This document shows, piece after piece, positions 1 through 64,000 of a stretch of 64,000 nucleotides of DNA. Position numbers and translations under genes: made by a program. This stretch comes from Harmothoe impar. Lineage: Eukaryota; Annelida; Polychaeta; Phyllodocida; Polynoidae. The stretch lies in contig OX381715.1 in the NCBI GenBank assembly GCA_947462335.1, positions 39,222,650 to 39,286,649 on the forward strand, read 5' to 3'. Position 1 is the stretch's first letter, and each line of letters starts with the position of its first letter. The notes under the pieces are model-generated. The model was not told where the DNA came from. It did not search any database and saw nothing but the letters and a program-made list of their open reading frames with translations.

Positions 1-2110
1 GAGAGACGGGATGAGGCGATCTGAGACCATGGAGGACAATTGGCTATACCACTAATTTCTTTTCAGCCCCGCCTCAAGGGAGTGATCATATATTTTTATG
101 CCCCCCTTATCCTCTCAGGAGCATTCTAAATTGTTTATGGACATTTATTTTCTTTCTCTACATTGATCGACAAGTGGGGATCTGGATCACAGATTTTTGG
201 GGGCATTTTGCAATTCTAGAAATAAAATTTGGCGTTCTGTTAAGTTTAGAGGGCAAAATCATAAGAGTCATGCCATGATGCTTTCCACATTCATGTCACT
301 AAGGAGGATGTCCCATGTCAGATTTAAAGATCCGATGCCACGATTTTTACGTTTTATATTGTTCCTTTCATCATATAGTTCATACACAATTCATGTGCTT
401 GCTGTATGTAGGGCTGGGCATAACCCTACTGCAGCCACACAGATAGTTGCTACCTCCCACACCTGCCTCCACCTAGCACACTCTGCCAGCTTTCGCACCT
501 CACCATGTTATGACGTCACTGGAGGCTTGTCCAGGAGGGGCAGGGGGCATATATAATAGGATAGGCAGTTTACCTGCACCGCTCAGAGCCGTGAAAAGAG
601 CCGTTTTCCTATCTTGTTATGTATTTTGGCATGGTACTCAGCAATTAAAAGGAATTTCAACTATATAATCATACCCCCACATAGTCAAGACACTATACTT
701 TAATTCCATGTAAGGATGTAATAAATAGCACATTTCTCACATTAGAGTAAGTGCATTAATGAGGAGAATCTACCTGCAGGTAGTTACTGCACTGTGTGGG
801 CCTATATGTGAGAGCCTCTTGGTTGGATACACGTTACCTTTGACTTCTTCCGTTCTTGATGACAAGGAATTATGAGTAGATTTTATGTATTGGGCTGATA
901 GTTAACATATTTCCCTATATGTGTGGCCTACCTATTATTTTCTATTGTTATTAGATCTGTACATACTAATAGGAAAAAGAATAAATCCACTCAGATTCAC
1001 ATGAAAAAAACTATGAAATCGACTGGTAGGATAGCATATCTTGACACCCTAACCAATGGCTTTAATAAAGTTATTTTAAGTTAGACTGTATTTTCAGTAG
1101 TTATCAACGGAAACTAGGATGTAGGTACATGCTATAGATCTACAGTACTATTGGACTTTATGATAGTTCCTGCTGCAGAGGTGGCATGGTAACTGACAGG
1201 CTGTTCAGGTTCGGTTTGAATTGGCACTTTCGTCGTAGAACCCTATCCAAAACGACCTCCACTGCATAGGAAAGATTTCCAGTAAATACTCCAATCTTGC
1301 TTCACATTAATGACCGCATCTTTCATATAGGTATGTGTGGAAAGTTCTGTGGATAGGCCTATACAACATCCCAATATTAAAAAGTGAATGTGGCTTCTAC
1401 TCTCTTCACATAGTTTTATCAGTCGGAGAATATGGCCAAACTGGATATAAGTTCACCTTCTGTTTCTGAGCCAAATCAACAAATACAAGACCACATGGTT
1501 TTCTTATTTCGCTCCATTATTTTGTAAGGCTTAATTTGCATGATTCGTTAGAAAACAGTCCAGCTTCCCCAACTTCCATAACATATGTATTACCTTAGTA
1601 GGACACGTGTAGATGCGCCATGTAGGTCTAATGGCGTGAACAATATAACAACAATAAAACTTTCCCACCCTATAATATGTCATACACCTCCCCCCCCCCT
1701 ACCATGGACCGAGAGCGCTGAAACACAAAAAAAAGCTGTTGAGCTGATGCTGTCATTTAGGCTTGTAGCGCACCTCTCACACCTCAGTGGCTGCCTCCAG
1801 TTACGTCACACATACGGGTACCTGCCCCTCCTTGCTCAGCCCGGCCTGTGGCAGGGGGAGGCATTGGTTTAGGGTGTGGGCGCCCTTTGGTCGGCCACTA
1901 CTCTGTTACCTTGCAGGCAGCTTTAATAAAAAGTATGCAATTTTACATAACTTGCGCTACTAGGAACGATGGTATTAAGTGGTCGGGGACGTGGCAGTGG
2001 CCCTTTAAGAAATGGCCATGTTGCCATATGGGATTTAGGGGTCTAGGGCCATACCTCTGGGAGCCACAGTTGGCGCGACCATCAGGGGGTCATGTTTAGA
2101 ACAAGATTGG
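1..2110. other. Intergenic sequence without recognised gene
   Basis: I see no coding region with homology that I recognise and no RNA gene. The open frames here (for example 197-556 and 1585-1872 on the plus strand) are short, have no known motif and carry frequent rare-looking residues. The stretch is AT-rich with a C-run near 1690. The only organised signal is the CRE plus TATA arrangement at 511-556, listed separately. Confidence 0.6.
511..556 (+). promoter_or_regulatory. Promoter-like CRE plus TATA box arrangement
   Basis: A perfect CREB/ATF site TGACGTCA (511-518) is followed about 32 bp later by TATATAA (550-556). That spacing would suit a Pol II core promoter starting near 580 on the plus strand. 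No convincing exon or ORF follows, so this may be chance or the relic of a retroelement promoter. The motifs are seen in the sequence; promoter function is inference. Confidence 0.25.
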
Positions 2111-2127
2111 TCTGTATGCGTGATTGT

Positions 2128-2160
2128 ATGTGTGTGTGTGTCGGGGGAGGGGGGGGGGGT
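2128..2160. repeat. TG microsatellite and G-run
   Basis: A short (GT)n stretch runs directly into a run of mostly G. It is simple sequence with no further structure. Confidence 0.7.
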
Positions 2161-2189
2161 CCGGGCTTGGAAAGCAGCATTTTGAGCCT

Positions 2190-2410
2190 TATGGGCTTCA
2201 CATAGGCCCTATGTTTCAAATTGTTTTCAGACCGTTTTGAGGGATAGAGACATGGAAAAAATATTTGTGGCTTTGGGACTTCACATGGGCCCTATGTCCC
2301 AAACCGTTTTGAGGGATAGGGGCTGTTTGGCACATAGGGACTTCACCTGGTTCCTATCCCTCAAACTGACCAATTTTGAGGGATAGGGGCGTTTTGAGGG
2401 ATAGGGGCCT
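2190..2410 (+). repeat. Degenerate minisatellite, GTTTTGAGGGATAGGGG unit
   Basis: The motif TTTTGAGGGATAG recurs at least four times on the plus strand, and its complement appears as CCTATCCCTCAAA near 2355. Between these are recurring 'CTTCACATRGGCCCTATGT' segments. It is an irregular array of diverged units rather than a clean tandem repeat. Confidence 0.55.
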
Positions 2411-2544
2411 CACAACCCCCCCTACTCCATTCTTATTACTTATGACTCAGCATATATGCAGGGAGGGTTGATGCAATGTTGCATGGCTTGCATTTTAACT
2501 TTGGCATGCTATATTTCTTGACAATCAGCAGAGCATTTGGAAGA

Positions 2545-3250
2545 AAACTCAACATACATTTGTAGGTCAATTAATAAGCTAAATATTTATGCTAATTGCA
2601 ACTTTAGGAAATGTAAAAGCAAAAATCGGAAGTGTGTTCTCTTTATGTCTGAAGTGACAGTTCTGTGTATCATATACGATTATACTTATTATGGCTTAGA
2701 TTGACAAATTTACTCACCTTATGGTGACAAATAGTATCTATCATTGATTTGAAAATATAACAAAGAAGATGTCCATAACAGACTGATACATATCTAAGGG
2801 CAGGGTTCAATCCATTGCACCATAGGGAACAGAATTAGTGACAGGGAAATTTTTCAGTCTCTACTCTCTTTTCATGGTTAACTTCCATCAGCATATATGT
2901 GAAATGCCCCATCAGTGTGAAAGTAGGGGCAATTGCTTACCCTGTGCCATATCCTATTTTGTCTTTCGTAATTGTAATTACTACCTGCTGCTCCCAGTCT
3001 CTCAGATTTAAACCTCTAAACTTCTAATTGCCTCTCAGCCCTCCTGCACCCAGTCCAACACTTTAAATTGAGGGAAAATCCTGCATAGTCATTAGGTAAG
3101 CTGCTGAGCACTATAATTACTACAGTTGGTAATTTGATCCTTCTACTAATCTCTACTAGCTACATAGACCTGCTCCTCTTCTACTTTAAATCCTTATCCT
3201 TTTTCTACGGTGAAGCTGAAACATTTTTGGAATTTAGAGATTAATGCCAT
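2545..3250 (+). repeat. Dispersed repeat R1, 5' segment
   Basis: This stretch aligns with 27120-27400 (shared landmarks CATTTGTAGG, CAACTTTAGGAAATGTAAAAG, GTCCATA.CAGACTGATACA). Its second half (about 2985-3240) aligns with 56110-56400 (shared ATCCTGCATAGTCATTA) and more weakly with 15840-16100. It has no coding capacity. It belongs to the same mosaic family as 43005-45520, in the same orientation. Confidence 0.6.
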
Positions 3251-3429
3251 ATAATTCTACGTTATTAAATAGTTATTCTGTTTGAGAAACGCAATACTCA
3301 TGAGTTGTATATCTAAGTATAATCAATAAGTATGTGGCACAAACTCCTGAGTAATGCACGTTGGGGCTGACAAATCAGTAAAATCTTAATATGTTTAAAT
3401 AAGTTTATTTATTGAAAGGTACATATCTT

Positions 3430-4168
3430 GGCCTCTTGAAACACTTGTAGTATGTTCAGTAGCAATAGCTAATCATTACCAACATAGTTCCCGAACCTAG
3501 AAGTTGTCTATATAACAATAGATATTTATAATGTATGTACATGTAGAATAGGTTTGTAGATCCCTTACTAATGGAATGTGGCATATGCAGCTTCAATATC
3601 ACTATACCAGCTGGGATATGGGTAGATCTATACAATAAGCCTGGCAGTGACAGCCCCAATATGCACTCACTGTGGAGAACTACTCCAACCACATTCTGGT
3701 TCTGGCACTTCACTAATGATGTCCTCTCCCTGCTACAGAGCGGTTGGATCTTCATGCTAAGTATTCATCTTTTTTGTATATCTTGTGGGATTTTCTATTT
3801 GGTCAGCCCAAGAATGCCTCTAGCAATATGAGCAGCTTAAATTCTGTATTTGGTCATCAGGCAGAGAGAAAAAAGAACATATTTAGCCTCAAGTATGTTT
3901 TAGGTCTGTGCCCTCCTGACACACTCCTGGATCCACCAAATTAGCCAAAATTGACACCGCTAGTATTAAACATTTGAGTTGAACATGGTCTGATCATGGT
4001 TTGGAAGATGTTTTGACATGTAGAAAACCAGTGTATATAAATCAAGGTTTGACCTTTTTCTCATTTTATATGCAACAATTATATCATATATCTAATTTTT
4101 ATACTAAGGTACTAAACAAACTTCAAAAGGGGATTAGATGGGTGTTACGGAGAAGCCCAAGGGTGTAT
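3430..4168 (+). repeat. Dispersed repeat R1, segment matching 43010-43720
   Basis: The stretch aligns over its length with 43010-43720. Shared blocks include TTTGTAGATCCCTTACTAATGGAAT, CAGTGACAGCCCCAATATGC and TTTGAGTTGAACATGGTCTG. The similarity stops exactly where the TIR element at 4171 begins, so that element inserted into this copy. Open frames at 3456-3755 (minus) and 3571-3831 (plus) are not conserved in the other copy, so I treat the repeat as non-coding. Confidence 0.7.
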
Positions 4169-4170
4169 TA

Positions 4171-6436
4171 GTCTAGTGAATTAAGGGAAATATACTTTAT
4201 TTCTGGATAAAAGTACCAAAGTTGGTTTATAGGTAGATAGATATGAGTTATTGAATATTTTTCCTTGCTCCAAGAAAAAAGTGTCCTGCAACACCATATT
4301 GGGTCATTTTCCTGAAAAATGTGAAATATGACAAAAATAATTTTACAAGTTAATCTTTTGCAGGTTTCTAGTGTTGAGACCTAATAATATTGCTACACTA
4401 GACATTAATTGTCATAAATATGAAACAAAGAGCCCCCAAAAAATGCAATATGGGCTCAAAATTAAAGCTCAAAGGCAAAACTCATTGTGACTTTATGCTT
4501 TCCCTTTAATTGCTTTCACAGGCAGTCAATTGTACTTTTTCTAACCTCTCATTTATTTTAAGGGTAATTCAAAGTGTTTCCACATATGTTATACTCTGTT
4601 ATGGTATAAAATTGGTAGTAGTAGGGTTGTCTAGATGTGATCACTCTAGATGGATTGGGTATTGCAGCAAAACACCGCAAGCAATGCGCTGTGGCCAATG
4701 CAAATGAAGCACAGAGGGCACGCTTGGGGCATTTGGGGGCATGCCTCCTCAAGAAAAAAATTAATATATAGCCTTGAATTGGTGGTTTCATATGAATTTG
4801 GTACACAATTAATCACTGATCTGATCTTTATCTAGCCTTTATCATTTTGTTTGGGATTTGTTTTTGAGGGAGAGATTCTTTGGAAAAAATACTTTTGTCA
4901 CCTGAAGGCATGTCTCCGCCACCTACAAAATATTTTGAACATGTTGCGAGGGAGGGAGTGACATTGAGAGGAAAGGAGGGGTGGGGTTGGAGAGCTTAAC
5001 TGAACATATGAACCTTTAATAGAAACCATAAGGTCACACATATAGTTGCAAGCAGGGTACAGTCAGCTTGGTACCCCCGGGAAAATGTTGAAATCTAGAG
5101 GCCAAATGGTTCATTTTGGTGACTTCTCAGAGCTGTACAGATTCATTTGCAGCAAACAGTCAGGGGTCGTTCTAGTTGTTTTTTTGTTTCAAAAAGGAAC
5201 AGATTGATTCCCCACTCTTTTCTTGAATCCCATTTCCTGACTGTCATGTTTTTCTAATGATTCCCTTTTCCCTCCAACTGCTTCCCTCTTCCCAGGCTTG
5301 AGTAGGTAACACATGGGTCTTAGAGGGAGGGGCTGCCAAATTGCAAGGTGTATATAATATACCTTGTCTGGCATATCCTGGCGAGCCTCTTGACTGTGAG
5401 GGCATTAATACATTTATTAGTGTTAAGTTTGATACCTACAAGAGGAGGCCAGCCTCATCCCTTTGGTGGTGTCATTATGGGCCATAAAAAGTTGGGAGAG
5501 GAGGGGGGATTTCATTAGCACTGCAATTAAATACACTGGAGGAACGGGTTCATGAGGTGAGAAGTTTGGTTTATTTGAGGTCTCAATTCTACCATTGACC
5601 ACAGGTATAAGATTCCCACAGAGAACTCATTAGCCAGGCCCTTTGTCGGCCTCGCCAGGTTCCCACAGACAAGGTATAGGGAAGGGACCACATCCCCGCT
5701 CCACCCTCAACACATCCCTCAGCCAACAGCATGTCCCCCAGACCTGAGAAGAGGACCTTTTCATCTTTCTTCTCCTCTTATTTTTGTTGGGGGGGGAGGG
5801 GCAAGGCTTGTTCTCCCCCCTCTCTCCCCTGGATCTGCCAAGGGGGGAGGCACCAACTATCTTGCAGTGTCCAACTCCGCCTGTCAGTTGCAGGTGCCTC
5901 GGGCAGTGACTTATAATATTACTGCTGCTGTTTCCTTACCAGTTCAATTTGCACATTTATCCAACATTTCCTGTCATCACATAAACATTATAGGGGTTCC
6001 ATGATATTGTTCCTGGTATATTATATTTAATTTTGGTATAGAGCTTTGTTCAAATCAAAGAAACAACTAATTGAACCTGAAAATATGGGTTCATGTGATC
6101 TGACAGTCATCTTTATGAAGGGCAGCCATCTTGAATTTTTAATGCATTGATTCAGATTGGGATATTAATCTAGATTTATAGTTACTAGTTCAGCATTTTT
6201 TACAGTTTCAGTCCTAAATATTTCTATAAAAGTTCTTAAAATTAAGATTTCCTCTTTATTTTAACGATTTTTGTGACCACATTCTAAAATGGCTGAAAAA
6301 CGGGGATAGCATGGACATTTCTTTTGGAGCAAGGAAAAAAGTGAAAGTTCTTGGTTCAAACCATGTGTAAAAAAAAATTGGCACTTTTATCCAATAATAA
6401 AGTATAATGCCAATTCTTTCCCTTAATTCACTAGAC
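4171..6436. mobile_element. 2.27-kb TIR DNA element, no transposase seen
   Basis: The left end GTCTAGTGAATTAAGGGAAA is repeated perfectly in inverted orientation at the right end (about 6417-6436). After a short indel, similarity resumes in both arms (ATACTTTAT, then GGATAAAAGT, then TTTTTCCTTGCTCCAA), giving arms of roughly 130-150 bp. Both ends are flanked by TA (4169-4170 and 6437-6438), so a TA target duplication is likely. The interior has no recognisable transposase; its open frames are short and unrelated to known families. It is best read as a non-autonomous DNA transposon with TA duplication (Tc1/mariner-like target preference). It splits the R1 copy. Confidence 0.65.
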
Positions 6437-6860
6437 TATATGTAGTGTAACAGTATTTTATGGTGGCTTATAACTAGGAAGGAAAACGATGAGAGGAGAA
6501 GTTGTGATGTATTGGAGTTCACTATTGAGCACAAAGGTAATACATGAAGGTGATGCACAGAGCCTTTATGGCATGGAATGTCATGAGCCAATACAGATAA
6601 CGATGCTGGTAGTCTGTAATCAACTATCACCTTAAACAAGACGGGGAGTCAAACTTAATCAAGGGTAGTCTCTCAGAGAGCGCCGTACGTCTGACCTGAA
6701 TGAGAGCCAAAGCAAGACTGGCACCCCGTCCCGTCGCGCTCGCTTATATAGCGCTCCGAGATGAGACGCCCCCTAGCGGGCCGGTGACGCACTACACTCC
6801 CCGAGGTGACTCCCCGTGGAGAGCCGACTCCCCGTGACTCCCCGCAGCGGATCCCCCTCT
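6437..6860. other. AT-rich then GC-rich island with TATA-like motif
   Basis: Positions 6437-6655 are AT-rich without recognised features. Positions 6655-6860 are abruptly GC-rich, unlike the surroundings. They carry a TTATATAG core in a partly palindromic context (about 6743-6760) and four spaced copies of GACTCCCCG (about 6806-6845). An inverted copy, GACGGGGAGTC, lies near 6641. This could be a promoter or LTR-like remnant; no gene follows it in either direction. Confidence 0.35.
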
Positions 6861-6861
6861 G

Positions 6862-6990
6862 CTACAGTAGCTTACAACACCGCCACTACCAGCTGCTTGA
6901 AGGGACCTGACAAAGGTCAGTAGTAGATAAGGTTTGCAAAGTAAGCCATGCCTTTACGCCCTGGATGGAAGTGGTGGGCAGGTCCGGGCG
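6862..6990 (+). repeat. Dispersed repeat R1, segment matching 43715-43850
   Basis: Shared landmarks with 43715-43850 are CCACTACCAGCTGCTTGA, CAAAGGTCAGTAGT and AGTGAGCCATGC in the same order. A 'GCCCTGGATG' word near the end recurs at about 13923, where R1 resumes on the far side of the LINE. Confidence 0.6.
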
Positions 6991-7154
6991 GACTTGCTGA
7001 GGAAAGAGTGGGCTACCCTTGCTTGACCGAATATGACACAGAACCAGGGGATAGATTACCCTCTACAACTCACAGAGTGCCATGTGACCAACCCAGAGCC
7101 AATACAGGTCATTGTTTACATTGTTGCTGAGGTGTGTCCCAAAACTAGGCTTAT
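6991..7154. other. Unannotated spacer
   Basis: Nothing recognised. The spacer lies between an R1 segment and the polypyrimidine tract. Confidence 0.5.
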
Positions 7155-7735
7155 GATAGGTCTATGTGTTCTCCTTCTCCCCCTCCCTCCCCCCCTCCCT
7201 CCATTCTCCTTTCTCTCTCTCTCCTCCTTCCCTCTCCCTTTCTCCCCTCCCTTCCTTCCCTTCCCTTTCCTTCCCTTCTTCTCCCTCCCTTCTCCCTTCC
7301 TCCTCTTTCCCCTTTCCTCTCTCTTTCTCCCTCCCTTCTCTCCCTCCCTCCCCCTCCCTCCCTCCCTCCCTCCCTCCCTCCCTCCCTCCCTTCTGCTTCT
7401 CTCCCTCCCTTCTCCCTCCCTTCTCCCTCCCTCCTCTCTCCCCCTCCCTCTCCCCCTTCTCCCTCCCTCTTCTCCCTCCCTCTTCTCCTCCCTCCCTTCT
7501 CCCTCCCTTCTTTCTCCCCCTCTACCCTTCCCTCCCTTCTCCCTCTCTCCCTCCCTTCTCCCTCTCTCTCCCTCCCTCCTCTCCCCCCTCCCTCTCCACT
7601 TCCCTCCCCCCTTCCTCTCTCCCTCCATCCCCTTCTTCTCTCCCTTCTTTTTGCCCTCCTTCTCTTCTTTCCTCTTCCTTCCACCTCCCTCCCTTCCTTC
7701 CTTCCTTCCTCCCTCCCTAGCTTTTTTCTTGTGCC
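7155..7735 (+). repeat. 580-bp homopyrimidine (CCCT/CCTT) tract
   Basis: The plus strand is almost uninterrupted C and T for about 580 bases, in changing (CCCT)n, (CCCTT)n and (TCTC)n registers. Long open frames exist here on both strands, but they only reflect the absence of A/G stop contexts and encode Ser/Pro/Leu or Arg/Glu/Gly low-complexity runs. Such a tract can form intramolecular triplex (H-DNA) and is prone to length change. Confidence 0.95.
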
Positions 7736-7755
7736 CACCGAGAATGGTGAAATTA

Positions 7756-7900
7756 GGGAGTGTCCATTTATTAGTTACAAGTGGGGTGTTGGGTTTGGTA
7801 GGGGGGGGGCATACAAGTTTCCGACCACTCCTGAGGGGGGGGATAAAAACTTAACTCCTTTTTTAGAGGGGAGAGGAGGGATGGGAGGGGGGAGGAGTAC
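7756..7900 (+). mobile_element. Diverged PIF/Harbinger-like element, left end
   Basis: After a TTA (7753-7755) the sequence GGGAGTGTCCATTTATTAGTTACAAG resembles the left terminus of the element at 11748-12068, and G-runs follow as in that element. I could not place a matching right end, so this is a partial or badly decayed copy just upstream of the LINE. Confidence 0.4.
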
Positions 7901-7920
7901 ACATGTTCATTGTATTGGTT

Positions 7921-7960
7921 GGATGACCATCAAGTTACTGGGATGACCATCAAGTTACTG
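7921..7960 (+). repeat. Perfect 20-bp tandem duplication at LINE 5' end
   Basis: GGATGACCATCAAGTTACTG occurs twice head to tail (7921-7940 and 7941-7960). It may mark the LINE 5' end or a duplication created on insertion. Tandem 5' units are known in some LINE promoters, but two units are too few to argue for that. Confidence 0.8.
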
Positions 7961-8176
7961 GCGTCCATTGAAGAGTAGACGCACACCGCGAACCGTCCAG
8001 GATTATCCAACCCACAGAGGTGATTAAAAGCTCTATTAACCTCCAGTTTTCCATGAAAGCTGTGTAAAGGTATAGAGACACGAGGGTTTGGATCAGATAT
8101 TGTTAATAAGACATATATCAGACCTTTTGGACGAAACATAGCTGACCACCGGTGTGGGACTGACCAACAACACAGA

Positions 8177-9439
8177 ATGGCGGAAGCAGTAGACCGAGAC
8201 GAGGTGGACACGCTGGTCAACGATCTCAAGAACGCCAAGGTGCTGCGTAACACAGACAACTTAGGTGGTAAGGTTGGACTGGCCTTAAACTACATTCTAA
8301 AGGAATATGATAGCACACACCAATCGCTGGTATTTGCCCATAATGAGATCCGGGATATCAAAAAGGACAAATGCAAGCTTGAAGGGGAGGTGACTCAGCT
8401 GAAGGCCGCCATGGTTCGCACACAGCGTCAGGTGAGGGTCAATACCTTAGACATTGAAGAGTTGGGAGTATCTCTGGCTGTACAAGACCATGCAGCACGC
8501 AGAAAGAATATTATTATTGAAGGTCTTCCCTTTGTAGCAAAAGAAAAAACTGATGAAATATCCTTCAGCCTTCTAAAAAAGATAGATGATGAGCTAGACA
8601 TCTACGAACTGGACTACGCATGCCGACAGGGTCCACCAAACACAACAAAGAGACCTATGGTAGTAGTGCTTACAAAGGCCGCAACACGAGACAGAATAAT
8701 GTCCAAAAAAAGCTGCCTAAATACATCCAGAGACCACAAGAACGTCTTCGTCAGTGAGGATTCAAACCCGGTAATTAGGAGGCAGAAGGCTGAGGTATCC
8801 ACAGTGGCAAGACTGGCACATGAGGCCAACATAGACGCAAAGCCAAGGGGGCGTGGCATTCTCTACAATGCGAAATACTACCCCCATAGCAACATGTCGA
8901 CCCTCCCGGACAACATCCAACTGTCCAATGCTCGCACAGTGGTCACGGATCACTATGTGGCTTATAACTCTCATCTGGCTCCCCTGAGCAATTTTTATCC
9001 GTGCAGAATTGAATGTGATGGCTACATATACAGCTCGGTAGAGCAGGGGCTATCACATAAAAAAGCACTCTTTGCAAAGGATGATGTCAAGGCAAGAGAA
9101 ATCATGGACTCATTTACAGCACTGAGGGCTATGACGCTAGCAAAAGGAATAGACTGTCCAGAGTGGCGAAACCACGATGAGAGGTATCTGAAAGAGCTGA
9201 ACATCCTTAAGTACACGCAGGATAAGGACCTAAAGGATATACTACAATCAACACAGTCTCGTCTTCTTCTTGAGACGACAGGATCAAGGCACTGGGGTAT
9301 AGGCGCGGGAATAGGGAGTAAGACACTGCAAAAAGGCACCTGGAAGGGACGAAACAGGGGGGGGTATATCCTTATGGAGGTTAGGAAAGAACTATGTGGT
9401 TTTGACAACCCCTCAGCAAATACCAACCCCCGCCTGTAG
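8177..9439 (+). CDS. LINE ORF1 protein: coiled coil, RRM-like and NADAR domains
   Basis: This 420-residue frame is intact from ATG (good context, AGAATGG) to TAG. Residues about 50-105 are charged and heptad-like, suggesting a coiled coil. Residues about 109-195, starting RKNIIIEGLP, match the RRM-like nucleic-acid-binding region of L1-type ORF1 proteins, and 195-236 (RRQKAEV...RGRGILYNAKYY) resembles the following C-terminal domain. Residues about 258-407 look like a NADAR (YbiA-like) domain: LSNFYP at 270-275, a conserved SSVEQ with E289, WGIG at 373-376 and the closing GRNRGGYILMEVR at 391-403. ORF1 proteins package LINE RNA. NADAR proteins act on ADP-ribose derivatives, and some remove ADP-ribose from guanine. 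The combined role is unknown. ORF1 is undamaged although ORF2 is ruined. Domain calls are by eye. Confidence 0.88.
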   Translation: MAEAVDRDEVDTLVNDLKNAKVLRNTDNLGGKVGLALNYILKEYDSTHQSLVFAHNEIRDIKKDKCKLEGEVTQLKAAMVRTQRQVRVNTLDIEELGVSLAVQDHAARRKNIIIEGLPFVAKEKTDEISFSLLKKIDDELDIYELDYACRQGPPNTTKRPMVVVLTKAATRDRIMSKKSCLNTSRDHKNVFVSEDSNPVIRRQKAEVSTVARLAHEANIDAKPRGRGILYNAKYYPHSNMSTLPDNIQLSNARTVVTDHYVAYNSHLAPLSNFYPCRIECDGYIYSSVEQGLSHKKALFAKDDVKAREIMDSFTALRAMTLAKGIDCPEWRNHDERYLKELNILKYTQDKDLKDILQSTQSRLLLETTGSRHWGIGAGIGSKTLQKGTWKGRNRGGYILMEVRKELCGFDNPSANTNPRL

Positions 9440-9540
9440 CAACAACAGCTGCAGCAACCCCAGCTGTAGCAACACCAGCAGCAACGACAGCAGTAAGCAC
9501 AACACCAACAACAACAACAACAACAACAACCGTTAAGACA
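9440..9540 (+). repeat. CAA/CAG-rich linker between ORF1 and ORF2
   Basis: The segment is mostly CAA, CAG and CAC codons in the frame shared by ORF1 and ORF2. It holds two more in-frame stops (TAG 9467-9469 and TAA 9494-9496) besides the ORF1 stop (TAG 9437-9439). In another frame it reads as Thr/Ala/Val-rich sequence. The antisense gives a long cysteine-rich open frame (9022-9648), which is an artefact of GTT/GCT/TTG complements. Confidence 0.75.
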
Positions 9541-10711
9541 GCGCCAACAGCAATGGTACAAGGCGAACAAAAATACATGTATTAATGCCCGCTCAGCATA
9601 CCCAAAGAGAGTTAACATTAAAAACTTTATATTACATACTGATGTCATGGGTGTCTGTGAATCTTGGTTGAATCCTACAATAACTGATACAATGATGCAT
9701 TTGGATGGATATCAATTTATAAGGCTGGATAGGTATCCCATACTCGACAAAACAGCTGGAGGTTTGATGATTTATATGCGTGATACTTATACTGCAGTTA
9801 TGAATCTAGTTGTATACATGTTAGTTATGAGATCCTGTGTGTAGATATAGAAATTGGGAAAATTAAATATAAAATATATGTTTGCTACCGTCCTCCTAAG
9901 AGGGACAAGGAGAGCATGCAATTATTATATAAAAAACTAAGTGTACTTCTCAAGGGGGTTACCAAAAATAGAAAAATAATCATTATGGGCGATTTTAATG
10001 TAGACCTGCTCACACGCAAAGACATTGAAGATTCGGACGTTGATAATTTTTGTACAAATAATGACATGTGTCAGTTGATAAATGAAATAACACGCCCTAA
10101 GTCTGGCTCCCTATTGGATCATATGTATATTAATGACAGAATACATAACGTATGTGAATTTGGCACTATTGATTATCACATAGCTGACCACACTCCTATT
10201 TTCTTATTAGTTAAATGCGAACGCACTAAGATTAAAAAGAAGGTTATCAAGGCACGCTCGTATAAAAAATATGATTTGTTAAGATTTAAAAACATGCTTT
10301 TAGAAATAAAATGGGATGACATAGTGTCTATACAAGATCCAAATTTAATGTGGGATAAAATAATTGGGGTCATAAGAGCATGCCTTGATGCAATTTGTCC
10401 CATTAGGACGTTGGTCCTACCGGTACGTACACCTGAATGGCTCACGCCAGATATTGTTAATGCTATGCAGTATAGAGACGCTCTGTACTCTGACGCAAGG
10501 CAATCTAATGATATAGATGACTGGAGAATAGCTGATTTTCACCGGAACAGGGTGGAATCTCTAATATTTTATAGCCGTAAAGAGAAAATTGATACATTAC
10601 TAATACATAGAAAAGACGCTCCTGTGAAATTTTGGCAAGGAATACGAAAATTACTACCGTTTAAACAAAATCCACCTTTTTGAAATTGAGAAATAATATT
10701 ACTAAAGAAAT

Positions 10712-11323
10712 GTGGATCAACAAGGGAAAAGGGACCTCCGCGGGGGATTTTTAGTACCAACTTTGGCCACCAGGGGGCTCCACATAGCCGAAAAGGACCA
10801 AGATATAGCAAAAACTTATCTATACTACTTTTTTATGTAGAATATGATAGGCCACATTAGAAGATTCCATTTTTGGTGAAAACCTTCCATATTTGGAATG
10901 GAAAAGAACGTTTTTGGGCCTAAATTGGTGTTTTCGCACATGTTGGTTGCCATGGAAACATGATTTTCATTCTAAATCGAAAATTTTAAAAAATTGAATG
11001 AAAGAAGGCCCCAAAACGATTTCTATGCTGAAAACAGAATGTAAATGGCATTTTTAGATCAAAAGCTGTGGCCAATTGTTTGAAAAAGTTTGGATATTTG
11101 GTAATTAGCATAATTATGCTAATTAGATAGGAATATCTCTAAAACAAAGGAAGATAGAGCTTATTGGCATTTATGATTGGACAGTGACCACACATATTCA
11201 GAGAGCCAGTACTCAAAAACTAGAAGTGGTACCTGCTTATAAAAGATATCACTGGAAAGCTGATGACATCAATTTTATTATTAAGTTTTTACCTTGGAGG
11301 ACCCTTTTCCCTCGACTGTCCAC
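10712..11323. mobile_element. 612-bp non-autonomous DNA element inserted in LINE ORF2
   Basis: It is bounded by the direct repeats AAAT (10708-10711 and 11324-11327). Its ends are inverted: GTGGA then AGGGAAAAGGG on the left, and CCCTTTTCCCT then TCCAC on the right. Reading across without the element and one AAAT copy rejoins the LINE codons as ITKEM-IPLNECSG, so the boundaries are exact. Two relatives lie at about 50035-50590 and 51813-52418; all three share GCCACCAGGGGGCYCCAC near the left end and TTGCCATGGAAAC inside. There is no coding capacity. The superfamily is not determined. Confidence 0.88.
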
Positions 11324-11747
11324 AAATGATTCCACTCAATGAATGTTCAGGTTATATCAACTCTTTCTTTGCTACTGTAGGTTCAGACCTAGCTGGTTTA
11401 TTACCACCGATTGACGCTGAGCAAAACTATACACCGCCAGTAAATGTACCCGTTCACAGGACGTGTCTTATGCAGCCTGTTGGTTATTTACACATTATTA
11501 AAGTAATTAAAAAGATTAAAGTGAATAAGCCCTCAAGCATAAAACATATTAAATCTTGTATACTTAAGGATGCCTTCCTGATTATTCCAGATGTTGTCAT
11601 GTGCCTGTTTAATATATGTCTGGAACATAGCATATTTCCTACCGTATGGAAGACTGCTACTGTGGTCCCTATACCAAAGAAAAGTAATTCATTGGATGTA
11701 AGCGACCTGCGCCCCATAAGTTTGTTACCCTTGCCAGGAAGATGTTA

Positions 11748-12068
11748 GGGAGTGGTCATTTTTTAACAACAGGGGGGGGTTGGTGGATTTGGGGGGGGGA
11801 CCAAAAAAATTTGGACCCCTTGAAGGGGGGGGACCAAAAAAATTTGGACTCCTCTTGTGGGGGGGACCAAAAAAATTGCACCCCTTTTTAGCGAAAAAGC
11901 CCGCGCGTTACTATAGCTCAAAAGGGTCGGCCGCGCTCAATTTCAACTTGTCTGAGGGGGGGGACCAAAAAAATTTCGACCCCTCCCACGGGGGGGACCA
12001 AAAAAATTACGACCCGCTCACGCGAAAATCCACCGACCCCCCCCTGTTGTTAAAAAATGACCACTCCC
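11748..12068. mobile_element. PIF/Harbinger-like MITE, 321 bp
   Basis: Terminal inverted repeats begin GGGAGTGGTCATTTTTTAAC and run about 33 bases perfectly, with only one mismatch in 39. The element is flanked by TTA (11745-11747 and 12069-12071). A TWA target duplication with G-rich termini is the PIF/Harbinger pattern. The interior holds five or so spaced copies of GGGGGACCAAAAAAATT with variable linkers. It interrupts the reverse transcriptase between the DLRPISLLP and HGYRAGHST motifs, next to a one-base deletion. A partial relative may lie at 7756-7900. Confidence 0.85.
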
Positions 12069-13267
12069 TTAGAGAGGGTTATATGTACACAACTGCAAGC
12101 ATATATGAGCGAACATAAACTTTTAACACCGTTTCAACATGGATACCGAGCTGGCCACTCTACTATTTCGGCTATCACCTCACATCTTAATAATATTATA
12201 ATAAATACAATTAATAACAAGCCTACCCTATCCCTATATTTAGATTACAAGAAGGCCTTTGACACTGTTTCACACTTAATTATGTTAAAACAACTATCTG
12301 GTTTTGGACTTAGCGAAAAAACTTGCAGTTGGTTCAATAGCTACCTTTCTAACAGACGACAATGTACTATAGCTAATGATTGCTTATCAAGCCTTAAGGA
12401 GGTAGTATATGGCGTCCCCCAGGGGTCTGTATTAGGCCCTGTTCTTTTTTCCATATATATAAATTCTCTTCCTGACATAGGAAACTTTGATATTTGTCTA
12501 TACGCAGATGATGCTGTTATTTCTGTACAAGACCCAGCCATGATGCAAACCTGCCTAGATAAGCTAGGATTGTGGTGTAAGCAGAATAGCCTAACTGTTA
12601 ATGAAAAAAAGACAAAGTGGATGTTTTATAACAATGTTCTTAATGTTAACCCTGTCTTAAAACTAAATAATGTTGTACTAGAGAGAGTTCAAACCTTTCA
12701 ATACCTGGGACTAACATTAGACCCTGATCTGAAATTTGTAACACATCGTACTAATGTTGTATCTAATATAAGAAACAAGATATGTCAGTTACATAAGGTA
12801 ATTATAAGAGATCATACAGATGAGGACACCTCTCTCTCATCTTCATATGGGATAGGGAAAATAAAGGGGAAACTTTGGAATTGCAGCGATTGCAAAATAA
12901 AGGGTTAAGGGTTGTTTATAAGGTCAAGCTAGAAAAAGACCCTGTGTTAAATACTGAACAGTTACATGTTAAAAGTATGTGTTGTAAACTAATGGAGAGA
13001 CGTGATAGGCATTTATTGTATTATGCCTTCTCATTAGCTAAAAAGGAGGAGTATGTAGACAATAGAAATATCCCTACACGTAGGCACCGTGGAAAGAGAT
13101 TGTTAGTTCCACACACATTAAAAACAATGGTGCTTAGGAGTTGCCTGTACAGGGCCACCATGCGCTGGAATGATTTAAAACCTGATTATACTTTATTCGA
13201 CTCCCTTTGGAAGTTCAAAATGGCCATCAAAAAGGACTATCCACACTGTTTCATGAATGTACCGTAA

Positions 13268-13532
13268 TTCGATTTACATAACTGGACATAAATGTATTCT
13301 CATCTCATCTCATCTCATCAATAACTTTGTGTACCTAATAAGTATCATTTTTTTATTAATAATACACAATTTAGAAAATATATAATGTATGGACGACATA
13401 GCATAAATATTTTTTAGACCGTCAAGCTAATTATGTATAGGTAGGGGTGCTGGCGGCAGAAGGGCAATGCGCCCAAGCTAGTTTTCATCCGCAAGGATGA
13501 TTAGATCCAATAAATACACGTCAAAAAAAAAA
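13268..13532 (+). terminator. LINE 3' UTR with polyadenylation signal
   Basis: This is non-coding sequence with CTCAT repeats (about 13296-13318), a GC-rich patch (GGTGCTGGCGGCAGAAGGGCA), AATAAA at 13509-13514 and an A10 run at 13523-13532. The patch and the AATAAA arrangement recur in the minus-strand LINE copy at 27826-28070, which shows that the element extends beyond the CTCAT stretch to the A-run. Confidence 0.8.
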
Positions 13533-13915
13533 GGGAGTGAACCGGTCATCCTTTCCTATGGGCATGACCCTGGCATCCGATCATCCTACCTCTATAAGGA
13601 GACCACATACTAGGCGGGATCACCGCCTCCAAAGGCTAGTATTCACCTGAGGTGGCTATAGGTAGAACGACCCAGTAGTGTGACACAATTATTTATTGCA
13701 TTTCAGTTATAGCAGCATACATGTTCGGCTTCGTCAATTGCCCTGGCATATTAAGTATACACAGATACTTTGGTGTGTCACTTCAAAAGATTTTTGCGGA
13801 AAAACACTCGCCTCCCACTTTGAGCTCAAAGCATGACTCCCTCGGTGAAACTGTCACCATCGTAGAGAGTCAGACGTTGTGCTGAGGGTGAGAAAATTTC
13901 ACCAAGAAAGTGATA
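13533..13915. other. Unannotated sequence after the LINE
   Basis: No gene or clear repeat is recognised. The sequence GGTCATCC (about 13545) mirrors GGATGACC at the LINE 5' end, which may be coincidence. Confidence 0.5.
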
Positions 13916-14400
13916 CCCAATGCCCTGGATGAAAGGCTTGAGTTCTCATATCCAGGTCATACATAATTTACTCTCCATTCTGGTGTAAAGAGCATCTAAA
14001 CCTGGTGTATGATGCATTAAGGGTGACAGGAGGAATAGTAAGGGGGAAATGGTGTAGGACATCAACTTGGATTACCCTTGAATATTTAACGCCAATAAAT
14101 AAAACGTGTACTATCAACGCAGTATATTGCTCAGTAATGAGTGTATCTTCCTCATCTTGAGGGGTGATGATGCATCATGACTTTCTTTACTCCCTGGTGC
14201 TCTATCTATGCAGCGACAAACTATTTTAGTAGAGAAAGAGAACTGGACTAGATTTCACAGCAGCCAAGAATATTTTGTCTGGGGAGATGATTGGTCATAA
14301 CACTGTGCTATTGTATGGGATGGCTGTCCAGAAAAGACAATTTTCAGGTTCCGTGATACTCATCGTTGCATTTTGAATGTTTTGCTGTATTTCTCATGAA
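13916..14400 (+). repeat. Dispersed repeat R1, segment matching 43840-44400
   Basis: It aligns with 43840-44400 through CCAGGTCATACATAATT, CAGTATATTGCTCAGTAATGAG and AATATTTTGTCTGGGGAGATGATTGG in the same order. It resumes the R1 order after the 6862-6990 segment on the other side of the polypyrimidine tract and LINE. Confidence 0.7.
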
Positions 14401-15129
14401 AATGACATTGCCTCATATATCGACCGATCAGCATGCAGCTCAGCTTGGCATGACCTCAATGCAAATGGCGCGGGTTTGGAATTGTCCTCTGTCCACCGAC
14501 TCACTTCTAGCATCAACTCTGATTGTTTGCATTCAATCTGGGCATTTCTTTTACACAATTTTGATAGGAGCACTTTCAGTACAATGCGGCAATTTCAGCC
14601 TGATTCAACTTTTACCACCAATGCGCCAACCCTGTGCTGCAGAATGACTGGTAAAAGGCCTCTCTGCAAAGTTCTTTTTCTGTTCTTACTCATGGTCTAG
14701 CCTTCAAACTGTTTGCAATCAATCAACATTACCTATGGTGATATCCATACAGAGAGTTGAATAAACTAAACGTTGGTGCCATGTCCTGCTGCAGAATGCA
14801 TGTACACCAGTGCACTCTGCCGGGTCAGTTTAGAACTGAATCAAGCCCTAGTGAGCGGACACAAAAGTACAAACATGGCCGCAGCGTTGGTAGCGCCGCC
14901 TGGAGTTAACTGCTGATTGATAACTAGTATACTGCAAGAGATAAAAACAAGTGATATGGAAACCTCTTTGCTTGTTTACCAAATATCTTAGTAACTATCG
15001 CAATAATCTGGGGAACATCAGGTGACTTATGACCTTTGTATACTGAAATACATGTATTTTCCATCCCGTAAACAAAGGTTGTAAGTGATTTCTCAATTCA
15101 AAACTTAATTAAACCCTAAATAGGTATAT
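14401..15129. other. Unannotated sequence with fragment of the 17411-18259 element family
   Basis: Open frames at 14366-14700 have no recognised motif. At about 15015-15110 the sequence (GACTTATGACCTTTGTATACTG, then AAAGGTTGTAAGTGATTTCTCA) matches 17650-17750 inside the TIR element at 17411-18259, so a relative or fragment of that element is present here. Confidence 0.5.
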
Positions 15130-16330
15130 AAATGCAACATCCCTGTCCAGTGCCAACAACAATGCAAGGCTTGAAGACCTACATATTTGGCCTAAATCCC
15201 CGGTCATATTGGAAAAGGTTCCTGCATGAGTCTAATCATTAATTCATGACGACAAGCTACAAACTGAAAGGAGGAAGGAGGCAGGACTTGACATATTAAA
15301 ATTTATTACATAAGATTTTGGAGTAATGATAATTACACAAATACAATATTAAAATACCCGTAGGTTAATAAGAGTATGTGCATTGTAGAATTAATGCACA
15401 TTTACATAAAATTGAATTGAATTGATGTAAAGTGATAACATGATTATATTTATGTTATTAACGAGGTATACGAATATTTCGATGGAATATTTGTAGAATG
15501 AATATTTTAGGAGTGGGTGGGTGGGAACAAAGAAGGTGAGAGGTGTGAGGGTGACGGTGGTCGGAGTCGAACTGGACGAGGTAGCGGCGGGTAGCCGGGG
15601 AGGAGATTTTGGTAGTGTTGGTGTGTGACACCAGGGGGGGGTAGAGGTGAGAGGATGGTGGGAGTACAGTATTGCCACCTGTCGGAATCAATGACCCACC
15701 CTGAGCACATTCGCGCCCATGGTGAACCCATTGAATCACGGCCCTACTGAAAGACATCAGGGTGTGAGGACTTTATGTGGTAAAGGCCCTGACTAAGCTC
15801 TTTTTATGTTCAAATGCCATCATTTTTAATCCCTTGACTTAAATTCCCTCTCTTCCCTATGACCCATGTCATCTACCAAATCAGTTTTTAAAGCTCTTTA
15901 TTTTTAATTCCCAAGCTGGCTTACTGCTCCCAGTCCCCCACTTTAAATAATGATGACAACTAATCCATAGTCATAAGCTAGCATGGGAAGCACAGTAATT
16001 GCCATTGTTGGAAACAACATTATGTAACTGATGCTCCTCCACCCTAAGCTGCATAAAATCTCTTTCTATCCTACTCTAATTCTTCACCACCCAAAACTTA
16101 AATCTAAGTTGTGCTGCTGTGAAGGTAATAATTCATTATTCAAAGCCATGTGGGATTTCAAGTAACAATGTAACATACTGCTGTATTACAATAAGGATCC
16201 AATGTGATGGTCTTGTCATATCTAATGTCATGCTGGATGTATATTCAAATCTACTGGGACTTTGTACTGGCTATTGTAATACACCGCCTCATATAGATTC
16301 CTCTCTAAAGAATAGTTAACATATGTAGAT
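15130..16330 (+). repeat. Dispersed repeat R1, segment matching 44500-45250, with an insertion
   Basis: Positions 15140-15239 match 27500-27580 and 44490-44540 (CCCTGTCCAGTG). Positions 15728-16330 match 44550-45250 (ATCCATAGTCATAAGCTAGCATGGGA, AAGCTGCATA, CAATG.GATGGTCTT.TCA). Relative to the 44-kb copy, about 490 bp (15240-15727) are extra. Related stretches occur at 24660-25275 and, inverted, at 26393-26582. It looks non-coding throughout. Confidence 0.7.
15240..15727. mobile_element. Insertion of about 490 bp within R1
   Basis: It was found by comparison with the R1 copy at 44540-44560, where the flanking words (ATCATT and CATTGAATCAC) are adjacent. One half is AT-rich and the other GC-rich and G-biased on the plus strand. 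Read on the minus strand, the GC-rich part comes first and an AT-rich tail follows, which is SINE-like in layout. I do not see a convincing tRNA head, so the class is undetermined. Confidence 0.4.
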
Positions 16331-16500
16331 GATGTTAATGAGAGGCAGTTAGGCCATATCCTCCCACATCCAGCCCTGACTGTTCCCTGAATTTTCCTTT
16401 AGATAACACAAGTAATTAATGTTTCTTTTCTTCTCTTTTCAGGTATGTACACTGGCAACTCATCTCAAACAACTGCTCATGAAAACTAGTAAAAGGTAAG
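16330..16500 (+). repeat. R5 fragment and a short repeat shared with 55110-55190
   Basis: Positions 16330-16381 (AATGAGAGGCAGTTAGGCCAT) are a partial copy of repeat R5. Positions 16430-16500 (CAGGTATGTACACTGG, AGTAAAAGGTAAG) align with 55125-55185 (CAGGTATGTTTACTTGG, AGTAAAAGGTAGC). The latter carries splice-like AG/GT words, but both copies look like repeats rather than exons. Confidence 0.45.
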
Positions 16501-16787
16501 TGTGATAGGCATTTGGATCTAAAGTAAAGGTGCTGACATAAGTTCCTATGCATAAGCTATGGACATAAACATCTTAGTTGGAAAGCCCTTGTTAAGGGTT
16601 CTACCAGCTATATTCAATAGATGTAAGCTATGACTAAAGCTTCCCATTATGAATCATTTCACAGTGGATGTTAGCCGGGATATGTGCCCTGGGTCTATCC
16701 ATACTGGTCCTGTACCTCAGACATCATCTCTTGATCAGTTTTACCAAGGTCAGCTCTGCTCTCATGTGAACTAACACAAAACATGGT
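16501..16787. other. Unannotated sequence
   Basis: Nothing recognised. Confidence 0.5.
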
Positions 16788-17140
16788 ATCAACCCTGAAG
16801 CAAGAGTAACAGGTTTGCTTTAATGATCCAATCATGGAAGCAAACCCTTGCAATCAAAATTCCAACTACAATGTTTAATTGAGAAACAAAGTTTGCAGTC
16901 TCCAGTCTCCAATAAAAGGCTTTACTCGACTATAAATAGTTATAAATTGCAAATGAAAATGTGATGGCATCGTCTGTCCAGGATCCATGTTGCCAATTTG
17001 TTCCTGAATTATTTAAATTATGCTCCTGCCTGGGGAGCTGCGGGATGCAATTTCAAATTACAGTTTAAGCAGACAGGTCTTGGATTGCTGCTCTGCCTAG
17101 AGCAGCATGTCGATTCACATTAGGGTTTGTTGTCAGGATG
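16788..17140 (+). repeat. Dispersed repeat R2, copy 1
   Basis: It aligns with 50935-51310 over its whole length and with 30180-30395 in part. Shared words are CCTTGCAATCA, AGTTATRAATTGCAAAT, GGGGAGCTG.GGGATGCAATTTC and ATTCACATTAG. It is AT-rich and has no coding capacity. Confidence 0.65.
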
Positions 17141-17185
17141 CCAGCATGATATGGTGTGGTGAGGGTACAGTCTTCTGGGGTTGTG

Positions 17186-17300
17186 TCAATGATGGGCGGT
17201 TTGACTATGTCCTCCTTCCTCAAGCCCCTGATTACCAGCTTTATCCTCCTGCAGCTGCCTGTCCATCTTTGTTTGTTTGGGAACACCAACTTATGGTTGT
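17186..17300 (+). repeat. Short dispersed repeat R5, copy
   Basis: The pattern is TCAATGA.GGGCGGTT.GACTATGTCCTCC, then GATTACC, CCTCCTGCAG, TGTCCATCTTTG and ACACCAACTTATGG. The same order of words occurs at 19680-19860, 38330-38460, 41370-41520 and 63722-63990, and partly at 16330. The family has no known name that I recognise. Confidence 0.6.
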
Positions 17301-17410
17301 TTTCTTTTGTTGATCCTGGTGTTCCCCACTTATCTCTCACTCTGTTATACAACACCAGGGGCTTCTGTGTACTCTGTATGTAGCTAATTGCCTACTGAGG
17401 AATTACAAAT

Positions 17411-18259
17411 CGTCGCCTCAGTATACAAAGGTCGTAAGTGGAAAATTCATGTTTTGAGATATGAGCATAATAAGAAAAATCAATATGATCTTTAGGCTAT
17501 AATTTTTAAAATACATGGTATATTTCCCCAGAAATCATCCTACATATAACCACAAATAACTAAAAACAGATTATATGAAAGCTACTAAACTATCCTACCT
17601 AATTCCTTAGTTAATGTGGCAAAAATTAGGGAAAAAAGGGGAAAACAGGGTCACTTACGACCTTTGTATACTGAATTTCATACATATTTTTGTACATCTA
17701 TTCAGAATACAAAGGTTGTAAGTAATTTTCTCAGTTCAAAACTGTAAATAAGTGCCCAAATAGTTGATTAATTCAAGCATAATGGTCACTAAATGAATTG
17801 TTTATATTTTTAGTTGTTTATACCACTTAAAAGAATTATACACAACTTGATATTGCCTAGCAACAGTGACATTTTGGCTAAAATAAGAAATTTTAGTCAT
17901 TTTCCCATTAAATTCACCCCCTTTACACTTCAAAGTAAGCATATTTTGTAAAAATATCCAAAATGTACCTATACAATAGGAATTATATAAAATGGTTAGA
18001 AAAAAAAACAAAAATAAGTTATTTTAATGCTAAAATACATTGGGGTTACAATTTCCACATCACTTACGACCTTTGTATACTGAGAAAAAGGTCATTTTCT
18101 TAGTTACGACCTTTGTATACTGAGCTATAGCCTCCCAAAAAAAGGTCATTTTTGAAAAATTCCAAAAATTGTCGAAAATTTATTGGATAAAGAAAAATAT
18201 TAAAGAATAAAAAAAAAATCTAAATTTTTCACTTACAACCTTTGTATACTGAGGCGACG
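17411..18259. mobile_element. 849-bp TIR element with reiterated 22-bp motif
   Basis: The termini are inverted repeats of about 30 bp with one mismatch (left start CGTCGCCTCAGTATACAAAG). Candidate AAAT duplications lie at 17407-17410 and 18260-18263. The terminal motif CACTTACRACCTTTGTATAC also occurs inside at 17652-17675, 18061-18083 and 18102-18123, and inverted at 17703-17723. Together with both ends that makes at least six copies. Reiterated sub-terminal motifs are typical of transposase-binding sites. No transposase is encoded; the minus-strand frame at 17802-18011 is AT-rich junk. Confidence 0.75.
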
Positions 18260-18263
18260 AAAT

Positions 18264-18954
18264 TAAGCAGACAGTGTTGCTGCTAGTACATTCACAGTTG
18301 GAGTTAGTTGCAGTGATGCTAGGAAGATTGTTTTGTCTCATTTCATAAAGATTACATAGAGCATTTCTGTAAAATAAGGAAAAAAAGAGAAAAAAAAGAG
18401 AGTAAGATTCAGCACATTACTTTGCCTAATGGCATGACAGTGTAACTCTCATGATGGGGAGTGCTGATTAGTTTCGTGACAATTAATTCGAATTGGTAGT
18501 GGGTTCATTGGCAATCTTGTAGTGGCCGGTCCAAGAGATCTGCACTTCCATCTATAATCTCCCTTTACTGTGCATTCTGTCAGAGCTGAACATCATTTTT
18601 AACATTACTAAAACACTGCTAAAGGTTGACATGTAGTAAATCTATGATGAAACCTCTCATGAAAAGTTTATCCGTTGTGAAGGATCAAGGGAGACTCAAA
18701 TGTATTGTAATATATTTTCAGCTTTCTGGATTAAATTTGAGTTATAAACCTAAAGATGCTGGTCCATGTAATAATAGACAGTGTAGCCATAGACAAGCTC
18801 ATTTAAAAAATAGGAAGAAAAAAACACATTATGTATGCAATGATACATGAGAATTCATGGGATGGTGTTCTCATGAGATGCCAAGTGACCATGCAAAATC
18901 TGATGTGATTAAATTACGTATTGCTGGTTAGTGGATGTCCTGCATAAGGCTATA
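18264..18954. other. Unannotated sequence
   Basis: No gene is recognised. A short plus-strand frame (18626-18850) lacks motifs and neighbours that would support it. Confidence 0.5.
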
Positions 18955-19215
18955 CAATGTCATTTAGATGGTACCAAGTGACATATCACCACCTTGTGCA
19001 TTACAGTACTCTGTCTATTCAATCTGCCTAATGTGATTATAAGGGTACAAGCTGCATCAGATGTTGGTGATGCCAGGGACGTGGTGTGCTTATCTGAGCC
19101 AATAGCAGCCATTGCGATGTAATTAAGCTGCCAGGGGAGGGGGGAGGGTGTGATTTTGTAATTATCAATGGTGGGTGTGAGGGGACCCTTAGGTGACATA
19201 TAGGGTGTGATGCTT
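18955..19215 (-). repeat. Repeat R4, minus-strand copy
   Basis: Its reverse complement aligns with 42080-42345. Both read openly in the corresponding frame with similar translations (common words GPL, LNYI, MAA, SDKHTT, QST). Gaps between the copies appear to be multiples of three over about 70 codons. This may be the remnant of a coding piece of a mobile element or simply conserved repeat DNA. I recognise no protein family. Confidence 0.5.
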
Positions 19216-19569
19216 AGACCCTCCCATGGTATACCACATACCCCCTTGCCTCCGCCTCTGCCCTTCCCTCATCCCTTTTGTTGGGACCTCACGGCTTCAC
19301 CTTTCATCTCTTTTCCTCCTCCTTGCTCTGAATTCTCTCTTTCATAAGGCAACTATCCCTCCTGGGGTGTCCTGTACCTGTGGCCTGTCCATGTAATGGT
19401 TCATTAAAACTTCAATTGTCTGTTATTCTAGTTTTGTGACATTCCTTTTTGGACTTGACAGCATCAGTATACTTCTGCTATGATTCTCCTTTAATTTTGC
19501 TCTTTCGCTTTGCATCTTTTGCCTGGCAATGCTTAGATTACTAACATATAAACCAACTAAATTAACACG

Positions 19570-19860
19570 CAATTCCAATAAGTGTGTGGGTGTGGGAACT
19601 GGTGTTAATGCAATTTAGTGAAGGTGTGGGTATGGAAGGGTGTCAATGAGGGGTCGAGGAGTGTGTTTCTTTGAGGTTAGAGTTTCATTGAGGTAGGGTG
19701 TCAATGAGGGGAGGTTAAACGATGGCCAATTTCCCCATTCCCCTGGCTACCTCCCGTACCCTCATGCAGCCTGCCGTCCATCTGGAGAGCACCAGCTTAA
19801 AGCCTTAACCCCACATTCCTAAACAACATAGCTAGAAAATGAGTCAAAGACGGTTCATAA
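19570..19860 (+). repeat. Short GT-rich repeats and R5 copy
   Basis: Positions 19580-19700 contain recurring GTGTGGGTRTGG and GTGTCAATGAGGGG words. Positions 19680-19795 carry the R5 order (CAATGAGGGG, CCTCATGCAGCCTGCCGTCCATC, GAGCACCA), followed by an AACAACAT.GCT.GAAAATGAG tail shared with 63905-63930. Confidence 0.55.
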
Positions 19861-21914
19861 CAGGTAACTGGGGATCTTTCTCATGCCGTAAAAGAATTTA
19901 GAACGTGAAACTGTACTATCAATTGTGTTGTTAACTTCTAATTATCTGTATCATAATATGAATGCTGATGTTAAACTGTCTGTGTAGGCAGATACCTTTG
20001 ATTACTACCCTTCGTTGTGCAAGTAGGCAATATACCAGTGGAACACAAACATGCCCTGTATTTGAGAACTAACAGTTTCTTAAGCCAGTTTTGTGCATTG
20101 TCTGTAAGAGAAGCTAGAGTAATTCAACCCCCCCCACCCTCACCCCATATCCTAGATTTTCACAACAGTGCCCCTTATACACAAGCAGCATTGCCTCCAG
20201 GGAGTGTCTTTATTTGCTGGTTCATGTGCACCCTTAGTATGAAATCATGTGAAACAGAATGCATTGACCAGTTGACACTTTCCATACCACCTAATGTGTA
20301 GCACAATCATCACACCATTCGATTATGGTCTAGGTTGTTCTCCATAGAGATATTAGAAATATCAGTACTCAGACTTTATCCAAAGGTATTAACAGTTAGT
20401 TAATGGAGACCCACCTCCAATCGTCAGTACTCATAAATTCCTGACCTTATCATGCATTAGGTTTATTTAATGCCATTGAGTTCGCCTTAGTGTCTGAAAC
20501 ACTGTACTTGTCTACAGCTACAGCGATATCTCTGAAACAAAAAAAATAGTTCATGAGGGAGATAATGGGAAGAGTTGCATGCAGACCCATGGCAAGAGTA
20601 AATGGTCAATGTAGACTATGATGAAAAATGGAAAGAGAAAAATGAAAGAGGATCTTACCACTTTGTATTGTTCTGCAACTTGTGTATAAAACAGTATATA
20701 TTGTTGATGTAATGCTTACCTTTATACCGCACCCCTCCAGTGTAACCGTTCACCTATTTATCCCAAGTTAGTCCAAGTTAGCCCCATTAACCTTGGTTCT
20801 TCCTGTCAGGCACCTTTCCCACATGGCTGGCCAATCAGAAGAACAGAAAACCTATACAATGAATAAAGGGTCGTGAATTGACAGTTGACAGTAAGTGACT
20901 GAAGTTTCACTTCTCATTTCTCAACTTTGATAGTTGACAGTTGAAATAGTTCATGATTTTTACACCTGATTATGGTATGTTTGTGGTTTCATCTAATGCG
21001 TATAATATGTTCCCTTTTCTCTCTTTATCTGCTATTTTTGTCATACTTTCCTCAAGTTAAGGACCACTCCTAGGTTCAGAGAGATGGGTGAGCAGAGGGT
21101 CAGCTCGACCCCTCCCAGCTCTATCATAAATCATCCCACATCCCTGTCCGTTCTCAGTGGTCGCCCTACAGATTCAATTTCACCCCTCCTATTAGGTCCC
21201 AAGTACGAATGGTGGGAGGTCAAGCCAGGGTACTTAGAGAGGGGGTTGTGGATTGAGCTAGGGTACTGTTGCATATAATATTTATACAATATTCTTTTCA
21301 TCATTTGCTACAAGGATAGAAGGGAAACTCAGCCAGTAAAACAGGTCGATGTAGTTCACTCTTTTTTATCCTAACTAATGTTATTATAGGTAAGGAGAGG
21401 CAGTCAATTAGAAAATAAATCTATAAAAACTGGCATTACTTTTATTGTGCAACTTTGGCTTGTATGAGGGAGGTTTGGGAGTCAGGGCTTCCGTGTCCAA
21501 CTATAAATTTGGCATAAATAATCCTAGGCTTTTTCAGTTTATCCAAGTTAAACGCATCCGTTTTCTGAAGAGTGGCTTGTCCCATTGAGGTCTGTGCCTA
21601 CCCTACCATTCCAGGACATAAATATACATGAATGTTCAGTAGGGGAGTGCAAGGTCAAAGGAGCCGAGCACAGGGCAACATGGGCTGTGAAAGGAGCTTA
21701 GGATTTGAGGGGAGGCTGATGAGTAGTGGGGTATATTAGAAAACCATTGCATGAAGCCATTGTGAGGACGTCCCTGAACAGCCAAACTAGAAAATGTGTT
21801 TGGTGAATGATAAGTATTAGGGACTTGTGGATCGATGGATGTAAAAAAATGTGGTTAGGGTGTATATAGGGGAAGTACTTTCTGGTAATTTAATACAGTT
21901 TACGTTTCACTTTC
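19861..21914. other. Unannotated sequence with one shared segment (R8)
   Basis: Positions 20480-20600 align with 47690-47800 (TTAGTGTCTGA.ACACTG, ACTTGTCTACA, GGAGATAATGG). No coding region or other element is recognised in this stretch. The frame at 20017-20301 crosses a C-run and has no known motif. Confidence 0.5.
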
Positions 21915-22026
21915 ACACTCAGAAAAGTGACCGTAACTGTTGCCAAAAGCAATCTGAAAGTCAGACAGTGCCTGACTACTAGGTGAGAGTGCTTTTGGCG
22001 ACAGTGACGCTCACATTTCTGAGTGT
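21915..22026. mobile_element. 112-bp fold-back (MITE-like) palindrome
   Basis: The arms ACACTCAGAAA.GTGA...TGTTGCCAAAAGCA and TGCTTTTGGCGACA.TGACGCTCACATTTCTGAGTGT are inverted repeats of about 35-40 bp around a short spacer. The size and structure fit a MITE. No target duplication is clear. Confidence 0.6.
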
Positions 22027-22079
22027 TTTTAAAAAAAATGTATATAGTGTAAGATTGACCGTTTCAAATTATTCACATC

Positions 22080-22260
22080 ATTCACCACAGGAGAACTAGC
22101 TCTCCCCTTGTCGCCTATCTCATTACTCACTCGGCCCTTTGCCTAAAAGTAGGGGGTGTCTAATGCTCAACCCTTATGACCTCACATGCAACTGAATTAT
22201 ACAATAAATGGCCCTACCCAGTGGCTCTAAATGGCTCACTTATTGTTCTCAGCACAGGGT
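22080..22260 (+). repeat. Repeat R3, copy 1
   Basis: It aligns with 24000-24175 (GTC.CCT.TC, CCCTTTGCCTAAAAG, AATGGCTCA.TTA.TGTTC). Both copies are non-coding and run in the same orientation. Confidence 0.55.
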
Positions 22261-22712
22261 GGTCTTAGTCAGAAGTGGTTGGCTGTTGGAAGGTATGGTA
22301 CGCTTGTAATGTAATGTAAAGGGCACAGAGCAGGTACAATAAATACGGCCATTACCACAAAACATGTTGATCTAATACTAAATATGTACTTTCATGGTTT
22401 GAGGAATCATAGTAACTTACTTAACATCCTTATTTAACCATAATATTTTCATCCTCACTTAAAAGCATGTTCACATACAACACCTTTTCAAAGAGGGCAT
22501 TTCTGTCGGCCTCCTCGCTCCCCTCTCAGGAGAATCTCCTACGTCCATGAGGTAAGGGAAAAAACACATATGAGATTTCCTCTGAAGAATATGATGCAGG
22601 ACATCATGTAAATCAGCTCACACATTTAAAATGATATTGTGGCAAGTACTCGAAAAGGGACCTTACTGCACCCTGCAATAAGGGCCTTTTTCACAGATCG
22701 TGTCATGATGAA

Positions 22713-22747
22713 CTATGAAAGTGACAATATTATTGTCACTTTCATAT
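22713..22747. repeat. Perfect inverted repeat, possible hairpin
   Basis: TATGAAAGTGACAATA is followed directly by its reverse complement (TATTGTCACTTTCATA) with almost no loop. CTATGAAAGTTCG follows 30 bp later. Confidence 0.7.
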
Positions 22748-23504
22748 AATGTAAGTATTAAAAAAATGTCAACACTATGAAAGTTCGAATTCTGTGAAAC
22801 TACCTCTTGGGTTTGGCAATAACACTTTTTTTAGTATGAGTTCTCTAAAGGCAATTGAATGCCCCTTAGACTTAGTGAACATACAAGCAATTCCCACTAA
22901 ATCAACTCTAACCAATCCTCACAGTACTCCCCCATTTTCTTGGTGGTGGTGACCTAGAATGTCCCCCTTTGGAGTAATGGGACTGCCAATGGTCAGCTGA
23001 TTTATACTAAATCTTGTTTCTGAAACATGCTGAGTTGTGGCCCAAGGGTAGAGCAGTGCGTAATGGGGAGGTCCAAACCTCCATTGGTTTGGAAACATGA
23101 CCTACTTCTAGCAGTGTTTTATTGACTCCCTTGAAGTTTCTATTAGAGGCCGTTTGGTGGTGAAAGGTTGGAGTAGTCAGTTCTTTGGCTAACCCAACCC
23201 TAAAATTCTTATTTAGGATGGAAAGAGGATTTTGAATTAGCTCCTGCATTGAATAAACTAATTGAATAACTAATGATTGTCTCTAAGTCTATCTCCAATA
23301 TGAGACTGATGTCTTTAACCCACTATCCTCTTCTATGTGGATGGGACAATTGCCAAGCTATTAGATATTCTCACAGGAATAAGAAGTATTACCTAATATG
23401 CTGCAGGAATGGCAGTATTGTTGGCACTTAGATTACTGGGTTTTAAATGTTCTCATCTAGCATACATCCCCTTTTGCCACAGACACTTACACACTCTCTA
23501 TATA
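22748..23504. other. Unannotated sequence
   Basis: Nothing recognised. The minus-strand frame at 23007-23249 lacks motifs. Confidence 0.5.
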
Positions 23505-23665
23505 ACTAGGGTGAGTACTACAGAGGGATGCCTTTGTGATTGTCCCTTTGAGAGCACACATAGCAATCATCCATGACATATTGCCAGTTCCACCATCACA
23601 CAAAAGGATCGGTACAGCCCATGCTCCCAGATTGTGTGGTCTGAATTGTAAATTCTGAGGACACA
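23505..23665 (+). repeat. Repeat R7, copy 1
   Basis: It aligns with 33023-33185 (ACTACAGAGGGAT, TGTCCCTTTGAGA, CCATGACATAT, CTCCCAGATTGTGTGGT). The two are in the same orientation and non-coding. A weaker trace (GGGCTGACCAAGTGAAA) links the 33-kb copy with 55880-55900. Confidence 0.6.
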
Positions 23666-23999
23666 AGACCTAGGCATTGTTTTGTAGGGTCACAGGATCT
23701 TACTTGCCTGTGTTTTTGGTCGTACAATGCACTAGGGGTTGCTGTAACCATTGCCTACTTCTTAGTTCTAATAACATGTGGGCCGCTATCAGACACAGGA
23801 AACAGACACATGACCTAAAATTAGAATCTAAATTCAAGGAGCAAACAAATTCTGCATCAGGATGATGAATGTTTTTCTATCAGACAGGGCTCGTACAGGG
23901 AGGGAAATGTATATGTGATTAATTGCTATATCAGATTCTGCTCCATATACCAGGACTAATGGTTGGATTAAATAAATCTTGAGAATCTTTATTTGAGAC

Positions 24000-24175
24000 A
24001 TGTCCTGCCCCATTGTCTCCTGTCCCAATTACTCAGTCCCTTTGCCTAAAAGCAGCCATTATTCCTTGTTTAATGTCCAGCCCTTACAGCCTCATGGATT
24101 GCTTAACTACAACATAAAGCTGCCTACTTTGTGCCTCTGAATGGCTCAATTAATGTTCCAAACAGAATGGGTACT
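24000..24175 (+). repeat. Repeat R3, copy 2
   Basis: This is the partner of 22080-22260. Confidence 0.55.
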
Positions 24176-24659
24176 GGTTAGATGTGTTTATTTAGTGGGA
24201 GGCATAGGAGGTTGATGTAGGTTGAGATGATCGAATGGATAAATAGCTCAAAAATGATAATTGAACAGTAATTTTCAGTAGCATAATGGATCAGACTTTA
24301 TCAATCCTTTCATGAGAGACTCTTCAAACTGAATTTCAATCTTGAAGCTCTCCACATTTGCCTAAGAACGTTGGTGAGTTAGGAGTTAAGTCAGTCTTGT
24401 TAATCACTGGGCTATAAGAACGTTATATTATGGTCAAGACCCTTGATGGGATGTTCCTTTGCCATCTTCTTTTACTTTTTAGGTCTGCGCCTGTTGACTC
24501 CAGTTCCAATTGGTGTCACCCGTGTGGGAATGGCCCTGGATGAATTTCTATCTAAAGAAAATGATCTGAGTACTGGATAATGTTTTAATTAGGCTGTGAA
24601 TGGTATTGGAAATATGTTAGTTGTCATCTTTATTTTGACCCATGCAGTCTGCCACATCT
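24176..24659. other. Unannotated sequence
   Basis: Nothing recognised. Confidence 0.5.
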
Positions 24660-25275
24660 ATATATATACTCTTTATTCCAGGTATGCTCTCCTGCTCCCA
24701 GTCCCCCACTTAAAAGCATGACATCTAATCCATAGTCATATGCTAGCATGGTAAATGGGAGATTGCCATGGTTGGAGACTACATTAGGTATTTGATGCTC
24801 CCCTAACCCAAGCTGCATAAATCTCCTCCTACCTTACTTTATTCCTTCACCACCTCAAAGTTAAATCTAGTTTCTGCTGATATGAATGTTATAATTCACA
24901 ATATGAAGCCATCTGGGATTCAAGGCACCATGTACCATACTGCTGCCTTCCAATAATGGCTACAGTAATACGCCTCGGCATATCAATTCCTCCCTAAAGA
25001 ATAGTTAACATTACGTAGATGGTATCAATTTCATAATGATACACTATACACCATGCAGCCAAGCCAGACACTCTAGATCTATGCTCTATCTACAGCAGGA
25101 CTACAAAGGTTATATATTTGCCTGCCTCTAACTAGACACTGCTGCTATTCCTCATTGACAAAATTTAATGACTTTGATTGCAAATGAGCATCTCTGTACA
25201 AGAGAAAGAGGCGCTGCCTTGTACCACTGCAACCCTACTCATCACCAATTGTCATGGTAACAGGGTGCAAAACAA
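24660..25275 (+). repeat. Dispersed repeat R1, segment matching 44700-45510
   Basis: The first half matches 15910-16310 and the inverted copy 26393-26582 (GATGCTCCCCTAACCCAAGCTGCATAA). The second half matches 45240-45510 (ATGCAGCC.AGCCAGACACTCT, TGCCTCTAACTAGACACTGCTGCTATTC, GTCATGGTAACAGG). The frame at 25178-25477 runs out of this repeat and has no support. Confidence 0.7.
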
Positions 25276-26392
25276 TCTATTTTCATTTATAAAAACAATG
25301 TTATATGGTAACTTGAACCCAGAGCCTAACCAGTCAGTTTTCCATGGATTCAAATACCTTTCACAAAAATCTTTGAAAAGGGGAATGTTATGTTTCCTGT
25401 CTGGGAATGGTAGGCTGCTATACGAAGTGGCTATATACCAGATAGTTCTAAGGCAATGTGACCATAATTGTACATGAATTATATATGTCAAACAGTTACT
25501 CGAGAAAGGTTTCTTCATATTCTCAGTTATTATTTTAAAGAGTTACAAATTATCCCAGAGTAAAGTCTCTGGAACCGCTAATTAAACGGCTCTCTAATGG
25601 AATGCTCTTTTGGTAATAAGCTAATCATGCAATGTCATATTGAGCTGTAAGGCATATTCCCTTCTGCTGTTTCAAACTTTACAATCTTATTATATCGACG
25701 CCATGATTTCATAATTACCTATCATGCGAAGGCAACACTCTGCCACTTTGAAGGTTATTAGATTACTTTGCTGTAGGCCTATGCTTCATACAAATACAAC
25801 TGTATCATGGATAGAATTGGAAACTAAATGCAGGGTCATTCGTATTATCCAATGCAACTTACTGTTCCCACATAACCGTTGCTTAAATGCTTAAACTAGT
25901 TATACATTACAGTAACTGTACACCCCTATGCTTAAGTTCCCTTGGGATAGGTGCAGTAGCTATGAACTGCTTTGAGCTATGGCTAATGAGTCAAAGATTG
26001 TTGGGAGGGGGTTGCTGGTAGTCTATCTCACCTGTACCCTGTATTGGTGAACTAGCAGTTTCTTGAGCCATTCCAATCAATGATCACCAACTGTAGCTCC
26101 GAGTTGTCACAATCAGGAGAGAAAAGTAGCTAAAAAGAACTATCCCCCATCTGACATCAAAGTATATCATACCCAGTAAATAATGACAACAATGAAATAA
26201 GATTTTCTTCCCCACAAGAGTAGCAGAGTTAAATGATTCTATTCAGCTCAAACTAGCATTAAGATAGGTCCTTCATTAGACTGTGCAGGACTCTGGTCAA
26301 TGTATGTTGTTCCTTGTCTACAAAATGCCTTACCACTACCCCTATTTCACAAGATTAACTCTTTCCAAACCAAAACTAATGTAACCAGAGAC
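25276..26392. other. Unannotated sequence
   Basis: No gene is recognised. Positions 25985-26030 (GAGTCAAAGATTGTTGGGAGGG) resemble 63930-63980 downstream of an R5 copy. Confidence 0.5.
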
Positions 26393-26582
26393 ATGACATG
26401 GCATCATTAATGGAAGGCAGCAGTATGTCTGGAATCCCACATGGCTTTGTATTGTGAATTATGACATTCATAGCAGCAGAAACTAGATCTAATCCTGAGG
26501 CGGTGAAGCAATAAAGTAAGGTAGGAGGAGACTTATGCAGCTTGGGTTGGGGGAGCATCAAATACCTAATGTAGTCTCCACA
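26393..26582 (-). repeat. Dispersed repeat R1, inverted fragment
   Basis: The reverse complement is closely similar to 24770-24960, including the run from ACTACATTAGG through AAGCTGCATAA to CTGCTGCCTTCCA. It is the only R1 segment noticed in inverse orientation. Confidence 0.65.
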
Positions 26583-26673
26583 TTTATACACATCTTTACT
26601 TTGACAGGCCTGGACAATACGGGACTTCCTCCACTACAGGTACAATAGCCTATAGGGGAGATTTTCTTAGCAG

Positions 26674-26712
26674 AGATAAGGGTGGCCGGGAGAGATAAGG
26701 GTGGCCGCCGGT
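26674..26712 (+). repeat. Tandem duplication of AGAGATAAGGGTGGCCG
   Basis: Two adjacent 18-19-bp units, nearly perfect. Confidence 0.75.
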
Positions 26713-27119
26713 CTGCCCCTCCAAGGGGGAATCTCCCATTGCAGTATCTTATACAGGTGTGGTGGTAAGGGAGGGTAAGGGGGGAGGGGAGTCCATATAT
26801 AAATGTACCTTATTTAGGCTACATTTTGACATTAAAATCATTATATCTCGAAAAATGCAAAATGTTATACAACCCATTTACACACAACTAGCTAACTATA
26901 TCGTCTACCTGTATATAGGTTAACGAATTTCAGCAAATAAAGATATCAGCAAATTCGATTTTCTGATTGAACCTAAAATCAAATGTATATGAACCCAAAA
27001 TCAAGGGAAGAGACCCCCTGACCCTACTTTCTCCCTTCAAGGTATTGAAGGCATGATTTCCCCAGCCTGTGCCGCCCACTACAATTTCTAAATGTAACTT
27101 AGACTGGGGGGAGGGGCTG

Positions 27120-27720
27120 GTACATTTGTAGGCCAATTGTTGAGCTAGATATTGAGGTAAATGGCAACTTTAGGAAATGTAAAAGAAAGAATCAGAAGTG
27201 TGTTTTTGTTATGCCTGAGATAACACTTATGGGTTGGTCATGTGTATCATCTCTTTACCTTATGATGATGAATAGTATTTTTTTATGGATTTTAAAACAT
27301 AACCCAGAAAATGTCCATATCAGACTGATACAGATCTAAAAACGGGGTTGAATACATTTTCACCAGAAGAAACAGAATTGGCGACAGGGACACTATTGTA
27401 TTTCTCATGAAAATAACTTAGTCTCAAGTAAGGAAGATTAATTGACTATACTTCATGACCAGGCTGTAGAGAATTCATTATTGACTTTAGGATCATGTCA
27501 TTCCTGTCCAGTGCCAACAACAATGCCAGGCTTGAAGATCTACATATTTGACCTAAAGCCCCGGTTTTGTTGGGGAAAAAGATCTCCTCCTATCCTACTA
27601 TAATGCTTTACCACCTTAAATACTGAGGTCCTCAGGATTTAATCTGATTTATGCTGCTGTGAAGGATATAATGCACTATTCAAAGCCATGTGGGATTCCA
27701 GGCACCAATGTGTTCGTCTC
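27120..27720 (+). repeat. Dispersed repeat R1, copy joining 5' and middle segments
   Basis: Positions 27120-27390 match 2545-2860. Positions 27395-27590 match 44385-44540 and 15140-15235 (AATTGACTATAC, GACTTTAGGATC.TGTCAT). Positions 27600-27710 match 16050-16160. This copy shows that the segments at 2.5 kb and at 15 kb belong to one family. Confidence 0.65.
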
Positions 27721-27750
27721 AGTATAATTCCCCATGAAGCAGGCCCCAGG

Positions 27751-27805
27751 ACTCTACATAGAGGTGGTGCCATCTATGGCTGTGTACACTACCTCTTTGT
27801 AGAGT
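27751..27805. repeat. Stem-loop inverted repeat
   Basis: ACTCTACATAGAGGTGGTG and CACTACCTCTTTGTAGAGT pair 17 of 19 around a 17-base loop, 20 bp from the end of the minus-strand LINE. Confidence 0.6.
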
Positions 27806-27825
27806 GATGCAAAGATGACAGTGGA

Positions 27826-28365
27826 TTTTTTTAAGGTTTTTATTGGGTCTAATCATACATTGAAAATACGTAGTAAATCTGAGATGTATTAATAACCAGC
27901 ATATTGGCGCATTGCCTTCCCTCCGCTGGCACCCCTAATGAGAACATTATGTACAATTATGTTTAAAACTATACAGTATGACTTGCAATTGTAAATCGAG
28001 TCATATATTGTATCTGTGGATTTTAAACAATCACTTACATAGTATACAGGAGTTTTCCTATAATAATGATGAGATGAGTGATGTAATATTATAATTAAGG
28101 TATCGAGATGTGATCTCTTTTGTAAAAAATAAAAACCTACATAAAACAGTTTGGATAGTCCTTCTTAATCTCTATTTTGAAGGAGTTAATGTCTTCAATA
28201 AGTGTGTACGAGGGTTTTAGATTGTTCCAAGCTATGATGGCTTTGTAGTAGGCACTCCTTAGTACAATAGGCTTAAGAGTCACTTGGGTGATGAGTCTTT
28301 TTCCAGTGTGCCTCCTCGTAGGTATATTTTCTTTCGTCAATTAGACCGTCCATTTTAGTTACACA
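27826..28365 (-). mobile_element. 5'-truncated second LINE copy
   Basis: Read on the minus strand, this holds the last part of ORF2, a 3' UTR with a short CTCAT-type stretch (about 28070), the GC-rich patch with GGCAATGCGCC, AATAAA and a terminal A-run. The same features occur at 12990-13532. Truncation at the 5' side is usual for target-primed reverse transcription. The 5' junction is approximate. Confidence 0.8.
28137..28340 (-). pseudogene. LINE ORF2 C-terminal fragment
   Basis: The open piece reads NIPTRRHTGKRL...PIVLRSAYYKA...WNNLKPSYTL...IEIKKDYPNCFM. It is clearly homologous to the C-terminus of ORF2 in the 7921-13532 copy, which has NIPTRRHRGKRL...KKDYPHCF. The reverse transcriptase and endonuclease are absent, so it is a dead fragment. 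Confidence 0.85.
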
Positions 28366-30179
28366 CCTTCCCATGGTACCCTATAGCCTACTCACTCTCC
28401 AAGCAGAGGTATATTGTTAAAACATGTGATTATGTCACAGTAGACATAAATTATAGTCTCCAGGCTCAAACTCCTTCCATATAGTGTATCACAGGTGCTA
28501 AGGGGAGCTAGGGGGATGGGTTTATGTTGACAACGGTCAGGAACTATAGAGGTCACAGTAAGGGGCAGCAGGTACAATGTTACAGGAAAATGAAGGCACA
28601 GGTTAAACCACAGACATCAGCAGTAGGGTAGGAGGTAGCTTTATCTGTGCCAGTATGTGATCTGAGACTCATCTATTTGTGAAGCATACCGTTGCTTTAC
28701 TGATAATGTGTATACAGTAGTTTCAAAGGGTGTTCCTTCATCCGACGAGAAGTAAGCTATATTAAAAGAATAGCGAGGTCCAAAGGTGAGATCTGTAGCA
28801 ATATGCTGCATAAACATCCCTCTGCCACCTTGAGACAGGTAAACAAAGGTGTACAAGTTGTTTCGTCTACACATCGTTCTCTTCTTTGTACACCTGACTC
28901 GGCACACCATCAAAACACATCTAACCAGGCAGAAATAAACCAATCTATAAGACCCCTTCTTGTAGTATCTTCAATGCCATAGCTTATCTGTATTGAAACT
29001 ATGGTTTACTTCCAATGTATAGCAATAAGGTTGGTTTAATTGACCATATAATTATATGCATGTTCTTCCATCAACAGCCCATAGCTGAAATACACAACAA
29101 ATATTGAGGTGGTACTCTTATGGTCTGTGTCATACTGGAAATGAATTAAAATTAGCTTATGAATGTATTCAATATGGCACTCATGACAATGTGATCATCC
29201 ACACACTCCAGAAGGCCTGTCTGATTAAAATTATCCCCTTCTAAATGATTCAAACTCTACAAATGGCCTGACCCAACATACTTTTTCTGCATTGTGGTTG
29301 CTCAGTCTACAATAAAAACATGATTTAACACTGGTGGCAGGTCTACTAGTGAGCTTACAATGGCACTGTGAAATCAAATGTGATACTCTGCTACACAATT
29401 CACTCCCCTTACCCCTCCGGATCCATATACTCTGACAAGGGCTTCCTCAACTATTATGTGAACTATTGAAACCATGGTTTACTTATCTTCTGCCTGGTTA
29501 GCTGTGTCTTAAAGGACTGCCCAGTCATGGCAAGGGGAGCAAGTATGCAGAGGTTATCACAGAATAGCTACTTCACTGTTTTTCCCTGCCACTCTGAATG
29601 GAAGAGATTAATGTTTTTTGCCTCAAAGGAAATTTTTTACTCCTTGTGTATCTATACATCGTTTTATCTATCAGGTTGTTATTTCCTAGGACACAGTTAG
29701 TTTTACATTTTGATAAGGGTACGTTCAGCTTCATGTTATATTCACCTTTTCATGTACCTTTGACATTATTTCCAATCATAAGGGATGACCCTTACGAAGG
29801 CTCACTTAGGCCGAAACTGTTGGTTTACTTTAGTAAATATTATGCCGTTGAAAAACAACAAAGTTGAACTCTAGTTGTGTTATATTTTCTTATGTATAAA
29901 AGGAAACCAACCACGAACCACAACATTATTTCCAATCATGTTTAAGAGCCTCTCTCCTCAATATTATGTAATACTGACTACATAACTTAATAGCCCTTTC
30001 AGGTCTCACAGTAGATACTGTCTTTTCCTCCAAGCCTTTGCCTATGACCATACAAGAATGGACACTTTGAAATGCTAACATTAACAAGCATTTACAAGCA
30101 CCTCTCCAATCAAAATAGAGAGGCCCTTGTTATACCTAATTTCACAGTAGCACCAGCTGTCTACCACTCTAAGAAGAAC
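28366..30179. other. Unannotated sequence
   Basis: No gene is recognised. Frames at 28641-28943 (minus) and 29598-29867 (plus) have no motifs that I know and no splice or neighbour support. Confidence 0.5.
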
Positions 30180-30395
30180 CAGGATAGCTATTACAATTCA
30201 ATAGTAAAAGCAACCCCTTGCAATCAGAACTGAAACTACTCTGCATATTTAATGGAGAAATCATGGTTCAATCAGACTGTTTCAACTAAAAGGGTATTAT
30301 ATTGCTTAATTGTAATTAGCTATGAATTGCAAATTAGAACTTGATGCCATCGTCTGAATCTGTTTGCCAATTTGCACCTGCACAAAGCAAAAAGT
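30180..30395 (+). repeat. Dispersed repeat R2, partial copy
   Basis: It shares AATAGTAAAAGCAA, CTTGCAATCAGAA, AATTGTAATTAGCTATGAATTGCAAATTA and GATGCCATCGTCTG with 16830-16970 and 50975-51150. Confidence 0.6.
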
Positions 30396-31184
30396 GCTCC
30401 TTCCAGAAGCAGGCAGGTATTCAAATTCAAAATTAGGAAACAAACAGTAACTGATAGTCATATTCTCTTCCCTTCCTCCATTGGGTAAAGTGGAAGTTAA
30501 GAGCAAATATCCTATCATTTCTCGTACTTTCCCATAAACAAGCATCTAAGATAATTTTTCTTCCTCACCAGGACTGATATATGCGTGATCACGCAGCTTC
30601 ACCAGCACTCATGCATGCGTGAGCACGCAGCCTCATCACACACTAACCAATATGCCCTAGAGGATCATATTTCATTTTAACTTTTCTTTTTGAATACATC
30701 AATTAAACTGTTCTTTAATTGATAATTTTATGTTCATCATGTTTCCATATTGGGATTACTTTTATGGTATCTCTCCATTGCTGGTTTGATTGTCTTGCTC
30801 TATCCATCTGTTTTAAATGTAAGACTCCTTCAAATACTCTTGGGAGTACATGTACCTGTTAAAATTGTAAGCAACTATAAATACTTAGTTCACCAGAACA
30901 TAAATGGCCCTTGAAACAAATATACATCTTATGTCTATTAACCATATGGCCTACCAACAGCAGATGATAGTCAACAGTAGTATATTATATGTTACTGTAA
31001 AATTCAAAATCTGGCAGTACACATTAAAGTTGGAATACTATAGGACGGCCCACCTTACAACTGTTTTCCTTGACTGTCTCTACCTGTCTGCTGTGGAAAC
31101 CACATGCGTTGCACTGAGAACTAAGGAAATGGGGGGAAATTCGAATTGGACCAATCAGAACTCAGGCAACTTATATAGTGTGTC
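30396..31184. other. Unannotated sequence with TGCGTGAGCACGC words
   Basis: At 30583-30640 there are two spaced copies of a near-palindromic GCGTGA.CACGCAGC word. No gene is seen; the frame at 30904-31191 has no support. Confidence 0.5.
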
Positions 31185-31245
31185 ATTGTGATTGATGATG
31201 CATCATGCTGAGTGAGAGCTGACAGGCAGTCACTCATAGTCACGC
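31185..31245 (+). repeat. Outlying unit of the TGAGTGATGATGC repeat
   Basis: GATTGATGATGCATCATGCTGAGTGAGAGCTGACAGGCAGT resembles the units at 31670-31905, especially the third. Confidence 0.6.
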
Positions 31246-31669
31246 ATGTGTCATAACCTGCCTCATTTGGTCAGATATTATCTTCCCCTGCAACATAATG
31301 TATTGCCCTCATATTAAAAGGTTACTGTAAACTCTTTCACATGATTGTACATGACCATGTTGATCACTGATCACCACACTTTCAGACTTTTGCTATGTTT
31401 TAACACTTTGTAAAATGTAGTTGATTTCTATTCAGTGCTATGCCCCATAAACAAATGTTATCCCTTTTTTGCCATGAAAATGAATTTAAACACCTTGTTG
31501 TTGACTATCATTATGTTCCCTTTTTACATATGTTTACACTGATGTAACTAACTGGGTTGATTTACAGGAGAAAATAAATATTTGACTGATATACCCCTCT
31601 ACCATGTACAAGCAAGATGAATCAATACTTTAAGGGTGGGCCTATGCCACAGAGAGCAAGTTGTAAAAT
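31246..31669. other. Unannotated AT-rich sequence
   Basis: Nothing recognised. Confidence 0.5.
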
Positions 31670-31905
31670 GAGTGATGATGCTCCATGTTGAGTGAGAACT
31701 GGCAAGGAGTGGCTCATTTCACACAGTGCTAACTCACAGTTGTTACAGGATGAGTGATGATGCTCCATGCTGAGTGAGAATTGACAAGGCATAGCTCATT
31801 GTTACACAGTGCTAACTCACAGTTGTAAGATGAGTGATGATGCTGCATGCTTAGTGAGAACTGACAGGCAGTGCCTCATGCTGACTCATTGTGTGATCAC
31901 GCAAA
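31670..31905 (+). repeat. Tandem repeat, three units of about 80 bp
   Basis: Units start at 31670, 31751 and 31831. Each begins TGAGTGATGATGCT and contains CATG.T.AGTGAGAA.TG.CA. The first two end ACACAGTGCTAACTCACAGTTGT. The array is rich in TGACTCA/TGAGTGA-type words. It is too long and too imperfect for a CRISPR repeat. Confidence 0.8.
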
Positions 31906-33022
31906 GTATGGTCACTCAGCATCACCAAATATGACTCAAGGTGACTCAAATTACCAGATATAAATGGGTTTGTGTAGAACTGTGATGTGCATCAAAAACC
32001 TAATGTGTATCAACTTGCAATAAGGTTCCTCCCTCACTGGCGTGAAGATGTATGATCATTGATGTCTTCCCTGATATAGCTTATAAAATCTTCCATGTCG
32101 CTCTAAGCCACAGCATGACTATTCATTAAATTCACTAGGACTATGAAAGTGCCGGTGTCTGTGTGTTACCTGACTGTGCTGTCTTTCATTAGAACCTTAA
32201 GGCAACACCTGTGTGCAACCTGCCCTGAAGCATTGTGAGGTGAATTATTAAAAGAATTATCCATACATGAGATGAGATTGAATTATCAAAGGGTTTGCAG
32301 CTATTCAATCTATCGCAGTAATGAGATGATAAATGGTGCCATTCATGGTAGAACTGGAATGTTTCCCCCGGCGCCTGATGTCCTCGTTATCCACTTTAAA
32401 TTTATATAAATTCATGCAGTTGGACTATGGACAGGTGGATCTCCCTCAGGGTGTTAATGTTTTTAAGGGGTAACGGTTTAGGAGGTACATTTTCAAGAGG
32501 AAAAAGTCGTGGAGCAGACGTCCTAGGGGGTAGATGTCATAGGGGTACTTGTCCTGACAGTTTTGCCCTTACATAACAGTGTGATACTATAGTTGTTCAT
32601 AATACCTCACGTCCATTAATATGTCATACTAAATATTCTGTATATACATAATGAATTGCTGCATGCCTTAGAGGAAGTCCTCACACAGGAACTGCTGCCC
32701 TAGACACACCTCTAATTATGAGGCTGAATGAAATATGAGTCCAAAAAGCATCACCCATGTCGATGTGCCTAGCTTGGCAGAAAGTCAATAGATGCAGTTC
32801 CTGCTGCCTTCTTCCATACTTCTGTAACCCGAGTAATGATGTATTTGGCTTTGCAAAAATTGTTTTTCATATTCTCCAGCCTTCCCACCACCCAAATGCA
32901 GTACAATATGCTGCCCAATAGTCTGAACTTGCTGCCCCATAACTACTGAGCACACCCGTTGAGGTGGTCTGAATTTGTGTTACCGTCTGAGATGTGAGAT
33001 TTGTGTAAGGAAGTATACATAG
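31906..33022. other. Unannotated sequence with a short shared segment (R6)
   Basis: Positions 32038-32090 (GGCGTGAAGATGTATG, GATGTCTTCCCT, TTATAAA) align with 57373-57422. No gene is recognised. Confidence 0.5.
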
Positions 33023-33185
33023 TGGTGAATACTACAGAGGGATCCTTTGCTAGCTGTCCCTTTGAGATCAGGCATGGGAATTAGCCATGACATATCACCT
33101 CTTCTGCCAACACACAAAGCGACTGGTGAGGTGCCTGCTCCCAGATTGTGTGGTGTGAATTGTGCGTTCTGTTCGGTTGGAAGGC
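33023..33185 (+). repeat. Repeat R7, copy 2
   Basis: This is the partner of 23505-23665. Overlapping open frames on both strands (32980-33304) are not conserved in the other copy. Confidence 0.6.
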
Positions 33186-33883
33186 TCAGTGTACTATTTG
33201 TATGGGCTGACCAAGTGAAAAGCGTGACAGGAATGTGCACCATTCAGATCACCACAATAATATGTTGGTGGTACTGTGTCTCACTATGGCAACTTGAGCC
33301 TTGACCTATCAATTAACACCTAATACATTTTGTACATTACTTCATACATTGAAGCAAACAGTGTCCTTTAGAAATAATCCTATCCCTCTTGCTCAAGGTC
33401 ACAATCTGACAATAGTGGATTAACTTTTGTATATTCCATTTACAATCCATTGCAGCTGAGTGTAGCTAATTTCCTAACACAGCTTAGTCTCAGAATGAGG
33501 TGACAATAGACCTCCATATCATGCCTGCTAAGTAACTCATGAATGGTTATAAGATCATACAAAAGTGAAGGAATGGTACTCTACGCTTCTGAGGTTATGA
33601 AGACCTACCTTTTCATTGATAAAACAGTTTTCAAAACAAATTGTGCTCAGTCGTAAGCAGGATACATAAGCAGCTGCCATGGGCATCAGATAGTTCATGT
33701 CAGTTATCTTATAACTTCCTGAAAAACGGGATAACATAAGACTGGGGTGATTCTTAGAGGATCAGGTATTTGAATTGACCGACATTCTGTTTCAAACTTT
33801 TGAATCATATCATCTTTCATGATTCTCTATACTTTTGATTAAGCCAGCTTAGCATGAAAATGCCATGGCCTCAAGTGAAGAGA
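33186..33883. other. Unannotated sequence
   Basis: Nothing recognised. Confidence 0.5.
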
Positions 33884-33996
33884 GTATTCCACTGACAAAA
33901 TCTGCCGTAATTCCATCGGTTGGACTAGATTTGTCCATAAGTTTAACAACTTTTATCGGATGACAAAATTACGGCTAACCAACCCTGGTGGAATAC
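33884..33996. mobile_element. 113-bp imperfect fold-back element
   Basis: The ends GTATTCCAC and GTGGAATAC are inverted. Inside, GCCGTAATT pairs with AATTACGGC, and GGTTGG pairs with CCAACC. A short MITE-like palindrome is likely; a target duplication is not clear. Confidence 0.5.
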
Positions 33997-35709
33997 ACGC
34001 TTAAGGATCTTTACATTGCAATATAAAAATACCTCATGTGCAGCTAAGTGAGTATACATAGGGGTATAGTTTGATATGCTCACTTTATCTCATTGAGGTT
34101 GTGAAATAAATTATCTATTAAATGTCTAAAGTGAATTAGTTTGAGATGAGAGCTGAAGGCTACACCCATTTATAAGTCTGTTTGTTATCACCTTGGTTGC
34201 AGCACCACTTATGTCAGGTTCTAACACTCTCTGACACGGCACTCTACACTTCTACCGCAGCCAATTCTCACCTTTGTACCACAATGAATGTTCAACTGTC
34301 AGTACAGTGAATATTCAGCTATCAGGGAACAAGTCTCACCAACTAAACTGTCCTGCTGTGTAAATCATTTCTTGGTTGAAGGCACACAAGTGGTGTACAG
34401 CTTTATATTTTTAAGTATACTTATGTCTTTCTTAAAGATGTTTTGTGAATTTGGATCCTCATTAGGTGAGATTAACTCAGCATAACATAACAATCACAAG
34501 CTTTATACCACATGGTAGGTCTTAAACCGCATCACTGACTGATTCCTGAAGCACTGGCTTGAACCCTCCCCCCCTTTCTGAATGATAAATTGTCTCCAAA
34601 TTTCTTCGTAGAACCAATTTAAAATGGAATCTAATATGAGACCTACACTACTAAATTTGCTTTTTATGCTTCAATGTCTAAATCACCCCTTCCATGATGA
34701 GAGGATGATGTGACTTCTACCTCTTGTCAGCTGTTCCATACATTTTTGATCTCAGCCTGGCAGTTCCGGATCTACACTTTGCAGAATCACATTTTATCTA
34801 TACTGCATGTTCAGGACATTGAGGTCAGTCAGCAGCCTACTACACTAATAGTTTCTATACTACAGCAATTCTGTGTTTTGGTCAGTTACTTGTAGTGCCG
34901 TGTCATATTGAATGTCCTTATCTGAAAGTCACATTTCATATATTAACTGATTTTATTAATCTTTGTCTTTCACCATACCTTTTACAGTTATTAACTTACA
35001 AATTTAAGGAAAAGGAATATAGCTTTTAGAGGTTGAAGAGCCAGGAACGAGAGTCTTTATATACATTTCAGTGAAAAAAGGATAGACATTTAATCAATAT
35101 ATGAAGAGTTTGGATGAAAACGACATATTATCTCCATTCCAGAATTGAAGCGTATAGTGCTTTTGGTAAAGATATCCAGGGGTCAATTATTTTACTTGGG
35201 TCACAGATTGTAGATTAAGTAGGTTCTCATCATATGAAAAATAGTAAATCTTGGACAAATTGTTTGAGGATTATATTTCACTCTCCCTAATCTTCATTTT
35301 TGTCAGATTTTTATCCCTATTTTTAGAGTGGCACTTATGTCGTTTGCATCCAAACTCTTCATATTTAACCAATAAAAACTGAAGAATCTGAAATAGTATA
35401 GTCTTGATATCATCACTCATTGTAATAAATCAAGTAATTCTTTTAATGTGTGAGATAGGGAATAAGTATTCCCTACAAAGTCTTGGTTCCAGGCTATGAA
35501 CACCGGCAGCATGGCCTGGTAACCGAAGAGGGACCATGGGACAATTAACAGATAGATACAGGTTTGAACTAGCCACAACTGCATGACAGCGAGGCTTGAA
35601 TATAGCAAAACCTCTCAACCCATCTTTATTACTAACATCATGAGAGTATATATTCATTTGTATGGGCAATTAGTTATTGTAGTAGAATAAAGGTAATCAT
35701 TTATACCAC
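33997..35709. other. Unannotated sequence
   Basis: No gene or repeat is recognised with confidence. Short frames (34288-34485, 34710-34895, 35430-35669) lack known motifs. Confidence 0.5.
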
Positions 35710-35713
35710 TTAA

Positions 35714-36412
35714 CCCTTAGGGGCCCAGTGGCGTAAAATGGCGTGAAATGGCGTATTTTGCATATATCTAACGTCCTACATGGTTCTATCATATAAATAT
35801 TGAGTGTGTAGCACTGTAAGACATACCAATGTCTCCAGGATGACCTCAGCATTTCATACATGAGCTTGTATTTGTTATCCGATAGATATTTAAAATTCTA
35901 GAGCAAATAAAGTAGGAAAATGATGATAAATATCTGCAATTTCAGCTTTGGCAACTGGCTAAGCTTGAGTGTTCTCCCCTATGATGATATTATTATTTCT
36001 CATCTCATTTCTCATCATACATTTTTTAATGCAATATGGAAAATGTAAATCAAACTATGTAACTAAGCCTAATAACTTGTATGTCATTCCCATGTTGGAG
36101 ATGTGATATAATAATTCCATTGTTGCCATTGCAACAGAATAGAAGGTTTTGCCATGGCTCAAATAACAACCAATCTAGTATAAAGTTTGATAAATTAAAC
36201 AAATGGAACGTTTCTGGTTGCTATGGTTACCAAAATTTGCATTTTTTCCCAAAAAGGACCCAGCACGAGAAAGCTTATTGCAACAGCTTTCAGGAAATGT
36301 AATATGAAGCCTATGTCAAAACAATGAATTCAACTGTTGCAGATTCACTTATGGTGCACTAATCATGTTGCAGATATCTTACTTTGGTCAAATAGTTCTG
36401 GGCCTGTAAGGG
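35714..36412. mobile_element. piggyBac-like non-autonomous element
   Basis: TTAA flanks both ends exactly (35710-35713 and 36413-36416). Terminal inverted repeats CCCTTAGGGGCCCAG and (reverse complement of the right end) CCCTTACAGGCCCAG match at 13 of 15. A TTAA duplication with CCC-starting termini is the hallmark of piggyBac. The 699-bp interior carries no transposase; the frame at 36081-36302 has no DDD-type motif. Just inside the left end there are three GGCGTRAAATGGCGT-type words. Confidence 0.78.
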
Positions 36413-36416
36413 TTAA

Positions 36417-38329
36417 CACTCTTACAACCCAGAGATTATTTCATTATTACAGGATAAAGGTCGCTGCATTGCATATTAAATTTGAGGTGACACTATTCAA
36501 TTGTTATCCTTTGCCCTCCCCCCCATTGTTATACAGTATAACCTCTACCTATTTGGTTCTAGAAATAGAATGAAAGCTATACCATTGAAACTGTGTTGTA
36601 ACAGACAGACTTGATTTTCATTCAGAACTTTCACCTCCCAGGTTATATATGATCCTAGCCTTTTTGTGTTTAGTGGCAGGATCCTCACAGCAGTGTCTAC
36701 AAAGTATTGATGTCAGAATGACGTCATTGCATACACACATCAAGGTACCACCTTGAGGACGGGCCCAGTATTCTAGTACGACCTAAAGGAGCTATACATG
36801 TACTAACCAACTAGGGCGTACTGGTATAATGGCCTGCACCCTGCAGGAATGTATCTAAACACTTACATTAATATCTCTCTTGTAATCTCAACATGCTACA
36901 TATCATGTATGGTATCATTGGAAAGAGAATATTCTAATCTGTATACTGGTAAATCTACAAAGTAAAAGAATTAATATAGAGAGAGATAGGATGTATTAAA
37001 GATGCTAGATTCATGAAAGTCTCTGAAAGGCACTCAGGAAAAGTAATTTCCGATTTTTTTTGGTTTATTTGCTGATAGAATTCTAGGTGCAGGGAGGTAG
37101 CTTTGACATTGCTCTATGACCCTAGGTTTTGGTTTTATCTATTTCTGTAACTGTAAGTCCAGAAATAGAGAGAAACCACCAATAAATGGTGTGTTTCTGT
37201 CCTCCACCAATACCCCAAGTGATTGTTAAGCTAAGACCCATTGTTCTGTGGTGGAAGGTAGGGTACTAAGGGGTCTGCGCATCCATCCATGATCCAAGTG
37301 ACAGCCTGGTACAGCCTAGTTGAAGAGACTGTACCAGAGTAGTAGTCCATACCTGTAATGCATTCCTGTCCCCTACCTACTTGCTGATGTTGGGCAGACA
37401 GCAGAAAACACCCCAGGTAAATACTGAATAAGGAAAGTCAAATCACTGAGACTGTGAGTTACAGAGTAACAAGGTACATAATATCTGAGCTCGGGCCAGG
37501 ATGAATGGGAGGTATAATATTAAAGGGGGAGGTTGGACATGACCTTTTCTCTGTCACCACTTTGTTGTCCTGGAGATATTTTCTTTCTTTTAGAGATTGT
37601 TATCAAGTTTAGGATGATATTAAAACTGTAATGAGGAGGCTGCAGGTCCAGTTTCATATTTCAGACAAGTCCTGAAATGGACATTTCCTGTTTTCATCAG
37701 AAGAAAACTAATTGGAAAAATTAAATTCGGGCTCATATAAAACTGCAACCTTCAGGACAGGCTCCCACATGTGGGCTCAAGCAGCGATCAAGGTAGGATG
37801 AATATTAAGTAGAATAAATCTGAAAGTATGCAGAAGGAAGATCTCCACACGTGAGGCACCATGCAGGACACCACATACCTATTCAGTCACCATAGAAATA
37901 AATCGACAATAGCTGCTGGTCAGATGACCGGAAGAGAATAATTATTTAGCCTCTGATAGTAGACTAGAGACTGATGATTCATGGAAAAGGTTCTGTGGCC
38001 GAAACACTAAGACCATGCCTTATCTCTGTGACCGCTTTGTTTTCTTGGAGTAATTCTTTATCACATCACTAGTTTGCACAGTTATGGCTGTACATGGACG
38101 ACTGTAAAAAAAGGTCTCCTCTATGTGGGGTTTGACATGTCATCCTTTCTGTTTAGCTAGTGAGAGGGTGGAAGGGATGGTTAGTGTAGCATTGTTTGAG
38201 TGTGAATGGTGGCGAGGGCACTATGTAGTAGGATTTATAAGCAGTTTTATAGGATATGGGAGGGAAGAAGGAGTGAGGTGTAGGAAGTGGCTTCTATATG
38301 AGGTGTGATGAGGCTATGGTTGTAGGGCT
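36417..38329. other. Unannotated sequence
   Basis: No gene is recognised. Positions 37535-37590 and 37995-38055 share CTGTCACCACTTTGTTGTCCTGGAG-type words (similar, not identical), another local pair of diverged repeats. Confidence 0.5.
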
Positions 38330-38460
38330 TGTGTCAATGAGGGGCAGTTAGACCATGTCCTCCCTCCTTCAGCCCTATTTACCTCTACACACTCCTGCAC
38401 CCTCCTGCGGCCTGCCGTCCATCGTTGTCCTCTGGTTGTACCAACTTATAAACTTATTAA
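38330..38460 (+). repeat. Short dispersed repeat R5, copy
   Basis: GTCAATGAGGGGCAGTTAGACCATGTCCTCC is followed by CCTCCTGCGGCCTGCCGTCCATCGTTGTCCTCTGG and ACCAACTTATAA. This is one of the best-preserved copies. Confidence 0.7.
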
Positions 38461-39635
38461 CTCTTAAATTCCTTACCACACTCCCCACTATGATAGTTGT
38501 GCCATAACCAGACTAGACTAACAACAACTCTCAACCATATATAGATCCAAATGCCAGCTCAGTCAGAGCCATGAGGAGTAGGGTTGAAGGTGATAGGAGA
38601 AACACATATTTCTGCTGGTGTAATATTTATATACGCAGCAGCCTTGCATTCACCTGTCAGTACACACACTTATCATCTACAAGAGGTAGGTAACATCTAT
38701 GTGTGATTTATTAAGGACATATTCACCTGCCATATCAGCATTAACATAATCTCTTCAAAGGGGAAGTAATGTCTAGGCAGGCATTTATTTTAGTATGTTT
38801 GCCTACCCTCTTGGATTTTAATGCGTTTTTTTTAGTTGAGAAAATACACCCATAATAAATTCTTTCCTTTCTTGAATACAATGCCGTTTCCAATGACTAC
38901 AGTGTGCCACATTTATTTCAAAATATGATATGGTTATCAGTTGTAGGGGAATTATGTTATACATTGTATGAGCTGAGTAAACAATTTAAACACAACATCC
39001 TTGTCAAGATCTTGGCATTGTTAGATTTAGACTTACCACCATTTCTGTGGTGAAATGCCAATGCATGTAATCACAAATGAATAAGATGGACAGGTACACA
39101 GTGAGCTGTCAGTGGTGATGGTTAGGAGATGGATTGAGCATGATAATTCTATTAAGGGCCTTGCTCATCTGAGGTTGTTCTCTGCATGACCAGTCAGTGG
39201 GAGGACATGGACGGCAGGATGATTAGTTTTTGGTTGGAGGACTTTCTAATGGATTGTTCTGCTATTTTTTCAGTTTCTATCATAACACACTGATATTGTA
39301 AAGGAGCAGAGCCTTATACAGACCTTTGTCATCTATTAGACATAGTTCCAATCACACCCCTTTAGCTGCCAAACATATGCAACAGTAAACCATTTGTTAT
39401 ACCAATGAGACTAAACTTTTCCCTTAAATATAAGATCCTATATTCTTAAGTATTCTATATTGTTGCTCATCTATTGTTAATATAAGAAATATTCCTTGCC
39501 GGTTAATGAGTCTCAAAAAAACAAATGTTATCTAACTAAAATACATATCATATTATAGGTGTTTCCTTTGTGAGCCTCTTATGCCTATTTTGTATTCATG
39601 CCTTGCTATATATTTCCTTACATTTCCACCTACTC

Positions 39636-39639
<4 letters not shown>
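38461..39639. other. Unannotated sequence
   Basis: Nothing recognised with confidence. Positions 39105-39200 weakly resemble 45945-46020. Confidence 0.5.

Positions 39640-39714
<75 letters not shown>
39640..39714. repeat. (TA)n microsatellite, about 37 units
   Basis: This is an uninterrupted TA dinucleotide run. Two long Tyr-Ile frames crossing it are artefacts. Confidence 0.98.
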
Positions 39715-39719
<5 letters not shown>

Positions 39720-41369
39720 GCCCAAGGCTGTATCACTATCTATGAATTATATATGCTTGTCAGTCACCCTAGGTGAGAACGGGCAACAGCGGTGGCGGTA
39801 TTGTGAGCAATTTACTAGCAGGGTATTGTCATATTGGGCCATCGTCATCTAGCATTAGATACTATAATCTACAAACCGATATGCATGGCAATAAGTGACA
39901 AATAGATAAGCAATTATGTGTGTAGTTTGGGTTTATTTGTACATACATGCAGTATAGATGTCGATACTACTATGGTACGGCCCAAATAAATGTGACTGTC
40001 CTGGTCTTGATGAATATATATTATATGGAACGCAAATTTTCATACAGTTCCTTGTATAAGGGAATGTATAAACAACACATTGAATTATTTCAAATCGTTG
40101 ACAAATGTACATTTTCTCTTTGGTGTATCACAGAATATGTTATTAATGATATAGCTTCATTTAACTGGGTGTGATCACACACAAACATATATCGTGATAT
40201 TATAGTCTTCCATGATAACAACATCTTGATACAACTTGTATGTACCGTCGGTCAGTTCAGCAAAAGGTGGTCTGTGTCAATAGAAAACCCATCTCAGTAT
40301 GTGAGTCACCACCTCCTAGTTACCGGCCTACGGACACAGCAGAAAGCCTGCAGGCTCCCCTCGGAGGATGCTGACCACACACATAGTCTTCTTACTGTGA
40401 ACAAGGGGCTGCAAAGGGTTAGGCAGATACAGTATGTGATCACCTATCAATGCCATCTAATTCGGTGAGCATCAGCGCAAACCATTGAGTGATAACTGTT
40501 GTTGTCTTGGTAATGAAAGCATCTAAAATGACTTCTCTCACTTGTTATAGGAGTATAGTCATATTATTGACAGAACTGACACAAATATCCCTAGTTGTTG
40601 TTAGCTTAAACTAGAAAGTGTATTGAGTTCCCAGTAAACTCCTTTAAGATCAAAGCTAGCAACCTTGAATTATTGATCTTGCAGCATACGGCATCATTTA
40701 CTTAGACTTTTTCATGACTCCTATTGTATTTTACAAGAGCTGGGTGTAATCGAAATCCCTACATACTCTTTCTGTCAAGATATGAATTGATCACTATGGG
40801 ATGATGTAAATGATTGAACTCTCACTAAACTCTGGCTTTGATCACTATTTCTTTTCTTTTTTCTGGAAGGGTTTAAATCATTTATTGACCACATTAATGT
40901 ACAATAATAGTCTTTGTCCATCGACGATTTGCGTCTCGATTCACAATCATATATGTATATGTATATAACATGTTTAGAAGTGATAGGGAATTAAATACAG
41001 TAATAAAATAACACTTCTAATAATGACTAGGATATGGCACTCAGCAGAGCTGATTTTTAGTACCAACCTTTACAATTTATCACGAAGTCATACTAGTACA
41101 CTTGATCTATAAAGAGCAAGATGGACTGCACCAGACGGGACAGGACATACAAAATCTCGCTAAACAGTTTTAGAATTGTTGTTTGGAAATATTTATCACA
41201 GCAACGTATACAGTCGGCATGCACAGAAATGTTTTTTATCACAATTTTTTGAGAATTTTATCTCGTGTATCGTTTATCACAGACTATTAAATACCGTCAC
41301 TACCAGGGGAAAATCGGGCTGTACGTCAGCTACACATCAAAGTATTGAGCAATCTTTTCAGTGAGAAGT
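39715..41369. other. Unannotated sequence
   Basis: No gene is recognised. Frames at 39947-40174 and 40226-40468 have no known motif. Confidence 0.5.
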
Positions 41370-41520
41370 TCTATGGAAGGGGCCGTTAGATCATGTCCTC
41401 CCGCATCCAATCCTTTGATTACCTCTTTTGCCTCCTAAAGCTGTCCTTCCATCGTTGTCCTCTGGGAGCACCAACTCTAGGCCACTTGCACCACTTCTTC
41501 TACAACATGGCTCCAATATG
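41370..41520 (+). repeat. Short dispersed repeat R5, copy
   Basis: GGGGCCGTTAGATCATGTCCTCCCGCATCCA, GATTACCTCTT, TGTCCTTCCATCGTTGTCCTCTGGGAGCACCAACT and ACAACATGGCT appear in the family order. Confidence 0.65.
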
Positions 41521-41534
41521 AGATAGGGCAGTAT

Positions 41535-41557
41535 TGTGTGTGTGTGTGTGTGTGTGT
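41535..41557. repeat. (TG)n microsatellite
   Basis: About eleven GT units. Confidence 0.9.
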
Positions 41558-42079
41558 ATGTGCCTGGGGTTTCGTTGATCACATCACAACAAAACAGGGC
41601 ACAGAAGAGGTATAATATATACGGCCATTACCACAAAATCTGTCTTCTTTCGGGCAGAGTTACCTTGTGTTGTTATAGGTATCAAGACAAGTACTCCCTG
41701 GATATCTACCCCCGGACATGTACCGCCTGCTGTGTGCCCCCTTAGACCTCACAAACCCTCTTAAAGCCTAATACTATTAGACTAACTGTATTATAAGGCT
41801 GAGTAGAGCTGAACACGTGACAACCATTAGTGGAAGGAAAGCTATCAAAGTGTCGGTGGTAGCATAGCACAGGCTCATTATTTGGGAAAGGTTATGGTAT
41901 AAAGTGATTATGCCACAAGGAAGAAAGTAAGGCGACCACAATGGTCAATGGTATATAGCAATACCTGGTTTTACAGAGGTTGTCAGTGGAAAAGAGACTG
42001 TAGGCAACCACACAGAGGTGCCTACAGAAGGGGTTAGGGTGAGGTAGAGGTGGAGAGAGGGCTGTATGGAATGACAGGG
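41558..42079. other. Unannotated sequence
   Basis: Nothing recognised. Confidence 0.5.
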
Positions 42080-42345
42080 GAGGGGTTAAGCATCACATCT
42101 CATATGACACCCTTGGGTCCCCTCAGACTCACCATCTATATGTATGAAGCCGGGTACGCCATCACTAAATCACCCCCTGACCCCCTACCCTGTTGGCTTA
42201 ATTACATCTTAATGGCTGCTGTCAGGTCAGATAAGCACACCACACCCCTGGTGTTTCTAACACCGGATGCGGCTCGCTGCCAGATAATCGCATCAGTCAG
42301 ATTGGCTGGACAGAGTACTATGGGGCACAGAGCAGGTGATACATT
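42080..42345 (+). repeat. Repeat R4, plus-strand copy
   Basis: This is the inverted partner of 18955-19215. The plus-strand frame 42050-42463 translates with similarity to the minus-strand frame of the other copy, but continues beyond the homologous part without recognisable motif. Confidence 0.5.
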
Positions 42346-43004
42346 ACAGTGTCGAATGTCATTCTTGCAGTCAATGCAGGGGGCATTGTCTCAGTTCCCT
42401 CATAGGGCTAATGTGGCTTTAATGGGCTCAGATGACTTTCTGCAAAGACCAGGCATTTTCTGAGGCAGAGCCTGGTAATCAGGTGTATGTGAGGATGGGA
42501 AGAGTTGTTGTCTCAGTCCTCTCAAAGCAATATAACACCTCAGTGGATGCCATTAATCTTTTTAATTGTGAATTAGTTCAGAGGCAATCATTTTTAAACC
42601 TTCAATGATGGTAGATGTCAAGAAAATAATTAGTTAACCTTTTTTTGTTAACATCAACATAATAATGATAACCTTTCTGCACTTGTCAATGGAGCTCTCT
42701 TTCAGGACCTGTTTGGAAGAACGTTTGCTGCCTTTTGAGGTTTAGAAAATGCATCTGATCATCTAGTTTAAATTGATAAAAGGGGTGTATTGGAATTGGC
42801 CAGATCAATATTTCTTCAGGCCAACTAGTACTTTAGTATATAAAACGTGTTTACAAAGGCTTTTTTTGGTCCTGCAGATTTTGAGTTACAGGACACGTTT
42901 CTGAAGGACCAGATTCCCATCTATATGCAGCATACTATTTTACTATTTTTGAGAAGTCAGCTCCAGCATCCTTAACTGGATTGTCTTCCCTGATCTTTGA
43001 TCAT
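42346..43004. other. Unannotated sequence
   Basis: Nothing recognised. Confidence 0.5.
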
Positions 43005-45520
43005 TTGAACACTTGTAGTAATATTAGTAGCAATAGCTAAATAATACCGCTATAGTTCCAAAACCTCCCTTTGTGTATATCACAATAAATACCTATGATT
43101 TAGAATAGGTTTGCAGATCCCTTACTAATGGAATCGTCACGTAGGCACCTTCAATATCACTATACAAGCTGGGGCAAGGGTATACTATTGGCCTGGAAGT
43201 GACAGCCCCAATATGCACTCACTGTGGAGAGCTACTCAAACCACATTTAGGTTCTGGCACTTTGCTGATGATGTCCCCTCCTTTGGCCAGAGATACTGTG
43301 TTTGTCATTCATATGTTTTGTATATCTTGTAGGATTTTTTTTGGGTTAGTCCTTGGGGTGACCCTAGCAATATGAGAAGCTGAAATTGTTCATTTTGGTC
43401 AGGCAGAGAGAGAAAGAAAATATTTAGCCTCAAATATATTTTAGGTTTTTACACAGGCGCTCCTGGATCCACCAAAATAACCAGAATTAACACTGCTAGT
43501 ACTAAACATTTGAGTTGAACATGGTCTGGTATTTTCTTGTGATCATGGTTTGGAAGATATTTTTACATCAGGTTAAAAAACAATGTATATGAATCAAGAT
43601 TGACTTTTTCTCTTTTATATGCATTTATTATAATAATTTTTTTTGTACTAAGGTACTAAACAAACTCCAAAAGGAGATTATATGGGTGGTAAGAATAAGC
43701 AGCTGCCCAAGGGTGTATGCATCCGACAATACCACCACTACCAGCTGCTTGAGGGGAACTGCCAAAGGTCAGTAGTGGATGAGCAGGGAGGTGTTCGAAG
43801 TGAGCCATGCTTCCATACCCGGGCGGGAAGGCTTGTGGTATCATACCCAGGTCATACATAATTCACTCTTCATCCTGATGCAAAACCTGGTTTATTATGC
43901 ATGAAAGGTGGCAGGAGGGATAGTGAGGAGGAAATAAGGTAGGATGTCAACTTGGATAACCCTTGAATATTTAATGCCAATAAATAGAATGTGCTGTATC
44001 AGTTCAGTATATTGCTCAGTAATGAGCGTATCTGCCTCATTTTGAGGAGTGATGATGCTTCATGGCTTTCGTTACCCCCTGGAGCTCTATCTATGCAGCG
44101 ACAACACTTTTTTTTGTGTACACAAAGAGGACTGGACTAGAATTCACAGCAGCCCAGAATATTTTGTCTGGGGAGATGATTGGTCATGACACTGTGCTAC
44201 TGTATGGGATAGCTGTCCAGAATAGACAATCTTTGAGCTAGTTGATGCCATATAGTTTCTTCTAGGCATTAGAATATCCTCTGCACTGCCAAGGTAAAAC
44301 AAAAGGATATTGCCCGTAAATTTAACTTCCCATTTTCAGGTTTTGTGATACCCATCATTCCACTTTGACTGTTTGTTGATTACATTGCTGGATTTCTCAT
44401 GAAAGTGACATAGGCTCAAAAAAAGGAAGACTAATTGACTATACATTTTATAACCAAGCTGTAGAGCATACAATATTGACTTTAGGATCCTGTCATCCCT
44501 GTCCAGTGGCGAAAACAATGGCAGGAAAAGGTTCTTGCAGGATCCAAATCATTGAATCACAGGCTCCTGAAAGACACCAGGCTGTGAGGACTCAATGTGG
44601 TCAAGAGCCTGACTAAGCTTTTTATGTTATCCCTTTTAACCTCTTGACTTAAATTCCCTCTCTTCCCTGCTGACCCATATAGTCTACCAAATCTGTTTTA
44701 AAGCTATTCACTTTTAATCCACAGGGTTTAAAAATTGATGACAACTAATCCATAGTCATAAGCTAGCATGGGAAGCACACAAATTGCCATAGTTGGAAAC
44801 TTCGTTATGTAGCTGATGCTTCCCTACCCCAAGCTGCATACATATCCCTTTATCCTACTTGAATGATTCACCACCTCATGATTAGATCTAATTTATGCTG
44901 CTGTGAAGGTAATAATTCACGATTTAAAGCCATGTAGGATTCCAGGCACCACTGTATTGCTGTCTTACAGTAATGATCCAATGCGATGGTCTTATCACAT
45001 CTAATATCAAGTTGCATAATTATATTATTCAAATCTGCTGGTACTCAGCACAGCCAAAAATAATTGTCTCATTTCAAGAAAATAAGATTATCAAACTCGA
45101 CTGGTGGACAAACACCTTTTTTAAGAAAATAATTTTTCTCAAAACAAGTGGTTTGTCCACCAGACAAGTTTAATCATCTTATTTTCTTGATATGAGATAA
45201 TCATTTTTGGCTGTGAGTACTGGCTATGGTAGCACCGCATATCAACAGTTAACATTGTCTAGATGGTGTCAATTTCATAATAACACACTAGACAACATGC
45301 AGCCGAGCCAGACACTCTGGATGCTCTATCTACAGCAGAACTACCAAGCTTATATATTCACCTGCCTCTAACTAGACACTGCTGCTATTCTTCATTAACA
45401 AATGACTCTGATTACAAATGAGTATCTGTGCAAAAGGAAGAGACGCTTATACCACTGCAGTCCTAATCATCACCTAGCACTAATGGTCATGGTAACAGGA
45501 TGTAAACAATCGGCTTGGCT
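43005..45520 (+). repeat. Dispersed repeat R1, most continuous copy
   Basis: In one run this copy carries segments found apart elsewhere: 3430-4168, then 6862-6990, then 13916-14400, then 27395-27590/15140-15239, then 15728-16330, then 24960-25275. It is the best reference for the family, which is therefore at least 2.3 kb without its internal insertion. I see no open frame conserved between copies, no TIR and no LTR. It could be a large non-autonomous element or an old segmental duplication. Confidence 0.7.
45046..45216. mobile_element. 171-bp fold-back MITE inserted in R1
   Basis: The element is almost one palindrome. CACAGCCAAAAATAATTGTC and its complement form the ends, and the arms continue through AAGAAAATAAGAT and CTGGTGGACAAAC, about 75 bp each. 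It is flanked by GTACT (45041-45045 and 45217-45221). The R1 copies at 16240-16280 and 24950 lack it, so it is a true insertion. Confidence 0.82.
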
Positions 45521-48500
45521 GCCTCCAGAGGCACTACACTCTTTGGTTGTAACAATGGTTCCTTGATTCTGTTTGAAGCTGTATTCTATTGTGGGTAAAC
45601 CAATAAGACACAAATATTCCCAGATTCTTAAAGTGACTGTTTCCATCTTCATCAAGATACTTAAACTTAATCACTGCAATATCCAGAACATGTTCATTAT
45701 GAAAAATCATAGTATCAGGGTAAAAGGTTTTGGAATGAACATCACACATATTTAGTGTAAAAAAAAGGTTTACCTAAAGTCAGCAAAAACATTTGCTCTT
45801 AACCTGCAGGTCAGTTGATGGAAGTTGTGGTACACCTTTTTTGAAAATTGTTATACTTAACCAATTGCTTTTTCCTTTCCTGATGCAGGTGAGTGCCCAC
45901 TTCTGGTTTGACAACATAAGGCGAGGTGAGTTGTAGAACAGAACTAGAACTGTGAGTGATGGTTATGCCACATTAAGGATATTGCTCGTCTGCAGGCTGT
46001 TTTCTGTAACACCAGCTAATAAGGAAGGAGAGGAGGGTAATGGTTGGTGGATTAGGCATCTAGTAGTATTTACTCCGATAGTAGCTGCAGTTATTACTTC
46101 TTGCTTTGCATAGTAAGGATTTGTCGACTAATTATATGAAACTGAAACCTTTGGTTGAATTATCGTGATAGTTGTTTGTATGTAGGGATTTCGCTTCCGG
46201 AATCCGTGCTCAGCCCAAAATGGGTAAACTGCTGCAGCTGGTGTATTATATACTATAGAGATAATGTGCATACAGTCACACAGTTAGCTCCACTCGTGGT
46301 CACTATTTACATAGGTACCATGGGTACAGGTCACCCTGCTGATGTATCTCTGTATGCACTGTACTGCCTAGGAGGTTGGAGGAGGGGGATGCAAACTCCC
46401 CATTCATGTATGCTACTGTCACATAATACACATAGTACCATACAGTATCTGTCAAGCAGAACTAACCTCAATAGTGCTCCAAATAGATGATGGGATGTAT
46501 ATAGCTTAATAGTGTGTATACTGATTACAGTGCTATCCTCTTTGATGGTATGAATTTAGCAGAGGGATATTGCAGAAACTATTGCTACCGAAATGGATGA
46601 AGTGTATGTCTGAATTCGAACATTTCCATGACAGGGATGCTTCACATTAATATCATCAGTGGGGCTTATATGGTGTCTGCTTGCTCCATATGGCATGACA
46701 CGCTGCTGATAAAATGATAACATTGGGATGGTTCCGACAGCTGGGTATGAAACTTGGTTTGCAACAATCTTTTTTCTAAATATTCTGCCTCCACGTGTTT
46801 GGAGTTTGTCAGACCTAAATGCAACTTAAGTTCTGGTAATCAGAGATTGACAGTTGATATTTCATGTATTCTTCCTTTACCCACCATATTCACAGAGCCA
46901 CTAAAACCGACACTGAGCGGGATATATCTTGGTCAGTTTGACAAATTGATCATGAGTCAATACAATCGCTCATACAAAATCAGATAAAATGTCTGATCTA
47001 TTGCTTCTGGAATCCGTTCTTTATGGCTGTTTCATGGCATTGTGTATCAGGTATTTTAATGCCAATCTGAGGAATAGTATCTCATATCGACGCCTCTATT
47101 GAGAAAATGTGCAGCTACCATATTTCTAAATCAATCCTGTTGGTGAGACTCAGATGGACTTCTTCTAAGGAATTCTGAAATTTATAATTATCTCTCAAGA
47201 GAATGACTTGTGTCCATCTTATTTCGGATGTCTGCCCACCCATGAGTAAACCTATTATGTGTATTGGGTAGTTCCCCACTTCACCCTATGTGGTAGGATG
47301 AGATGGAAATAGCAAAGCACACGGATAGTGTCCACTATCATCCCTTAGGGACCCATGCATATCAAGTCATCCTATAATGACAACAGATGCTGCCTCCCCT
47401 GACTGCCTGATACACAACCTTATCTGCACCTCAATCCATTAAAGGAGATATGGGGAGACTACTGAAAATATTATCTACAATGTATACTGGTAATGAAAAG
47501 ATGTCTTCATGAGCTGCAGTCCTATGTACAGACAAAATAGATTGCTCTGGCGGAATCTGATAGTGAGGCATCCACCAGCTGCTGCCTCCTGCTATTCACC
47601 CTAGAAATAAGGATAAGGTGCAAACATTATATGTTGTCTAGTCTCTATTATCGCTCCTTTGGGGCATATATATATGCCCCAAAGATGCTGGCTCTGCTTA
47701 GTGTCTGATACACTGAACTTGTCTACATCGACCGTGATGTCTCTCAAACAGGAAACACTGAGTTCATACTGGAGATAATGGAAATAGTTAAATTTACAAT
47801 GTGAACTGATAATGTTAAGAATTATGATAATTAGCAATTCGACCCAGTGATTTCTTTAAGATTACAAAAAGAAAACAAGAGTTCAATAAATGGTACTGCA
47901 GGACACTGTGCTGAGCCAAATGTTTCCATTTATGAACCAAGACGCTGAGCATCCAAAGCCCATATTATAGTGTCTAGACATCCTCCCAGAGCTGTCCTCA
48001 CTTATCAATAAGCCTGCTACCTCAGGAGGTATCAGATGTCATGTGCCCTTTCATCTCGCCTCTGTCCTGAGAGCCTGTAGTGGACAGAATAGTCTCATTC
48101 TTAGTCTCCCTTGCCTCGTAAATCTCATAGCAGGCTGTCTCAAAATGTTCACCATATAAGCCCAGATGCATCCAGGATGCATAAGGATTACCGTAGGATT
48201 ACTATCAGATATTATCCAATGTTTAACTACTTTTTTATCAAGAGTAGTGCCGAGATTGGATGCCTACAGTGCCTTATTGGGAGTAGTAAAAGCATATTTA
48301 TTACTGAGTAGGATGGTCCGTGCAATCTAGACAGTGTATACTCACTGGGCTACAGGAAATGAAAAGTGGAAAATGTTATGTACTAGCACCACATAGGATA
48401 GAGATAGTATTCAAACCTGATTTTATGCATTTCCCGAAGAACTAAATCCTGCAATAAAAGCTGTGAATCCCAGAGGTTATCCTCGATAGTGTCCACTAAG

Positions 48501-49037
48501 GGCCGAAATGTGACTCAAGAATTGTTACTCCTAGTCCATATTCTCTAAACAGGATACCTAGCAGAATTAGCCCGAGACCTGACTTGCCATTTATTCATTG
48601 AACGTATGTAAAGCTTAATTCCACCTGAACTACCTGACAAAAAGCAAAAATAGCAATTATTGTAGAGGAGAGCTAATCCCTAATATGTAATTCCTAATGG
48701 AATTTAATCCCCTAAAACGTAAGGCTCTATCTAGACTGCATAGACCAGAGCGCTCCAGTTACAGTTAAACTTCTACTGAAGGTTTCATATTGTTGTTGCC
48801 ATCAACTAATATCAATTAATATGCATGCATGGAGAGTACTTTCCTGCATAATAGTTCAATTTCAGCTAGGATAATGCACACTGCACAATGTAATGGTTTA
48901 ATGCTGTTTTAATACAGCTGAACTGTATGTGATACCAGCTTTTTCCCAGGCATTTAACATTTCCCACCAATGTGGTTCCTATTCTATACTTTTGCTGTTT
49001 TTTTGTATAATTCAACACAATTATGCAAATATCAATA
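45521..49037. other. Unannotated sequence with R8 copy and a palindrome
   Basis: Positions 47690-47800 are the second R8 copy (see 20480-20600). No gene is recognised; the frames at 46155-46490 and 46754-46987 lack motifs. The palindrome at 47657-47684 is listed separately. Confidence 0.5.
47657..47684. repeat. Perfect 28-bp palindrome
   Basis: CTTTGGGGCATATA is followed immediately by its reverse complement. It could extrude as a cruciform or act as a dimeric protein site; nothing around it decides. Confidence 0.85.
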
Positions 49038-49041
49038 CACT

Positions 49042-49261
49042 TGTAGGGGTCGGATTCCCCGTACCCTGGTGGAGAGCCCGAAGGGGTGAAACACCTGGGT
49101 AATCCTCCCCCTCTGTACCATACCGATCCAGTAACGTAGGGAGCGGAGAACAGTCAGACACGGGTTGGTAGTGTAACGGTTAGCACGCTTGTCACTGGTG
49201 CGAGAGGTCTGTGGTTCGATTCCCGGCCGATCCAATGACTAAGTTTTCCGCGACCTCTACA
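49042..49261 (+). repeat. 5' LTR
   Basis: The LTR has TG...CA termini that are themselves inverted over about ten bases (TGTAGGGGTC / GACCTCTACA, one mismatch). It contains the tRNA-like unit in its 3' half. No TATA box is evident. Confidence 0.92.
49162..49234 (+). ncRNA. tRNA-like Pol III unit inside the 5' LTR
   Basis: The acceptor stem GGGTTGG (49162-49168) pairs fully, with wobbles, to CCGATCC (49227-49233), and discriminator A follows. A D-arm GTGT/GCAC encloses AACGGTTA. An anticodon arm CTTGT/GCGAG encloses a 7-base loop that lacks the usual U33. The T-loop TTCGATT sits on a weak stem. A-box-like TAGTGTAACGGTTAGCA and B-box GGTTCGATTCC are present. TTTT at 49244-49247, ten bases after the discriminator, would end Pol III transcription. 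The irregular anticodon and T-stem make a translating tRNA unlikely. The fold is read by eye. Confidence 0.8.
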
Positions 49262-49262
49262 C

Positions 49263-49276
49263 TGGTGGATCGGCCG
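49263..49276 (+). other. Primer-binding site matching the element's own tRNA-like 3' end
   Basis: TGGTGGATCGGCCG lies one base after the left LTR. It is the exact reverse complement, over 14 bases, of the tRNA-like 3' end CGGCCGATCCA with CCA added. Position and TGG start are those of LTR-retrotransposon primer-binding sites. Confidence 0.88.
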
Positions 49277-49675
49277 CGATGAATCGGGTAGTACGTTGAC
49301 TGTGGACGGTAGGAGCATTCCAGCTTGCTGGGGATTGGCCACCTGCTGGCGGTTGGTAGTTGGAGGAGCAGGTTGGGAAGTGTTGGTCCCCAGTACGGGC
49401 AGTTGGAGTTCAGCATGGAGTTCAGTCAACAAATTGGCTGAATCGGTATGGTGTAGAAAGCTTCCATCACTGGGAAGTCAGGGTATCTCAACGACTGCTT
49501 GATAAAGCCCCATTGGGACCTTCGGTCTCCAGTGGGTGAGAATGCCTGGTGCTAGGTGCCTCTATACTCCGGGGGCTGGGACTCTCTGTAACTGCTTGAT
49601 AAAGCCCCTTCTAGGAGGGAGAGAAAGCCCAGGGTTGGTATACCCCCGGAAAATCCGAATCTAGAGGACATGATG

Positions 49676-49692
49676 GAAGCTGATGGGGGTAG
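49676..49692 (+). other. Polypurine-like tract before 3' LTR
   Basis: GAAGCTGATGGGGGTAG precedes the 3' LTR. It is a short, imperfect purine-rich tract with a G5 core, as expected for plus-strand priming. Confidence 0.55.
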
Positions 49693-49912
49693 TGTAGGGG
49701 TCGGATTCCCCGTACCCTGGTGGAGAGCCCGAAGGGGTGAAACACCTGGGTAATCCTCCCCCTCTGTACCATACCGATCCAGTAACGTAGGGAGCGGAGA
49801 ACAGTCAGACACGGGTTGGTAGTGTAACGGTTAGCACGCTTGTCACCGGTGCGAGAGGTCTGTGGTTCGATTCCCGGCCGATCCAATGACTAAGTTTTCC
49901 GCGACCTCTACA
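49693..49912 (+). repeat. 3' LTR
   Basis: It is identical to the 5' LTR except for one T-to-C difference in the anticodon-loop region of the tRNA-like unit (CACTGG versus CACCGG). Confidence 0.92.
49813..49885 (+). ncRNA. tRNA-like Pol III unit inside the 3' LTR
   Basis: It has the same structure as the unit at 49162-49234, with TTTT at 49895-49898. The single difference from the first copy lies in the anticodon loop, outside the acceptor end used for priming. Confidence 0.8.
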
Positions 49913-50034
49913 CACTTCATGATAACTGCATTCAGTATCTCTCATACATTCTTATTCTACAATGTCTTAAGAGTTTGTGAGGCTTTATTTGACTCGGAAA
50001 AGGGTTGGTGGAATACATTGTGGGAGGTCAAGCA

Positions 50035-50590
50035 GAAAGGATACTCCGACGGGGATTAGTTCTGATTTTAGCCACCAGGGGGCCCCACAATTGCCTAAAA
50101 TGTAATAAAAAGGCAGAAAATAGCTCTAGGGTACTTTTTTCTGTAGAATACAATAGGATTATAAAAAAAACATTCCATTTTTGGTGAAAAGCTTTCATAA
50201 TTGGATTGGAAAAGGAATGTTCCAAAGACTAAATGGGTTTCTTTGTTGATTTGGGTTGCCATGGAAACATGATCGTCATTCCAAATAGAAGAAGAAGGCC
50301 TATTGATAGAATGATCCATGAGGATTGCTACGGTCAAAACAGACTTAAATTACCATTCCTAGATCAAATTTTATGACCTAAGAATAAAAATGTGTGATGA
50401 ATTTATTTTTATCGTAATTATGCTAATTAGATAGAGATATCTCGGAAACTATGAGACTGAGAGCTTATTGGGCTTTCGGATAGGGCAATACCCACATATA
50501 TTCATGAAGCCTTTTCTCAAAAACAAGAATTGATATCTTCTAGTGTGATATATCATTGTGAAGCTTATTACCTTAACTTCTTTTATTTGT
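50035..50590. mobile_element. Second copy of the 612-bp element family
   Basis: It shares GCCACCAGGGGGCCCCAC, TTCCATTTTTGGTGAAAAGC, GTTGCCATGGAAACATGAT, TTATGCTAATTAGATAGAGATATCT and ATATATCATTGTGAAGCTTAT with the copies at 10712-11323 and 51813-52418. The ends are decayed, so boundaries are approximate. Confidence 0.7.
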
Positions 50591-50609
50591 AAGGGCCTGT
50601 GTTTAGTGC

Positions 50610-50765
50610 TTCGAGATCAAGAACTCAGGGTGAAGGGATAAGGATTTGTCATATTTAAATAGACTCGTCATGAGTAGGCTGGTTTAGTTCTTTGAACGAG
50701 AGTGTTGATGATTGAACGTATTATGTGAAATGAGGAATCAAGGGATTATGGTAGGCAAGATATCC
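50610..50765 (+). repeat. Repeat R9, copy 1
   Basis: It aligns with 60157-60325 (GTGTTGATGA, GTCATATTTAAA, GGGATTATGGTAGGCAA). The two are in the same orientation and non-coding. Confidence 0.5.
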
Positions 50766-50934
50766 AGTAGACAAATATGGTTGATTTAACATTGATTCAA
50801 TGAGTACAGTACCATGACAGCAATATTAATACAGGGTTGATGTTGATTTCATGTGTTGTTTGTCTACCTCATCTTATTAAAGTTGTGAATTTCTAACTTA
50901 AACCCTCAGTGTGTTTCACCGTAGCAGGAACTGA

Positions 50935-51310
50935 CCGAAATTATCACCCTAAAGCAAGACTAACAGGTTACCTACAATTATCCAATAATAAAAGCAAATC
51001 CTTGCAATCAATATTCCAACTACGCTGTTTAATTTAGAAAAAGGATTTTGCAGAACCCAGTCAGATTGTCTTCAATAACCGAGTATCATCTTAGCCAACC
51101 TGTAATTAGTTATGAATTGCAAATTAAAATGTGATGACATTGTCTCGCTGGGATCCATGCCAAATTGTACCTGAATTATTTAAATTGTGCTCTGTCTGGG
51201 GAGCTGTGGGATGCAATTTCAAATTACAAATTAAGCAGACAGTTATTGGATTGCTTTTCTGCCTAGTGCAGCATGTAAATTCACATTAGAGGTTTGTTGC
51301 AGGGATGCCA
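50935..51310 (+). repeat. Dispersed repeat R2, copy 3
   Basis: It is full-length relative to 16788-17140, in the same orientation (see that entry for shared words). Confidence 0.65.
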
Positions 51311-51812
51311 GCAAAATATTTTCATTAAACAATGTTTGCTTGCAAAAAATGTTAAAAACCTTTGATAGCCAGGTGACATGAAAATGAAATGGAATATCTC
51401 AGAAGTAATCAGTTTCGTGACAATTATGCTAACTTAAAAGATCAGATTATTTCTGATCAGAAAGCCAATAGCATGAAAGAAACCTCCGCAGTCCACTGTC
51501 TGCTCAAACTTCCAAAAAATTATGAAGAAAGTTCAGCGTTGATTGTAGCGTCAACAAAGTCAATTGTTTCCATGTGCAACTTCTTCTAAATATCACAGAT
51601 ACTTCGAAATATTTTACATTAATGTGAAGCAGCTTAGTCTCCCAACATTCAAACCATTCTGGGAATCTTTAAGAAAGTGATCTTGCAAATAAGTTTTGAG
51701 AGTCTGAAATATCACATCACACAGTTTTTTTTGCACTCTGATTTTTCAGAATCTCTCATAGAATAGTGATGAATTCAAGTATAATTATGCTTAACAAACA
51801 GGGCACATGACT
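51311..51812. other. Unannotated sequence
   Basis: Nothing recognised. A 66-codon frame at 51389-51589 has no known motif. Confidence 0.5.
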
Positions 51813-52418
51813 GTGATCAGGCAAGCAGGGGTATCCCCGCGGGAAAAGTACCAATTTTAGCCACCAGGGGGCTCCACCATGGCCTAAAATGGTAGAAATA
51901 GGCAAATAATTGCTTTTTGGTCCTTTTTTCTGGCGAATTCAGTAATTCTATGCAAAACATTCCATTTTTGGTGGAAAGCTTCCTTATTTGGAATGTGAAA
52001 AGAACGTTTTGGAGCCTAAATGGGTATCTTTGTTGATATGTGTTGCCATGGAAACCTGATTTTCAATCCAAATAAAGAAAGTAAAGAATCTCAATTATAG
52101 AATGATTCACGAGGATTCCTATGGTCAAAACAAAATAAAATTATCATTTCTAGATCAAAATCTATGGCCTATAGAATGAAAATATATGGTCATTTTCTAA
52201 TAATTCTAATTATGCTTATTAGATAGAGATATCTTGGAAGCTATGAGACTTAGAGCTAATTTGAGTTTTGGATAGGGCAATGCCCACCCATATTCAAACA
52301 GCCATTTCTCAAAAACAAGAAATGAACTCTTCTTGTGTAATATATCACTGGAAAGCTTATAATATCAATTTTAAAGTTGACATTTTCGTTGGATATCCCT
52401 TTTCCCTTGCCTGTACAC
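51813..52418. mobile_element. Third copy of the 612-bp element family
   Basis: Left GTGATCAGGCAAG and right CTTGCCTGTACAC are inverted repeats, followed inward by AGGGGTATCC and GGATATCCCT. The length (606 bp) matches the copy in the LINE. Target duplications are no longer clear. The plus-strand frame at 52268-52537 lies mostly inside the element and is unsupported. Confidence 0.75.
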
Positions 52419-53134
52419 ATCATGTTGATATGAAGTTTTTGACCATAGGCATCACTATGACTTGCTGCTGCATCTTCCAGCTATACCTACTTAAGATTTA
52501 TATGTCGTACTTTACTGTATCTATTGGCCACTCCTAAGGGAAAGGGAAAGTGACTACAATGTATATGCCTGGTAAATTTTAGTAGACCTGTGCATTGTAG
52601 TTGTTTTCATCTTAGCTTGTTCTGTAGCGCACTGATAACCGTTGTTATTATATTATGGTGCCTGGCAGTAAAGCAGTATAGAGGCACTTAACGAGCACTG
52701 TTCCCCATAGTATGTAGTTCACACTCAAGGGAGACAGGGAAGGATTTATCATATTATGTGTAGGCTGCAATAAAAAAGCATGTGCTGATGAAACTGCTGC
52801 TATGTTTGTGATCGGGATTCCCTCATTCAAGATATGACTGTGACTAATGTAACCGATGTAACAGAAGATGAAGGAGGTTGCGCTGTTTCTGGTGGAAGTA
52901 AATCAGCACAATGAAGTGCTAATGGGAAAAGCAGTCCATGGACAGTAATGTTTGCTTCACTTACTACTTCTGGAACCTTATGACAAAAACAAAACGTCTT
53001 GAAGAAGACTACAGCTGGAATGTAGCTTTGGACTTTCTGGCAACCAGGTTCCGCTCAAGAGGTGCATGACTGTATTGTTTTGCCTTTCAGTGTGCGGCAT
53101 AGTGTTGCAGTCCGTTAAGAATCCCCACACAGCA
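52419..53134. other. Unannotated sequence with a segment shared with 58660-58760
   Basis: Positions 52980-53070 (GTCTTGAAGAAGACTACAGCTGGAATG) align with 58680-58760 (GTCTTGAAGAGGACAGCAGCTGGAACTG). Both copies are non-coding as far as I can see. Confidence 0.5.
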
Positions 53135-53136
53135 TA

Positions 53137-54124
53137 GGGTAGATTCACCCAAAGACGGACACGCACCTAGAGTCGGACACCTTTAGGCCTATATTTCATT
53201 ATTATGCATATCATTATACGTATTTATGTGAATAGGTATGTAAAATTGAAGTGTTTTGCTTAATCACAAACGTGAAACCGTGCATCCACTCATAGTATAT
53301 GCATGTGTAATGATACCTCGAAGTGGCCCTGTTTTGGTTTGAGTAGCTGGTAGGTAATGTACACATTACTAGAGGACCACATGTCGGACATGGTTACTGA
53401 ATGTCATATTATTTAGCTAATTGATACCTAGGCTCGCTATTTCAGACATGGGCTATAAAGCATATGCATTTAGGATTTTATGATATAAAAGAACTAGTGA
53501 TAACTACCATAGATAAATGTGTCAGACCCTTTCAAAGTGGCATTCCAATTTCACCTGAAGTCGGACACCAGCTTTCACCTGGTTTTCTTTATTCTCCAGA
53601 TAATAGAGTAATCAAATTTATGACCTAAATATGAGATCTATTAAGTGTAACTAATGTTGTGCGGCGTTCCACCATGAAAATATGAAAATGGATTAATCCA
53701 TTAATTTGTAAAGTAAGAATATACACTTTTTCAATATGTTGAAGGTTCAGGGATGTACAAGACCTCTTTCCTATGAAAATATCGTACATATCTTTAATGG
53801 TAATTATACCCCTGAACTGTTAGATTGTTCCTGTCTAATTGATTTTGTGCTGTCCCTATTATTTCTTTATAAAAACAATGGAACACTAAAGTGTCCGACT
53901 TCAGGTGAAATTAGCCTTTTAACTTTCCAATTTTTGACAGAGAATGTTTAGTACAAAAACACTTTAGAACCATTTTATTATAAATCAGTCATAAAGTACC
54001 AACCCTTCTCTATCCATAGCCATACCATACTCATTTGTAAGTGAAATAGCTCATTGTCTATATCAAATCGAAAAAGGGTTGCATTGGCATTGACAACGAG
54101 CGTCCGAAAGTGGTGAATCTACCC
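53137..54124. mobile_element. 988-bp TIR element with TA target duplication
   Basis: The ends GGGTAGATTCACC (left) and GGTGAATCTACCC (right) are perfect 13-bp inverted repeats, flanked by TA on each side (53135-53136 and 54125-54126). A GTCGGACAC-type word recurs at the sub-termini and inside (about 53155, 53174, 53390, 53562, 53889 inverted and 54101 inverted). TTCACCTGAAGTCGGACAC and its inverse at 53549 and 53881 form an inner pair. There is no transposase; the frame at 53736-53951 is unsupported. Confidence 0.82.
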
Positions 54125-54126
54125 TA

Positions 54127-56109
54127 ATGTATGGAGAAAGGCAAAGGTGGAGCCTACTTCCTAGAACAGGATTCATGTGTATTAGTTAACTATACACAAA
54201 TCCGTTATTGCAGGGCAGCGTCTGCGTGTTTGGTATGATGCAATAAAGGTACTAGTATCGATATTCCTGCTGAAATGCTTTACCTCATCTAAAACGTTGC
54301 ATCGCTCACTCTTGCCCCCCACATCTCGAAACAAATAACAAATAACTAAAAAAATAACTTAGATTATCTTACATTCTTTTCCTAAGGATAACTTACCATC
54401 TCATTACTTCTTTTATATATTACTGCACCTATTCCATGTTAGGGTTTTCAAACATTAAACACTCATTGATGAAGTGTTGGTTAAAAAGAACCTCTCTGTC
54501 AGTATGTTAAATGAAAGGGGAATTAAGCTACATCAGGAAAAAAGGCGGGAGATCAACTTTAAAAAAAAAACAGAGGAGTCCAAACATTGAAGCACAGCGC
54601 CTGTTGCTGCTTGACTAAATAGATCAGTATGGGCCAGGCCGGTGATTAGGAAAGGCTAGTCTGGAGGGGGGAGGGAGGGCAGCTTAATGAGGCATTCTTG
54701 TCAGGTGCTGAGATGCGTGGCAGTGAATATCCTCATCAATAGTATAAAATGTATACCAAGTCCTTAATGCTGAAATGTGTAGAGAGTTGTCTGGAAAAGG
54801 GTGTTGCGGTACTGTTAGAATTAATGGCATCTCTTCTCATTTGCACTATAAGAAATAGTCGAAACCTCACAAATTACAAAAAATCCACTGAAGTGATATC
54901 GCTAGATATTAAACTGAATTTTGAATGTTGTTAGTATGATACACGAAGAAATAAGACAATTATTGTTTTCATAGTTGATTCCTCAGAAACAGGTTTATCT
55001 CCAAGTACCTAGGATAACATATAAACCATTATATTGTTAAATCATAGATATCCTCTCATATATGTCACTGACTACTTTTCTTCTTAAATATTTAACGCAA
55101 GTACTGTATGATTCCTTTCTTATTTTTGCAGGTATGTTTACTTGGCCCTTCCCAAACAACCGCTTAGGAAAAGCAGTAAAAGGTAGCTGCAATAACAAAG
55201 GTAACCTCAACCCGTTACACAAGGTCCTTGGAGAAATAGGGACCAGTAGGGTCAAATAGACAGCTAGATCAAAAATCATTTTAATTCGTGTGCCAAAAAG
55301 ACAAAAGAAATTGATCATATTTGTAATGATTTTTATCATAGCAAGTCAGACACGGAGAGATTAGAACCAGATAGGTGTGAAGTATATTTAAGGTATGTAT
55401 ATATTCAACAGTGATGCATTAAAGCATCATACTGACATTAATGCATTGAATTCCCATGCTCGTCTGGTTTGGCAATAATATCACCACCAGCCCTCACTAC
55501 TGATCTATGCTCAATGTGGCATGACACATAGCAATGATGAAATGATAATATCATGACGTTCCACACAGCTGCATTTAATGAGTCACCCAGAAATTACTGG
55601 ACATGGTATGAATTATATCATAAGTGATGATGGTATGTGTCATTTCCAGACTAGAAAAAGGTCAATATAAACAGTATTATCACTCGCTTCATATGATAGC
55701 CCACATATCTGTTTAGATATAATATACACCCTACAAGACACAATAACTATTCTCCTGAGGCACTGTCACTTCCATCACCACACACGGGAAAATGTGCTGC
55801 ATCTGCTTTCAGATCATTTGATCTGAGATGTGTAAACATTCTGATTGGTTGGCAGTCTCACTGCGGGCAGCTCAACCATGGGCTGACCAAGTGAAAGGTT
55901 CAGAGCCAGAGCTACTCAAGCTATATAATACATATAGTTTTCTTTTTTCTTTTTATACCATGTGCACCTTTATTTACCTAGCAACCTTCAAGAACAAAAT
56001 CTAGTACGCCTGAACCATGTCCTACTTTAGCAATAGCTGATTATAGAGTCGTATACTTAATCTGCGAAATGGTTTTATTGGTGACTGTTCTAATCTTACA
56101 TTTGCTTGG
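54127..56109. other. Unannotated sequence with one short repeat
   Basis: Positions 55110-55190 are the partner of 16430-16500. The frame at 55062-55259 crosses it but is not conserved in the other copy. No gene is recognised. Confidence 0.5.
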
Positions 56110-56400
56110 TCATCAAAAAGGACTTTTTTTTATCACTCTGTGACCTGCTGCCCTAAGTCCATCAGATTTAGACAGCTAAACTTCAAATTTTCTCTTAGCC
56201 CTACTGCCTGCACCTGGTTCACAACTCTAAAATTGAGGGTAAATCCTGCATAGTCATTAACTAGCCTGGTGAGCACAGTAAGTACTGTGGTTGGGGATTT
56301 GATTCCTTGACTAAATTGCTCCTCCCCTGCTTCAACCCCTTACCATCTATGGGTGTAATATAATTTGTGCTGCTGCGAATTTACTATGCAAAACTTTCTA
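56110..56400 (+). repeat. Dispersed repeat R1-related segment matching 2985-3240
   Basis: It shares CAGATTTA.AC..CTAAACTTC, CTCTTAGCCCT, AAATTGAGGG.AAATCCTGCATAGTCATTA and GGTGAGCAC with the 3-kb copy. Confidence 0.6.
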
Positions 56401-56684
56401 GGATGTATGCAACTAATTAATATAATTATTAGGCTATGAATAACTTTATTTCTGTCAATGTTGCATATGTAATTATAATCAACTGGGATTATGGATTACT
56501 CTTTACTATGATGAAATAACTTTTCACTAACTCACTAACTGCTCAAAGATATCACAACAAAATAATGGTAATAATGGTAAATGAATAGAGCATATTATTT
56601 TATGTGTTCCCATACCTAATTGGGTCAGCCTATTAATAATTATAACCGAATCGAAATAATTATTTTAGACTTTTTAACCTTTGC
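56401..56684. other. Unannotated AT-rich sequence
   Basis: Nothing recognised. Confidence 0.5.
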
Positions 56685-56765
56685 CGGTTAAAAGATGTCA
56701 CATGGTCGAAGACATCACCTGGTCAAAGATGTCACCCGCTCAAAGATGTCACCCAGTTAAAGACT
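56685..56765 (+). repeat. Minisatellite of about 17-bp units
   Basis: GTCAAAGATGTCACCYG-type units repeat four to five times with small changes. Confidence 0.75.
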
Positions 56766-59067
56766 ATCCAATTGTATCGATTTCAGGATACTAAGCCTTT
56801 TGTACTGTACTGAACTCATCAACAGGTAACACTCCACCATAGTAGGGTAAATGCCATGCACCATTGTTGTGTCAACATGTGTCAAAATTAAGCATCAGAA
56901 GCGAGAAATGCTTGAAATGAATCAAGCCAGCTGCCAGTCGGGACAGTGAAGAGATGGAATGAGCATGGAACCATGGAATTGATTATTATGTCATATGAAG
57001 CTGCTCCCTTCATAACATGCTTCTTCTGAGCTTTGACAGTGATTGTGTGTGAGATGGTGGGGATGGTGTATATCTCTAATCTCTGACATCTGTTGTATCA
57101 TGAAATTCACAGGCATTGATAGAGCCTAAATGTAGTTTCAGGAATGCTTTAAGTATATGTAATAATTATATTTCCAAAGTACCTGTAGATAGTCTAGTAA
57201 GAATTTATTCTGTCCGACCAAGTTTTTGCTGTCTTCACGGCTCTCAATCTTCCTCTCTGATGTTGTGCTGCTATGCCTATTGATTAGGAGCACCAAGACT
57301 ATAGGGACCATTCTACACACTGGTATCTATGATTGCTCCCAACATAGTGCCGCTTCACCACTATGATCTGCTGGCGTGAAGATGTATGGTTATCGATGTC
57401 TTCCCTTGTGTAACTAATAAAAACTTCAATTCCCCTCTCAGCTTGACTGTACATTGATGCTAAAAAGGTTTCAGATGGGAGATCAAGAGTGCCTGACTGG
57501 ATCTCAATATATATATTATACTTGTTGTCACTTGAATAAATGAGGAAAGGTTGGATTGCAAATGACACTGATTATACTAGTGCAATCGGTATTTACTGTA
57601 TGTATGGTAACAGAATGGTTTAGAATGTAGATTCTGAAGGTCAAACACACATGTATATACAAATTTAAAAAAAGGAAGAAAATAAGTAGATAACTACGTA
57701 AACATCCTATAATCCATATGAGATTAGCAATGGCTATTGATTTAAACCATAATAATCTGTGTCATGACTTGTATGTTTTAACTTTTTAAGATAGGTATGA
57801 TGGCCTATAGATCTACGTCCATCCTATCTAAAATTTAAAATCATCTAAAATAATTTCATAAGTAACCTATCGTGTAAAACTCATCAAGACAAATCAAATG
57901 ATACTAGGATTGACTGAGAATGCGCATTTTAAATGATAAAAATAAGACAATAATTATATAAGCCAAACCTACATCACGTCACCTTATCCACGTAATCTTG
58001 AATGTTACATAGTGATTTCATGTTGTCAAGAAAAGAAAAGTATTTTTCTGTGATTTCAAATTATCTATAATTCTAAATACTAATCATGATTCTAAAAGCT
58101 TAGAGTAGGTAAAAGGGTCCACATTCATCTGTTAGGTACCTCTAAAGAGTGGGAGTACTTTCCAGAGGTATTTTTATATGTAGAGAGTGATTCGTCATGG
58201 GGTCAGACATGCTTTTCTCTGCATGTTTTCATTTGTAAATGAGTCCCCTTTGTTGTAAACTATCTTCCTAAATCAATATGATTTTTTGTTGAATTTTTCG
58301 ATTTCTATATGGCAGATTACTGGTTTTAGAAAATGAGACCCTGATGCTGGATGGATGTTACAAAGGGCCTGCAGTGCTAGATTTTACTGTTTAAATGGAG
58401 TTCTGATTCTGACAGACATTCATCGCGTTATAGGTTGGGTCTCTGATTTTGAGATACATCGTGATTACATATTTCAATTTCTGGGTTCAATACACAAAAG
58501 CATTAATCTAGACATTAGGTTATTGGAGAACTCATACGCAAGCTAATCACAATGGAACTGTGAATAGAGGAACAGACTATTATCATTGAGGCCCTGCTTC
58601 TGATGGATGCCAAACGAAGCCTTGTGGAACATAATGTTTGCTCCACTCAATGCACTGGGAATCAGGTGACAGAAATAAAATGTCTTGAAGAGGACAGCAG
58701 CTGGAACTGCAGCTATTGAGTCTCTGCCAAGTCGTACCATCCGAGATGCTGAGGGTCTCATATTTCGAGGTTACTTAACAGAGGAAGGCATGCACTTACA
58801 AGTACGAGCATTCATACAGAATATTTATTGCACATCATTGTTTGTGAGGCATTTGCTCTTACCTACATAAAACACTATGAAAAACAGATAGAAAGCCTCA
58901 GACAGTTTTCTATTCATTCACATATTTTCACAAGGAAGGCATCATATAGGTTGCAATTTCTACGCAGGATTATATTAAAATGCCAACTATATAGCCTGAA
59001 GGATCTGAGGGTCACATTGCTTGCTTGGATGTCCTCACCTGTGTTTTATAATATTTTGTATGATTTT
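56766..59067. other. Unannotated sequence with R6 partner
   Basis: Positions 57373-57422 match 32038-32090, and 58680-58760 match 52980-53070. No gene is recognised. Frames on both strands (57299-57568 minus, 58355-58546 plus, 58828-59124 plus) have no known motifs. Confidence 0.5.
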
Positions 59068-59071
59068 TTAA

Positions 59072-59160
59072 AGGGGCATTCTTACCACTCGCACTTACCA
59101 CATAGCAGACTAGAACAGTACTAGAATTGTGAGTAGGAAACGCTCGGTGAGAATGCCACT
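59072..59160. mobile_element. 89-bp fold-back element flanked by TTAA
   Basis: TTAA lies at 59068-59071 and 59161-59164. The ends AGGGGCATTCTTACC and (reverse complement of the right end) AGTGGCATTCTCACC match at 13 of 15. TTAA flanks suggest a tiny piggyBac-type MITE. Its termini differ from those of the element at 35714-36412. Confidence 0.6.
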
Positions 59161-59164
59161 TTAA

Positions 59165-61127
59165 CTTTAGAAGTCTCAAAGTTGCACAGTTGCCTTGGAC
59201 CATGGAGGAAGGATTATGTTTCAAGCAAAGCAAGCACAAATGTTGGCCCATAAACATTTATAACAAGGTTTTACCTATTCAGGCCTAAGTTAGTCAACCA
59301 TGACTTTGTGCTTAGTAAAAATGGGCAACAATGCAGTTAGTCTTATGGTCTTTAAAACAAACTCTGCCCTCTCTTTCTCAAAAAGAAATTTCTCAGCAAT
59401 TTGACACATCTTTGTGAATGTACCCGCTCCACCTATAATCCACATGCCTTGTCTGTTGGTGCAAACTGCAATCATATGCAACTCAAGTGGTGATAGGTTA
59501 TAATACATAATGTGAAGGGAGCTAGACTACGTATCATCAGATGCAAGCATGTGAGAAAATATTCCTTCTTGGAACTGTAATGATTCTGTAAATATCTCTG
59601 ACCTGAAGCTGTAATTGAGAGTGGATTATTACATTGTATACCATGATATATTATGATATTATAGGTAAAATGTTGCAGATTCCCTTCTACATGCCGACAC
59701 ACTAACAAATACCTCTCAACAGCTTTGTCCGGTAGAATCACTTGAACCGAGAAGGGTTTGGTATGAGTTTACCTCCATACAAATGATTTATGTGTGGTAG
59801 TAACTAAGCCCATGTGTCATCCTAGGTAGAAGTCTGGATGCCTAGTATGCTGTACTAATGGTATACTTATCCTATAATGTATATGTGACTTTTAGAAGAG
59901 AGCGTGGCCCCCAACGGTATATTGAAGAAACTCTATAACATTGCTCTATTGTTTTTCTGAAGGTCCACTGTGTATGTTTTTTTAATCTTAGCTTTATCCT
60001 GTGTGTACTATGTCTGAGGGTCCAAATTAGAACAGAGTTCTACAAGAGAGCACTCTGTTTGCCACCTCCAGTCTCAAGTTATAGGTGAACTTCATCTATA
60101 AGAAATATGCAGTCTCATTTCTGAGTGCCTCCTGCCAAAGATAGCGCCTGGATTAAGTGCTTGGGTATCAAAGACTTAGCAGGGACGGATAAGAGGGTGT
60201 CATATTTAAAGGGACCCATCAAGAGTGCGCTGGCTTGATCCTGTTTTGGCACAAAGAGAATGTTGATGACCATAAATCCGATAACAGGATGATGCAGGGG
60301 ATTATGGTAGGCAATAGAGACATAGGAGGATGGTCTAGTTAGCCTTGGATAAGCCTCCCTCTTCCTTCTGCGTTTTTGCCTAACTATACATCAGCAACAG
60401 TATGAGTACTGCTGAACATATTGAAATCCTCCAGACCCTGAAGTAGGCTCCAGTTCTAGCTCCAAGAACCTTCAACCACCAGTAATATTAGCTTCAGCTT
60501 CCTGCAGCTATGATGCACAACACCATAGCCTAGCCTTCAATGTGTTGTTTTGTGTGCTAGTCAGTCTTTAAGTTATATCAAGTAACTGTGTTATACTTGG
60601 GTTGGCTTCCTTACATAGATCTGTGTTTTTTTGTAAAACAAAGAAAAATATAATGCGTCAAACTGGGAATGCCTGTGTTAGTTATAACAAATAGCCTTCA
60701 ATGAAAACACAACAGCTTATTTTGTATTTCCAGTCAGCCAGTAAACAAAGCTATTAGGCGTAGCCATTTATGATCAAGCAGTTGTTATCAGTTAATCATC
60801 GTACATAATATAGTTTGTCTAAATATGTTCCCATACGGGCCGCGTGATGTGCTGATAGCTCTTCTCTGTGTCTGTTTGTACACAGTAAAGCGGCTTATCA
60901 AAATGTACAAAACAGGATGACATTTTAACCAGTTCTGAGGCGGTGATCATGTGTGACCAGCCTACATCATTGTGCAGTATACCTATGATACACATTCAAC
61001 ATTTCTATCAGGCTGAGAATATCAGACCGAAAATTGGGCTGCATCAGGGAAGACCAGATGAAAAGACAGCATTGGCGTGAAGAAGACCAATAGTTAGGGT
61101 TGCCCGCTTTTAGTGAGAGATATACTC
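59165..61127. other. Unannotated sequence with R9 copy 2
   Basis: Positions 60157-60325 are the partner of 50610-50765. No gene is recognised. Confidence 0.5.
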
Positions 61128-61328
61128 TCCTGAAGATCCCATGGGAAAAGTGACATAAAAACAAAGATGGTGAACTGTGACACAATATGCACACACTGCG
61201 TGAGCACATAGTGTCCCATTTGGCAACTGCCAAACTACAATATGGGCCTGCTACTCTAGATCACAGAAAATTCGGTCTTGTATCTAACATATATTCAATG
61301 TAAATAGACAAAGGTGCACGACTTTTAG

Positions 61329-61439
61329 CCTTTTGACAGGGTTATCACACGAGTTGAATGTCAGGCCGTATTTCACGAGGCCGTAGGCCGAGTGAAATAC
61401 GGCCTGACATTCAACAAGTGAGATAACCCTGTCAAAAGG
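61329..61439. repeat. 111-bp near-perfect palindrome
   Basis: Arms of about 48-50 bp start CCTTTTGACAGGGTTATC and meet at GGCCGTAGGCC. Weaker inverted similarity extends outward (ACAAAGGTGCACGA / CGAGTGTGCCTTTGT). It is likely the core of a fold-back element; the word CCGTATTTCA recurs near 61650. Confidence 0.8.
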
Positions 61440-61562
61440 TTAAATCGAGTGTGCCTTTGTGTTTATTTTTTATGTTTTTCGATTCAAATTACCAAAATTA
61501 TGATAGGGGGAGCCTAAAATCGCTCATTTCTACCCCGTACAAATGTAAACAAACGCCATTGA

Positions 61563-61582
61563 TGACGTCATTGATGACGTCA
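61563..61582. promoter_or_regulatory. Two CRE palindromes
   Basis: TGACGTCA occurs at 61563-61570 and 61575-61582, an imperfect tandem of 12 bp. CREB/ATF binding is plausible from the motif, but no transcription unit is visible nearby. Confidence 0.35.
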
Positions 61583-62058
61583 CAGGGCCGTGAAATACGA
61601 GCATGGGTTATTACACGGTGAAATACGGCGGTCTTTGGTTAAGTCAATAGCATTGCCGTATTTCATAAAAAATAAATACACATACTTAACCGAACCTATA
61701 ACGGCGGTATATATAAGGAATTGAATAAAAAAAAACTTTGTTATGAAATACAATCATTTGGTAACGTGTGACGATCATAACCATACAAAGATAATTACAC
61801 ACCACACGAATGGTATAACATGACCCGTTACGCTTACTGTTTCCACATAACCATTATGTTACATCAACTCTATTATACATCCTTCCCCTGAAGATCCCAT
61901 GGGAAAAGTGACTTACGAACAGAGATGGCTTGACATGATATGCACACACTGCGTGAGCACATACTCTCCCATTTGGCAACTACCAAACTACAAAAGGGGC
62001 CTGCTACTCTAGATCACAGTAAACTCGGTCCTGTATCTAACATATTCAATATAAATGG

Positions 62059-63721
62059 CTTTTTTCATGAATAGAATTATGACTTCCCAATATCAAGTTA
62101 GGAGAAAATTATATCAGAATAGTGTTTCCAAAAACATTTTCATCAGACAGTTTTACAAAGATAGTCTTACCACTTGTTTCTCTATTATATAAATCTATTA
62201 CAAAATAAATCCCTAAAAACAACTACCATTTGATAATATACCAGTGATAGGGTATCTGACAGCCATACAAGGGCTATCAAAACTGCTCAAATCTCATGAT
62301 ATAGGAAGTTAAAATTATCACATCAGGACAATTTCTAAAATTATCACATCATATCATAGGACTATTATCATTGGTAATATCTTGTGTGTGCCAGTGATAT
62401 CCTGAAGCTGTCCCATCAACACCATCCCATATCAAACTGTTTCCTATGCAGGTCACAAAGTGGCACACGCATTACCCCAAACTGGGTCGTGTTGTCATAC
62501 TCGATATACTTGCTACCAGGAGAAATCATCTCAGCTAGTCTGACTGGCCCTAATATAAAAACATAAACACTCCTCAGTTCTGAAAAACATATTGCAGTAG
62601 TAGAACACAAAGGTGTTTTTTTTACTAAAAAAATACTACCGGTACTCTATGCATAGGGCTTAGATAGATAGATAGAAGTTCCTTTTGTGCTTTCTCCCTG
62701 ATCTGACCGTACTCCACATGGAATCTCTGTGAACTTTGATTAGAAACCAGGTATGGTACTGAGGTATAATGTGGCAGGTATACTGTGTAAGCATTTTGAT
62801 AATGGAGCCTATACACATAACCCTCAGCGGATATCTCAGTCTCAATGACCAAAGAAATGGAAATGTATGGGGGATCAGATGTCTGAAGTAAGACTAAGGA
62901 CTAAGATTTTCTCTTAAAAAAGGTACACAGAGACTTTGCAATATCATTCTATTAACTTTAATGATAGTTTCAAACACTATATTATCCCAGTATTTCTCGA
63001 AAGAACAAGTTCTTTTGATCTCATTGAGATTTTGGGTAGATCTAGCCACCAGCAAGATAGGCAAGATTACAAAAAGGAAAGTCATACAATCCCAAGATCC
63101 AAAACATTGTAAATTGCGACCTTCACCCAAGTGCAAATTACCACTAGTCCCATGACAGCCATAGATTAAAGGAAGAGAGGAGCATTATTAAACAGCTTTG
63201 GGAGATGGGCCACATGATGGTATTCCCAACTGCAGTGGTCATCATGTCAGCCAATGACTACTGAACATTTGTCATCCGCATTACTAGTGACGGCTTGGGA
63301 GCTGGGAATGTGAGTTTAAGAAGTGTCGATGAAGAAAATTATATAACGAGAAAAAAACTGCAGATCAGGAATTTGTTTCACACAGTGTCTTCACTGCTTA
63401 TAACTACCACCAGCCACATGTTGTCCTGTATTTTAGTTCTTTCTAATACTCGAAATAGACAAGTGTGTGGTCAGTTTATTTCATTGTATATTATAAACAG
63501 AAGGTGGTATGCTGTCAGAGAGAGACAATGCTCTACTTACTGATGGGTAAGACATTCAGGGTGCAATGTTGGTGAGTTGCTGTGCAGTTCTGTCTACAGG
63601 ATGCAGGAGGTTAGTCGGAGGGAAGTGAACGAACGTCTTCAATGGCAGGTTGTGAGTGTGTGTGTAAGGGTGTGGGATGCGTTTTAATGACATTTGGTTA
63701 GGGTATGGGCATAGACGGTTG
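62059..63721. other. Unannotated sequence
   Basis: No gene is recognised. Overlapping minus-strand frames at 62625-62852 and 62894-63136 have no known motif. A (GATA)3-4 run lies near 62662. Confidence 0.5.
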
Positions 63722-63990
63722 GGTCAATGAGGGGTGGTAAGGGTCTTAGAGGGGGTTTCTGGGAGGTGAAAGTGTCATTTTGGCTGGGTGGTGTCAATGG
63801 GTGTCCTCCTCCTTCGGACGTTATTACCTCTTGTACCCTCCTGCAGCCAGCCCGTCCATCTTTGTCCCTGGAGAACACCAGATTATGGCCTTTTACCAGC
63901 CTTCTAGAACAACATGGCTCGAAAATGAGACAAAGATTGTTGAGAGGAGGTTAGTGAGGCTAGCTGGTGGTCTCAACACAACAACAAAAT
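63722..63990 (+). repeat. Short dispersed repeat R5, copy
   Basis: GTCAATG.GTGTCCTCCTCCTTC, ATTACCTCTTGTACCCTCCTGCAGCC, CGTCCATCTTTGTCC, GAACACCAGATTATGGCC and ACAACATGGCTCGAAAATGAGACAAAGA appear in order. This copy extends the family to about 230 bp when compared with 19680-19860. Confidence 0.65.
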
Positions 63991-64000
63991 AGAACTAGAA

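Follow-up and report, generated by a model that had tools for sequence, protein, structure and literature searches.

As a rule, reverse transcription of LTR elements and retroviruses starts from a tRNA taken from the host. Tf1 folds its own genomic RNA so that the 5' end lies on the primer-binding site (PBS), and cuts it. Tf1-type LTR elements have been named as self-priming (PMC6934838). Elements with a tRNA-like sequence in their LTRs have been surveyed as Helenus (TRIMp3; Kojima 2024, PMC10886601). In section 3.6 of that survey it was asked whether the LTR sequence is itself the primer, and the answer was no: according to the available sections, complementarity between the tRNA-like sequence of the LTR and the PBS was sought and none was found, and in animal Helenus families the PBS was found to fit host tRNAs. 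The placing of a tRNA in the LTR of an animal element has thus been known since 2024, and the preliminary description of the locus studied here, which knew of no animal element of such a design, was too broad on this point. A fit between the LTR-borne sequence and the PBS of the same element is not described in those sections, and this part of the claim stood.

In this study we analysed an element of the polychaete Harmothoe impar, which by its anatomy is a Helenus-type TRIM according to the published description, as far as that was available (PMC10886601). From its sequence we propose that the tRNA-like gene in the LTR supplies the element's own primer for reverse transcription in at least some events, a tentative reading that falls just short of an even chance.

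The element occupies positions 49042-49912 of the window, the whole stretch of 64,000 nucleotides that was analysed (Table 1). Its length of 871 bp lies below the 1000 bp of TRIMs and its direct LTRs of 220 bp lie within the expected range of about 100-250 bp; a PBS follows the 5' LTR and a polypurine tract precedes the 3' LTR, as in TRIMs. The only difference between the two LTRs was a T/C at LTR position 155. Judged on ORF lengths the element had no coding capacity, as is typical for TRIMs. The list of stop-to-stop ORFs held none of at least 90 aa on the sense strand of the internal region. Three ORFs of at least 90 aa lay within the element (92-107 aa), all on the minus strand, and a further minus-strand ORF of 95 aa crossed its left edge. 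A protein search with the antisense ORFs gave a single match (P0121, 83% identity over 55% of the query, on a 636-base contig). Among viral contigs an LTR 22-mer had 0 matches, and the 14-mer was present in at least 120 stretches. An inverted repeat of 20 nt, 85% complementary, was seen between 49112-49131 in the LTR and 49438-49457 in the internal region, and its LTR arm contains a second CCGATCCA.

Table 1. Positions of the features of the element and its flanks, numbered from the first base of the window.
Feature	Position	Strand	Remarks
Target-site duplication CACT, 5' copy	49038..49041	.	4-bp flank repeat
5' LTR	49042..49261	+	220 bp, TG...CA
tRNA-like unit, 5' LTR	49162..49234	+	Rfam RF00005, 39.7 bits
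Pol III A box TAGTGTAACGG	49169..49179	+	consensus match
Pol III B box GTTCGATTC	49214..49222	+	consensus match
Unit 3' end, 11 nt, complementary to PBS bases 4-14	49224..49234	+	
TTTT, Pol III terminator-like	49244..49247	+	9 nt past unit
Internal region	49262..49692	+	431 bp, counting spacer (1 nt) and PBS
Primer-binding site (PBS) TGGTGGATCGGCCG	49263..49276	+	TGG start, 1 nt past 5' LTR
Polypurine-tract-like GGGGGTAG	49685..49692	+	adjoins 3' LTR upstream; read from sequence
3' LTR	49693..49912	+	220 bp, TG...CA; single-base difference from 5' LTR
tRNA-like unit, 3' LTR	49813..49885	+	Rfam RF00005, 39.4 bits
Target-site duplication CACT, 3' copy	49913..49916	.	4-bp flank repeat

Elsewhere in the window, remains of a non-LTR retrotransposon were found at 8057-12908 in several frames, with matches to an endonuclease (PF14529) and a reverse transcriptase (PF00078). 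The ORF upstream of these remains carries a NADAR domain (PF08719, 5e-23). A long CCCT-rich low-complexity tract lies at 7171-7717.

The preliminary description placed a tRNA-like unit inside each LTR. Both units scored well above the RF00005 gathering score of 29, and at Rfam gathering scores they were the only two matches in the whole window, both to tRNA. At E up to 1 the 5' LTR matched only tRNA, and other RNA families were rejected. ARAGORN called no tRNA at the element's units. In the alignment of the 5' LTR unit to RF00005 no non-standard pairs were seen; the T stem has an extra U, a bulge that may hinder RNase Z. The acceptor stem is paired in 7/7 positions with two G-U pairs, among them G3-U70, and the last base is A73. 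We take G3-U70 together with A73 to be an alanine tRNA signature. The anticodon loop, as read by eye, is without U33, and from its sequence the unit is therefore unlikely to take part in decoding. The cloverleaf had a predicted energy of -17.5 kcal/mol, compared with -23.6 and -22.7 kcal/mol for the best other folds, and the folding energy of the units was no better than that of shuffled sequences. To look for selection on the unit, variants per site were compared: the unit had 0.075, the LTR's first 120 bp had 0.100 and the rest of the internal region had 0.118, values that are based on few variants. The only other TTTT of the element starts at 49895, and both runs lie after tRNA-like units.

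The PBS was the exact reverse complement (14/14) of the unit's final 11 bases with CCA added, just as the preliminary description had reported for this copy, and the pairing between unit and PBS ended at base 15. Its further statement, that the CCA matching the TGG is not encoded, was also correct, as the LTR reads ATG beyond the unit's terminal A. The fit is therefore to a processed tRNA-like RNA. The chance of 11 encoded bases matching at a fixed place is 4^-11, about 2.4e-7, and with up to two mismatches the PBS 14-mer occurred once in the window, compared with a mean of 0.10 in shuffled sequences. We concluded that a chance fit of the PBS to the unit could be ruled out.

Copies of the element were collected from the host assembly (1.51 Gb, 736 contigs). 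There were 2250 first-look candidates, 40 of which were scored, and 42 places were listed, all at 99-100% identity to the query. We read 39 loci including the window's own, with 42 PBSs and 82 units. These PBSs come from the best-scoring matches to a query with G at PBS position 10 and are not a random sample, so G may be over-represented. The PBS read TGGTGGATCTGCCG in 33 cases, TGGTGGATCGGCCG (the window type) in 8 and TGATGGATCTGCCG in 1. Position 10 of the PBS, which is base 49272 or element position 231, was T in 34/42 and G in 8/42, and apart from this position the PBS varied in one copy only (A at position 3; n=42). The window PBS is thus not the product of an odd single copy or a sequencing error, the G type being present in 8/42. 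The 3' end of the unit was CGGCCGATCCA in 79 of the 82 units, CGGCCGATCTA in 2 and CGGCCAATCCA in 1. T at position 10 is a mismatch to this usual unit, and most copies therefore mismatch once and have a 13/14 fit. T-type PBSs were also found in two older copies, L193 with the unit ends CAGATCCA and CTGATCCA, and L192 with CCGATCCA and CAGATCCA.

Comparisons between copies were done with 38 copies, omitting the tandem locus L152 (C4:81743843-81749549). Within the 5.7 kb of this locus, tandem copies that share LTRs have 6 LTRs and 4 PBSs between them, with neighbouring places starting 651 bp apart. Both LTRs were identical in 25/38 copies and differed by 4 bases at most, which marks the copies read as very young. 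An exact 4-bp target duplication, which fits the integrase type expected of a TRIM, was found in 30/38 copies. The remaining 8/38 (L139, L145, L147, L150, L151, L153, L154 and L158) had no exact 4-bp duplication; they share its first 2 bp, and their left flank ends in AG. AG also directly precedes the 3' LTR, and these flanks look as if 2 nt of an unprocessed LTR end had been kept where two duplicated target bases would otherwise stand. AG also ends the left flank in 6/30 copies with exact duplication, and a target preference may instead be the cause.

Of the 38 copies, 30 had T and 8 had G at position 10. G and T were mixed in all five marker groups examined (G/T counts: 262C 3/9, 526A 1/5, 253T 1/3, 601A 1/4, 155T 1/3). 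A fully resolved tree built without position 10 required 8 changes at this position, compared with a mean of 7.4 for shuffled labels, and five other markers needed 1-2 changes on the same tree. With zero-length nodes left open the minimum was 5 changes, and with only nodes of support of at least 0.9 it was 2; the tree of the 38 copies is poorly resolved, and the independent changes are possibly as few as 2. The nearest relatives of every G copy (8/8) included a T copy, and the G copies were not clearly founders in this sample. We concluded that G/T at position 10 does not track ancestry among the 38 copies. The sequences suggest that a single PBS base has switched several times to match the LTR unit. 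PBS positions 15-18 were CGAT except in two T-type copies altered at position 16, and the unit's GGAA was never seen there in the copies, so any copying ends before the usual 18 nt.

A similar pattern is described for HIV/SIV, where a daughter inherits the PBS of the template or the sequence of the primer, and where a PBS polymorphism that appears and disappears reports a second tRNA primer (PMC4549124, PMC6450007). By analogy the pattern at position 10 resembles the HIV footprint of a second primer, and applied to the present element this argument would call for a primer with C67 and C71. The only source of such a sequence found was the LTR unit, the few host tRNAs recovered having none.

The unit need not be the second primer, since a host tRNA ending in CGGCCGATCCA would explain the switching base equally well; such a tRNA would overwrite the PBS, and the LTR unit would be a related Pol III promoter only. 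Host priming is the rule in Helenus families (PMC10886601, section 3.6), and an unusual host tRNA-Ala, with the G3-U70 and A73 of the unit, could share the CGGCCGATCCA end. This end was absent among the host tRNAs recovered, namely Gly, Asp, Arg, Asn and a variant with a Gln anticodon, which are a small part of the set. Neither did any of 19 human tRNAs or the two Gly tRNAs quoted in PMC6587125 fit the PBS in 14/14 positions. We regard a host tRNA as second primer as unlikely. For the majority PBS, a standard-T-loop tRNA with an exact fit must match TTCRANNNNCGGCAGATCCA; the genome search gave four matches, all in LTR copies, and no other such tRNA gene. Host tRNA genes (Gly, Arg and Asp) form a large tandem array from C11:40977232 onward, in which many Gly places are 1134 bp apart. 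The Gln variant consists of four ARAGORN calls of a TTG anticodon in otherwise tRNA-Arg(TCG) sequence (L160-L189), which sit in overlapping loci and possibly represent fewer than four genes.

Another explanation needs no second primer: the two PBS types could be old alleles of no functional meaning, redistributed among copies by template switching when RNAs were packaged together. Recombination may occur, as mixed haplotypes at 262-452 were found in 4/38 copies, and just 2 changes at position 10 are needed when the tree is restricted to its best-supported part. Against this, markers 190 bp apart were linked (p 1e-7, 38 copies), yet position 10 was not associated with a marker only 31 bp away, G being present in 3/12 carriers and 5/26 non-carriers of its C allele (Fisher p 0.69). 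In addition, position 10 alone separates L133 and L145, with G, from L139 and L144, with T; these four copies do not differ at any of the remaining 870 sites. Shuffling of old alleles is therefore improbable.

The same 11 bases of the unit also form a hairpin with the PBS within the element. Together with the sequence between them, the unit's 3' end and the PBS make up 53 nt, which fold into it with a predicted -20.0 kcal/mol with G and -13.8 kcal/mol with T at position 10, so that the complementarity might instead serve the genomic RNA in packaging, dimerisation or Tf1-like self-priming, and the switch might be repair of an inverted repeat. Against a hairpin, the fit extends into the TGG, the complement of CCA, at the place where a PBS should start. 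Repair should also shift the LTR unit toward the PBS, and this was seen in 0/82 units of young copies, by which we rejected it as the main cause of the switching base; the objection is weakened by four units elsewhere in the genome that do carry the PBS-fitting base. We consider the hairpin explanation distinctly improbable.

Priming by the abundant host tRNA-Gly(GCC), with a PBS that tolerates one or two mismatches, is very improbable, because this tRNA, although its 3' end GGTTCGANTCCCGGCCRATGCA had 149 exact genome matches and it fits the window PBS in 13/14 positions, fits the majority PBS in just 12/14 and has C67 but G71, so that as donor of the G type it would leave C at PBS position 6; this position precedes position 10 in copying and was C in 0/42. 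The 100 of these matches that were listed all read CCGATGCA, and ARAGORN called tRNA-Gly(gcc) in 15/15 loci scanned out of 30 fetched. A vector tRNA with the same sequence is presumably the fly Gly gene. It is one of two tRNAs in a vector quoted in PMC6587125.

If the LTR unit is the second primer, the following chain of events is the most likely, although its chance, too, stays slightly below even. Pol III would transcribe the LTR unit into a short RNA ending at the TTTT, which would be trimmed by RNase P and RNase Z and then receive CCA. The CCA-tailed RNA would prime on the PBS of the genomic RNA, with enzymes borrowed from an autonomous LTR element. During plus-strand synthesis the 3' end of the primer would be copied into the PBS of some daughters. 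The PBS would thereby follow the gene, and every insertion would be a primer gene, solo LTRs included. With a leaky TTTT a single Pol III promoter could give both the short primer RNA and a read-through genomic RNA. As TTTT runs occur only after the two units, read-through from the 5' LTR would end past the 3' unit.

Several observations agree with the own-primer idea of the preliminary description, namely the exact fit including CCA, the A box, the B box, the TTTT, the absence outside LTR copies of a standard-T-loop tRNA gene that exactly fits the majority PBS, and the switching of the PBS base; the idea is thus supported in part. Others do not: the PBS mismatches the usual unit in 34/42 cases, the lowest-energy fold is not the cloverleaf and positions 15-18 are unchanged. 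The T majority, though 79/82 units fit G, speaks against the unit as primer. Were the unit the primer in every copy, with its sequence passed on in half of the cases, about half of the copies should have G, compared with the 8/38 observed. It is possible that few cycles have passed since the unit gained its present form, that the more stable predicted hairpin hides the PBS in G copies, or that some further primer takes part. For Ty1 the primer tRNA was reported as not inherited (Lauermann and Boeke 1994, cited in PMC5371799).

Priming by the LTR unit, if true, would mean independence from the host for the primer and a way of tying a PBS firmly to a tRNA gene that has been captured. It would also give a reason besides promoter function for keeping tRNA genes in LTRs.

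Several known systems share features with the element. To our knowledge the 5S RNA of Cassandra is not the primer. Cassandra is a plant TRIM that likewise has a Pol III-type gene inside the LTR (PMC10886601); its LTR holds a 5S rRNA, whereas the LTR of the present element holds a tRNA-like unit and gave no 5S rRNA match, only tRNA at E up to 1, by which Cassandra was rejected. A retrozyme was rejected because no hammerhead ribozyme was found at gathering scores in the whole window. A tRNA SINE has no LTRs and is target-primed, and was rejected on the LTRs, PBS and 4-bp duplication of the element. The biv-TRIM of bivalves is an animal TRIM as well, in which a clear PBS was not identifiable; a tRNA unit in its terminal repeats is not mentioned in the available part of the description (PMC6934838). 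A search of the open-access literature, as far as its texts were available, gave no report of an LTR-encoded tRNA that fits its own PBS.

As in the PBS-Lys5 polymorphism of HIV/SIV (PMC4549124, PMC6450007), a single PBS base comes and goes in the element, as would be expected of two primers with different 3' ends; there both primers are host tRNAs, whereas the candidate for second primer in the present family is a product of the element itself. With Tf1-type elements the reading proposed here would share a primer that comes from the element and not from the host. Tf1 primes with its genomic RNA's own 5' end, whereas in the present element CCA is part of the fit, a sign of a processed tRNA-like end. 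The closest likeness is to Helenus (PMC10886601): both are TRIMs of less than 1000 bp with a tRNA-like sequence, including A and B box, in both LTRs, and the element has in common with animal Helenus families the PBS, the polypurine tract and the 4-bp target duplication. The copies of the element look as if they carry a record of primer use in their PBS, and at the level of sequence the family is a counter-example to the conclusion of the Helenus survey. The general property given there, according to the available sections, is a PBS that fits host tRNAs and not the LTR unit, whereas the PBS of the present element fits its own LTR unit, in 14/14 positions in the window copy and in 13/14 in most other copies.
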